From Geobacter sp. (GTDB taxonomy: Bacteria > Desulfobacterota > Desulfuromonadia > Geobacterales > Pseudopelobacteraceae), in assembly GCA_025360785.1 (NCBI GenBank), contig JANYBN010000006.1:1-38655 (forward strand): a DNA stretch of 38,655 nt, read 5' to 3'. Below, piece after piece: positions 1 to 38,655 of this stretch (position 1 is its first letter; every line of letters begins with the position of its first letter). Made by a program: the position numbers and the translations under genes. Below the pieces are notes generated by a model. It saw only the letters and a program-made list of their open reading frames with translations. It was not told the DNA's origin and did no database searches.

Positions 1-39
1 CCTATGGTATCTGTAGTGGCAAATGAAGTGGCTCTTTAG
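1..39 (+). other. possible C-terminal tail of an upstream gene
   Basis: One plus-strand frame is open from the left edge to a TAG stop at 37-39 and would encode the short tail PMVSVVANEVAL. It could be the end of a gene lying outside the window, or chance. The rest of 1-131 is AT-rich and holds no other open frame that I can support. Confidence 0.2.
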
Positions 40-119
40 TGGCGATGATGTGTAAAATACGATAACAATCAAGCATACAAGAGTCAATAAGTAATACGGG
101 AATACAATATATTAGCACA

Positions 120-125
120 TATAAT
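120..125 (+). promoter_or_regulatory. candidate -10 box immediately upstream of smc
   Basis: A perfect TATAAT lies six bases before the smc ATG at 132. Transcription would be expected to start about seven bases after the box, which is the A of the start codon. No Shine-Dalgarno-like purine run occurs in the 25 bases before the ATG. I see no good -35 box at 16-18 bp spacing, so the box may be fortuitous in this AT-rich stretch. Confidence 0.35.
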
Positions 126-131
126 AACACT

Positions 132-3100
132 ATGAAAATTAAACGTCTCGAAATATCCGGCTTCAAATCCTTCGCCGACAAGGTTGTGCTGGACTTCCAG
201 CAGAATGTCACCGGCGTGGTCGGTCCGAACGGCTGCGGCAAGTCGAACATCGTTGACGCCATCCGCTGGTGCATGGGGGAGCAATCCGCCAAAAACCTGC
301 GCGGCAAGGCGATGGAAGATGTCATCTTTGTCGGCAGCGAGAACCGCAAACCGCTTGGTGTGGCGGAGGTTTCGCTGGTGTTCTCCACCGAGGATGGGCG
401 CGCGCCGGCCAAGTATCTCGATTATGCCGAAATCCAGCTGACCCGCCGCCTCTACCGCGACGGCGAGAGCGACTATCTGATCAACAAGACCCCCTGCCGC
501 CTGCTGGATATAACCGAACTCTTCATGGATACCGGAGTCGGCACCCGCGCCTATTCGATCATCGAGCAGGGAAAGATCGGCCAGATCCTCCACTCCCGTC
601 CCGAAGAACGCCGCTATCTGATCGAGGAGGCGGCCGGAGTTACCAAATTCAAGTCACGCAAACAGTTGGCCCTCAAAAAGATCGAAGGGACCCGCCAGAA
701 TCTGGCCCGTCTCGCAGACGTGCTTGGAGAGATCCGGCGACAGCTGGCCTCGCTGCAGCGGCAGGCCAAAAAAGCCGAGAAGTTCCGCGAGTACCGCGAC
801 GAACTGCGCGAAATAGAACTGCTCTTTTCGGCGCGGGATTATTGCGAGACGCAGCTCCAGCGGAGCACTGCGGAACGGGAACTTGCTGCGCTCAATGATC
901 GCATCCGCGAGGTTTTTGCGGCGGCGTCGCTTGGAGAATCGCAGGCTGAAGAGGCCAGAGTGGCGCTGTTGGAGGCGGAGAAGCAGCTGACGGTGGCCCA
1001 GGAGGAAATTTTCCGTGTCAGGAGCGAGTTCAGTACCACCGGGAACGGGCTGGAGTTCCAGTGCAAGGAGTTGACCGGGCTGGACGGGCGGCTGGCGCGA
1101 TTGACCGCCGAGGCGGCCGAGCTGGATAAACGGCTGAAGGAGTGCAGCGCACAACGGGAACAGCTGGAGCTTCGCCGCACCACGGGGGCTGTCGATGCTG
1201 CCGGAATACAGGCGGAGCTGGAGCGGTCCGAAGAGGCGCTGGCCGGGCACCAGTTGGCCGAAGAGGGGTTGAACCGCGATCTGGAAAACCGGCGCAGGGA
1301 GCTTTTTACCGCACTGGCCGAGACGGCCCAGTTCAAGAGCCGCTTCGAGAATGCCCAGAAACGGTTGGCCGCGCTGAAGGAAAGGTTCGACCGGCATGCC
1401 CGTGAAGCGATGCAGCTGGGTGAACGGGGTGAACAGCAACGTCATCGGGCTGCTGTGCTGGAAAAAGAAGTCGCGGCCGGACAGCTGGAGCAGGAAGAGC
1501 TGAAGGCGTTTGTCTCCTCTCAACGCGCTCTTGAGGATGACCTGAAGCGACGGCTCCCCGAGATTGAGAAGGGTTGGCAGACCAGCAGGGACGGGCTGAA
1601 CCGCAGCTCTTCGCGGCTCCATTCGCTGAAAGAACTGGAAGCACAGTTTGCCGGTTTCGGCCAGGGAACCCGTACGCTGATGAAGGATGCTTCTTTCCGC
1701 ACCCGTTTCAGCGGTGTACTGGCCGATGCCATTCAGGCCCCACCGGAACTGGAACCGGCGCTTGAAGCGGCTCTGGCGGAGCGTTTACAATGCATCCTCT
1801 GCAGCGAAGATCAGGATGCCATACAGGCACTGGAGTTTCTGAAAACAAAGAATGGCGGACGGGCCGGAATCGCCCTGCCGCTGGAACGGCCTGTCATTGT
1901 CGCTCACTCGGTAAAAGGAGCAGTCCCCCTGGCGGAACAGGTGCAGACAGATGGACCTTTTGCCGGATTGATTTTGAACCTGCTGGCGACCGTCATGCTG
2001 GTTGATGATATTGGAGGTGCGCTCAAGTCGGCCCGTCAGCATCGCGGACTGATCTTTGTCACCCGTGCCGGCGACATGGTTGCCCAGGGGGGGATTGTCA
2101 ACGGCGGTTCGGGTGAACAGGTGGGCAGCGGGTTGATCCATAAAAAGCGCGAAATCAGAGAGCTGGAGCTGACCGTGACCCGGCTGGAGGAAGAGACCGC
2201 AAACCTCGGCAAACAGCGCGATGATCTGCGCCGTCAGAGCCTGGAGGTGGCCGAGGGGCTTAAAAGCGGCGGCGTGCAACTGCACCAGGCAGAGTTGAAG
2301 CTGATCGGGCTGCTCAAGGATCGCCAGCAGGCGCTTGATGAAACTGCCCGCATTGCCGAACGGCTGGAAGTACAGGCGCTGGAAGCCGAAAATCTTCATG
2401 AAGAGCAGACCGCTCTGGAGACCGAGCTTAAACTGGCCGGGGAGCAGATTGTTCAGACCGGCGACGCTTCAAAGGGGTTGGAGCAGGAAACTGCGCGACT
2501 TAAAAGTGAGCTTGATGCCCGCCGCGAGCTGTTGACCGTTGTCCGCGAACAGGTGACCGCGATCCGGGTGCAAACCGCAACGATCAAGGAACAGCATGAT
2601 GCCGGGCTGCGTGCCCTGACCGATCTGGAACAACGTACGGAAGAGATCGTGCGGCGCATGGCTGCCGACCGGCAGGAGATCGAAACGGGCGATGCCGCCC
2701 GGCTGCAGCTTCAGACAGAGATAAGCGCAGCGACCGAACGGCTGGAAGGTCTCGTTCGTGAGCAGATGGAATCCGAGGGGCGACTGGCCGTGGTGCGTGG
2801 ACGTTTTGAAGAGGCTGGCGCGGCCCTGAACCTTATCGAGGCCCGGTTCAAAGTGGCCCGCGATGAGGGGGATACCATCCGGCAGGCGCAGGCCGACCTT
2901 AATCTCCGCTTTTCAACACTCTCCATGCAGGCCGAACATCTGGAACAGGCGCTGCAGGAGCGTAGCCGCATCCCCATGGCAGAGGCAGTGGCAAAGCTGC
3001 AGGCGACCGAATTCGACGAGGCGGCAGGACGAATCCGCCAGGTTGAGCTGCAGAGGCTCCTGGACGAGATGGGGGAGGTCAATCTGATGGCGATCGAGGA

Positions 3101-3662
3101 GTGCGCCGGAATGGAGGAGCGCTTCACCTTTCTGACGAGTCAGAAGGATGATCTTGAAGAGTCGTTGCGCGGCTTACAACAGGCCATCCAGCGTATCAAT
3201 CGCACCACCCGTCAGCGTTTTCTGGAGACTTACAACCTGATTAATGCAAAATTCCAGGAGGTTTTCCCGCGCCTGTTCTGCGGTGGCCAGGCCGAACTGC
3301 GTCTTACCGATGAAGCGGATCTTCTGGAGACCGGCATTGATATCATCGTTCAGCCTCCCGGCAAGAAGCTGCAGAATGTGACATTGCTCTCGGGGGGTGA
3401 AAAGGCGCTGACCGCCGTGGCGCTGATCTTCTCGATCTTCCTGATCAAGCCGACCCCCTTCTGCCTGCTGGACGAGGTCGATGCGCCGCTGGACGACGCC
3501 AATATCGGCCGTTTCAACGAGATGGTCAGGGAGATGAGCGCCATTTCGCAATTCATCATCATCACCCACAACAAGGCCACCATGCAGGTGGCCGATACCC
3601 TCTACGGCATTACGATGGAGGAACCGGGGGCATCGCGGGTGGTTTCGGTGCGGCTGCATTAA
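132..3662 (+). CDS. smc: chromosome segregation protein SMC
   Basis: This is the ATPase of the bacterial SMC-ScpAB condensin, which compacts and helps segregate the chromosome. The 1176-aa length is normal for the family. The N-terminal head carries the Walker A motif GPNGCGKS at about residues 31-38. Long coiled-coil arms rich in Glu, Gln, Leu and Arg run from about 170-500 and 680-1010, and the hinge lies at about 510-660 (FSGVLADAI and following). The C-terminal head has the ABC signature LLSGGEKAL at about 1085 and Walker B with FCLLDEVDAPLDD at about 1110. The ATG at 132 gives the canonical start MKIKRLEISGFKSF. No Shine-Dalgarno sequence precedes it. The gene stands alone on the plus strand and converges on the operon at 3768-6612. 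Confidence 0.98.
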   Translation: MKIKRLEISGFKSFADKVVLDFQQNVTGVVGPNGCGKSNIVDAIRWCMGEQSAKNLRGKAMEDVIFVGSENRKPLGVAEVSLVFSTEDGRAPAKYLDYAEIQLTRRLYRDGESDYLINKTPCRLLDITELFMDTGVGTRAYSIIEQGKIGQILHSRPEERRYLIEEAAGVTKFKSRKQLALKKIEGTRQNLARLADVLGEIRRQLASLQRQAKKAEKFREYRDELREIELLFSARDYCETQLQRSTAERELAALNDRIREVFAAASLGESQAEEARVALLEAEKQLTVAQEEIFRVRSEFSTTGNGLEFQCKELTGLDGRLARLTAEAAELDKRLKECSAQREQLELRRTTGAVDAAGIQAELERSEEALAGHQLAEEGLNRDLENRRRELFTALAETAQFKSRFENAQKRLAALKERFDRHAREAMQLGERGEQQRHRAAVLEKEVAAGQLEQEELKAFVSSQRALEDDLKRRLPEIEKGWQTSRDGLNRSSSRLHSLKELEAQFAGFGQGTRTLMKDASFRTRFSGVLADAIQAPPELEPALEAALAERLQCILCSEDQDAIQALEFLKTKNGGRAGIALPLERPVIVAHSVKGAVPLAEQVQTDGPFAGLILNLLATVMLVDDIGGALKSARQHRGLIFVTRAGDMVAQGGIVNGGSGEQVGSGLIHKKREIRELELTVTRLEEETANLGKQRDDLRRQSLEVAEGLKSGGVQLHQAELKLIGLLKDRQQALDETARIAERLEVQALEAENLHEEQTALETELKLAGEQIVQTGDASKGLEQETARLKSELDARRELLTVVREQVTAIRVQTATIKEQHDAGLRALTDLEQRTEEIVRRMAADRQEIETGDAARLQLQTEISAATERLEGLVREQMESEGRLAVVRGRFEEAGAALNLIEARFKVARDEGDTIRQAQADLNLRFSTLSMQAEHLEQALQERSRIPMAEAVAKLQATEFDEAAGRIRQVELQRLLDEMGEVNLMAIEECAGMEERFTFLTSQKDDLEESLRGLQQAIQRINRTTRQRFLETYNLINAKFQEVFPRLFCGGQAELRLTDEADLLETGIDIIVQPPGKKLQNVTLLSGGEKALTAVALIFSIFLIKPTPFCLLDEVDAPLDDANIGRFNEMVREMSAISQFIIITHNKATMQVADTLYGITMEEPGASRVVSVRLH

Positions 3663-3724
3663 CCCTGGGAAAAGCAGGTGTCCACGACAATCACGAAATA
3701 CAATTTAAATTTTTCGTGTCTTCG

Positions 3725-3767
3725 CCTATAAACGGCTTTTGGTCGTGGCCCAAAAGCCGTTTATAGG
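3725..3767. repeat. perfect 18-bp inverted repeat between convergent genes
   Basis: The arms at 3725-3742 and 3750-3767 are exact reverse complements (CCTATAAACGGCTTTTGG and its partner), separated by a 7-base loop. The right arm abuts the stop codon of the minus-strand miniprotein gene at 3768, and smc ends 62 bases to the left. The position suggests a bidirectional transcription stop. Neither side has a clear U-run directly after the stem, so it is not a textbook Rho-independent terminator. A weaker repeat (CACGAAA with TTTCGTG) sits just to the left at about 3693-3719. Confidence 0.75.
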
Positions 3768-3938
3768 TTAAAAACTGTCCCGCATTTTGACCAACAGATA
3801 GAGACAGCCGATTCCGCCGGCTGCCATCAGGACGTCGCGCATCCACGGAATCGGCTGATCCAGCATGGAATAGAGCAGCGGGTCTAGCAGTGCCGTTGTC
3901 AACAGGCCAACGCCACCCCAGGACAACATTTTTTTCAT
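3768..3938 (-). CDS. 56-aa putative membrane miniprotein
   Basis: I do not recognise a family. The frame reads MKKMLSWGGVGLL and ends KMRDSF, 56 residues. It has two hydrophobic stretches, at about residues 7-24 and 34-51, separated by a short loop containing DQPIPWMRD, which suggests a two-pass inner-membrane hairpin. The ATG overlaps the stop of the upstream methyltransferase gene as ATGA (3938-3935), and a purine-rich ribosome-binding site (AGGAAGGGG) lies about 8 bases before it. Both suggest translational coupling as the last gene of the operon. The stop is directly followed by the perfect inverted repeat. The RBS, overlap and hydrophobic pattern argue that the gene is real, but homology is untested. 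Confidence 0.65.
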   Translation of the reverse strand: MKKMLSWGGVGLLTTALLDPLLYSMLDQPIPWMRDVLMAAGGIGCLYLLVKMRDSF

Positions 3939-5164
3939 CGTGTGCCCCTTCCTGTCGAACTTCCCCCCTTCACACAGATCGCGTATTTGAGATAGCGCCC
4001 TTCCGGAAAAGTAACCGGATAGGGGAAATCTTCCGGCTGCCCGAGCAGGGAGATCACCCGCAGGTCAGAGTCGGTCTGCAGCGCCCCCCGGCGCAGCTCT
4101 TTCAGATAGTCGGCGACGTCAACCTTCTGGTGATTGGAGGATGCTATCAACAGCCCACCTTCTGCCAGCAACGGCAGTGCCGCAGCCACCAGGTCGGAGG
4201 TGCCGCCGCGAGTCGTGAAGCGGCTCTTGGTCGTGGTGGAAAAAGAGGGGGGATCCATCAGGATAACATCGTAACATTTTCTGCTCTGCGCCAGTTTGCC
4301 CAACACCGCCAGGCAGTCGCCGACGATGAATTCATGCTGCCCGGGGTTGAGGCGGTTGGCTGCAAAATTGTCTCTGGCCCAGTCGGTATAGCCGGGGGAA
4401 GCATCCACGCTTGTTACCTGTGCGGCGCCGGCAGCGGCCGACGCCACCGAAAATGCGCCGGTGTAGGAGAACAGGTTGAGCACCCACTTCCCCTTGACCC
4501 GCAGCATCAGATCACGACGGTTACGGCGCTGATCGAGGAACAGCCCGGTGTTTAAACCCTGCTCCAAGCTCACCAGAAATGTGAGACCATTCTCCAGTAC
4601 TTCCAGACGCTGCGGAGCCGCTTTTCCCGCCAGCAGGCGCCCGTATTTTTTGCTGTCACTGGCCGCTTCCAGCTCCCGGGTCTTCTGCGGCCGGCTCTTT
4701 TCGTAAATACCGAGCGGCGCCAGCAGCTCCTGCAGAACCTGAGTAATCAGCTTCAGGTGCGGCCGCCAGGCGGCGCTGTAGAGCTGCAGCATCAGATAAT
4801 CACCGTAACGGTCAACCATCATCCCCGGCATACCGTCCCCCTCGGCGTTCACCAGTCGGTAAGCGGTGGAACCGTCCAGATCGACATGGTGGCGACGCAG
4901 TTCTATGGCGCTTCGCAACCGCTCCGTCAGCCAGGCTCGATCCAGCTGTATCCGCTTCCGGTCCAGCACCCGGGCGATTATCCGCTCCTGCGGATCAAGC
5001 AGCGCGGTGGCAAGAAAACCACCCTGGCTGTCGCACAGTTGCACGGTCTGGCCGGAGTTGCCGGCCGGCCAATCCCTGGTATAGGCATCGGCCACGACCC
5101 AGGGGTGACCAAGCGCCAGCATCCTGACTGTTTCAGGGCCAACAATTCGTGCTGCATTATTCAT
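3935..5164 (-). CDS. class I SAM-dependent rRNA large-subunit methyltransferase, RlmI-like
   Basis: This is predicted to methylate a cytosine of 23S rRNA using S-adenosylmethionine, like E. coli RlmI. An N-terminal PUA-like region (about residues 1-75, containing LALGHPWVV) is followed by a linker and a Rossmann methyltransferase domain. Numbered from the ATG at 5164, GLNTGLFLDQR lies at about 203-213, the SAM-binding motif NLFSYTGAF at about 230-238, and the catalytic-loop motif MDPPSF at about 303-308. The length of about 409 aa fits the family. The reading frame is open upstream to 5227. A GTG at 5170 has better spacing to a GGAG (6 bases) than the ATG (12 bases), so the start may be two codons earlier. 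It follows mogA after about 20 bases. RlmI itself, or a sister family with another target base, cannot be distinguished here. Confidence 0.88.
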   Translation of the reverse strand: MNNAARIVGPETVRMLALGHPWVVADAYTRDWPAGNSGQTVQLCDSQGGFLATALLDPQERIIARVLDRKRIQLDRAWLTERLRSAIELRRHHVDLDGSTAYRLVNAEGDGMPGMMVDRYGDYLMLQLYSAAWRPHLKLITQVLQELLAPLGIYEKSRPQKTRELEAASDSKKYGRLLAGKAAPQRLEVLENGLTFLVSLEQGLNTGLFLDQRRNRRDLMLRVKGKWVLNLFSYTGAFSVASAAAGAAQVTSVDASPGYTDWARDNFAANRLNPGQHEFIVGDCLAVLGKLAQSRKCYDVILMDPPSFSTTTKSRFTTRGGTSDLVAAALPLLAEGGLLIASSNHQKVDVADYLKELRRGALQTDSDLRVISLLGQPEDFPYPVTFPEGRYLKYAICVKGGSSTGRGTR

Positions 5165-5186
5165 AGTCACGTGAATCTCCGAAACT

Positions 5187-5684
5187 TTATTTTGAAAACC
5201 TGTTGCCGCAATCTTCCTGGCCACCACGGATCTTCTCGACGGCGTGCCCGAGCGTCGGCCAGACCGCCTCCAGATTTTCCAGGGCGCCTTTGGGGCTGCC
5301 GGGAAGATTAATTATCAGCGACTGATTACGAATGCCGGCCACGGCACGGGACAGGGATGCCATCGGAGTTTTCTCCAGGCTCTTGAAGCGCATCAGCTCG
5401 CCAAGGCCCGGGATCACACGCTCTACGACCTGCAGCGTCGCCTCGGGAGTCGTGTCGCGGGGGGAAACGCCTGTACCGCCGGTGGTCAAGATCAGGTCGG
5501 CCGCATCGGCATCGGCCCATTCCGTCAGCACCGCCACGATCTGCTCGAACTCGTCGGCAATGATGCGGGACTGAACGGTGATTACCCCCCGTTCGGCCAG
5601 CCAGGCCGACAGTGCCGGGCCGCTTTCGTCAACCCGCTCGCCCCGTGAACCCTTGTCGCTTAATGTCAGTATTGCCGCTCTCAT
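5187..5684 (-). CDS. mogA: molybdopterin adenylyltransferase MogA/MoaB family
   Basis: The enzyme activates molybdopterin by adenylylation before molybdenum insertion during molybdenum cofactor synthesis. The 165-aa protein is a single MogA-type domain starting MRAAILTLSDKGSRGER. It carries the glycine-rich nucleotide motif TTGGTG at 67-72 followed by VSPRDTTPEA, and LPGSPKG at 127-133, both hallmarks of the family. An AGGAGG ribosome-binding site about 8 bases before the ATG fixes the start. It sits between the pseudouridine synthase and rRNA methyltransferase genes in one minus-strand operon. No other molybdenum cofactor gene is in view, so MogA versus MoaB was judged from sequence alone. 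Confidence 0.92.
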   Translation of the reverse strand: MRAAILTLSDKGSRGERVDESGPALSAWLAERGVITVQSRIIADEFEQIVAVLTEWADADAADLILTTGGTGVSPRDTTPEATLQVVERVIPGLGELMRFKSLEKTPMASLSRAVAGIRNQSLIINLPGSPKGALENLEAVWPTLGHAVEKIRGGQEDCGNRFSK

Positions 5685-5733
5685 CTATAATCCTCCTGCT
5701 GAATGTGACCGCAAAGATGGTTTGTAATCTGCA

Positions 5734-6612
5734 TTATAGCAGTTCGCGGTCAGATGTAAACGCCCTGCTGCCGCCGGTAATCGGGTCATTGAATCGAATG
5801 TTTTTCGCGACCAGCTGGAGAGGCGTAGCGAAATTGTCCGCTCTCTCTGCCTGCAGCTCCGGATAGTAACGATCATTCAAAATGCCGAAGCCGAGTCCGC
5901 CCATATGGATCCGCAGCTGATGAGTCTTACCGGTAAGCGGCTGCAGGGTAAAGCGCGCCATCACCCCATTGACCGTATCCAACCTGATGACGGAGCGGGC
6001 ATTAACTCTGCCGGGCACCGCTTCCATCCGGAACCACGGTTCGCCCCGCTCTAACCGGTTCTCGACAGCCCATGAAGCCGGTTCCTGGGTCGGCAGACAC
6101 GCCGAGACGGCCTGATAGGTTTTTTCGATATGACCGTTCATGAAGAGTTCACCGTAACGCCCCCTGCTCTTCTTGTTGACGGAAAAGAGTACTATTCCGG
6201 CCGTTTCACGGTCTATGCGGTGCAGCGGCACCAGATCACCGATACCGGTGCTGCGACGGAGCCGGTTCAGCAGGCATTCGTCAACATAGCGGCCGCCAGG
6301 GGTTACGGGAAGAAAGTGCGGTTTGCAGGCGACCAGAATCTCGTCATCGATAAACAGCACTTTTTCAGCAAAAGGAATGAACGGCTCAGAGGTGACTTCG
6401 CGGAAATAAAAAAGGCGGCTTAACGGCGTATATTGTGAGTCCAGCGTCAGTTGCCGTGACTGTTCGTCAAGCACCTTTCCATCTACAATGCGTTGCTCCC
6501 AGGTCTCCGGTGAAATCGCGGGGAATCTTCTGCTCAGGAATGCGAGTATGGAAGGGTACGGTTTTTCTGCTTCAGGCATGGTAACTACTGAAGGGTGTTT
6601 TGAAATTCCCAT
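5734..6612 (-). CDS. RluA-family RNA pseudouridine synthase
   Basis: This should isomerise specific uridines in rRNA or tRNA to pseudouridine. The 292-aa protein has an N-terminal S4-like segment (about residues 15-75), then the catalytic domain with ILVACKPHFLPVTPGG and the catalytic-Asp motif HRIDRETAG at about 131-139, with Asp134 as the expected nucleophile. The C-terminal part has the conserved LTGKTHQLRIH. I chose the ATG at 6612 because an AGGGA lies about 9 bases upstream; the frame is open to 6666. It is the first gene of the operon that continues with mogA after a 49-base gap. The exact RNA target cannot be read from the sequence. Confidence 0.88.
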   Translation of the reverse strand: MGISKHPSVVTMPEAEKPYPSILAFLSRRFPAISPETWEQRIVDGKVLDEQSRQLTLDSQYTPLSRLFYFREVTSEPFIPFAEKVLFIDDEILVACKPHFLPVTPGGRYVDECLLNRLRRSTGIGDLVPLHRIDRETAGIVLFSVNKKSRGRYGELFMNGHIEKTYQAVSACLPTQEPASWAVENRLERGEPWFRMEAVPGRVNARSVIRLDTVNGVMARFTLQPLTGKTHQLRIHMGGLGFGILNDRYYPELQAERADNFATPLQLVAKNIRFNDPITGGSRAFTSDRELL

Positions 6613-6711
6613 GTAATGTTTCCCTGACAATAATTCTGCCTTATTTTCCGCTAACTCGGTATCCAACAGACGGCATAGCCAGTCTTGGAGTGAGAACCGC
6701 GCAGATAATGC

Positions 6712-6741
6712 AGAAAGGCCGACATAGCTGCCGACCTTTCT
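6712..6741 (-). terminator. hairpin after the GH13 gene
   Basis: Read on the minus strand, AGAAAGGTCGGCA and TGTCGGCCTTTCT form a 13-bp stem with two G-U wobbles and a four-base loop. It lies 24 bases beyond the stop of the amylase-family gene. The plus-strand transcript would have mismatches instead, so the structure belongs to the minus strand. There is no U-run after it, so termination is inferred. Confidence 0.45.
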
Positions 6742-6765
6742 ACATCAGAACCATTTCTTATACGA

Positions 6766-9700
6766 TCATGCCCCGGACTTTTTGGGCCGCTGAGCACGCT
6801 GGATGATAGGCTTCTCCGACAACCCGACAAAAAGGAGGCTTCGATAACCGGCATCTCCAGCCAGTTTTATTCCAAGATCAAGCGTGCGTTCCGCCGCCCC
6901 CATTCTGGCAGAAGCAAGCTTCGTAGAAAGCGGGACGTCACATCCCTCCAGCAACGCAAGCAGCGTTATCCACTCACTCAGCTCCTCAAAGCGTTCCTTA
7001 TTAAACCATTCGATCCCGTCGCTTTCATGATTTAACAGAAATTTGCGGCACGCTTTGAGTTCAAACAGTTGCTGCAGTCCTTTAAAAGAAACGGCGGTGC
7101 AATCCCGTGCGTCCGTCCGCCACCACTCCAGCAGTGCAGCCAACAGCTGGATGGCTCTGCTGCTGAACCCTGCATCACCATCCCGCTGCAAAAAGTTCCG
7201 CAGGGTGTAATCAAGCCCGCAACTGACCGGGTCCAGCTCGGTATCGTGCAGTATCAGCCAGGCCAGCAGGAGCGCCTCAACTGCCTGGTCCGAAAATCCG
7301 GTAGCCAGCCGGGTCTGGAATAAGCTGGCAGCACCGGTCATTGGGCTTTGGCTCTTAAGACCGGTAAAACGGCCATAATACTCGATGGCATTACTTGTCT
7401 GAGGAATACTTTTTTGGTTGGCTTTGCCGGAGGTCGCTCGCGGCTTGGCAACAGTCACAACAGAAGGTTCATCCTCTTTGGCAGTTGTAAGAAAGTTGTC
7501 TGCCGCCTTCTGGAGATTTTTACCGGTTGCAGCGGTTTCTTCCCCCAGCCCAACCTTGTGGAACAATTCAAAAATCGAACGAAACGCAGCGTTCAATTCA
7601 CCATAGATCAGCTGTTTGCGCTCTTCTTCCAGTGAGACGACGCCGGATCCGTTCAGATGACTGTACAGCTTCAGCCATGAACCATCCTGATCATCATGGA
7701 TTTCCCGGAAATCCAGAAAAACGTGGAACTGGTATTCTTTGAGTTCGACATAAAGCCCCTGTTCACGCAGCTCGCGGCTTGAACGAAGATATTCCAGTCC
7801 CTCGGTCTGATCCCGGAAAGCCAGGTAGGAATTCTCTTCGTGAGGCGCTTTAAGCGCTTCGGCAAGAGACGTCCTTTCAAGCCTCCCATCTTCTCCCGTG
7901 TCGCCGGCCAGAAATGATACAGATTCCCTGATCCAGCCGGAGGTTACCGAGTGGCAGTTGTGATATAATACGAGCGCCCGATGCTCATCAACCCGGTTGG
8001 AATAAGCGAAGACATTTTCATCGACACTATCACCGGCATGAAAGTCATACAAAACAAAATTCTCGGAGCCGGAAAAGAGCCATCGGCGGCGCAGCAACGG
8101 GAAAATCCACATTTCATGCCCGCGTACCAGCCCTTCATCAACCTGTTCATCCCAGTAGGCGCGCTTGTACTCCATGCCATATTTCTCGTGGAACCCTTCG
8201 ATCTGGCCGTGACCGAACATCGGCAGGCCCGGCATGGTGGACAACAACACACAGGCGCCAAAATATTTACCCTGCGACCCGAACTGTGCCACCGCCGTCT
8301 TTTCGTCCGGATTGTTCATGAAATTGACGAACCGTTTGAGGATTTCGTGGTTGAATTCCAGGACGTTTTTGATGGTAGAGCGGTATTTGGAGTTTTCCTC
8401 GGTCTTAAGCATGTTCATGAATGCGCTGTTATAGACGCGATGCATACCGAGCGTCCGTACAAAATAACCCTCCATCATCCAGAACGCTTCTGCCAGCAGC
8501 AGCGTGCCGGGAGCCTCGACCGCCACCCGGTCTACGACATCGCGCCAGAATTCCACCGGAAAGACGGCATCGAACTCCTCTTTGCTCATGCCGTGTTCCG
8601 CTCTCGATGGAACTCCGCCCCCAAGGCCGCGCAGCGGGAACCAGAGGCGCTGATAATGCTTCTTGGCCAGCGTCATGGCAGCGTCGAAGCGGATGATCGG
8701 GAAATTGCGGGCCACATGCAAGATGGTCTGGATGACCGATTCACGAACTTCGGTGATCAGATAGTTGAGTTGCGCGGTATCGTTCCAGGGAATGCTGGTG
8801 CCGTCATTACCGTGGTAGATGTAGCGGGTACGGCCATCACGCCGGTCATAATGCTTGAACACCACAGCCGCATCATGCTTGCTCCAGTAGCCGTCCTCGA
8901 CCTGGATACAGATATTGCTGTCGCTGGACAGATCTTCGCCGGTGAACTGATAGGTCGGATAGGGTGGATAGTCGGTCTGAACGAACCAGTCAGGGTGCTG
9001 GATTACCCAGCGGGAATAGATGCCGGTATGGTTTGGAACCATGTCGCTGGCAAGCCGGATACCACGGCGGCCAGCCCGTTCCCGCAGATTGGCCAGAGCT
9101 TCCCAGCCACCCAGATCGGCAGCTACTTCATAATCGAAGAGCGAATAGGCCGAGGCGATGGCATCCGGGTTACCGCAAATCTGCTTGATGCGCTGCGAAG
9201 CGGGAGAGCGTTCCCAGAGCCCGATCAGCCAGAGTCCGGAAAAGCCGCAAGCCGCCAGACGATCGAGTTCGGCATCCGGCACCTGGTCAAGCCTGGTAAT
9301 CGGAAACCCGTGAGATCGGCTCAGCTGGTCGAGCCAGACATAAACCATCTTGGCCATAAGAACGACATGAGACATCCAACCGGCATCTTGTGAAAAATTC
9401 TCATAGGCAGGATAATCGAAGCCATGAAAAACCGCATTTGTTCCGGAGGCCTCGGGAAAATTACCGGAAGTGTGTCCGGCGCGCCTGAACTTCAGTACGG
9501 GGGCAGGTCCAGGATCACCGCCACCACCACGTTCCCGCTGTTCCTCTTGCAGAATGTCAAGGGCGATCTCCACCTCACGCAGCAGGTCAGGCGGTAAAAT
9601 GTCCTGCCACTGTTCACGAAGGTAGGCGACCTGGCCGGCCAGGGAGTCGGGAGAGGCAATAATCGCCGCCATAAGCGCCTCGATCAGAGTGCACCCTTTT

Positions 9701-10308
9701 TCGGCAAGAATCGGTCCATCCTTCAGAGAGCGATCAAAGGCCTGAATAATGCTTGAATAGTGAGACGACGCAGCCAGAGTACGATCATCGACGAGTTCCC
9801 GAAAACTTTCAATGGCCGGATTGGCAGCCGCCAACCGCAGCAGCAGCATTTCCCTCAGCAGCTGATGGGTGCGCAGGTTGCTGTTCAAAGTGTCGGCAAG
9901 CCAGCGGGCAGGCTCAACGTTTCCCTGCAAAATCTGCCCTGGAGGAAAAAGCTCCACAAATCGCTGTGCAGTGGTTCGTAAATTTTCTCCGGACGGATCG
10001 AATCCTCCAGATTTCGCTGCATTGATCAAAAGTGACGATTCAGGAGCGTGGGCGACACCATCTATCAGGTAGCGCAGTGCTTTCTGAAGTGAGGCGTACA
10101 GATTTAGTTCACCGGCATGGACGACAGCAGAGCCGGACGAACGGGTGCCGTTCAGCTTGAATGCGAGTTGCCGAAAAAATTGTATCTGTGGGATGCCGCG
10201 CTCTTTAATGCCGCTTGAAAGGGGTCCCAAACCGAGGGACCGCCAGTGATGGGAGGAAATCTGGATATCGTAGGGAAAGTAGGGGCCTGTGCCACTCGGA
10301 GCAGTCAT
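6766..10308 (-). CDS. large GH13 alpha-amylase-family enzyme (1180 aa)
   Basis: This is a glycoside hydrolase family 13 protein that should cleave or transfer alpha-glucans, probably in the cytoplasm because no signal peptide is seen. The four GH13 regions are present in the (beta/alpha)8 barrel: DMVPNH at 422-427, RFDAAMT with the nucleophile Asp542, LLAEAF with the acid/base Glu607, and NNPDEK with Asp668. The barrel is preceded by about 290 mostly helical residues and followed by about 450 residues including a Lys/Thr/Pro-rich linker (near 980-1010). Those extensions make it far longer than a standard amylase of 450-650 aa. It follows the TPR gene by 72 bases on the same strand. The ribosome-binding site is weak (GGAAA). 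The substrate, and hydrolase versus transferase activity, are unresolved. Confidence 0.85.
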   Translation of the reverse strand: MTAPSGTGPYFPYDIQISSHHWRSLGLGPLSSGIKERGIPQIQFFRQLAFKLNGTRSSGSAVVHAGELNLYASLQKALRYLIDGVAHAPESSLLINAAKSGGFDPSGENLRTTAQRFVELFPPGQILQGNVEPARWLADTLNSNLRTHQLLREMLLLRLAAANPAIESFRELVDDRTLAASSHYSSIIQAFDRSLKDGPILAEKGCTLIEALMAAIIASPDSLAGQVAYLREQWQDILPPDLLREVEIALDILQEEQRERGGGGDPGPAPVLKFRRAGHTSGNFPEASGTNAVFHGFDYPAYENFSQDAGWMSHVVLMAKMVYVWLDQLSRSHGFPITRLDQVPDAELDRLAACGFSGLWLIGLWERSPASQRIKQICGNPDAIASAYSLFDYEVAADLGGWEALANLRERAGRRGIRLASDMVPNHTGIYSRWVIQHPDWFVQTDYPPYPTYQFTGEDLSSDSNICIQVEDGYWSKHDAAVVFKHYDRRDGRTRYIYHGNDGTSIPWNDTAQLNYLITEVRESVIQTILHVARNFPIIRFDAAMTLAKKHYQRLWFPLRGLGGGVPSRAEHGMSKEEFDAVFPVEFWRDVVDRVAVEAPGTLLLAEAFWMMEGYFVRTLGMHRVYNSAFMNMLKTEENSKYRSTIKNVLEFNHEILKRFVNFMNNPDEKTAVAQFGSQGKYFGACVLLSTMPGLPMFGHGQIEGFHEKYGMEYKRAYWDEQVDEGLVRGHEMWIFPLLRRRWLFSGSENFVLYDFHAGDSVDENVFAYSNRVDEHRALVLYHNCHSVTSGWIRESVSFLAGDTGEDGRLERTSLAEALKAPHEENSYLAFRDQTEGLEYLRSSRELREQGLYVELKEYQFHVFLDFREIHDDQDGSWLKLYSHLNGSGVVSLEEERKQLIYGELNAAFRSIFELFHKVGLGEETAATGKNLQKAADNFLTTAKEDEPSVVTVAKPRATSGKANQKSIPQTSNAIEYYGRFTGLKSQSPMTGAASLFQTRLATGFSDQAVEALLLAWLILHDTELDPVSCGLDYTLRNFLQRDGDAGFSSRAIQLLAALLEWWRTDARDCTAVSFKGLQQLFELKACRKFLLNHESDGIEWFNKERFEELSEWITLLALLEGCDVPLSTKLASARMGAAERTLDLGIKLAGDAGYRSLLFVGLSEKPIIQRAQRPKKSGA

Positions 10309-10380
10309 GATGTTTCCAGTCGGGGGATGCCGGGATGTCGGAAATGGTTTGATATCAGTAACATAGATGCTGACAGACCA

Positions 10381-12267
10381 CTATTTTTTTACGGTGGACT
10401 TGATGCCTGCAGGAGCCGCCTTGGTGGTGCCCTTGGTCTTGTTTTTTGTCTTTTTCGAGCTCTTCTTGCTTTTCTTTGTTTTGCCTTTTTTCCCTTTCGT
10501 TATTTTACGCGGCTCAGGGTTAAATTCATCACGAATGTTATTGAGCAAAACGGAGGTTTCTTCCATGGAAGGATCCGCTTTTTTGGCCGCTTCAAGGGTC
10601 TCTTTAGCCTCACTCAGCCTTCCGGTTTTCATATACAGCCGTCCGAGCGCATTGAGCGACCTAGCGTTATCAGGCTTCAGTTCAATCGATTTTTTGTACG
10701 AAATTACAGCATTATCATAATCTTTTTTAAAGTCGTAAATCAGCCCCAGCTTGTAATGGTTAACAGGGTCATCCGGACTCAATTCGACCGCTTCTTTAAG
10801 CAGAATAGTGATTTCATCATACTGTTTGTTCTTTACATAAATTGATATGAGGGCGGTACGCGCCTCGCTGTCGTTTTTATGGATGGCAAGCGCTTTTTTA
10901 TAATGCAAAAGCGCTTTCTCGATGTCACCTTTTTGAGCATAGAGGGCGGCTATTTCACGATTGGCGTCACCATCGTTAGGACTGTAGGTTAGTACGGAAT
11001 TATACGACGAAAGTGCCAGACCGGCTTCTTTGCTTTTGACAAAGATTCGGGCCAGCTTAAGGTGGATATCAGGACTTTCGGGACGCAGCTTAAGAAACTC
11101 GGAATACTGCTCCACCGCATCCTGAAACAGGCCACGGGAGAAACGGATGTCACCCAGACGCAAATGAGCTTCGGCACTGGCCGGGTTTACGCTGACAGCC
11201 CGCTTGTAAGCTACGACCGCCTCATCGATCTGGGATTTTTTTTCATACAGGATGCCCAGATTGATATACACATCACTGTTGGTGCTGTTGCGATGCGCCG
11301 CCTCACGATATGCCTCAATGGCCTCTGCGTCCTTATCCGCCGCACGGTAGATATGCCCAAGTTTTTCATACAAAAGTGTATCTTCAGGATGCTCCTTTAT
11401 AGCAGCCTTCAGGTTTTCAATTTCCTTGTCGGCCCCGCTGGCATCCGACGGCACGGTCGTTTTCTGTACGGTAGTCGCGGGTTTGCTTTTGCCACCAAGC
11501 AGCGAATGATAATCCGCCAGCTTAGCATCACCCTTCTTTTCGTAAATATCGGCCATCAGCAGGTGGATGTCGCGATTCTGGGGTGTGGCGACCTCGCCCC
11601 GCTTCAGCTGTTCAAGCGCCTTGTCGAGCTCGCCACGCTGCACGTGGATCGTTGCTATGCCGACATGAGCCATCGCTGAACCTGGATCAGCAGCCAGAGC
11701 CCTTCTATATTCTTCCAGCGCTTTGTCAGGTTTACTTGAGGCGGTGTAGATATCGGCCAACCCCAGGAACACGGAAGCATCACCGGTCAACTCCCTGGCG
11801 GCCTCGTTGTAATGGTAAGTTGCCAGCGGGTAGACTTTCTGAGCAGCAAATATCCGCGCCAGCGCCTTGTGATATTGAGGGTTGGAAATCGAAGAGAGGG
11901 CCCGGGCCAGCTCCACAGACGCTTCATCATCCATACCTTTCCTGGCATAGAGCAACCCCAGGTTTCCGCTCGCGCGAGCGAAAGAAGGAGCTTGCTGCAG
12001 TACGCGGCGATATTCTTCGATCGCGCCATCAAAGTTACCCACCCGTTCCAGCTGGAGTGCGTTTACAAAATGAGCGGCGGCACCATCAGGGCATTGGGCG
12101 ATAATACCAGCCTCTGCCTGGCGCATTTCAGCCTCGTCGCGGACAGTGTCCAGCGTACCGGCTGCCTCAAGAGCATCTTTACATGGATCCGGAGCGAAGC
12201 CCCAGCTGAATCCGGTCAAAAGGAGTGTGGCGCTCAGTAGCAACAGGTATGTTTGCAGGATCTTCAT
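10381..12267 (-). CDS. exported tetratricopeptide repeat protein
   Basis: The 628-aa protein starts MKILQTYLLLLSATLLLTGF, a clear signal peptide, so it is exported to the periplasm or outer membrane. From about residue 60 to 570 it is built of consecutive 34-residue TPR units (for example A..NLGLLYARKGMDDEA and YINLGILYEKKSQIDEA), interrupted near residue 265-290 by a low-complexity linker. The last 45 residues are extremely rich in Lys, Ser and Thr (KGKKGKTKKSKKSSKKTK). TPR proteins serve as protein-interaction scaffolds, and the partner here is unknown. The start at 12267 is supported by an upstream sigma70-like promoter at 12308-12336, which excludes the longer frame reaching 12336. It probably forms an operon with the GH13 gene. 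Confidence 0.88.
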   Translation of the reverse strand: MKILQTYLLLLSATLLLTGFSWGFAPDPCKDALEAAGTLDTVRDEAEMRQAEAGIIAQCPDGAAAHFVNALQLERVGNFDGAIEEYRRVLQQAPSFARASGNLGLLYARKGMDDEASVELARALSSISNPQYHKALARIFAAQKVYPLATYHYNEAARELTGDASVFLGLADIYTASSKPDKALEEYRRALAADPGSAMAHVGIATIHVQRGELDKALEQLKRGEVATPQNRDIHLLMADIYEKKGDAKLADYHSLLGGKSKPATTVQKTTVPSDASGADKEIENLKAAIKEHPEDTLLYEKLGHIYRAADKDAEAIEAYREAAHRNSTNSDVYINLGILYEKKSQIDEAVVAYKRAVSVNPASAEAHLRLGDIRFSRGLFQDAVEQYSEFLKLRPESPDIHLKLARIFVKSKEAGLALSSYNSVLTYSPNDGDANREIAALYAQKGDIEKALLHYKKALAIHKNDSEARTALISIYVKNKQYDEITILLKEAVELSPDDPVNHYKLGLIYDFKKDYDNAVISYKKSIELKPDNARSLNALGRLYMKTGRLSEAKETLEAAKKADPSMEETSVLLNNIRDEFNPEPRKITKGKKGKTKKSKKSSKKTKNKTKGTTKAAPAGIKSTVKK

Positions 12268-12307
12268 AATGGAGTATTCCCTTAACTTCCGTCGGTAGTG
12301 CGGCGGG

Positions 12308-12336
12308 ATTATACACATCAGTTGACAATATTTCAA
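12308..12336 (-). promoter_or_regulatory. sigma70-type promoter for the TPR-GH13 operon
   Basis: On the minus strand TTGAAA (12336-12331) is separated by exactly 17 bases from a perfect TATAAT (12313-12308). Transcription would start near 12300, giving a leader of about 33 bases before the ATG at 12267. This is the best promoter match in the window. Confidence 0.75.
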
Positions 12337-12353
12337 TAGTTTAGGCTAAACAC

Positions 12354-12382
12354 TTGATTATTGGCCGTAGTAAGTGGATAAT
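12354..12382 (+). promoter_or_regulatory. candidate promoter for the HDOD gene
   Basis: TTGATT (12354-12359) and GATAAT (12377-12382) are 17 bases apart, back to back with the TPR promoter. An expected start near 12389 would give a leader of about 57 bases before the ATG at 12446. Confidence 0.5.
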
Positions 12383-12397
12383 AGCAACTCTTTAATT

Positions 12398-12414
12398 CGC
12401 CGCCAACGGCGGCG
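12398..12414 (+). other. GC-rich leader hairpin before the HDOD gene
   Basis: CGCCGCC and GGCGGCG form a perfect 7-bp stem around the loop AAC. It would lie in the transcript leader, ending 18 bases before the GAGGAA ribosome-binding site. There is no U-run, so it is not a terminator; a role in mRNA stability or translation is only inference. Confidence 0.4.
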
Positions 12415-12445
12415 TGAGGAACTTAATAGGCTGCACGAGGAAACG

Positions 12446-13294
12446 ATGAATAAAGATCTGGAAATAATGATTATGACCGCCAGCGACCTGCCGACTATCC
12501 CGGTAGTCGCAACCAAGGTCATGCAGCTTATCGAGAGCGAAAGTGCAACTGCTGAAGAGCTGGCCCGTGTCGTAGCCTCTGACCCGGCTGTCGCCGCCCG
12601 CGTGCTGAAAATCTCCAATTCCTCTTTCTACGGCTGCCAGCGTCAAATTCAGACACTATCCCATGCCATTGTAGTCCTTGGCTTCGGCACATTAAAAAGC
12701 CTGGTAGTAGCAGCATCTGTCAAGCAGGTGTATCAACCATACGGCCTTACTGAAAAAATGCTCTGGGAACACTCCTTCGGCGCCGGATTGGCTGCACGCA
12801 TCATCGCCAGGGAAACCCGGTTGGTGAGTGAAGAAGAGGCTTTTCTTGGAGGGCTTTTCCACGATATAGGCAAAATTATCATGAATACCGTGGACAAAAC
12901 GCAGTATCAGAGTGTCATGCAGAGATGCTTCAATGACGGACTCACCTTTGAGGAAGCCGAAAGGCAGGTGTATTCATACACTCATTCGGAAGTTGGCGGA
13001 CTGGTTATCAAAAAATGGAACTTTCCTGATATGCTGATGCGTGCCGTTCTGAAACATCATGTCCTTGAATTTGCGGAGGATGAAGATTCCTACCAGGTCA
13101 ATCTGACCTGTGTTGTCGGACTGGCCAATCTGCTTTGTCACAAAGTGGGAATCGGCATACGCGAAACAGATGACGAACTAGATCTTATGCAAACTGTACC
13201 GGCAAAGAAGCTGGGCCTGAAAGAACACCATATGGATGCTCTTCTGGAACTATTTGTAGAAGCGTATGAAAAGGACAAGAGTTTCTTCAACTGA
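12446..13294 (+). CDS. HDOD-domain signalling protein
   Basis: The 282-aa protein is almost entirely an HDOD domain, a catalytically degenerate HD fold found in bacterial signalling. It starts MNKDLEIMIMTASDLPTIP. The usual DPAVAARVLKISNS block is at about residues 46-59, the LGF..LK block at about 78-84, and an HD-like pair occurs in LFHDIGK at about 137-143. No receiver, EAL or GGDEF domain is attached. I chose the ATG at 12446 because GAGGAA lies 5 bases before it; the open frame begins at a GTG at 12374 inside the candidate promoter. It diverges from the TPR gene. Its partner and output are unknown. Confidence 0.85.
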   Translation: MNKDLEIMIMTASDLPTIPVVATKVMQLIESESATAEELARVVASDPAVAARVLKISNSSFYGCQRQIQTLSHAIVVLGFGTLKSLVVAASVKQVYQPYGLTEKMLWEHSFGAGLAARIIARETRLVSEEEAFLGGLFHDIGKIIMNTVDKTQYQSVMQRCFNDGLTFEEAERQVYSYTHSEVGGLVIKKWNFPDMLMRAVLKHHVLEFAEDEDSYQVNLTCVVGLANLLCHKVGIGIRETDDELDLMQTVPAKKLGLKEHHMDALLELFVEAYEKDKSFFN

Positions 13295-13303
13295 CTGCCA
13301 GGA

Positions 13304-13513
13304 TCACCCCAGAAGCTCTTTCAGATACTCCATAAGGCTCTTTTTGGCTTTGCCGGTCGAGCGATCCCGGGCATCCTGAGAGATCTCGATCAGATCTGCT
13401 TGCGGTACGACAGCGCTTCTTTTTTTATGATGATCCGCCAAACTGCCTCCGCTGTAGCTACCCCCTGCCGAAGTGCCCTGAGCCCCGCTTATCCCCTTGA
13501 CCGGATCCGCCAT
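13304..13513 (-). CDS. 69-aa hypothetical protein
   Basis: I do not recognise a family. The protein starts MADPVKGISGAQGTSAGGSY, is Gly/Ser-rich and probably disordered for the first 35 residues, and ends in a Lys-rich amphipathic helix (KAKKSLMEYLKELLG). The start at 13513 is preceded by AGGGG with 6-base spacing. An ATG six codons earlier has its AAGGG immediately adjacent, which is poor spacing. The gene converges on the HDOD gene with only 9 bases between the stops. The disordered-then-helical layout resembles small partner-binding proteins such as anti-sigma factors, but no motif proves this. Confidence 0.55.
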   Translation of the reverse strand: MADPVKGISGAQGTSAGGSYSGGSLADHHKKRSAVVPQADLIEISQDARDRSTGKAKKSLMEYLKELLG

Positions 13514-13546
13514 ACCTGCCCCTCTGTGCATCCCTTAAGATGAAAA

Positions 13547-13575
13547 TTGATTTTATTGTCCCGAAATAGTATCAT
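13547..13575 (+). promoter_or_regulatory. candidate promoter of the def-fmt-DUF116 operon
   Basis: TTGATT (13547-13552) and TATCAT (13570-13575) are spaced by 17 bases. Transcription would start near 13582, about 27 bases before the def ATG at 13609. Confidence 0.55.
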
Positions 13576-13608
13576 TGAGGCTTAATAACATGCAACCAAG
13601 GATATGCA

Positions 13609-14115
13609 ATGATTCGCACCATTCTCACCTACCCGAACCCCGAGCTCAAGAAAAAATCCGCCCCGGTTACGATTATTACTGATTCAATCCGGAATCTCGT
13701 CAGAGACATGGCCGAAACCATGTACGATGCCCCCGGAATCGGCCTGGCAGCGCCTCAGATCGGCGTCCACCAGCGCATAATTATTATCGATATATCTTGC
13801 AAAAATGAACCACCCGATCTGATTGTCGCCATTAATCCGGTAATTGTTCACGCCGAAGGAGATGCCTACGAAGAGGAGGGTTGCCTCTCTGTACCCGATT
13901 ATGCCGCTAATGTCAGACGGCATGACCGGGTTATCGTCAAGGCGCTCAACCTCGAAGGGGTCGAGTGCACCTGGAAAGCGGAGGATCTGCTCGCCATCGC
14001 GTTTCAGCACGAGATTGATCATCTGGACGGAATCCTGTTTGTCGACCATCTCTCGGCGCTCAAACGCGAACTGTTCCAGCGCAAAGCCAGAAAAGCGGCA
14101 GAGGAAAACCGATGA
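13609..14115 (+). CDS. def: peptide deformylase
   Basis: The enzyme removes the N-formyl group from nascent proteins. All three family motifs are present in the 168-aa protein: GIGLAAPQ at 43-50, EGCLS at 90-94, and HEIDH at 134-138. Cys92, His134 and His138 are the expected metal ligands, and Glu135 is the catalytic acid. An AAGGA lies 8 bases before the ATG. It overlaps the next gene, fmt, by four bases (ATGA), so the two enzymes of formyl-methionine metabolism are translationally coupled. This pairing is common across bacteria. Confidence 0.97.
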   Translation: MIRTILTYPNPELKKKSAPVTIITDSIRNLVRDMAETMYDAPGIGLAAPQIGVHQRIIIIDISCKNEPPDLIVAINPVIVHAEGDAYEEEGCLSVPDYAANVRRHDRVIVKALNLEGVECTWKAEDLLAIAFQHEIDHLDGILFVDHLSALKRELFQRKARKAAEENR

Positions 14116-15071
14116 CCGGCTGGCGCATTATTTTCATGGGAACACCCGATTTTGCCTGTCCCACCCTGCAGAAGCTGATTGAGAGGGGAGAAAACCTAGT
14201 TGCCGTTGTCACGCAGCCGGATCGCCCCAAAGGGCGAGGCCAAAGGCTGATGCCGCCGCCGGTGAAGGAATTGGCTGAAAGAAACGCCATCCCGGTGTAC
14301 CAGCCTCTCAAAGTTCGTGATCCAGACTTTGTAGAGATCATCCGCGAGTTGAAGCCGGACGTTATCGTTGTCGTCGCTTTTGGCCAGATCCTGCCTAAGG
14401 CACTGTTGGACATCCCGCCACATGGCTGCATCAACATCCACGCCTCGCTGCTCCCCCGCTACCGTGGCGCCGCACCGCTCAACTGGTGCATCATAAATGG
14501 CGAAACCGAAACCGGCGTCACCACCATGCTGATGGATGTTGGTCTGGATACCGGCAATATGCTGCTGGTTCAGAAAACGCCGCTGGATGAAAACGAAGAT
14601 ATACTGTCTCTGCATGACCGCATGGCGGCAATGGGGGCTGATCTGCTGGCCGAAACGCTCGACGGGCTCGCTACAGGCGGAATTGTCCGGCAGCCGCAGA
14701 ACAACGCCGACAGCTGTTATGCCCCCATGCTAAAAAAAGAGGATGGCATAATCAACTGGCACAGTGACGCCCGTACTATTCACAATCAGGTACGCGGACT
14801 GGCCGTCTGGCCCGGCGCCTGCACACATATCGGTGACCTGGTGCTGAAAATCTTCCGCACCACTGTCGGCGAAGGTTCCGGGGAGTCGGGAACAGTTCTG
14901 CAGGCAGCGAAAGGGAATTTTGAAGTGGCCTGCCAATCGGGCAGCCTCTTTTTGCACGAGCTGCAGCTGGCCGGCAAGAAGCGCCTTGACTGCTCCAGTT
15001 TTCTGGCAGGCTATCCCGTTTCCGTGGGAACTCTGCTTGGGAACGAGCAGTCCGGAGGCTCACCATCGTGA
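14112..15071 (+). CDS. fmt: methionyl-tRNA formyltransferase
   Basis: The enzyme transfers a formyl group from 10-formyltetrahydrofolate to initiator Met-tRNA. The 319-aa protein has the formyltransferase domain (about residues 4-185) with the catalytic residues Asn108 and His110 in INIHASLLPRYRGAAP and Asp146 in DVGLDTG. A C-terminal OB-fold domain (about 205-305) binds tRNA. The length is typical. It overlaps def by four bases upstream and the DUF116 gene by four bases downstream. Confidence 0.97.
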   Translation: MTGWRIIFMGTPDFACPTLQKLIERGENLVAVVTQPDRPKGRGQRLMPPPVKELAERNAIPVYQPLKVRDPDFVEIIRELKPDVIVVVAFGQILPKALLDIPPHGCINIHASLLPRYRGAAPLNWCIINGETETGVTTMLMDVGLDTGNMLLVQKTPLDENEDILSLHDRMAAMGADLLAETLDGLATGGIVRQPQNNADSCYAPMLKKEDGIINWHSDARTIHNQVRGLAVWPGACTHIGDLVLKIFRTTVGEGSGESGTVLQAAKGNFEVACQSGSLFLHELQLAGKKRLDCSSFLAGYPVSVGTLLGNEQSGGSPS

Positions 15072-15868
15072 CAACAATACCGGATACAGCTGCCACACCC
15101 CCACGCAAACGGCTCTTTGTTACCTTGATGGGCGTTACCTGCCTGATCGTGGTTGCCGCCATCTTCCTGGCCTGGTGGATTCCCAACCGCGGTCTGGCCA
15201 ATATCCATCCCGACCTGCCGCATATTGTCGGCATTATCATGGTGGCGCTATCCGGTGCGGCGATCCTCGGCACCGGCCTGCTGGTGCTGACCACCGCCCT
15301 GGGCAAGGACATACTTCTGACCCGCTTCATGCGTCTGGTAGTAATCAAGTTTTTGTTGCCGGTTATCGAATTGGTGGGGAGGTTGATCGGGCTGGACAAG
15401 GACCGGATTCGGCAATCTTTTGTTGCCATGAACAACAGCCTGGTAATGTCCCAGAGGATGAAAGTAAAAACTGACCGGGTTCTGGTGCTGCTGCCGCACT
15501 GCATCCAGCTGTCCGATTGTGAAATCAAAGTAACCGGCAATATTCATAAATGTGTTCAATGCGGCCGCTGCAGCATCTCGGGTCTGGTCGATATCGGCCG
15601 CAAGTATGCGATCGATATTTCAGTTGCCACCGGTGGCACCCTGGCCCGCAAGGTCATTGTAGAAAAACGGCCGAAACTGGTGCTGGCAGTGGCATGCGAG
15701 CGGGATCTTACCTCCGGCATCAAAGACTGCTACCCGCTGCCGGTCATCGGCATCCTCAACGAACGTCCCTTCGGCCCATGCTTCAATACATTCGTGGATG
15801 TGGCTAAGATCGACGAAGCGTTAAGCCAGGTGCTGGATTACGATAAGTCCGCACACAGAGGCAGCTGA
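15068..15868 (+). CDS. DUF116 membrane protein with cysteine cluster
   Basis: This 266-aa protein belongs to the uncharacterised DUF116 family. Two clear transmembrane segments lie at about residues 15-37 and 52-77, with a further hydrophobic stretch near 88-106. The C-terminal domain, probably cytoplasmic, has cysteines at 145, 151, 162, 165, 168, 210, 221 and 238. The trio in CVQCGRC resembles an iron-sulfur or zinc site. The start is a GTG at 15068 that overlaps the fmt stop as GTGA. The position after def and fmt suggests co-expression with translation-initiation genes, but no function is established for the family and I infer none. Confidence 0.85.
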   Translation: MTTIPDTAATPPRKRLFVTLMGVTCLIVVAAIFLAWWIPNRGLANIHPDLPHIVGIIMVALSGAAILGTGLLVLTTALGKDILLTRFMRLVVIKFLLPVIELVGRLIGLDKDRIRQSFVAMNNSLVMSQRMKVKTDRVLVLLPHCIQLSDCEIKVTGNIHKCVQCGRCSISGLVDIGRKYAIDISVATGGTLARKVIVEKRPKLVLAVACERDLTSGIKDCYPLPVIGILNERPFGPCFNTFVDVAKIDEALSQVLDYDKSAHRGS

Positions 15869-15906
15869 GACAAGCTACAATAAACCGCCCGACCAGGCCC
15901 TTCCTC

Positions 15907-17364
15907 TCACCTGTCCGCAAGCCGCCCGCGCAGGTCTTCCACCACAATCCCGCATGACCCCTCTTCACCGCAGGTAACCCGCTCAACCCTGCCGTCCTGG
16001 CGTTCTACATAATGAGAACCATCTCCATCAGCCAGCCTCGGGAGATATTTCCCGCCGATATCCTCAAAGAGGTCTACCTTGAAAAGTTCGGCGCCCTTTT
16101 CCCCTCCCCATTCAGCTCCCAGATTGAGAGTGCCGTCATTCTCGAAAACCGTGGTGCTGCCGTTCGGGTTCCCGTAGCCGACGTAATATCGCCCCTCCTG
16201 CTTGTGATATATCGCCGCATCCAGAGGGAACAGGCCATCACCGACCACTTCGCAGAATGTGCCGCCCTGAATCAGAAATGATTTTTCAGCCTTGCTCAGC
16301 GGCCACTCGGAGGTTATATCATCCGGACTATGGGTCAGAATAGTGCGCTCTTTCTGCAGCACCGTATGCTCCAGGCGTCGGTAGTCTGTATGGACAACGC
16401 TGTTGCGTAAAGCAATATCATGGATGACAACCGCATCGTCAAATGCGGTCAAAGCGTCATGATATCGCTCGTGACTCCATGTTCGCTCAATATAATCGTT
16501 AATATCGCCATATAGAACCGAAGCCGCTTCAAACTCTTCACGGTTGATATTCATTTGTTGCGGGTGTTTCTCGCTGTGAAGCGCCTGCCACAACTCCGTA
16601 TCATGGCAGGTGTCTCCGCTGAAAACCAATGACTCGGTTGCCGTCCGGAATCTCAGGCCGATACCCGGCAAACCATGCCAAACCGGGGCGTTGATCGCTT
16701 CAATAGTATAGCCTGCCGGGTCATGATAGATATTCTGGCTACCTTCGTAAAAGGTCTGCGATGAAAATGAATAGAACTGCTCCGGCTCGACCCACTCTTG
16801 ATAATCGGGATCCTTGAACAGCAGCCTCGCCGTTCCGTTCCTGACGCTGACGACAATTTTGGCCCGCTCCGGGCCCACCGTACCGCCATGCGCGTCCAGA
16901 ACCGCCAACATAGAGCGGCCCGCGTCGAGGTTCCGCCGCACGATCCGATACTTCGCCCGGGGGCCGAGCGGCCGGTAATCGATATAATCATCATAGCCAA
17001 GATCAACGACCGCCCTGGAATCGCCGCTGAGACTAGTGTTGAGCGACGCCCCCGAGGAAATCTGCAGACCCTCGTTAATAGCTTCCGACGTAAACACCGG
17101 CAGTTTTTGCCGGATTTCCGGCGAATAGAGACTGAAAAGCGAGAGGTCGGTAAACCAGCGTTTATGATCATCGTGACAGTGGGTGATGATCAGTCCCTTG
17201 ATGTCCTTGAGCCCATGCCCGCCGATCTGCTGAAACAGGGGAGAGCCGCAGTCGACCAGAAAACTGCTGTCACCGATGCTGACCTGATAACCTATACTCT
17301 TTCCCATGGAGGAAAAGGGTCCGTAATCACCCAGCACCCGGACGAGAATCCCGTCTGTAACCAC
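15907..17364 (-). CDS. metallo-beta-lactamase-fold hydrolase with long C-terminal extension
   Basis: The 485-aa protein starts with an MBL fold. The metal-binding motif THCHDDH lies at 61-67, preceded by SSFLVDCGSP, and a later FSGDTCHD and a TILTHSPDD may supply further ligands. From about residue 385 onward is an extra region of short repeated glycine-rich beta segments (for example GRYYVGYGNPNGSTTVFEND) ending in a pair of cysteines. The substrate is unknown. The start is a GTG with AGAGG about 7 bases upstream, 40 bases after the CHASE2-cyclase stop, so it is probably the last gene of the long minus-strand run. No signal peptide is seen. Confidence 0.8.
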   Translation of the reverse strand: MVTDGILVRVLGDYGPFSSMGKSIGYQVSIGDSSFLVDCGSPLFQQIGGHGLKDIKGLIITHCHDDHKRWFTDLSLFSLYSPEIRQKLPVFTSEAINEGLQISSGASLNTSLSGDSRAVVDLGYDDYIDYRPLGPRAKYRIVRRNLDAGRSMLAVLDAHGGTVGPERAKIVVSVRNGTARLLFKDPDYQEWVEPEQFYSFSSQTFYEGSQNIYHDPAGYTIEAINAPVWHGLPGIGLRFRTATESLVFSGDTCHDTELWQALHSEKHPQQMNINREEFEAASVLYGDINDYIERTWSHERYHDALTAFDDAVVIHDIALRNSVVHTDYRRLEHTVLQKERTILTHSPDDITSEWPLSKAEKSFLIQGGTFCEVVGDGLFPLDAAIYHKQEGRYYVGYGNPNGSTTVFENDGTLNLGAEWGGEKGAELFKVDLFEDIGGKYLPRLADGDGSHYVERQDGRVERVTCGEEGSCGIVVEDLRGRLADR

Positions 17365-17404
17365 TTTTCACCTCTCTGATAAAGTCAGGCCGTATTGCTG
17401 CCTG

Positions 17405-19390
17405 TTATTTCTCTGTGAGTCTTACCACTTTTTCCAGGTCACATTCAACCACAACCGTCGGGGCCCCGGAATCAAGCTGTGCCAGGGCGTATATCCCGAC
17501 TGGAGTATCCTTCCCTTTGACGATCACCCGTTCCTGGCCGAGAATTGAAACCCCGTTGAATTGACCGGCGGCGATTGCCGGACGCAACTTTTCCAGAGTA
17601 TACTCCGTCATCAGAATCCGTGCGCCATAGCGTCGCGTCAGCCCCTCGACCCGTGCCCCCAGATTGACGTGGTCGCCGATAACCGTATAATCCATCTTTT
17701 TCCCCTCGGCGCCGATATTGCCGACGATCGCCTCGCCGCTGTTCAGGCCGATTCCGGAGGAAAGTGGAGCCTTTCCTTCCGCCTCCCATTTGCAGCGGAG
17801 CTGATCCAGCCGTTCCTGCATTTCAAGCGCGCAGCGCACCCCCCGTTCGGCATGGTCGTCCTGCTTCATCGGAGCGCCCCAGAACACTACAATCGCATCG
17901 CCGATGAATTTATCAAGGATCCCCTCCCATTTCATCACGATATCGGTCATTGCGCCCAGATACTCGTTGAGGATCGCGACAACCTCCTCAGGCTGGTGAT
18001 TCTCCGAATAGGTTGTAAAACTGATCACATCGGAGAAAAGGACCGTGACCTCGCGCTTCTGACCGCCAAGTTGGGCCATTTCCGGGTTGCGAATCATCTC
18101 ATTCACCAGTCGTTCGGTAACATAGCTGGAAAACATGGCGCGGATCCGGCGGGATTGTTTTTCTTCGAACAGAAGCTTGTTGACGGTTTGCGCCGTGAGG
18201 ATGACCGCCATATTTGCCATCGGGTAGATGAGCGAGAGCCAGACCCCTTCGAGGCATGTTATTTCCGACGCGACCAGATAGGCGCCCATCAGCGAAAAAC
18301 CGGTAATGACGCCGTTGCGGGCAGACAGGCGAGGCAGGAGGAGCGCCAACAGAACGGCGGTAACCAGGATTACGCCCAACTCGATGATACCCGGACTTTT
18401 GCTCATGAATTTGCCGGCAAGGATGTTTTCGACAACGGTGGCGTTTTTTTCGACACCCGGCATATCAGCGGAAAACGGCGATACCTTCTGGTCATAAGTC
18501 GCCAGTGCCGAGGTGCCGATCAGGACTATCTTGCCGGCCAGCACCCCCGCTTTGACCCTGCCGCTCAACAGGTCGGCCGCGCTGATATAGGGAAAACTGC
18601 CTTCGGCGCCGAAATAGTTGATCAGAACCCGGTTCGACAGATCCGTCGGTATGAAACGCTCTCCGAAACGAATATTTGACCCGCCGTACAGCCCAAGATC
18701 CTCCTGGCGCAATCCCCGGGCCAGACGTGCGACCTGCAGCGCCAGTGACGGATAGGCATCGTCGCCATGTTTCAGCGCCAGAATCTCCCAGCGCATGACG
18801 CCGTCCATGTCGGGATGTGAAGAGACGTGTCCCAGAGCGGCGGCAGCACGGGCTATTTCGGCCCGCGGCGGAAGCGGCCTTGCCCCCTGGATCGCCCATT
18901 GTTTCCACGGAATCCCCGCAACGCTTTTTACCTCCATGAAGGCGGCATCCCAGAGCAGGTCGTTCTGTTCCGAAGAAGTCGGGGCCGTTCCCATGGCTAC
19001 GTCGGAAAAAGCGACCGGCAGCACGACATTTCCGGCGGCCTTGACCGCCGAGGCAAGTGCCGCATCGGCGGCCGGGCTTTCCGGTTCACTGAAGAAGATA
19101 TCGATACCGATCACACCGGGATGCCCCGCGGAAACCACCTGCACAAGCCTGGCCGTCAGAGTCCGGCTCCATGGCCAGCGGCCGTACTCCTCCAGACTTT
19201 TTTCGTCCAACGCAACGATTACGATATCGTTCCGGCGTGGTGAAGGGCGCAGCTGCTCACGCAGGCGCATGCGCAGGTCGTAGGTCTTGCTCTCCAGATG
19301 TTCACGGATAACGGGAGGGTCGCGCCATTGAGCCAGAAGGGAGAGAATGGTGGTGACCAGAGCAAAAATATAAAAAACGCGATTCTTCAC
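17405..19390 (-). CDS. CHASE2-domain adenylate/guanylate cyclase
   Basis: This 661-aa membrane receptor is predicted to make a cyclic nucleotide in response to an extracytoplasmic signal. One N-terminal transmembrane anchor (about 4-21) is followed by a periplasmic CHASE2 sensor (about 30-325, with GVIGIDIFFSEP). Three membrane segments follow (about 335-400), then a class III cyclase domain (about 445-640). The metal-binding aspartates are Asp454 (FSDVISFT) and Asp498 (KFIGDAIVVFWG). Lys494 and Thr569 (DYTVIGD) occupy the base-recognition positions and favour ATP over GTP. Asn576 and Arg580 (NLGAR) are the transition-state residues, so the enzyme looks active. It starts at a GTG with AAGGA closely upstream, 30 bases after the FecR gene. 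Confidence 0.93.
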   Translation of the reverse strand: MKNRVFYIFALVTTILSLLAQWRDPPVIREHLESKTYDLRMRLREQLRPSPRRNDIVIVALDEKSLEEYGRWPWSRTLTARLVQVVSAGHPGVIGIDIFFSEPESPAADAALASAVKAAGNVVLPVAFSDVAMGTAPTSSEQNDLLWDAAFMEVKSVAGIPWKQWAIQGARPLPPRAEIARAAAALGHVSSHPDMDGVMRWEILALKHGDDAYPSLALQVARLARGLRQEDLGLYGGSNIRFGERFIPTDLSNRVLINYFGAEGSFPYISAADLLSGRVKAGVLAGKIVLIGTSALATYDQKVSPFSADMPGVEKNATVVENILAGKFMSKSPGIIELGVILVTAVLLALLLPRLSARNGVITGFSLMGAYLVASEITCLEGVWLSLIYPMANMAVILTAQTVNKLLFEEKQSRRIRAMFSSYVTERLVNEMIRNPEMAQLGGQKREVTVLFSDVISFTTYSENHQPEEVVAILNEYLGAMTDIVMKWEGILDKFIGDAIVVFWGAPMKQDDHAERGVRCALEMQERLDQLRCKWEAEGKAPLSSGIGLNSGEAIVGNIGAEGKKMDYTVIGDHVNLGARVEGLTRRYGARILMTEYTLEKLRPAIAAGQFNGVSILGQERVIVKGKDTPVGIYALAQLDSGAPTVVVECDLEKVVRLTEK

Positions 19391-19420
19391 GTCATCCTTT
19401 TAACAAGCACTTCAAATTTA

Positions 19421-20182
19421 CTAGAATTTGACACCGATAGTCACGCTGCTTGGCTGCTTGATCGGCTGCTGCTTATCAATAAACGGCGGCTGAATCGGCT
19501 TGATCTCCACGTTTCCGACAATGGCTCCGCCCGATGCCACGTCCGGCAGCTTGATCTCACTCCCCGAGGAAGCGGTATCCTGTTTCAACTTCTCTATCTC
19601 GGCCGGGGTAAGTTGCGTCGGCGCCGGCAGTGCCTGCCCCGACATCACCACCATCGACTGGCCGGGAGAAAGGAGTACCGGCGGGGTACCGGGAGCAGCT
19701 GTCAGCGAGCGGACGTCAACAATCCCCTCAAGACAGGTGATCCGGGTGAACGGCTGGCCGTTCAGAATCCCGGTATCGAACAGAATCACCGTGCCGCGAG
19801 CCGCCGCGACAACCGTCGGGGTTTTTACTTCGAATCTGGTCTTGCCCACTACCGCCCGCATCTTGCCGTCGATCAGGTTAAAAAGTGACTTGCCCCGGTC
19901 AGAGCGGGAGTGAATGAACGTATCGACACTCATGCGCGACTTCTCCGCCAATGTCAGCACGCTGTCATCGATAAACAGGAGCTTTACCCGCCCCCCCTCT
20001 TGAGTGGCCACGGTGTCCAGAAGTTCTATTCCCAACCGGGGTTGGGCATCGAGCCTTTTGCTACCGCGCTCAACGGTCGCCTTGCCGCGTACCGCCACAA
20101 TTGACGCAATCGATTCGGCAGACGCCGCACCGGCCAGGGTGAAAACAAATCCGCCGCATACTGCCGCAATGAGTAGTTTCAT
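19421..20182 (-). CDS. FecR-domain periplasmic protein
   Basis: The 253-aa protein begins with a signal peptide (MKLLIAAVCGGFVFTLAGA, with likely cleavage after ASA). A FecR domain (about residues 28-160) follows, containing the typical VRGKATVERG, DTVATQEGGRVKLLFID, and FEVKTPTVVAAARGT blocks. Here it is a stand-alone exported protein, not the TonB-linked anti-sigma regulator. The C-terminal 70 residues are Pro/Thr-rich and end in aromatic Phe. The start at 20182 is preceded by a GGGAAGG, and only one base separates it from the stop of the TPR-barrel gene. It is 30 bases from the CHASE2-cyclase gene. FecR proteins next to CHASE2 cyclases are a recurring arrangement, suggesting that FecR is part of the sensor. 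Confidence 0.88.
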   Translation of the reverse strand: MKLLIAAVCGGFVFTLAGAASAESIASIVAVRGKATVERGSKRLDAQPRLGIELLDTVATQEGGRVKLLFIDDSVLTLAEKSRMSVDTFIHSRSDRGKSLFNLIDGKMRAVVGKTRFEVKTPTVVAAARGTVILFDTGILNGQPFTRITCLEGIVDVRSLTAAPGTPPVLLSPGQSMVVMSGQALPAPTQLTPAEIEKLKQDTASSGSEIKLPDVASGGAIVGNVEIKPIQPPFIDKQQPIKQPSSVTIGVKF

Positions 20183-20183
20183 A

Positions 20184-21473
20184 TCAGTACCTTCCCTGGA
20201 CCATGATGCTGGTGATGCTTCTGCTGTAGTTGTATCCCGATATATTCGAATCATTGTTGCTGTATTGATACCCGAGCGACAGACCTAAGTGCTCGGATTT
20301 CTGCCAGGTCAACGAAGTGGCGCCGGTAATCGAGGTGTCCGAGCGAATGGCTGTTTCTCCGGTCAGAACATCGTCATATTTCCGGGTGGCGGCTTCCAGG
20401 GAGACATCCAGCAGGAGCGAGGCGGGCAGGGTGACGGCCAGGCCGACAGTGCCAAGATGAGCGGCGGAGCTCCATGCGGAAACTTTGGTGAGGTCGCGTT
20501 CAAAGGTATAGCCGCCGCGCAGGTTCAGGATTTCTGAAACCGGTTGACGGTGACTGAGCAGGATGGAATGAGTCGTGCCGTTGCGGTCCGTGTTGGTGGG
20601 ATACGTAGCGCTGTTGCTGAATGAAGAGCCGCGAAAGCGATATTCCAGACCGCTGGTCATTCCTTCCTTGAAGCTCGCAAACAAGCCGGGTGTTATACTG
20701 ACGTCATTGTCAAACAACTCCCCCCCGAGCAGAATCGATTCGAAGCTGCCAACGACCCTGGCCGAAAACAGCGGAGAAATCCTCCGTTTATAGGTGAGGT
20801 CCACCAGGTTCTGGGTGAGATTGAAGTCACTCAGATGCAGATGCACCGTCTGGTAGAACGAATAGCTGCCGGTCAGTTCCTGATTGCTGTCATGAAGCGC
20901 CGTGCCGTTGAGGCCGAGGTTGAATATCCCCCGCAGGTCACCCCTCCGGCTGACTCCGACCGGAAGAGGTCCGCCGTCGTTGGCAAGCGGCACGTTCGAA
21001 TCATACTGCATTCCACCTGATACGACGGCGCCCCAACGCTTGCCGTTATTCTTTTTGTAGATGGCGGCAAGATAGCCGTCCGCCGCCGCTCTCACTTCCG
21101 AATCAGGTTGCAGCGTCAGCAGATTGTCGAAGTAGTCACCGGCTTCGTCGTACATTTTCTGGTTGTAATAGAATGTTCCCAGTTCCAGATTGATGCGAAG
21201 ATTGCCCGGGTCCAGGCGCAATGCCGATTTCAGTGCGGATTCGGCAGCAGGATCATTTGCCCGGTTGAGAGCGATGGCGAGGTAGAGATTCGCTTCGCTG
21301 TCGGCGGGATGCTCTTTTAGAGCCGTCTGAAACTCCTCCTGGGCAAGGGACGGGTTCCCGGCTTCCAGGGCCGCAACGCCGCGCGCCATCCGTTTTTCAA
21401 AATCGGCTTCGGTGGCGCAGGCCGGAGCAGCAAGAAGACTGAGTGCGCCAAATATGATCAATTTCCGGAACAT
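20184..21473 (-). CDS. TPR plus outer-membrane beta-barrel protein
   Basis: The 429-aa protein has a signal peptide (MFRKLIIFGALSLLAAPACA), then three to four TPR-like repeats (about residues 22-140). About 280 residues of alternating amphipathic beta strands follow and end in a terminal aromatic residue (MVQGRY), as in outer-membrane barrels. A periplasmic TPR domain in front of a roughly 14-strand barrel matches the layout of surface lipoprotein assembly modulators (Slam, DUF560). The strands contain motifs such as GGMQYDSNVPL near the start of the barrel. It lies 14 bases after a lipoprotein gene and one base before FecR. A role in moving the neighbouring lipoprotein or repeat protein to the surface is inferred; a passive porin-like role is also possible. 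Confidence 0.78.
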   Translation of the reverse strand: MFRKLIIFGALSLLAAPACATEADFEKRMARGVAALEAGNPSLAQEEFQTALKEHPADSEANLYLAIALNRANDPAAESALKSALRLDPGNLRINLELGTFYYNQKMYDEAGDYFDNLLTLQPDSEVRAAADGYLAAIYKKNNGKRWGAVVSGGMQYDSNVPLANDGGPLPVGVSRRGDLRGIFNLGLNGTALHDSNQELTGSYSFYQTVHLHLSDFNLTQNLVDLTYKRRISPLFSARVVGSFESILLGGELFDNDVSITPGLFASFKEGMTSGLEYRFRGSSFSNSATYPTNTDRNGTTHSILLSHRQPVSEILNLRGGYTFERDLTKVSAWSSAAHLGTVGLAVTLPASLLLDVSLEAATRKYDDVLTGETAIRSDTSITGATSLTWQKSEHLGLSLGYQYSNNDSNISGYNYSRSITSIMVQGRY

Positions 21474-21487
21474 GGTTCCTCCTGCCG

Positions 21488-21985
21488 TTACTGGATAGTG
21501 GTCGTGAGGGTCGGGGTTAGACCGGTTACCCTGGCCCCGTTGGTGTCAAAAGCTTCAAAAGAGAGGAGCTTGAAGTCGCTCTCCACCGGAAACGTTCCCG
21601 AGGCCACTTTCAGGTGGATGGTAATCTCGTCGGTCGCGGCAAACCCGGCCGCAACAATTGCGGAAATTGCGAGTTCCCCCGGTGCAGTTGCCGTGGCCGG
21701 AGTGTAGGTAACCCCCGGCAGCGTTTGATTCTGGGGTGACGAGCTGGTTATCACCACGGTCGCAGAGGGGTCGGCGCTTCCGTCCGCTCTGAGAGGAGGA
21801 GCAACACCGACCGGAATAGTGATCGCCAACTGGATTCCGGCAATGTTTCTGTCTCCGGTCAGAGCCGCAGTTTTAATGACCGCCTTGATATCTCTATCGG
21901 CAGTCGCAACTTTCGTGCTGTCGCCGCATGCCGACAGCAGGGCAAGGGGCAACAGGATCAATATGTTGCAAAGCCATTTTCTCAT
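21488..21985 (-). CDS. cohesin-like lipoprotein
   Basis: The 165-aa protein starts MRKWLCNILILLPLALLSAC, with a lipobox LSAC for lipid attachment. The mature part is one beta-rich domain of about 135 residues. It has the pattern of a cohesin-type sandwich: an IAGIQLAITIP strand, a YTPATATAPGELAISAIVAAGF middle section that can be read as separate strands, and a closing FKLLSFEAFDTNGARV. The start at 21985 has GGAG 8 bases upstream. A longer frame starting at 22024 would overlap the previous stop but would bury the lipoprotein signal. It directly follows the gene for a secreted protein with a dockerin-like end, which fits an anchor for that protein. The cohesin assignment is by pattern and is not certain. 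Confidence 0.7.
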   Translation of the reverse strand: MRKWLCNILILLPLALLSACGDSTKVATADRDIKAVIKTAALTGDRNIAGIQLAITIPVGVAPPLRADGSADPSATVVITSSSPQNQTLPGVTYTPATATAPGELAISAIVAAGFAATDEITIHLKVASGTFPVESDFKLLSFEAFDTNGARVTGLTPTLTTTIQ

Positions 21986-22020
21986 GGTAGATACTCCTTG
22001 AAGGTTTCGTCCGGTGACGC

Positions 22021-25000
22021 TCATAGCCCCACCACCCGGCGCAGGGTGACGATGGTGTCGCCCAGATTGATCTCGCCGTCCGGCTCGGGTAATCCGTTTA
22101 CCAACGGCGCAACATCGCCGTGCAACAGCTCTGTTTGAGTCGGTGTTTCAATTTTCATGGCAAAGTTGAGGGACTTGAGGGCGTCGCTTAGTTGCGGCTC
22201 CAGTTTGGGAGGATCGGTGGCGGGCGCCGGAGCGATCACCCCATCGGTGGATCCGATCAGTATGGTAGCTGATTTTGGCTTGGCGATGTTTCCGGCGGCG
22301 TCTTTAGCATATGCATAAAGCGTATGATTCCCCCAGGTCGGCAAAGTGAACGAGGCGGGCGCGCCGGGCGTCCAGGCGGGATCCGAGGCAAGCGGTGGAG
22401 TGGCGCTTTCCGACATCAGATAGCCGGTGACTCCGACCGCGTCGGTCGCTGCGATAACGATACCGGATACGGTCAAAGTCGATGATGTTGCCGGAACGGT
22501 GAAGCTGGTAATGTCCGGAGCCGCCGCATCGATGGTCGGCAAGAAAACGGCAACCGCCCAGACGGACAGGTGACTCACCGCTATATCAACCGTGCCATCC
22601 GATTTGACAATCGCGGAACCTTCAAGTGTCCACTTTACGCCGTCAAAGCTGTAATACGATACCGTTGCCCCGGGTAAGGCGAATGCCGAAGAGATCGCCA
22701 GATTGACGATCATCGGCGGAGCGATGGTCTTGACCGTTGATGCTCCGGCGGAAATGATTATGTCGATGGAGTTGCCCAGCGCTGACAGTACCTTGCCGTC
22801 GGAGGTTTGTGCCGTCGCCAGTCCGCCCGGAAGAGCAGCCGTACTGTTCATTACCGATGCCGTCACGGTAAGCGTACCGCTGATCGGGTTTCCGGCGGCA
22901 TCTTTCAACAGGGTTCCGGATGCGAGAGTCACATTCGCGCCTGGAGCTGTCAGGGAAACCGGGACGGTTGTTATGCCGTCAGCTCCGGTGATGACCTGGT
23001 TTGCGGGCAGTGGGTTAACAGTGAGGTTCCCGGAGACCGGTGATGCCACGTAATAAGCTGCATTGCCGGCTTGATTGGCCACTATTGTACAGGTGCCGGT
23101 TGAAACAGGTAAAATACTGCTGCCATTTGCTCCGCTGACTGTACAGACGAGGGGTGTGGCGGAGGCGAAGGTAACCGGATTGCCGGAACCGCCTCCTGTG
23201 GCACTGACCGTGCTACTGCCGCCAACCGCCAGAGTTGACGGCAAGAAGCTGATCACGCCGATAGTCTGGCTTTGCATAACAGGCGGAACGACGGACAACA
23301 CCACGCTGGCAGGGTTGTAGGCCACGTTCCACGACTTGCCGCCGGTCAGTGGGGGCAGGTTGGTGGTAACGAATGTGCCGCTGCACGCTGTACCGCAGGT
23401 CAGGATGGTAAAGCTGTCTCCTGCAGGAGGGTCATAGCCGTTCAGGGCCAAGTTCAGGGTCCCGCTGATAGCTGTCGTGCCGCCGACTTCAACCTGATCA
23501 TTAGTGGCGGCGCCGGAGATGTCGATATAGAAGACATCGGTTCCCGTCATGCTCATGCCGGTGAAGGAAAGGAGACCGCTCGTTCCCGGAGTCGCGGGCT
23601 TGATCGCGCCGGCGTTGCTGAAGGTGCCAGATGTAATGGTAGAGACATCGACTGTGCCGGTTCCCGTGATGATCCCTGAGTTTGTAAAACTTCCGTAAAC
23701 TCCCGTGCCATTCAGCGTTACGCTGTTCCCGGCCCCGGTGTCGATGGTGCCGCTGTTTGTGAAGATGCTGCCCATTGGCATGTTGATGTTTAAGGATTTG
23801 TTGACGGTAATGGTACCGCTGTTGGTGTTGGCGGATGCGCCGATGACAAGAGTTGATGGATTTGCTCCCGTGAAGGTCATGGTGCCGGTGTTCTCCAGGA
23901 TGCCGGTAATTGTGCCGGTGACGGTCATGGCGCCGTTGTTCTTCAGGAGGCCAACGCTTAAAAAAGCAGAGTTGTCGAGCGAAATCGCTCCGAAGTTGGT
24001 GAGCATGTTGCCGCTGACCTGCGAACCCGGATTGGCCACGTACAACAATCCGCCGGGAGCGATGCTGCTGGCGCCGATGAGGCTCAGGGAATGGTCGCTG
24101 TTTCTCTTCACGCTCAAAGTCTGAACGCCGCTGGCGGCTCCAAGGACCATATCGAGTACGGAGGCAGCCTGATCGAGGTCAACGTTGTAGGTGCCCGGCA
24201 GCGTGATGTTGACATGTTCCGCAGCAGAGGGGATGTGCCCGCAGTCCCAGTTACCAACTGTGCTCCAGAGACCGTCTGCTGCTGCACCGGTCCAATTGCA
24301 TGCAGGTTCGACGGCGCCGATGTCACAGCTGGCCGGGAGAGGGCGGGTGCCCCCCCGCTGGTCTTTAGAGAGACAGGTCGCCGGATTACCGGCGTTGAGG
24401 GCCGGGCTTCCGGAGAGAAGGGCATGGGTGTCGGTCGGGCCGCCGTTGTTGAGGAGCGGCTCAAGAAGCGCCGGTGCTGAAATGAAGACGCTTCCGGCAG
24501 CAGTGGATCCGGACAGCACATCAATTATGCTGCTATTAACTGTAGGCGGTGTGCCTCCTGCGAGCAGGTCCGCCGGGCTGTTGGTGGTGTTACCGCTAAG
24601 AATGGTGTTGTCGATGGTCAAAAAATCGCCGAAATAGTTGTCGAGCGCTGCCGAGCTGATGGAGGTGGTGGTATTTCCGGTTATGGTGGAGTTGTTGAGG
24701 GTGAGGCTGCTGCCGCCGCTGTAATTGTAGATACCACCCCCATCTACGGAAGTATTGCCGCTAATGGTGGAGTTGTTGATAAATAAAATGTTGGAGTCGT
24801 TATAGATCCCCCCGCCGGAGGAAGCGGCGCTGTTACCGGCTACGGTCACATCATTCAGGATCATCGTGCCGGAATTCGCTATACCGCCGCCATTGCCGGG
24901 GGGGCCGGTACTTGGGGCACTGTTTCCTATTACCGCAACTTTGTTCAGGGTCAGGCTGCCAGAGTTAAAAACAGCCCCACCATTAAAAGTGCCAGTATTG

Positions 25001-25356
25001 GCATTCCCATTGGTTAGAGTAACGCCTTCGACCACTACTGCTGCACTGCTAACATTGAAAATTCTGCTGCTGCCGCCACCGCTTATGGTCAGGCTGCGCG
25101 CGCCGGGGCCGGTGATGGTGAGGCTTTTGCTAATCGCTATTTCACCCGAGGTAAGGGTGATCAGGGTTATTCCTGCGTTAAAGTCGATGGTGTCGCCTGT
25201 TGCTGCGGCATCCAGTACCGCCTGCCGCAACGAACCGGCACCATTGTCACCGTTGTTGATTACGGTCAATGTCGCCGCTTCAGCACCCGCAGACAGCCCC
25301 AGCAATATCAGTAATATTACAACCTGCACGATGGCCTGACGAACCCGGTTTCTCAT
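22021..25356 (-). CDS. secreted beta-helix repeat protein with dockerin-like C-terminus
   Basis: The 1111-aa protein has a signal peptide (about residues 1-27). A right-handed parallel beta-helix follows (about 28-300), built from repeats such as GGGIYNDSN and TISGNTS. Next come the choice-of-anchor Q type block with LLSGSPALNAG and DQRGGTRPLPASCDIG (about 320-350), a second repeat region rich in N.G.IT motifs (about 350-600), and bacterial Ig-like domains (about 690-1020). The last 32 residues contain GDVAPLVNG and PDGEINLGDTIVTLRRVVG. This resembles one calcium-binding F-hand of a dockerin module, with Asp at the expected ligand spacing. AGAGG precedes the ATG by about 8 bases. Low charge and high Ser, Thr, Gly and Ala content suit a surface adhesin or matrix protein. 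Confidence 0.85.
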   Translation of the reverse strand: MRNRVRQAIVQVVILLILLGLSAGAEAATLTVINNGDNGAGSLRQAVLDAAATGDTIDFNAGITLITLTSGEIAISKSLTITGPGARSLTISGGGSSRIFNVSSAAVVVEGVTLTNGNANTGTFNGGAVFNSGSLTLNKVAVIGNSAPSTGPPGNGGGIANSGTMILNDVTVAGNSAASSGGGIYNDSNILFINNSTISGNTSVDGGGIYNYSGGSSLTLNNSTITGNTTTSISSAALDNYFGDFLTIDNTILSGNTTNSPADLLAGGTPPTVNSSIIDVLSGSTAAGSVFISAPALLEPLLNNGGPTDTHALLSGSPALNAGNPATCLSKDQRGGTRPLPASCDIGAVEPACNWTGAAADGLWSTVGNWDCGHIPSAAEHVNITLPGTYNVDLDQAASVLDMVLGAASGVQTLSVKRNSDHSLSLIGASSIAPGGLLYVANPGSQVSGNMLTNFGAISLDNSAFLSVGLLKNNGAMTVTGTITGILENTGTMTFTGANPSTLVIGASANTNSGTITVNKSLNINMPMGSIFTNSGTIDTGAGNSVTLNGTGVYGSFTNSGIITGTGTVDVSTITSGTFSNAGAIKPATPGTSGLLSFTGMSMTGTDVFYIDISGAATNDQVEVGGTTAISGTLNLALNGYDPPAGDSFTILTCGTACSGTFVTTNLPPLTGGKSWNVAYNPASVVLSVVPPVMQSQTIGVISFLPSTLAVGGSSTVSATGGGSGNPVTFASATPLVCTVSGANGSSILPVSTGTCTIVANQAGNAAYYVASPVSGNLTVNPLPANQVITGADGITTVPVSLTAPGANVTLASGTLLKDAAGNPISGTLTVTASVMNSTAALPGGLATAQTSDGKVLSALGNSIDIIISAGASTVKTIAPPMIVNLAISSAFALPGATVSYYSFDGVKWTLEGSAIVKSDGTVDIAVSHLSVWAVAVFLPTIDAAAPDITSFTVPATSSTLTVSGIVIAATDAVGVTGYLMSESATPPLASDPAWTPGAPASFTLPTWGNHTLYAYAKDAAGNIAKPKSATILIGSTDGVIAPAPATDPPKLEPQLSDALKSLNFAMKIETPTQTELLHGDVAPLVNGLPEPDGEINLGDTIVTLRRVVGL

Positions 25357-25392
25357 AGCGATATCCTCTTGGTTGATACAACTGGAAAGTTG

Positions 25393-26604
25393 TTACAGCA
25401 CCGCCACCCTGCCCGCATCACGGGGCGCTTCCGCCTCGCCGGTCGAAACCTGCACCGCCCGGTAGAGCCGCTCCATCTCGGTAATAATCCCGGCGTAGGC
25501 CCGCTGGAAAGCTGCATGCGGCACCTCGCGCATCAGGTAATGAATCGGCACGACCCACTCGGGGATCATCAGAAACGGCCCCTGCACCTTGTCCAGTACG
25601 ATGTTCATCGCCTCGACGTTGTCGGCATCGTAAAAGGGGCGCTTCTTCAGGACGTGATTGAGGGTGTCGTAGCTTTTATAGGCTTCGGCAGGCTTGCCGA
25701 TCAGTGTGTTGCAGGGATTGAAGGGGGTGCCGGGTTCGAAGAGAGCTTCCAGCTGTCCGGGATTCAGCAGTTCCCACACCTGCGGCGGGTAGGTGGCGTC
25801 ACAGGGATACCAGTCGTCGCCGATTTTGAAGACGGCGAAGTAATGTTTGACACTCGGTTCAATCGCCAGGATGTGGTGGTATCCCTCCGGCACCAGCGGC
25901 TTCATCCGCTCCGAGGGAAAATCGATTTCGCCGAAGACCGCCTCGACCCCGCAGGCCCTGAGCAGCGCCACCTGCAGGTTGGTTTTGGTGGTGCACATGC
26001 CGTAGCCCATCTGCAGCACCTGCGACGCCAGCATGTTCCAGAAGCCGAAGCGATATGGGAGATAGCGGACGTAATCCCAGATATTCTGGGCAGTTTCCCA
26101 CGAGTCGTAACCGATCAGAAACTCGGCCATATGCTGGATGGCAGGGTGCTCGTGATCACAATGCTGTTCGAGGGTTTTGGAGTAATGGCCGTAACCGCCG
26201 GTCAGTTTGGCATAGCGCACCCGAACATAAGGCGCCATGCCGATGAAGAGGCGGGTCAGAACGTCCATAATTTCGGGATCCATACGTGGCGATATAACCC
26301 GGCGGTCAAGCCGCCAGAGAGTACAACCGCTCATGCCAGCGCGGGCTGTTGTTGTACGGGGGGTGCGCAGGATGAAGCCTATCTCGCCCAGGATATCACC
26401 CGGGCCCAGCCAGACGACCGGCAGATCCTGACCGGCTTTGTACAGGTTGATATCCCCCTGGATGATGACGTGCATTTCTCCGGAGGAGGAGTTGGCATCA
26501 AAAAGCGTTGCCCCGGGGGCGAGAGTAAGCGATGAGCCGATCTGCTGAAGCCTGTCGAGATATTCTGCCCTCAAGGCAACTGATAATTTAGTGGATGACA
26601 ACAT
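25393..26604 (-). CDS. cyclic nucleotide-binding domain fused to a transglutaminase-like domain
   Basis: The 403-aa protein has an N-terminal cNMP-binding beta-roll (about residues 15-115, with LGPGDILGEIGFILRTPRTT resembling the phosphate-binding cassette). A transglutaminase-like cysteine-protease fold follows (about 180-290). The expected catalytic triad is present: Cys204 in GYGMCTTK, His254 in VKHYFAVF and Asp269 in WYPCDATYPP. No signal peptide is seen, so it should act in the cytoplasm. AGGAG lies 7 bases before the ATG. It follows glnE by 24 bases and precedes the dockerin-type protein by 36. In the cassette RTPRTTTA, Arg and Thr fit either cAMP or cGMP. A cyclic-nucleotide-gated peptidase or cross-linking enzyme is the natural reading, but no substrate is known. 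Confidence 0.83.
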   Translation of the reverse strand: MLSSTKLSVALRAEYLDRLQQIGSSLTLAPGATLFDANSSSGEMHVIIQGDINLYKAGQDLPVVWLGPGDILGEIGFILRTPRTTTARAGMSGCTLWRLDRRVISPRMDPEIMDVLTRLFIGMAPYVRVRYAKLTGGYGHYSKTLEQHCDHEHPAIQHMAEFLIGYDSWETAQNIWDYVRYLPYRFGFWNMLASQVLQMGYGMCTTKTNLQVALLRACGVEAVFGEIDFPSERMKPLVPEGYHHILAIEPSVKHYFAVFKIGDDWYPCDATYPPQVWELLNPGQLEALFEPGTPFNPCNTLIGKPAEAYKSYDTLNHVLKKRPFYDADNVEAMNIVLDKVQGPFLMIPEWVVPIHYLMREVPHAAFQRAYAGIITEMERLYRAVQVSTGEAEAPRDAGRVAVL

Positions 26605-26628
26605 GGCGAACTCCTGAAATCTTCAATC

Positions 26629-29600
26629 CTACACCAAAAACAACTTGTCAAACACTTCACGGATTTTACCGGTTATCTCTTCATAATCACTGATAAGCAC
26701 GGTACCAGGGTTCTTCAAATTGAGATCATAGCCGAGACGGCGTGCCAGCTTGTTCATGTAAAGTTTCGTTCCGGAGAGATCGTTGGCCGAATAATCATTG
26801 ATAATCCGGAGGCGGTTCTCAAGTTTACGCAGAAATTTGTAGCCGCCGAGGAGCGTTTGAGCGCCGCCATCAGGCAACAGCCCCAGCGTACTGATCTCCT
26901 TGAGCGCGACAACCGTACTGGTGGTGCGCAGTTCCGGATAATGCCACCCTTCTTTAAGCTGCAGGTATTGCACGGTAAACTCCACATCCACCATCCCCCC
27001 ACGGCCGGTTTTGATGTTGTAACTGCTGTCCGTTTCCCGGGCCAGCTCGTTTTCCATCCTCATCCTCAGGCGGTGGATCTCCTGGCGCCCCTCATCATCT
27101 ATAGTTGTGCCATAGAGAGTGTGGCGGATAATGTCGTGCAGCTGGCTGGCCAGATTGTTATTCCCCAGCACGACACGGGCCTTGGTGAGCGCCTGTCGCT
27201 CCCAGATCTGGGATTCCTTGCGGTGGTAGTCGAGAAAGGACTCCAGTGAGGTCACGAGCGGACCGGCATTCCCGGATGGACGCAGCCGGGTGTCGATTTT
27301 GTAAACGTATCCTTCGCGGGTCTGCATGGTCAGGATCGAAATGATCTTCTGGGCCAGCTTGGCAAAATATTCATGATTGGAAATCTGTTTCTCACCGTTC
27401 GTACACCCCTGATGATCATAAACAAAGATGATGTCCAGATCCGAGTGATAGTTAAGCTCGCCTCCACCCAGCTTCCCCATGGCGATAATCGCCAGGTTCG
27501 CCTCGGTCGCATCCCCATCGCGCTGCCAGGTCGGACGCCCGAAGCGCTGCAGCTCCGCAACCGCAAGCCGGAAGGCTGTAGCCAGACAGACCTCCCCGAG
27601 CAGACTGAGCTGCGAAGTGACCTCCCCCTGCAGCAGGCGACCATGAATATCGTTCAGGCCGATACGGAGAAATTCCTCGTTGCGGTAGCGACGCAGAATA
27701 TTCAGGCGATCTTCGAAATAGTCGCTCTGATCAAGCAGCGCAGCCAGCTCCTCGGCCATCGTTTCCTTTGACTTGACCACGGATGAGGCGCTGCGGGCAA
27801 CCAGGCTGTCGAGCAGTTCAGGATGGTTGATCAGGATTTTGGAGAGAAATTCGGACATGCCGAACAGCGACACCAGCAGCTTGATCGTCTGACGGTTTTC
27901 AGACAGCAGGGCGTAATAGGATGACCGGGTGGCTATGACCGCCATGAACCGTTCCAGATTGGTCAGCGCCAGATCGGGATCGGGAGATTCGAAGAGTTCC
28001 TGAATCAGCAGCGGGGTGATTTTTTCCAGAATACGGCGGCTCCGTTCGGTCAGATTCCCTTTTACCGGCCCTCTCCGCAACACAATCAGGTTGTCGTATG
28101 CCCGATCGACATCCTCAAAATGGCGTTCAGCCAGCATATCCTTGACCAGATCAGAATCAGCCTTGGGATCAAGAAGAAACAATACCTGCGGATGGACCTC
28201 CTGCTCCAGTTTTTCATCGTGCGAATGAAAGAGAATGCCGTAGATGGAGGAAACATGGTTGCGATGCTCTTCGAGCACCTGGCGAAACCGCTCCGGGCCG
28301 TTGGCGCGCAGATAGCCGCTCCGCCGCGCCAGCGCCACCATTTCTTCCTCCTTGACCGGCAGGTTGTGGGTCTGGCGTTCCTGCACCACCTGGATCCGGT
28401 GTTCGACCGACCGGAGAAAACGATACGCCTCCCGCAACTGGCGATGATCCTCCTCAGTCAGCAGATTTGCCGCGAGAAGAGTATCCAGGGCGCGCAGTGA
28501 GTTGCGTTCACGCAGTTTCGGGTTTTTACCGGCATACACCAACTGCAGTGCCTGGATAAAAAATTCTATTTCGCGAATGCCTCCCCGGCCCAGCTTGAGG
28601 TTGATCTCCCCTTCCCTGGAGCGGGCCAGAGAGGCATCAATTTTTTGCTTCATCTGTTTCATATCCTCGATCAGATTATAATCGAGATATTTACGGTAGA
28701 TGAACGGCTGCAGGGTTTTGAGCAGTTGTTCCCCAAGCTCAAGTGATCCGGCCACCGGCCTTGCTTTCAGCATGGCGGTGCGCTCCCAGGACTGCCCCCA
28801 TGATTCATAGTATATTTCGGCCGACCGGAGTGAAACCGCCATGTCACCGGATTTCCCTTCCGGCCGAAGACCAACATCAACCCGGAACACGAACCCGTCC
28901 TCCGTCACCTGCGACAGCGCCTTGCTGATCATCTCACCCAGTTTGTTGAAAAAAGCATGGAGCGAGATCACCCCTTTTCTGCTCCCGGAGCCGTTTTCAA
29001 CGCCGGACGTTTCCCCCCTGTCCGACTCATAAAAGTAGATAATATCGATATCGGAAGAAAAGTTCAGTTCCCGGCCACCCAACTTGCCCATACCGATAAC
29101 AGTCATTTCCGCTTCGCCTACGCCGGCTGAATCGCCCGACAGCAGCGGGACTCCATGGTCACGTATCAGGCAACGCCGGCTGACCTGATAGGCCACCTGC
29201 AGTGTTGACGAGGCGAGGTCGGCAAGCTCCTCCATGACCTCTTCAAGCGGAGCCAGACCATTCAGATCGCGCGCGGCAATCCGCACGATCTCCCGGCGTT
29301 TGAAACAACGCAGCGCCTTCTGCAGCGCAGTGAAATCCGTTGATTCGTCTACGGTGGTCTGTACTGCGGCCAGCATATCTTCGGCTGAGCGGGAAAGATC
29401 GATGCCGTTTTCAATAAACAGCCAGCGCATGGTATCGGGAGATTTGTACATCAGATTCACTAGAAAGGGTGATGAACCGCAGAGCAGAATACATTGAGCC
29501 AGACGCTTCTTACGTTCCGCAAGTTCGGTCAGATCTTCGGGGGGTAGAACTCCGGCCAGACGCTCAAATGCATTCAGTGCCAGATCGGGCGACGGGGTCA

Positions 29601-29796
29601 GGAGTGAATTGATGACGATACGGTGCAGCGTCTCAACGGCATAATAAGGCCGAAGCAGCAGTATGTTGTCTGCGGAGCGGGCGCCGTACTGGAAACCGTG
29701 GGCCTCAAGAAAAGCTGTTAACTCCTGAAGTTGCCGGGCAGGTCCAGAGATGGCGATGATGCGGCTGAACTCTCGGGAGAAGCGTTCAATGTGCAT
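26629..29796 (-). CDS. glnE: bifunctional glutamine synthetase adenylyltransferase/deadenylase
   Basis: The enzyme adenylylates and deadenylylates glutamine synthetase in response to PII and glutamine, controlling nitrogen assimilation. The 1055-aa protein contains two nucleotidyltransferase domains. The first has GKLGGRELNFSSDIDIIY at about 237-254 (deadenylylating half). The second has GKLGGGELNYHSDLDIIF at about 774-791 (adenylylating half). Helical regulatory regions lie between and after them. It is somewhat longer than E. coli GlnE (about 946 aa). The start at 29796 is one base after the mtnA stop (TGATATG), with no strong ribosome-binding site, so translational coupling is likely. The frame is open to 29838, but that start would lie inside mtnA. 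Confidence 0.95.
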   Translation of the reverse strand: MHIERFSREFSRIIAISGPARQLQELTAFLEAHGFQYGARSADNILLLRPYYAVETLHRIVINSLLTPSPDLALNAFERLAGVLPPEDLTELAERKKRLAQCILLCGSSPFLVNLMYKSPDTMRWLFIENGIDLSRSAEDMLAAVQTTVDESTDFTALQKALRCFKRREIVRIAARDLNGLAPLEEVMEELADLASSTLQVAYQVSRRCLIRDHGVPLLSGDSAGVGEAEMTVIGMGKLGGRELNFSSDIDIIYFYESDRGETSGVENGSGSRKGVISLHAFFNKLGEMISKALSQVTEDGFVFRVDVGLRPEGKSGDMAVSLRSAEIYYESWGQSWERTAMLKARPVAGSLELGEQLLKTLQPFIYRKYLDYNLIEDMKQMKQKIDASLARSREGEINLKLGRGGIREIEFFIQALQLVYAGKNPKLRERNSLRALDTLLAANLLTEEDHRQLREAYRFLRSVEHRIQVVQERQTHNLPVKEEEMVALARRSGYLRANGPERFRQVLEEHRNHVSSIYGILFHSHDEKLEQEVHPQVLFLLDPKADSDLVKDMLAERHFEDVDRAYDNLIVLRRGPVKGNLTERSRRILEKITPLLIQELFESPDPDLALTNLERFMAVIATRSSYYALLSENRQTIKLLVSLFGMSEFLSKILINHPELLDSLVARSASSVVKSKETMAEELAALLDQSDYFEDRLNILRRYRNEEFLRIGLNDIHGRLLQGEVTSQLSLLGEVCLATAFRLAVAELQRFGRPTWQRDGDATEANLAIIAMGKLGGGELNYHSDLDIIFVYDHQGCTNGEKQISNHEYFAKLAQKIISILTMQTREGYVYKIDTRLRPSGNAGPLVTSLESFLDYHRKESQIWERQALTKARVVLGNNNLASQLHDIIRHTLYGTTIDDEGRQEIHRLRMRMENELARETDSSYNIKTGRGGMVDVEFTVQYLQLKEGWHYPELRTTSTVVALKEISTLGLLPDGGAQTLLGGYKFLRKLENRLRIINDYSANDLSGTKLYMNKLARRLGYDLNLKNPGTVLISDYEEITGKIREVFDKLFLV

Positions 29797-29797
29797 A

Positions 29798-30838
29798 TCA
29801 GAACCCGGCCACCTTGCGCAGTCCGCTCTGATAGTCACCCTTGACGATGCCGTTCTCGGTGATGATAGCGGTAATATATCGGGCCGGCGTCACATCGAAC
29901 GACGGGTTACGAACCTTGATCCCTTCTGGCGCGATTGCAATTCCCTTGATGTGGGTCACTTCACTGGACGGACGCTCCTCGATCGGGATCTTGCTGCCGT
30001 CAGAAAGGGTCAGGTCAAGTGTCGAAACCGGGGCGGCGACATAAAACGGGATATTGTTCTCTTTGGCGAGCACCGCTACTGAATAGGTACCGATCTTGTT
30101 GGCGGTATCGCCGTTGGCGGCAATCCGGTCGGCTCCCACCACGCAGCAGGTTATCTCGCCCCGGTTCATGAAGAATCCGGCCATGTTGTCGGAAATAAGC
30201 GTCGCAGGAATGCCATCTTTCATCAGCTCCCAGGCGGTCAGACGTGCCCCCTGCAACCAGGGGCGGGTCTCGTCGGCAAAGACCTGAATCTTTTTCCCCG
30301 CCTCATGGGCAGCGCGGATAACACCCAGCGCAGTACCGTAACCGGCCGTGGCAAGGCCTCCGGCGTTGCAGTGGGTCAGCACTGTGGCCCCCTCAGGAAT
30401 CAAGGTGGCACCCCATTTGCCGATGTTTTTGCAGATGGTCAAATCCTCCTGCTCGATCCGGATCGCTTCCTTTTTCAGAGCCTCGCGGATGGCATCGAGA
30501 CTTTTTTCCCGGTTCTCCTCCGCGACCCGCTTCATCCGCTCCAGTCCCCAGAAGAGGTTGACCGCCGTCGGACGGGTGCGCCCCAGTACGTCACAGACGT
30601 TATCCAGCTGTCGGAAGAAAGATTCATGGGTATCAGAGATGATCGCCCGTGCCCCCAGCGCAACCCCCATGGCCGCCGCCACGCCGATAGCGGGGGCGCC
30701 CCGGATGATCATCCCCCTGATCGCTTCGGCAACCGATTGAAAATCGGTATAGGTATTATAGACCTCTTCGCCCGGCAGCCGGGTCTGGTCGATCATAACC
30801 ACTGCGTCATCAAGCCATTCAATGGTACGGAAGGACAT
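29798..30838 (-). CDS. mtnA: S-methyl-5-thioribose-1-phosphate isomerase
   Basis: The enzyme converts methylthioribose-1-phosphate to methylthioribulose-1-phosphate in the methionine salvage pathway. The 346-aa length is typical. [11 protein letters not shown] lies at about 46-56. The catalytic Cys157 is in [10 protein letters not shown] and the catalytic Asp237 in [18 protein letters not shown]. An AGAGGAG five bases before the ATG gives a strong start. It is the first gene of a long minus-strand run and is directly coupled to glnE. No other methionine salvage gene is in the window. The related eIF2B-like or ribose-1,5-bisphosphate isomerase families share the fold, but the Cys/Asp motifs support MtnA. 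Confidence 0.95.
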
Positions 30839-30863
30839 ATGGACTCCTCTATTTGTAAAATCC

Positions 30864-30880
30864 CCTCCTGTTCAGGGAGG
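30864..30880 (-). other. small hairpin in the mtnA leader
   Basis: On the minus strand CCTCC (30880-30876) can pair with GGAGG (30868-30864) around a 7-base loop, ending 15 bases before the AGAGGAG ribosome-binding site. CCTCC could also pair with that site. Any attenuation role is speculative. The rest of 30839-30982 holds no gene that I can see. Confidence 0.25.
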
Positions 30881-30982
30881 TTAGTGTAAAAGACACGAGT
30901 AAATTTTCATAAGATGCCATGATTTGTTGTTTTTCACAACCTGGATGTCATCAGATACGCGGCATAAAAAGAAGCCTGTAAG

Positions 30983-32202
30983 TTATCCGGATCTCCGCCA
31001 GTTAAAAGCACGCAATTGAATTTCAGGCAATATGTTGGGATTTATGCCGATCAGGGCGAGTTCTTCCGAGGCAGACCACATATCGAGACCCTCAAGAAGC
31101 TCCATTACCCGTAAAAGACCGCCGTAATGACCCGAGCGATCGAGCAGTGCAGCAGCGACGTCATCGTTGAGGTTCAGGTTTACGATAATATCTTCAATTG
31201 CAATATCGTAAATACTCGCCATAAGTGAAAGGATACCGGTCATAAAAGCCAGCTCCGGAGATTCGTCATCAAGCTGCAGGTGAGAATGCACAAAGGCCAT
31301 CTGCTCCATCAGCCCGGCCCTGGTCGCGGCCATATCAACCAGTGGGTGGTCGAAAGCATCATCGCCATCAGCGGCAAACAGAGCCAGCTGTATCCAACGC
31401 TTGATCTGCTGGCGTCCGGTCGTCGCAATCGCATGGCGCACACCCTGGATTTTATGGCGATTCCCGAAGGCTACCGAGTTTACGATCATCAGCAGCTTGT
31501 ATGTCAAGGCGGGGCTGCCACGAAAAGCCAGTTCAACAACCTCGATACCGGCATCTTCCGACAACAGGCGCATCAGTTTGAGGAGCGTCGCAGCATCCTC
31601 ATCCATTTTCTTCTTCTTGATAATATCGGGACGGGCAAAATAATAGCCCTGGAAGTAGTCGAAGCCAAGGGCATGGCATGCCGCAAACTGTTCGATGCTC
31701 TCGACTTTCTCGGCCAGCAGCTTACAGGGATATGGTCGCAGACTTTCTAAAATATCAGGCAGTAATTCCAGCGGCGTCTGGAGCAGATCTATTTTGATAA
31801 TGTCCACGATGGCATATAACCCGGCAAAATCCGGACTGTACTGATGATCATCCAGGGCAAGGGTGAATCCGGACTCCTTAAGCGCCAGGCAGCGTTCGAT
31901 CAAGGCCGGTGACGGTTCTATGGATCAAGCAGCTCAATGACGATATGTTCCTGCGGCAGCAATTCCAGGACTTCGTCCATCAGCATATCTAAATCGACAT
32001 TTATGAAACCCTTGCGCCCGCATAATAACTCCACAATCCCGAATGATGCGAGGGTATTGATAATCACATTGGCGGTGGCTTTACCGGCATCCTGTACATC
32101 AGCCTCGTTTATATCGGTGGATCGGAAGAGCAGCTCATAGCCATAGAGGCACTCGTTCCTGTCCAGAATCGGCTGTCGGCCTATTATGCAGTTTCCGCTC
32201 AT
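30983..32202 (-). pseudogene. EAL-HDOD regulatory protein, split by a frameshift
   Basis: Two minus-strand frames together make one EAL-HDOD protein of about 405 aa, a family that couples a c-di-GMP phosphodiesterase-like domain to an HDOD domain. Frame one (32202-31918, 94 aa, MSGNCIIGRQPILDR to EHIVIELLDP) ends at a TAG. Frame two continues without a gap as IEPSPALIERCLALKESG and runs to 30983. Restoring one missing base near 31922 would rejoin them. The EAL half has ELLFR, LALDDHQYS, IKID, AEKVES and YFQGYYFARP and looks partly degenerate. The HDOD half (about 200-400) contains LLMIVNSVAF and a conserved RHAI..TGRQQIKRW block. An AGGAAG precedes the ATG at 32202. It could be a true pseudogene, a sequencing error, or less likely a programmed frameshift. 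Confidence 0.85.
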
Positions 32203-32259
32203 GTTTTCTTCCTGCTGTTAAAAGATATACACCGCTTTGAGCAGTTTTTACCAAGGATA

Positions 32260-32289
32260 TTTATATTCCACAAAGTACACTACTGTTAA
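32260..32289 (-). promoter_or_regulatory. weak promoter candidate for the EAL-HDOD gene
   Basis: On the minus strand TTAACA (32289-32284) and TATAAA (32265-32260) are 18 bases apart, about 58 bases before the ATG at 32202. The region is AT-rich, so chance matches are likely. A 7-bp inverted repeat (ATACCTT at 32329-32335 with AAGGTAT at 32348-32354) lies upstream and could be a binding site. Confidence 0.35.
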
Positions 32290-32413
32290 TAATTTATCAC
32301 TTTTTAATTTATTATCGTTATTTAGAGCATACCTTTTAACAAAACATAAGGTATTTCCCCACGCGTAAGGCCCTATTTCACAACGCACTTTAATGGCGGC
32401 ACCTATTGCCTGC

Positions 32414-32443
32414 TTGACACAACTCCGTCAGAACTGGTATGGT
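32414..32443 (+). promoter_or_regulatory. promoter for the helicase leader
   Basis: A perfect TTGACA (32414-32419) is followed after 18 bases by TATGGT (32438-32443). Transcription would start near 32450, about 170 bases before the helicase ATG. Confidence 0.55.
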
Positions 32444-32484
32444 TAGCCATTACAATTGTTGTACCGGATAGCACGTCATCGTAA

Positions 32485-32510
32485 GCCCCGGAATTTTCCG
32501 GGGCTTTTTT
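32485..32510 (+). terminator. intrinsic terminator inside the helicase leader
   Basis: GCCCCGGAA (32485-32493) pairs perfectly with TTCCGGGGC (32496-32504) and is followed by six T residues (32505-32510). This is a classic Rho-independent terminator on the plus strand. It sits about 60 bases after the expected transcription start and about 110 bases before the helicase start codon, so it would produce either a short RNA or an attenuated leader. Confidence 0.85.
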
Positions 32511-32554
32511 CGTACAACCAGAAGACTCATGCAAAGCGTCATGAGGAGGTTGAG

Positions 32555-32656
32555 ATGCGAGCGGTAACGCAGCAGATCAACCCCGCAGTAGCTTTGCATA
32601 GGCTTCGGAAGAAAGGAGTATCATGGAGTTTCAAGAATTTAATTTTCACCCCGTAA
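32555..32656 (+). CDS. upstream ORF overlapping the helicase start (33 aa)
   Basis: The reading frame starts MRAVTQQINPAVALHRLRKK and ends NLIFTP. A strong GAGGAGG lies 5 bases before its ATG. It runs 34 bases into the helicase gene in another frame. A 6-bp hairpin (CTCATG at 32526-32531 with CATGAG at 32540-32545) abuts and partly covers its ribosome-binding site. It may be a regulatory leader ORF; the peptide itself has no recognisable domain and may be unimportant. Confidence 0.4.
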   Translation: MRAVTQQINPAVALHRLRKKGVSWSFKNLIFTP

Positions 32657-33963
32657 TTGCAGCAAGTATCAAGGAGACCGGTTATGTCACGCCGACCCCC
32701 ATTCAGCAGCAGGCTATACCGACGGTAATGCAGGGCCGCGACGTCATGGGCCTGGCCCAGACCGGCACCGGCAAGACGGCAGCCTTTGCACTACCGATCC
32801 TGAACCGTCTCATGGAGGGCCCGCGCGGCCATGTCCGCGCCCTGGTTGTTGCTCCAACCCGCGAACTGGCCGAGCAGATCCACGAATCATTCGTAACGCT
32901 GGGAAAACAGACCCAGCTCAAAAGTGTGACCGTTTACGGCGGGGTCAATGCGAATCCGCAGATTCACGCGCTCAGAAACGGCGTTGAAATCGTGGTCGCC
33001 TGTCCGGGTCGTCTGCTGGACCACATCGGTCAGGGGACCATAAACCTCTCCCACCTTGAAGTTCTGGTGCTGGACGAAGCCGACCAGATGTTCGACATGG
33101 GTTTTCTCCCCGACATCCGCAGGATTCTGGGCCACCTCCCTGCCAAACGGCAGACGCTGCTGTTCTCGGCCACCATGCCGCCAAGCATCAACAAACTTGC
33201 TCACGACATCCTGACTGATCCGGTTACCGTTCAAGTCGGCAATACCGCTCCTCCGGTCACCGTTTCCCACGCCCTGTATCCGGTCGAGCAGCATCTGAAA
33301 ACCGGACTGCTGCTGGAGCTGCTGAAACATACCGACACCGATTCGGTGCTGATCTTTACCCGCACCAAACACCGTGCCAAACGTCTGGGCGAGCAGCTGG
33401 AAAAAGCGGGCTACAAAGCCGCATCACTGCAGGGGAACCTATCCCAGAATCGCCGGCAGGCGGCGCTGGACGGATTTCGTGACGGCACCTATCAGATCCT
33501 GGTTGCAACCGATATTGCCGCGCGCGGCATCGATGTGTCGCAGATATCCCACGTCGTCAACTATGATATCCCCGACACCCCGGAAGCGTACGTGCACCGC
33601 ATCGGCCGTACCGGCCGTGCCGCCAAGAGCGGCGACGCCTTTACCATGGTATGCAGCGAGGATACGATCATGGTGCGGACTATCGAGAAAAAACTGGGCG
33701 CCCCGCTGGAGCGTCGCACGGTAGAGGGCTTTGACTACAGCGTTCCCGCCCCGAAAAAAGACGCCGAGTTCGCCCGCCCGCCGCGCGAACCAAGACCGAC
33801 CCGTAAGCCTGACGCTGCCAAAAAAGGTTCGGTCGGCTCAATCAACCCGTTCAAAAGCGACCATCCAGGCAGCAAGCCTGCCGGCAGGCCGCAGCAGCCG
33901 CGACCCGGAGCAACGGGTGGCGCGCCCAAAACCGTTTTCAACAGTTCACGGCGAGGGAAATAA
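32623..33963 (+). CDS. DEAD-box ATP-dependent RNA helicase, RhlE-like
   Basis: The 446-aa protein should unwind RNA in ribosome assembly, RNA decay or cold adaptation. It has the Q motif (TPTPIQQQAIP), motif I AQTGTGKT at 45-52, motif II DEAD at 151-154, motif III SAT, and motif VI HRIGRTGR, so both RecA-like domains are complete and probably active. The last 75 residues are a basic, Pro/Arg/Lys-rich tail (about 372-446), typical of RhlE and similar helicases and suited to RNA binding. AAGGAG precedes the ATG by 5 bases. The gene has a long structured leader with a terminator and an overlapping upstream ORF. A strong hairpin follows it. Confidence 0.95.
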   Translation: MEFQEFNFHPVIAASIKETGYVTPTPIQQQAIPTVMQGRDVMGLAQTGTGKTAAFALPILNRLMEGPRGHVRALVVAPTRELAEQIHESFVTLGKQTQLKSVTVYGGVNANPQIHALRNGVEIVVACPGRLLDHIGQGTINLSHLEVLVLDEADQMFDMGFLPDIRRILGHLPAKRQTLLFSATMPPSINKLAHDILTDPVTVQVGNTAPPVTVSHALYPVEQHLKTGLLLELLKHTDTDSVLIFTRTKHRAKRLGEQLEKAGYKAASLQGNLSQNRRQAALDGFRDGTYQILVATDIAARGIDVSQISHVVNYDIPDTPEAYVHRIGRTGRAAKSGDAFTMVCSEDTIMVRTIEKKLGAPLERRTVEGFDYSVPAPKKDAEFARPPREPRPTRKPDAAKKGSVGSINPFKSDHPGSKPAGRPQQPRPGATGGAPKTVFNSSRRGK

Positions 33964-33979
33964 CCTTTACACATATTTT

Positions 33980-34015
33980 ACGAGAGAAGGCGGCCACTTG
34001 GTCGCCTTCTCTCGT
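33980..34015. terminator. terminator after the RNA helicase gene
   Basis: ACGAGAGAAGGCG (33980-33992) pairs perfectly with CGCCTTCTCTCGT (34003-34015), a 13-bp stem with a 10-base loop, starting 17 bases after the helicase stop. Only a short T-run (GTTTC) follows, so efficiency is uncertain, but position and strength support termination. Confidence 0.75.
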
Positions 34016-34056
34016 TTCATGCCATTGCCCCGAACGCTGCACCCGGTTATTTCCCC

Positions 34057-34086
34057 TTGCCGCCGCTTCGCCCTTCCTGCTATAAA
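34057..34086 (+). promoter_or_regulatory. candidate promoter abutting the transporter start
   Basis: TTGCCG (34057-34062) and TATAAA (34081-34086) are 18 bases apart. The expected start site coincides with the A of the ATG at 34093. There is no Shine-Dalgarno sequence before that ATG, so the transcript may be leaderless. Confidence 0.4.
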
Positions 34087-34092
34087 AATCAG

Positions 34093-34650
34093 ATGAACAA
34101 CAGCGCGCAAAAAGTCAGCCTGACCAATATTTTCCTGACCTTCGCCAAGATCGGCCTGACCGGTTTCGGCGGCGGCATGGCCATTGTGGCCCTGATCGAG
34201 AGGATCTGCGTCAAGGAGAAGCGGTGGCTCGGCAACGAGGAGTTTATGCACGGCCTCGCCTTCGGCCAGATTCTGGGGCCGTTCTCCCTCAACACCTGCA
34301 CCTTCATCGGCCACTACCTGCGCGGCATCCGGGGCGGCATCATCGCGGCGGTCGCGTTTATCCTCCCCTCCTTTCTGCTCGTAACCACGCTCTCCTGGCT
34401 CTACTTTACCTACCATAAACTGCCCCAGCTTCAGGCCGCTCTCAAAGGCACCAACCCGGTTGTCATAGGCCTGATCGTGGTGGTTGCCATCGACATGGGA
34501 CGCAAACAGATCAAGGGTGCAAACAGCTTCCTGATGGCGTTGCTCGCCTTTACCGCCACCGTATTTTTCAAACTGAATGCCGCCTGGGTTCTGCTGGCGG
34601 CTGCGGCATGGTCACTGGGAGTAAGCATCTACCGCCGGAGGTACAGCTGA
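34093..34650 (+). CDS. CHR-family (chromate transporter) N-terminal-type subunit
   Basis: The 185-aa membrane protein has the CHR family signature near its start (FAKIGLTGFGGGMAIVALIER) and about five to six hydrophobic segments. CHR proteins export chromate or related oxyanions. Full-length ChrA has two homologous halves; here they are encoded separately, as in the known short-chain CHR pairs. The N-terminal half usually carries FGGP; this copy has FGGG instead. The start at 34093 was chosen at the beginning of the conserved region. Its stop overlaps the second subunit's start as TGATG, so the two are coupled. The true substrate is not proven by the family name. Confidence 0.85.
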   Translation: MNNSAQKVSLTNIFLTFAKIGLTGFGGGMAIVALIERICVKEKRWLGNEEFMHGLAFGQILGPFSLNTCTFIGHYLRGIRGGIIAAVAFILPSFLLVTTLSWLYFTYHKLPQLQAALKGTNPVVIGLIVVVAIDMGRKQIKGANSFLMALLAFTATVFFKLNAAWVLLAAAAWSLGVSIYRRRYS

Positions 34651-35168
34651 TGCCGGCGCTGTTCACTATTGCCTGGATCTATTTCCGCATCGGCCTGATC
34701 TTTGTCGGCGGAGGCTACGTGCTGATTCCGCTCCTGAACCACATCATGGTCGAGCAGTACAAGTGGCTGACTCTGCAGCAGTTTCTCGACGGCCTGGCGC
34801 TGTCGCAGCTAACCCCCGGTCCACTGGCGATGCTGGCCACCTTTACCGGTTTCCGTGCGGGTGGTTTTGCGGGTGCTCTGGTTGCCACGGTATTCATCTT
34901 CATTCCCTGTGTCGTCTTCATGCTGATCGTCGGGCGCAATTACGAGCGCCTGAAAAAAATAGACCTGATCAACAGCACCCTCGACGGCCTGCTGCCGGCG
35001 GTGGTCGGCCTGGTGGCCGCAGCGGCCTGGAATCTGGGAGTTGCCTCACTGTCTGGGGTGAAGGAGTTTCTGATCCTGGCGGTCGGATTTGTTATCTTCA
35101 AATGGACGAAAGTCAGCCCGATGATCGTGATCCTGGGGGCGGGAGTGGTGGGGCTGTTAATAAGCTGA
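34650..35168 (+). CDS. CHR-family (chromate transporter) C-terminal-type subunit
   Basis: The 172-aa protein starts MPALFTIAWIYFRIGLIFVGGGYV and carries the family block LSQLTPGPLAMLATFTGFRAGG at about residues 52-72, which can be read as two shorter conserved parts. About five hydrophobic segments cover most of the length. GGAGG lies about 8 bases before the ATG, and the start codon shares its A with the previous gene's TGA stop. It should pair with the preceding protein to form a complete CHR transporter. No regulator such as chrB is nearby. Confidence 0.85.
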   Translation: MPALFTIAWIYFRIGLIFVGGGYVLIPLLNHIMVEQYKWLTLQQFLDGLALSQLTPGPLAMLATFTGFRAGGFAGALVATVFIFIPCVVFMLIVGRNYERLKKIDLINSTLDGLLPAVVGLVAAAAWNLGVASLSGVKEFLILAVGFVIFKWTKVSPMIVILGAGVVGLLIS

Positions 35169-35210
35169 AGGAATAAATCCAGTCGGTTACGGAATGTAAT
35201 AATTTACATA

Positions 35211-35238
35211 TTGACCAATTATGCTGAATTGATATAAC
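35211..35238 (+). promoter_or_regulatory. promoter of the DUF4143 ATPase gene
   Basis: TTGACC (35211-35216) and TATAAC (35233-35238) are 16 bases apart. The -10 box lies within the left arm of the adjacent 16-bp inverted repeat, so a protein bound to the repeat would block this promoter. Confidence 0.55.
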
Positions 35239-35260
35239 TAAAGGTATATCAATTCAGCAT
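35221..35260 (+). repeat. perfect 16-bp inverted repeat overlapping a promoter
   Basis: ATGCTGAATTGATATA (35221-35236) is the exact reverse complement of 35245-35260, with an 8-base spacer. It lies 17 bases before the ATPase ATG and overlaps the -10 region. It may be an operator or a hairpin in the leader. A T-rich stretch (TTTTATTT) follows, so it could also act as a terminator for the transporter genes ending at 35168. Confidence 0.7.
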
Positions 35261-35277
35261 TTTATTTGAGGTTTGAG

Positions 35278-36405
35278 ATGTTCCAACGAACTATAGAGTT
35301 TCAGATACAGAATGGACTTGGCAAGCCTGGAACGGCTCTGATTCTCTATGGGCCACGACAGGCTGGAAAAACAACGCTGGTTAAGCGCCTGCTGGAGGGT
35401 GATCCGGAAGCGCTTTCTTTTACGGGTGATGACCTCTATACCCAGACACTGCTGGCGCAGCATGAACTTGAACATCTGAAACGGATAGTCGGCTCGGCTA
35501 CCACCATATTTATTGATGAAGCACAACGTATAGAAAACATAGGGTTGACAATCAAACTGCTGGTGGATCATCTACCGGTTACGATTATAGCCTCCGGCTC
35601 TGCTTCTTTTGAGCTGGCGGACCGATTGAGTGAACCGCTCACCGGTCGGGCGCGAACCTATCACCTGCACCCGCTGTCGTGGGCAGAGGTGGCGGATAAA
35701 TACCGGCTGACATCCCCAGAAACAGCTCTTGAAGAGATGCTTCGCTATGGAATGTATCCGCGTGTCCATACTCTTGAAAGTAACCAGGAAAAAGAAGAGT
35801 ACCTTTATAACTATCTCAATCACTATTTGTACCGCGATCTGTTGGAGTTCGAGCAGATAAAAAAACCAAAAAAAGTAGTTGATCTGCTGGTACTGCTGGC
35901 TCATCAAATCGGCAGACAGGTGGCGGTATCCGAGCTGGCAAATAATCTGGGGCTAAGCCAGAAAACTGTGGAGAGCTATCTGGATATTCTGGAGAAGATG
36001 TTTGTCATTGCCAATATCCGGGGTTTCAGCCGCAATTTACGTAAAGAAGTCCGCAAGACATCACGTTACTATTTCGCTGACATCGGTCTGCGCAATGCGC
36101 TAATTCGCTCGTTTGTACCGCTTTCCCTACGCAATGATACCGGTGAGCTATTCGAAAACTGGTTCATAATGGAGCGCATCAAGAGGGCCGGCAACCATCG
36201 CCGCTTCACTGCTTTCTATTTCTGGCGTACATACGACCAGCACGAAATTGACCTTGTGGAAGATATTGACGGACACTTGACCGGCTTTGAGTGCAAGTGG
36301 TCATCAAATGCCAAGGTAAAAGCACCGAAAGACTGGGTGGAAGCATATCCGGGCGCCGGTTTCGAGGTCGTGACCCAGGCGAGCTGGAGGGATTGGCTGG
36401 ATTAA
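35278..36405 (+). CDS. AAA ATPase with DUF4143 nuclease-like domain
   Basis: The 375-aa protein belongs to the widespread AAA_14/DUF4143 family. Walker A is GPRQAGKT at about 25-32 and Walker B is TTIFIDEAQ, with Asp80 and Glu81. A winged-helix segment follows (about 215-265, LANNLGLSQKTVESYLDIL), then a C-terminal DUF4143 region. There HEIDLVEDIDG and GFECKW match the D-x(n)-E-x-K pattern of PD-(D/E)XK nucleases. No biological function is firmly established for the family; these genes are patchily distributed and often appear transferred. The ATG at 35278 follows a GAGG at good spacing. The TAA stop overlaps the stop of the minus-strand neighbour. Confidence 0.88.
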   Translation: MFQRTIEFQIQNGLGKPGTALILYGPRQAGKTTLVKRLLEGDPEALSFTGDDLYTQTLLAQHELEHLKRIVGSATTIFIDEAQRIENIGLTIKLLVDHLPVTIIASGSASFELADRLSEPLTGRARTYHLHPLSWAEVADKYRLTSPETALEEMLRYGMYPRVHTLESNQEKEEYLYNYLNHYLYRDLLEFEQIKKPKKVVDLLVLLAHQIGRQVAVSELANNLGLSQKTVESYLDILEKMFVIANIRGFSRNLRKEVRKTSRYYFADIGLRNALIRSFVPLSLRNDTGELFENWFIMERIKRAGNHRRFTAFYFWRTYDQHEIDLVEDIDGHLTGFECKWSSNAKVKAPKDWVEAYPGAGFEVVTQASWRDWLD

Positions 36406-36971
36406 ACCAGGAATCTCGATTGCCTGGACGGCAAAAACTGGCATTCTTTTGCAATTCGGTAACGGGGAAGATAATCGGACAGGACCCTCTGGGTATCCAG
36501 GGAAAGAAAGCGGGTGTATTCGACAAGGTAACTTCGCAAGTACACTTCCGCACGGAATGAGCTGAAATGCTCATTTTCAATGTCTTCAAGATACTGCGGC
36601 TGTATCCGGGACACAGCAAATATATCCTTCAAATCGACACCCATGCGTTCCCGGATGTTTCTGAGCGCTCCTCCGGTGAAGCAGTTGATGCCATTGATCC
36701 ATTCTTTCAGCCCATCGTCCACGGCTGCAGCCTTCGTTGCCACGATCGGCCTCTTGTTCTCAAGGAGCAGCTTGAGCTGTTCATACGCATCATCAAGCCG
36801 GAATAAATAATCCTGATGCAGCTCCTCGGAATAATCCATGTTCAGAGCACGTATTTCCATGGAATTGACGGAATAGAGGGCTTTCAGGCCGGCATAATTC
36901 CGGTGGATCTCTTCGATAGTGGCTTCCGGCGGCAATTCCAAAAGGTCATAATATTTCAGGTAGGCTTCCAT
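36402..36971 (-). CDS. J-domain-like protein with RodZ-type helix-turn-helix
   Basis: The 189-aa protein has two parts. Residues 5-75 resemble a J domain (YYDLLELPPEATIEEIHRNY) but lack the HPD motif needed to stimulate Hsp70. Residues about 103-170 form a HTH_25 domain like that of RodZ (LRNIRERMGVDLKDIF then SRIQPQYLEDIE and YLRSYLVEYTRFL). No transmembrane segment is present, unlike RodZ. AAGGA lies 8 bases before the ATG. The first 26 bases overlap the end of the upstream MinD-like gene, so the two are translationally linked. The stop codon overlaps that of the convergent ATPase gene. It may be a partner or adaptor of the MinD-like ATPase; the function is unknown. Confidence 0.82.
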   Translation of the reverse strand: MEAYLKYYDLLELPPEATIEEIHRNYAGLKALYSVNSMEIRALNMDYSEELHQDYLFRLDDAYEQLKLLLENKRPIVATKAAAVDDGLKEWINGINCFTGGALRNIRERMGVDLKDIFAVSRIQPQYLEDIENEHFSSFRAEVYLRSYLVEYTRFLSLDTQRVLSDYLPRYRIAKECQFLPSRQSRFLV

Positions 36972-37905
36972 TGGCCAAATCCTTTCGCATAGAGAGGTGG
37001 GTTCCCGCGATGATGTTTTCGGTCAGCGTCTTGATCTCTTTGACGACCGGGGACGTACGGTTGAAAATCAGGAATGGTTCTTTGCTGTTGATGTTGTCAT
37101 GCACCGCCTCGTCCTGCCGGCAGTAGCCGGAATAGGCCACGGGAAGACCCAGAAAATTCATACAGACGCTCTTCAGGTTTTCGCCGACCAGAATATCCTT
37201 GGTTGTCCGTACCTGGTTGAGCACGATGTGGACGACAAACCCCGACATTTCACGGTCGAAGATCTCGCGGATATGGTCTGAACTCTCCCTGAGATGCGCA
37301 ATGAGCTCCTTCAGATTCCTGACGTTGCAGGAAGCACGGTTCTTCCATGTATCCTGTATCGTGGCACTGAGGTTATAGGTTTTGAAGATGAATTTCATTT
37401 TTCTGAAATATACGCTTTTTATGAAATGGTACATGTTCTCAAGGGCGGTGACCTCGGGGACAGTAACTACAATCATCTTGTCGGCAAGAAGAAACGTATC
37501 GAGGGTGTTTATGTGAGTGCCGCCGCCAAGATCTATCAGGATATGTTCTGCGTCGAGTGCCCGTATATGCCGGAACAGTTTTTGTTTCTGGGCAAAGTTG
37601 ATTCCCTCGGAATCGAGGGAACCGATGGAGCCTGTAATCAGCCCCAGATTGGCGATGCCGCTGTGCACGATGATGTCCTGGAGCGGGATCTTTTTATCAA
37701 AAAAATCAGAGAGGGAGTATCTGGGCCTGTTCAACCCGAAGAACGAATGAAGATTCGCGCCCCCCAAGTCCGCGTCAAGAAGGATGGTCTTGCTCCCTTT
37801 CAGGGCCAGACAGGTTCCCGCACTGCTGGTTATGAAACTCTTGCCGGTTCCGCCCTTGCCTCCTGCGACAGCCCAGACCTTGCAATTCTTTGCCGGATTT
37901 TCCAT
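36946..37905 (-). CDS. MinD/ParA-type P-loop ATPase
   Basis: The 319-aa protein has the deviant Walker A motif GGKGGTGKS at about 15-23, with the signature lysine of the MinD/ParA class. ILLDADLGGANLHSFFG follows, and a later ILIDLGGG acts as Walker B. It resembles MinD and FlhG, which bind membranes or place structures at the cell pole. A clear C-terminal amphipathic helix like that of MinD is not evident. AGGGG lies 8 bases before the ATG. It overlaps the J-domain-like/HTH gene by 26 bases, and neither minE, minC nor flagellar genes are nearby. It is therefore more likely a special-purpose positioning ATPase than the cell-division MinD. Confidence 0.88.
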   Translation of the reverse strand: MENPAKNCKVWAVAGGKGGTGKSFITSSAGTCLALKGSKTILLDADLGGANLHSFFGLNRPRYSLSDFFDKKIPLQDIIVHSGIANLGLITGSIGSLDSEGINFAQKQKLFRHIRALDAEHILIDLGGGTHINTLDTFLLADKMIVVTVPEVTALENMYHFIKSVYFRKMKFIFKTYNLSATIQDTWKNRASCNVRNLKELIAHLRESSDHIREIFDREMSGFVVHIVLNQVRTTKDILVGENLKSVCMNFLGLPVAYSGYCRQDEAVHDNINSKEPFLIFNRTSPVVKEIKTLTENIIAGTHLSMRKDLANGSLPEIL

Positions 37906-37935
37906 CGGTGTACCCCTTATCGATGTTTCTCCTCG

Positions 37936-37963
37936 TTTACATAGTGCTTAGCAAGGAATTCAA
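37936..37963 (-). promoter_or_regulatory. candidate promoter of the MinD-like operon
   Basis: On the minus strand TTGAAT (37963-37958) and TGTAAA (37941-37936) are 16 bases apart, about 30 bases upstream of the ATG at 37905. The remainder of the 213-base gap to 38118 holds no gene that I can support. Confidence 0.4.
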
Positions 37964-38099
37964 TAAAATGATACCGGAATTAGCGTTAGTTTAAAATTAA
38001 TCCACTGTCCTCCCTCGCACCGCCTATCCAGGTAAACCGTCTGCGTTCTCAGAACTTAAAAATCATCCGGTTTCCCCGGTGCCTTTTTTCGTGCAAGTA

Positions 38100-38108
38100 T
38101 GCTATGAT
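38100..38108 (+). promoter_or_regulatory. extended -10 promoter of the helicase fusion gene
   Basis: TGCTATGAT matches an extended -10 element (TGnTATAAT with one mismatch). No convincing -35 is present, which extended -10 promoters tolerate. The predicted start would lie only a few bases before the ATG at 38119. Confidence 0.4.
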
Positions 38109-38118
38109 GCCAGACCTT

Positions 38119-38655
38119 ATGGAAACTCAATTTACCTCCGATTGCCGCGCCCTGATGCGCCACGAAATCACCGCAGCCGGCGGCAATGAAGTGTTCTTCA
38201 TCGGCCGCACCAACGTCGACGGCATCGTCTGCGAAGCCGAGGCCATCGCCCGCGGCAGCAAGGTGGCCGTTCCCGCCATCATCACCCGCGCCTCGGGGGG
38301 TGACGTCGTCATCCACAATCACCCCTCCGGTGACCTGACCCCCTCGTCCGCCGATATGGACATCGCCTCGGTTTGCGGCAACCAGGGAATCGGCTTTGCC
38401 ATCATCGACAACGGCTGTACCCGCTGCTATCAGGTCGTCTCCCCCCATACTGAGAAAAAAGGGGAGCTGCTCTCTCTCGATGAAATCAGCCGGATCTTTG
38501 CCAATGACGGCATGATGGCGCACCTTAAAGGATACGAACAGCGCGATGAACAGGTGAGGATGGCCTTTGCCGTTGCCGATGCGTTCAATCACGACGGGGT
38601 GGCGCTGGTGGAGGCCGGCACCGGCACCGGCAAGTCCTTGGCGTACCTGATTCCG
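38119..38655 (+). CDS. RadC/JAMM domain fused to DinG-type helicase, partial
   Basis: The first 179 residues are visible and the gene continues past the right edge. Residues about 20-115 are a RadC-like JAMM/MPN domain. Glu24, His66, His68, Ser76 and Asp79 fit the complete metalloprotease-type pattern E...HxHx7SxxD, seen in VIHNHPSGDLTPSSAD. From about residue 138 a DinG/XPD-family helicase begins (YEQRDEQVRMA), and its Walker A is EAGTGTGKS at about 165-173. It should be a DNA-repair-type superfamily 2 helicase with an added zinc-dependent module. I chose the ATG at 38119; in-frame ATGs at 38104 and 38107 are alternatives, and none has a Shine-Dalgarno sequence. Confidence 0.85.
   Translation, partial: METQFTSDCRALMRHEITAAGGNEVFFIGRTNVDGIVCEAEAIARGSKVAVPAIITRASGGDVVIHNHPSGDLTPSSADMDIASVCGNQGIGFAIIDNGCTRCYQVVSPHTEKKGELLSLDEISRIFANDGMMAHLKGYEQRDEQVRMAFAVADAFNHDGVALVEAGTGTGKSLAYLIP

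Follow-up and report, generated by a model that had tools for sequence, protein, structure and literature searches.

The stretch of DNA analysed here (hereafter the window) comprises 38,655 nt of Geobacter sp. (assembly GCA_025360785.1, contig JANYBN010000006.1, positions 1-38,655 of the forward strand). On its minus strand, a gene for a large secreted protein is followed by a small lipoprotein gene and by further genes, with the following features:

22021-25356, minus strand: secreted protein of 1111 aa with a signal peptide, a beta-helix-like head, a stalk and a C-terminal dockerin (ORF, NCBIfam).
24307-25269, minus strand: head of beta-helix type, with a choice-of-anchor Q domain at its end (NCBIfam NF041518, 78 bits against a cut-off of 25).
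22189-23178, minus strand: stalk (at most aa 727-1056), varying lengths of which are common to the same-locus proteins of other species (blastp).
About 22024-22188, minus strand: dockerin module, consisting of a first-repeat helix, an extended second F-hand (GDVAPL..PDGEINLGD) and a helix (alignment A2).
21488-21985, minus strand: lipoprotein of 165 aa with a predicted cohesin fold (start codon and ribosome-binding site, AlphaFold model, Foldseek, family searches).
21926-21928, minus strand: lipobox cysteine (LLSAC), the predicted lipid anchor, with glycine at position +2 (sequence).
21491-21916, minus strand: modelled cohesin-like beta-sandwich domain (AlphaFold2).
20184-21473, minus strand: protein of 429 aa with TPR and a C-terminal beta-barrel-like part, a possible exporter of the lipoprotein (Pfam TPR matches).
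19421-20254, minus strand: FecR-domain protein of the same gene row (Pfam FecR, E 1e-13).
17405-19390, minus strand: CHASE2 sensor with an adenylate/guanylate cyclase domain (Pfam).

In the 1111-aa protein, NCBIfam matched choice_anch_Q at aa 297-350 (E 4e-22) and, below cut-off, barrel_OmpL47 at aa 994-1033; Pfam gave no above-cut-off match. The sequence-only reading had stated that this protein has no carbohydrate-active domain, and the Pfam and NCBIfam searches bore this out for the window protein. An adhesion or matrix role is possible for it. Other species kept the flanking genes and the dockerin end at this locus but had a different head. Blastp between the same-locus payload proteins showed 53-72% identity in the C-terminal part in seven of them, and the payload of genome G044 showed 43% identity across its last 87 aa. 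The window head (aa 1-326) had no blastp match in the 8 other payload sequences, two of which were short fragments (G015 and G020) and three of which were cut N-terminally (G018, G023 and G044).

The large protein ends in LLHGDVAPLVNGLPEPDGEINLGDTIVTLRRVVGL. A dockerin-like end of 32 residues had been proposed here; its GDVAPLVNG start at 22119 and its last codon end at 22024 agreed with our analysis, but the module is longer (about 22024-22188), because the upstream first-repeat helix SDALKSLNFAMKI belongs to the dockerin. Several aligned relatives carry a full first F-hand at this helix region, and both F-hand repeats are intact in many relatives' tails. In alignment A2, the first half of the window tail is degenerate and lacks the canonical calcium loop of the first repeat; the second loop, which carries an insertion, and both helices are present. 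By sequence reading, only the second loop of the window tail keeps Asp at positions 1, 5 and 12. The window tail matched no Pfam family, Dockerin_1 (PF00404) included, and 6 of 19 tail rows matched Dockerin_1 (best E 1.2e-5). A tail profile compared with the PDB weakly matched six dockerins (E 0.03-2), with the chaperone 9r9o (0.87) ranked among them; its top match, the designed toroid 4yxx (E 2.5e-7), was discounted as the sum of six weak repeat matches. A Pfam dockerin search of the window's own genome matched only another protein, on contig C184, and none of the five tails found there.

The lipoprotein gene had been taken to start at 22024, which we corrected: the ATG at 21985 is the most likely start, because it is closely preceded by AAGGAG and followed by the lipobox signal MRKWLCNILILLPLALLSAC. 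The lipobox pattern was present in 34 of the 39 ORFs of the lipoprotein family. The +2 rule for lipoprotein sorting comes from E. coli.

The AlphaFold2 model of the lipoprotein domain had a pLDDT of 85.8 and a pTM of 0.80. When this model was compared with the PDB by Foldseek, ranks 1-31 of 483 were all cohesins (best E 9.1e-3, probability 1.00), as identified from the entry titles and, in cohesin-dockerin entries, by inference that the matched chain was the cohesin. Their E values were 0.009-0.13, none reaching 1e-3, and their TM-scores by query length were just 0.34-0.52. Ranks 32-50 were other folds, with probabilities of 0.05-0.72. The archaeal non-cellulosomal cohesin 2xdh ranked second for the window model and came first for another family member, L106 (E 1.9e-4). 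Sequence searches gave a different picture: PF00963 was above cut-off in none of the 38 aligned domains of the family, the family had no cohesin match among PDB sequences (below cut-off or chance level only), and the window lipoprotein had no above-cut-off match in Pfam or NCBIfam. A divergent lipoprotein beside a tail (L119) matched PF00963 below cut-off (E 0.035). The predicted structure thus supports a cohesin beta-sandwich fold for the lipoprotein; the cohesin-like strand pattern noted earlier was supported by the model and the fold search, and the fold check that the sequence-only reading had proposed did not refute it.

To assess docking, the contiguous tail and lipoprotein of L106 were read through stops and folded as a single chain, giving a pTM of 0.76 (one model, of a relative). 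The pTM computed for undocked domains was about 0.50-0.63 at an inter-domain error of at least 12 Å and 0.62-0.70 at 8 Å. Because the modelled value exceeds the undocked expectation at an error of at least 12 Å, it would fit a docked arrangement.

The prediction that the two genes stay together held across related genomes. Among 150 listed tails (at least 150 exist) in 58 related genomes, 92 were followed within 2 kb downstream, in the same orientation, by a member of the lipoprotein family, against about 0.14 expected by chance; the tail profile used (A2) derives from tails that precede lipoproteins and favours paired subfamilies. Widening the distance to 2.5 kb added two neighbours: a more distant gene in the same order and a gene on the opposite strand. 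No profile-detected cohesin lay within 2 kb of the other 58 listed tails, and 50 of the 142 listed cohesins were without a listed tail. The lipoprotein family was present in 45 of the 58 genomes searched; among the matches listed, tails occurred in all 45 cohesin-bearing genomes and cohesins were absent from all nine tail-less genomes (Fisher p 7e-8). Same-order adjacency was found in at least 36 genomes and in several different neighbourhoods, with up to 6 profile-detected pairs per genome. A scan of named loci, using patterns from ten of the lipoprotein-upstream tails, found a profile-detected cohesin within 2 kb for 24 of the 52 tails whose downstream sequence extended for 800 bp or more; loci L128-L143 had been picked mostly, not exclusively, for tails without a detected cohesin.

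In the window's own genome, each of the five tails was followed by a lipoprotein gene of the cohesin family. The profile detected the cohesin next to four of them; the fifth lipoprotein scored 20 bits against the profile and had 40-45% identity to the L102 and L104 lipoproteins. The six cohesin-profile matches in this genome were single domains at separate places (divergent cohesins may escape the profile), and the profile search met no scaffoldin with several cohesins. No glycoside hydrolase was found in the window protein or in the four other dockerin proteins of the genome, two of which are cut by contig ends; two of these four contained Glucodextran_B and CHB_HEX_C_1, Ig-like accessory domains named after polysaccharide-degrading enzymes.

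Regarding the neighbouring genes, 14 of the best 22 matches to the CHASE2-cyclase (own copy included) lay within 6 kb of a cohesin. Of the 22 listed genome matches to the TPR-barrel protein, the 10 best, among them the window's own copy, and the contig-cut G044 copy were beside a cohesin, and the other 11 were away from any cohesin. A TPR and barrel gene also adjoins a lipoprotein gene in Slam/type 11 secretion (DUF560, PF04575), according to the available text of PMC8406197. Unlike in that system, PF04575 matched the TPR-barrel protein only under cut-off (18.0 bits against 22), as did SlipAM and BBP2_2 in Pfam. We rejected the TPR-barrel gene as an obligatory exporter, since it adjoins just 11 of the cohesins found.

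By computation, therefore, the tail has dockerin homology, the lipoprotein has a predicted cohesin fold, the genes pair in a fixed order and, at one locus, a conserved end is joined to differing heads. Mutual binding of the tail and the lipoprotein is indirectly supported, in part by modelling. We consider it probable (about 0.82) that the two genes encode a cognate dockerin-cohesin pair, in which a lipid-anchored socket displays the large protein and the head can be exchanged without a change of anchor. The large protein would be exported with its dockerin at the C-terminus, and the next gene would supply a small lipoprotein that is nearly all cohesin domain and is kept in the outer membrane by its lipid. 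By clamping the dockerin, the cohesin face would let the cell display the large protein with no need for a membrane anchor on that protein itself, and the head could be replaced while the anchor stays unchanged. Outer-surface location, calcium dependence and an adhesion or display function are only inferred.

Three other explanations were weighed. The lipoprotein could act in the periplasm or outer membrane as a chaperone or as an adaptor for secretion, gripping the tail through a cohesin-like fold during export only, the mature protein then being released. The tail does resemble a sorting domain in being conserved though the heads vary, and the third gene encodes the TPR-barrel protein with its below-cut-off Slam/type 11 match; however, a relative of that protein is beside just 11 of the pairs found, and the known use of the cohesin fold is stable anchoring rather than transient chaperoning, which makes this explanation unlikely. 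A true dockerin and a true cohesin might instead have their partners elsewhere in the multi-pair repertoire, the two genes being merely co-inherited. Cross-specificity between paralogues is possible in cohesin-dockerin systems, a genome can hold several pairs, and the docking model used a relative's pair. Nevertheless, the conserved gene order in many genomes and different neighbourhoods, and the pTM of a natural pair folded as one chain, argue against it, and we regard it as rather improbable.

The third alternative makes the lipoprotein a different kind of Ig-like beta-sandwich (CBM- or pilin-like, for instance) and treats the tail as an unrelated free calcium module; it draws on the lack of PF00963 matches in the aligned domains and on the moderate TM-scores. 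It is very improbable, given that cohesins fill the top 31 Foldseek ranks before probabilities fall to 0.72 or lower and that the L119 lipoprotein approaches PF00963 below cut-off. The cognate pair remains our preferred reading.

Plug-and-socket systems of the cohesin-dockerin type are best known from cellulose-degrading machines. Like the cellulosomal pairs of Clostridium thermocellum, Acetivibrio and Ruminococcus (PF00963/PF00404), the present pairs combine a C-terminal F-hand dockerin on the secreted protein, with two repeats in the tails of many relatives, and a single-domain cohesin partner, whose best Foldseek matches were type II and related cohesins. In contrast to them, no scaffoldin was found, the window protein is without a cellulase, the predicted lipid anchor belongs to a Gram-negative cell, each lipoprotein carries a single cohesin, and the partner genes are neighbours; furthermore, the window dockerin has an extended second loop and a degenerate first one, and the window tail and the lipoprotein family escape Pfam detection by sequence. 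Non-cellulosomal cohesin and dockerin modules were reportedly reviewed by Peer et al. in 2009. The Archaeoglobus fulgidus cohesin (2xdh) is likewise an isolated cohesin outside a cellulosome, whereas the lipoprotein family here is widespread among the related genomes and mostly beside a dockerin protein.

Non-cellulosomal cohesin and dockerin domains of ANME archaea and of the sulfate reducers that live with them have been proposed as adhesins or cell-surface links in syntrophic aggregates (PMC9012536, PMC10553843); in the available portions of these papers they were found by standard domain annotation, whereas the lipoprotein family here is unmatched by the Pfam cohesin model. In soil Geobacter, expressed genes for dockerin-bearing fibronectin, sialidase and copper proteins were read as suggesting involvement in cellulose degradation (PMC6199725). 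These proteins are probably of the same kind as those described here, although the available part of that report mentions no cohesin partner.

Some sister pairs elsewhere sit amid multiheme cytochrome genes. In the fetched loci, an ORF with at least four CXXCH motifs lay within 4 kb of 15 of 98 distinct tails, and the window contained no such ORF; we therefore rejected the idea that the pairs in general are members of cytochrome clusters. One dockerin-tailed branch consists of NHL-propeller/Ig proteins about 900-950 aa long, encoded beside ORFs whose CXXCH haem motifs number 4 to 43; a cohesin neighbour was detected for about half of these proteins. One dockerin-tailed protein is a multicopper oxidase. 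Tentatively, several parallel and possibly mutually specific cohesin sockets on the outer membrane of Geobacterales may mount interchangeable dockerin-tailed proteins, and the NHL-propeller/Ig branch and the dockerin-tailed multicopper oxidase might be a mechanical anchor of the extracellular electron transfer machinery. The location of some sister pairs in multiheme cytochrome clusters, together with the dockerin-tailed multicopper oxidase, makes the attachment of such extracellular redox proteins directly testable, and named isolates with pairs include Geobacter sp. OR-1 and Geomonas.

The analysis points to a cohesin family missed by the Pfam cohesin model and offers another reading of the Geobacter dockerin transcripts that PMC6199725, in its available part, took as a sign of cellulose use. 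The naturally paired, lipid-anchored sockets are possible display parts. For the organisms themselves, they suggest a concrete mechanism by which Gram-negative metal-reducers may keep large secreted proteins on their surface.

The two genes of the window pair lie side by side on the minus strand, the lipoprotein gene being the next gene after that for the 1111-aa protein.

22021-25356, minus strand: open reading frame of the 1111-aa protein, with a signal peptide
Residues 297-350 of this protein: choice-of-anchor Q domain (NCBIfam, E 4e-22)
Residues 994-1033 of this protein: OmpL47-type domain (NCBIfam, below cut-off)
21488-21985, minus strand: 165-aa lipoprotein

Pfam gave zero matches above cut-off for the 1111-aa protein, and an enzyme domain above cut-off was absent from both the Pfam and NCBIfam results. 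From reading the sequence, the best lipoprotein start is the ATG at 21985, which is preceded by AAGGAG and followed by a clear lipobox whose last residues are LLSAC; the alternative 178-aa ORF has a start that overlaps the large gene's stop. The lipobox cysteine is followed by glycine and then aspartate. In E. coli, glycine at position +2 of a lipoprotein favours the outer membrane.

By alignment, the tail of the 1111-aa protein is a predicted dockerin. The sequence-only reading had described a dockerin-like tail, which the alignment bears out, but the segment it named is the second half only of a module of two repeats. Many tails at related loci carry a canonical first loop (e.g., GDLNGDGTVDISDALKALRIAVG) and, after it, a conserved second loop, GDVAPL-x-NG-x-P-x-PDG-x-I-x-x-GD, with a helix. 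The window tail has lost the canonical first-loop pattern and retained the first-repeat helix; in its second loop, positions 1, 5, and 12 are Asp, and extra residues are inserted between the first two of these. Of the 19 aligned tails, 6 matched Pfam Dockerin_1 (best E 1.2e-5), the window tail not among them. A search of PDB with a profile of tails matched dockerins weakly (2y3n, 0.029; 2ccl, 0.051; 5m2s, 0.11; 5m2o, 0.16; 1ohz, 0.35; 5lxv, 2). The entry 4yxx, ranked above the dockerins, was rejected as a repeat artefact.

The predicted fold of the lipoprotein is that of a cohesin. Pfam Cohesin matched 0 of the 38 aligned domains of the lipoprotein family, and the lipoprotein profile found zero cohesins in PDB by sequence. 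The window domain, modeled with 24 sequences, gave eight strands with a pLDDT of 85.8 and a pTM of 0.80. When this model was compared by Foldseek with 350,542 PDB chains, ranks 1-31 were all cohesins, the chain in complex entries being assigned as cohesin from length and order (best 3ghp_B, E 9.1e-3, probability 1.00); up to rank 50, other folds appeared at probabilities of 0.05-0.72 with a few more cohesins interspersed. No match was as good as E 1e-3, and the cohesins had TM-scores of 0.34-0.52 (query length); therefore, the lipoprotein family is divergent. With a model holding a second family member (locus L106 of a relative), cohesins again came first (2xdh of A. fulgidus, E 1.9e-4), and an unrelated protease, 8xai, appeared at ranks 7, 11, and 12 (probability 0.15-0.20). 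The divergent lipoprotein of locus L119 matched PF00963 at E 0.035, under cut-off. A lipobox pattern was present in 34 of 39 lipoprotein-family ORFs.

Of 58 related genomes, 49 had a match to the tail profile, and the 45 with a match to the lipoprotein profile are a subset of these (Fisher p 7e-8); the lipoprotein family was absent from 9 of 9 tail-less genomes in this profile search. For 92 of the 150 tails among the matches listed, a lipoprotein-family match lay 3' on the tail's own strand at a distance of at most 2 kb (about 0.14 expected), and these pairs were spread over 36 genomes. Extending the distance to 2.5 kb added two neighbours of listed tails, one that keeps the gene order at a greater distance and one on the opposite strand, and 50 of 142 listed cohesins were without a listed tail. 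The cohesin domain was less than 400 bp from the tail in 66 of the 92 pairs and 0.77-1.9 kb away in 26; in the examples inspected, lipoproteins of wider-spaced pairs had an additional N-terminal region ahead of the cohesin. The tail profile found five tails in the window's own genome, and a profile-detected cohesin came next after four of them (contigs C29, C229, C176, and C139; the C229 lipobox, LLPGC, is atypical). After the fifth (C4) comes a 190-aa lipoprotein missed by the genome-wide profile search, which scored 20 bits against the lipoprotein profile when searched alone and shares 45% and 40% identity with the tail-adjoining lipoproteins of loci L104 and L102, respectively.

A scan of named genomes by tail patterns alone yielded 47 loci. 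A profile-detected cohesin lay within 2 kb in 24 of the 52 tails with at least 800 bp downstream (3 further tails at contig ends were set aside); the 28 without one included tandem dockerin genes, gammaproteobacterial tails, and some tails with cohesin-like-looking lipoproteins. Named isolates with pairs include Geobacter sp. OR-1, Geomonas sp. Red32, G. limicola, Geotalea toluenoxydans, and Geomesophilobacter sediminis, and a pair was also seen in one Nitrospirota MAG. Gammaproteobacterial and other non-Geobacter dockerin tails with the GDVAPLV motif were seen at loci L114-L118, L120, L123, and L126, where the lipoprotein profile found no cohesin; at L118, a lipoprotein of different look adjoins the tail. 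Loci L090, L093, L094, and L098 hold two to three tandem dockerin-tailed proteins, many with an aromatic C-terminal residue, and a lipoprotein lies at some distance downstream of the rows at L094 and L098.

At L106, the dockerin and lipoprotein genes are in a common frame with 10 bases between the open frames. The contiguous DNA was translated with stops as glycine and modeled as 250 residues with 42 further aligned rows, giving a pLDDT of 84.5 and a pTM of 0.76 over the 250 residues; most blocks of both modules exceeded 90, and about 30-40 linker residues were near 44-53. With domain sizes that are our own estimate, the pTM formula gives about 0.50-0.63 for undocked domains at an inter-domain error of at least 12 Å, 0.62-0.70 at 8 Å, and 0.70-0.83 for a docked pair. 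The pTM of 0.76, from an uncontrolled single-chain model of a relative of the window pair, supports predicted docking.

The pair belongs to a row in the order dockerin protein, cohesin lipoprotein, TPR-barrel, FecR, and CHASE2 cyclase; the FecR (19421-20254) and CHASE2-cyclase (17405-19390) genes close the row in the window. At the orthologous locus, CHASE2 cyclase identity to the window is 84-87% for five species and 56-64% for another four; for the TPR-barrel protein, eight show 55-72% and genome G051 36%. In seven species, the dockerin protein matches the window protein only from a point between residues 727 and 980 to the end (53-72% identity); that of G044 matches over the last 87 residues at 43%, with scattered repeats between residues 327 and 780. 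Heads were informative in 6 of the 8 dockerin proteins (G015 and G020 are fragments; G018, G023, and G044 are cut).

Heads of dockerin proteins at the orthologous locus
G017: RCC1 repeats
G032: InlB B-repeat and Big_5
G008: Big_3_5
G018 (cut): ASH-type Ig repeats
G023 (cut): fn3 and a below-cut-off propeller match
G044 (cut): laminin G and MBG repeats; CHASE2 gene on another contig

At this locus, then, anchor and stalk stay constant, and the head is either exchanged or evolving quickly.

Of the 22 TPR-barrel matches listed, 11 adjoin a cohesin: the top 10, all at E 6e-70 or better and counting the window's own copy, plus the G044 copy cut by its contig end. The other 11 are not beside one. 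A cohesin lies within 6 kb of 14 of the 22 best CHASE2 matches and of 0 of the next 16 (best 38 of those listed). Because the SlipAM (Slam) match of the TPR-barrel protein (20184-21473) is below cut-off, Slam-like export of the cohesin lipoprotein by this protein (cf. PMC8406197, in excerpt) is offered only as a hypothesis. In G014, G008 (contig C91), and G035 (contig C52), which have another arrangement, no more than 100 bp separates a CHASE2 cyclase from a cohesin, a hint of a sensory link. Just upstream of the pair, window positions 25393-26604 encode a protein that joins a cyclic-nucleotide-binding domain to a transglutaminase-like one; in G017 and G008, the corresponding space of this locus is without a called gene.

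Cohesins and dockerins outside cellulosomes are already known, including those of ANME archaea and bacterial partners (excerpts of PMC9012536 and PMC10553843). Expressed Geobacter genes with dockerin domains have been interpreted as suggesting cellulose use (PMC6199725, in excerpt). Among the papers listed on cohesins and dockerins in Geobacter, or with lipoproteins and the outer membrane, no title or opening of an abstract describes this pair. Peer et al. 2009 may mention Geobacter.

In the fetched loci, an ORF with at least 4 CXXCH motifs lay within 4 kb of 15 of 98 distinct tails, 8 of the 15 with a detected cohesin; two such tails, on C229 and C139, are from the window's own genome. Within the window, no ORF of this kind was found near the window pair. 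As open frames, 13 of the 15 cytochrome-adjacent dockerin proteins are 894-957 aa, and NHL repeats were found in 9 of the 10 scanned with Pfam, C139 being without. The cytochrome downstream at locus L134 matched PDB 7tfs, the OmcE filament, at E 1.9e-19. The dockerin proteins of loci L128, L131, L133, L134, L136, and L139 (894-926 aa) lack a detected cohesin neighbour; directly 3' of each dockerin gene is an ORF with 4 to 23 CXXCH motifs, and Pfam showed NHL repeats in the dockerin proteins of L128, L131, L134, and L136. At L042 (own-genome C229, 235-11488), L091, L092, L097, L103, L109, and L112, the dockerin proteins (about 910-1120 aa) have a cohesin neighbour, and these pairs adjoin ORFs with 4 to 43 CXXCH motifs; Pfam NHL repeats occur in the dockerin proteins of L042, L097, L103, and L109. 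In Geobacter sp. OR-1 (L096, 4355-7177), a multicopper oxidase carries an intact two-repeat C-terminal dockerin, and a cohesin lipoprotein comes directly after it. The cytochrome-adjacent dockerin-cohesin pairs may serve to anchor electron-transfer proteins.
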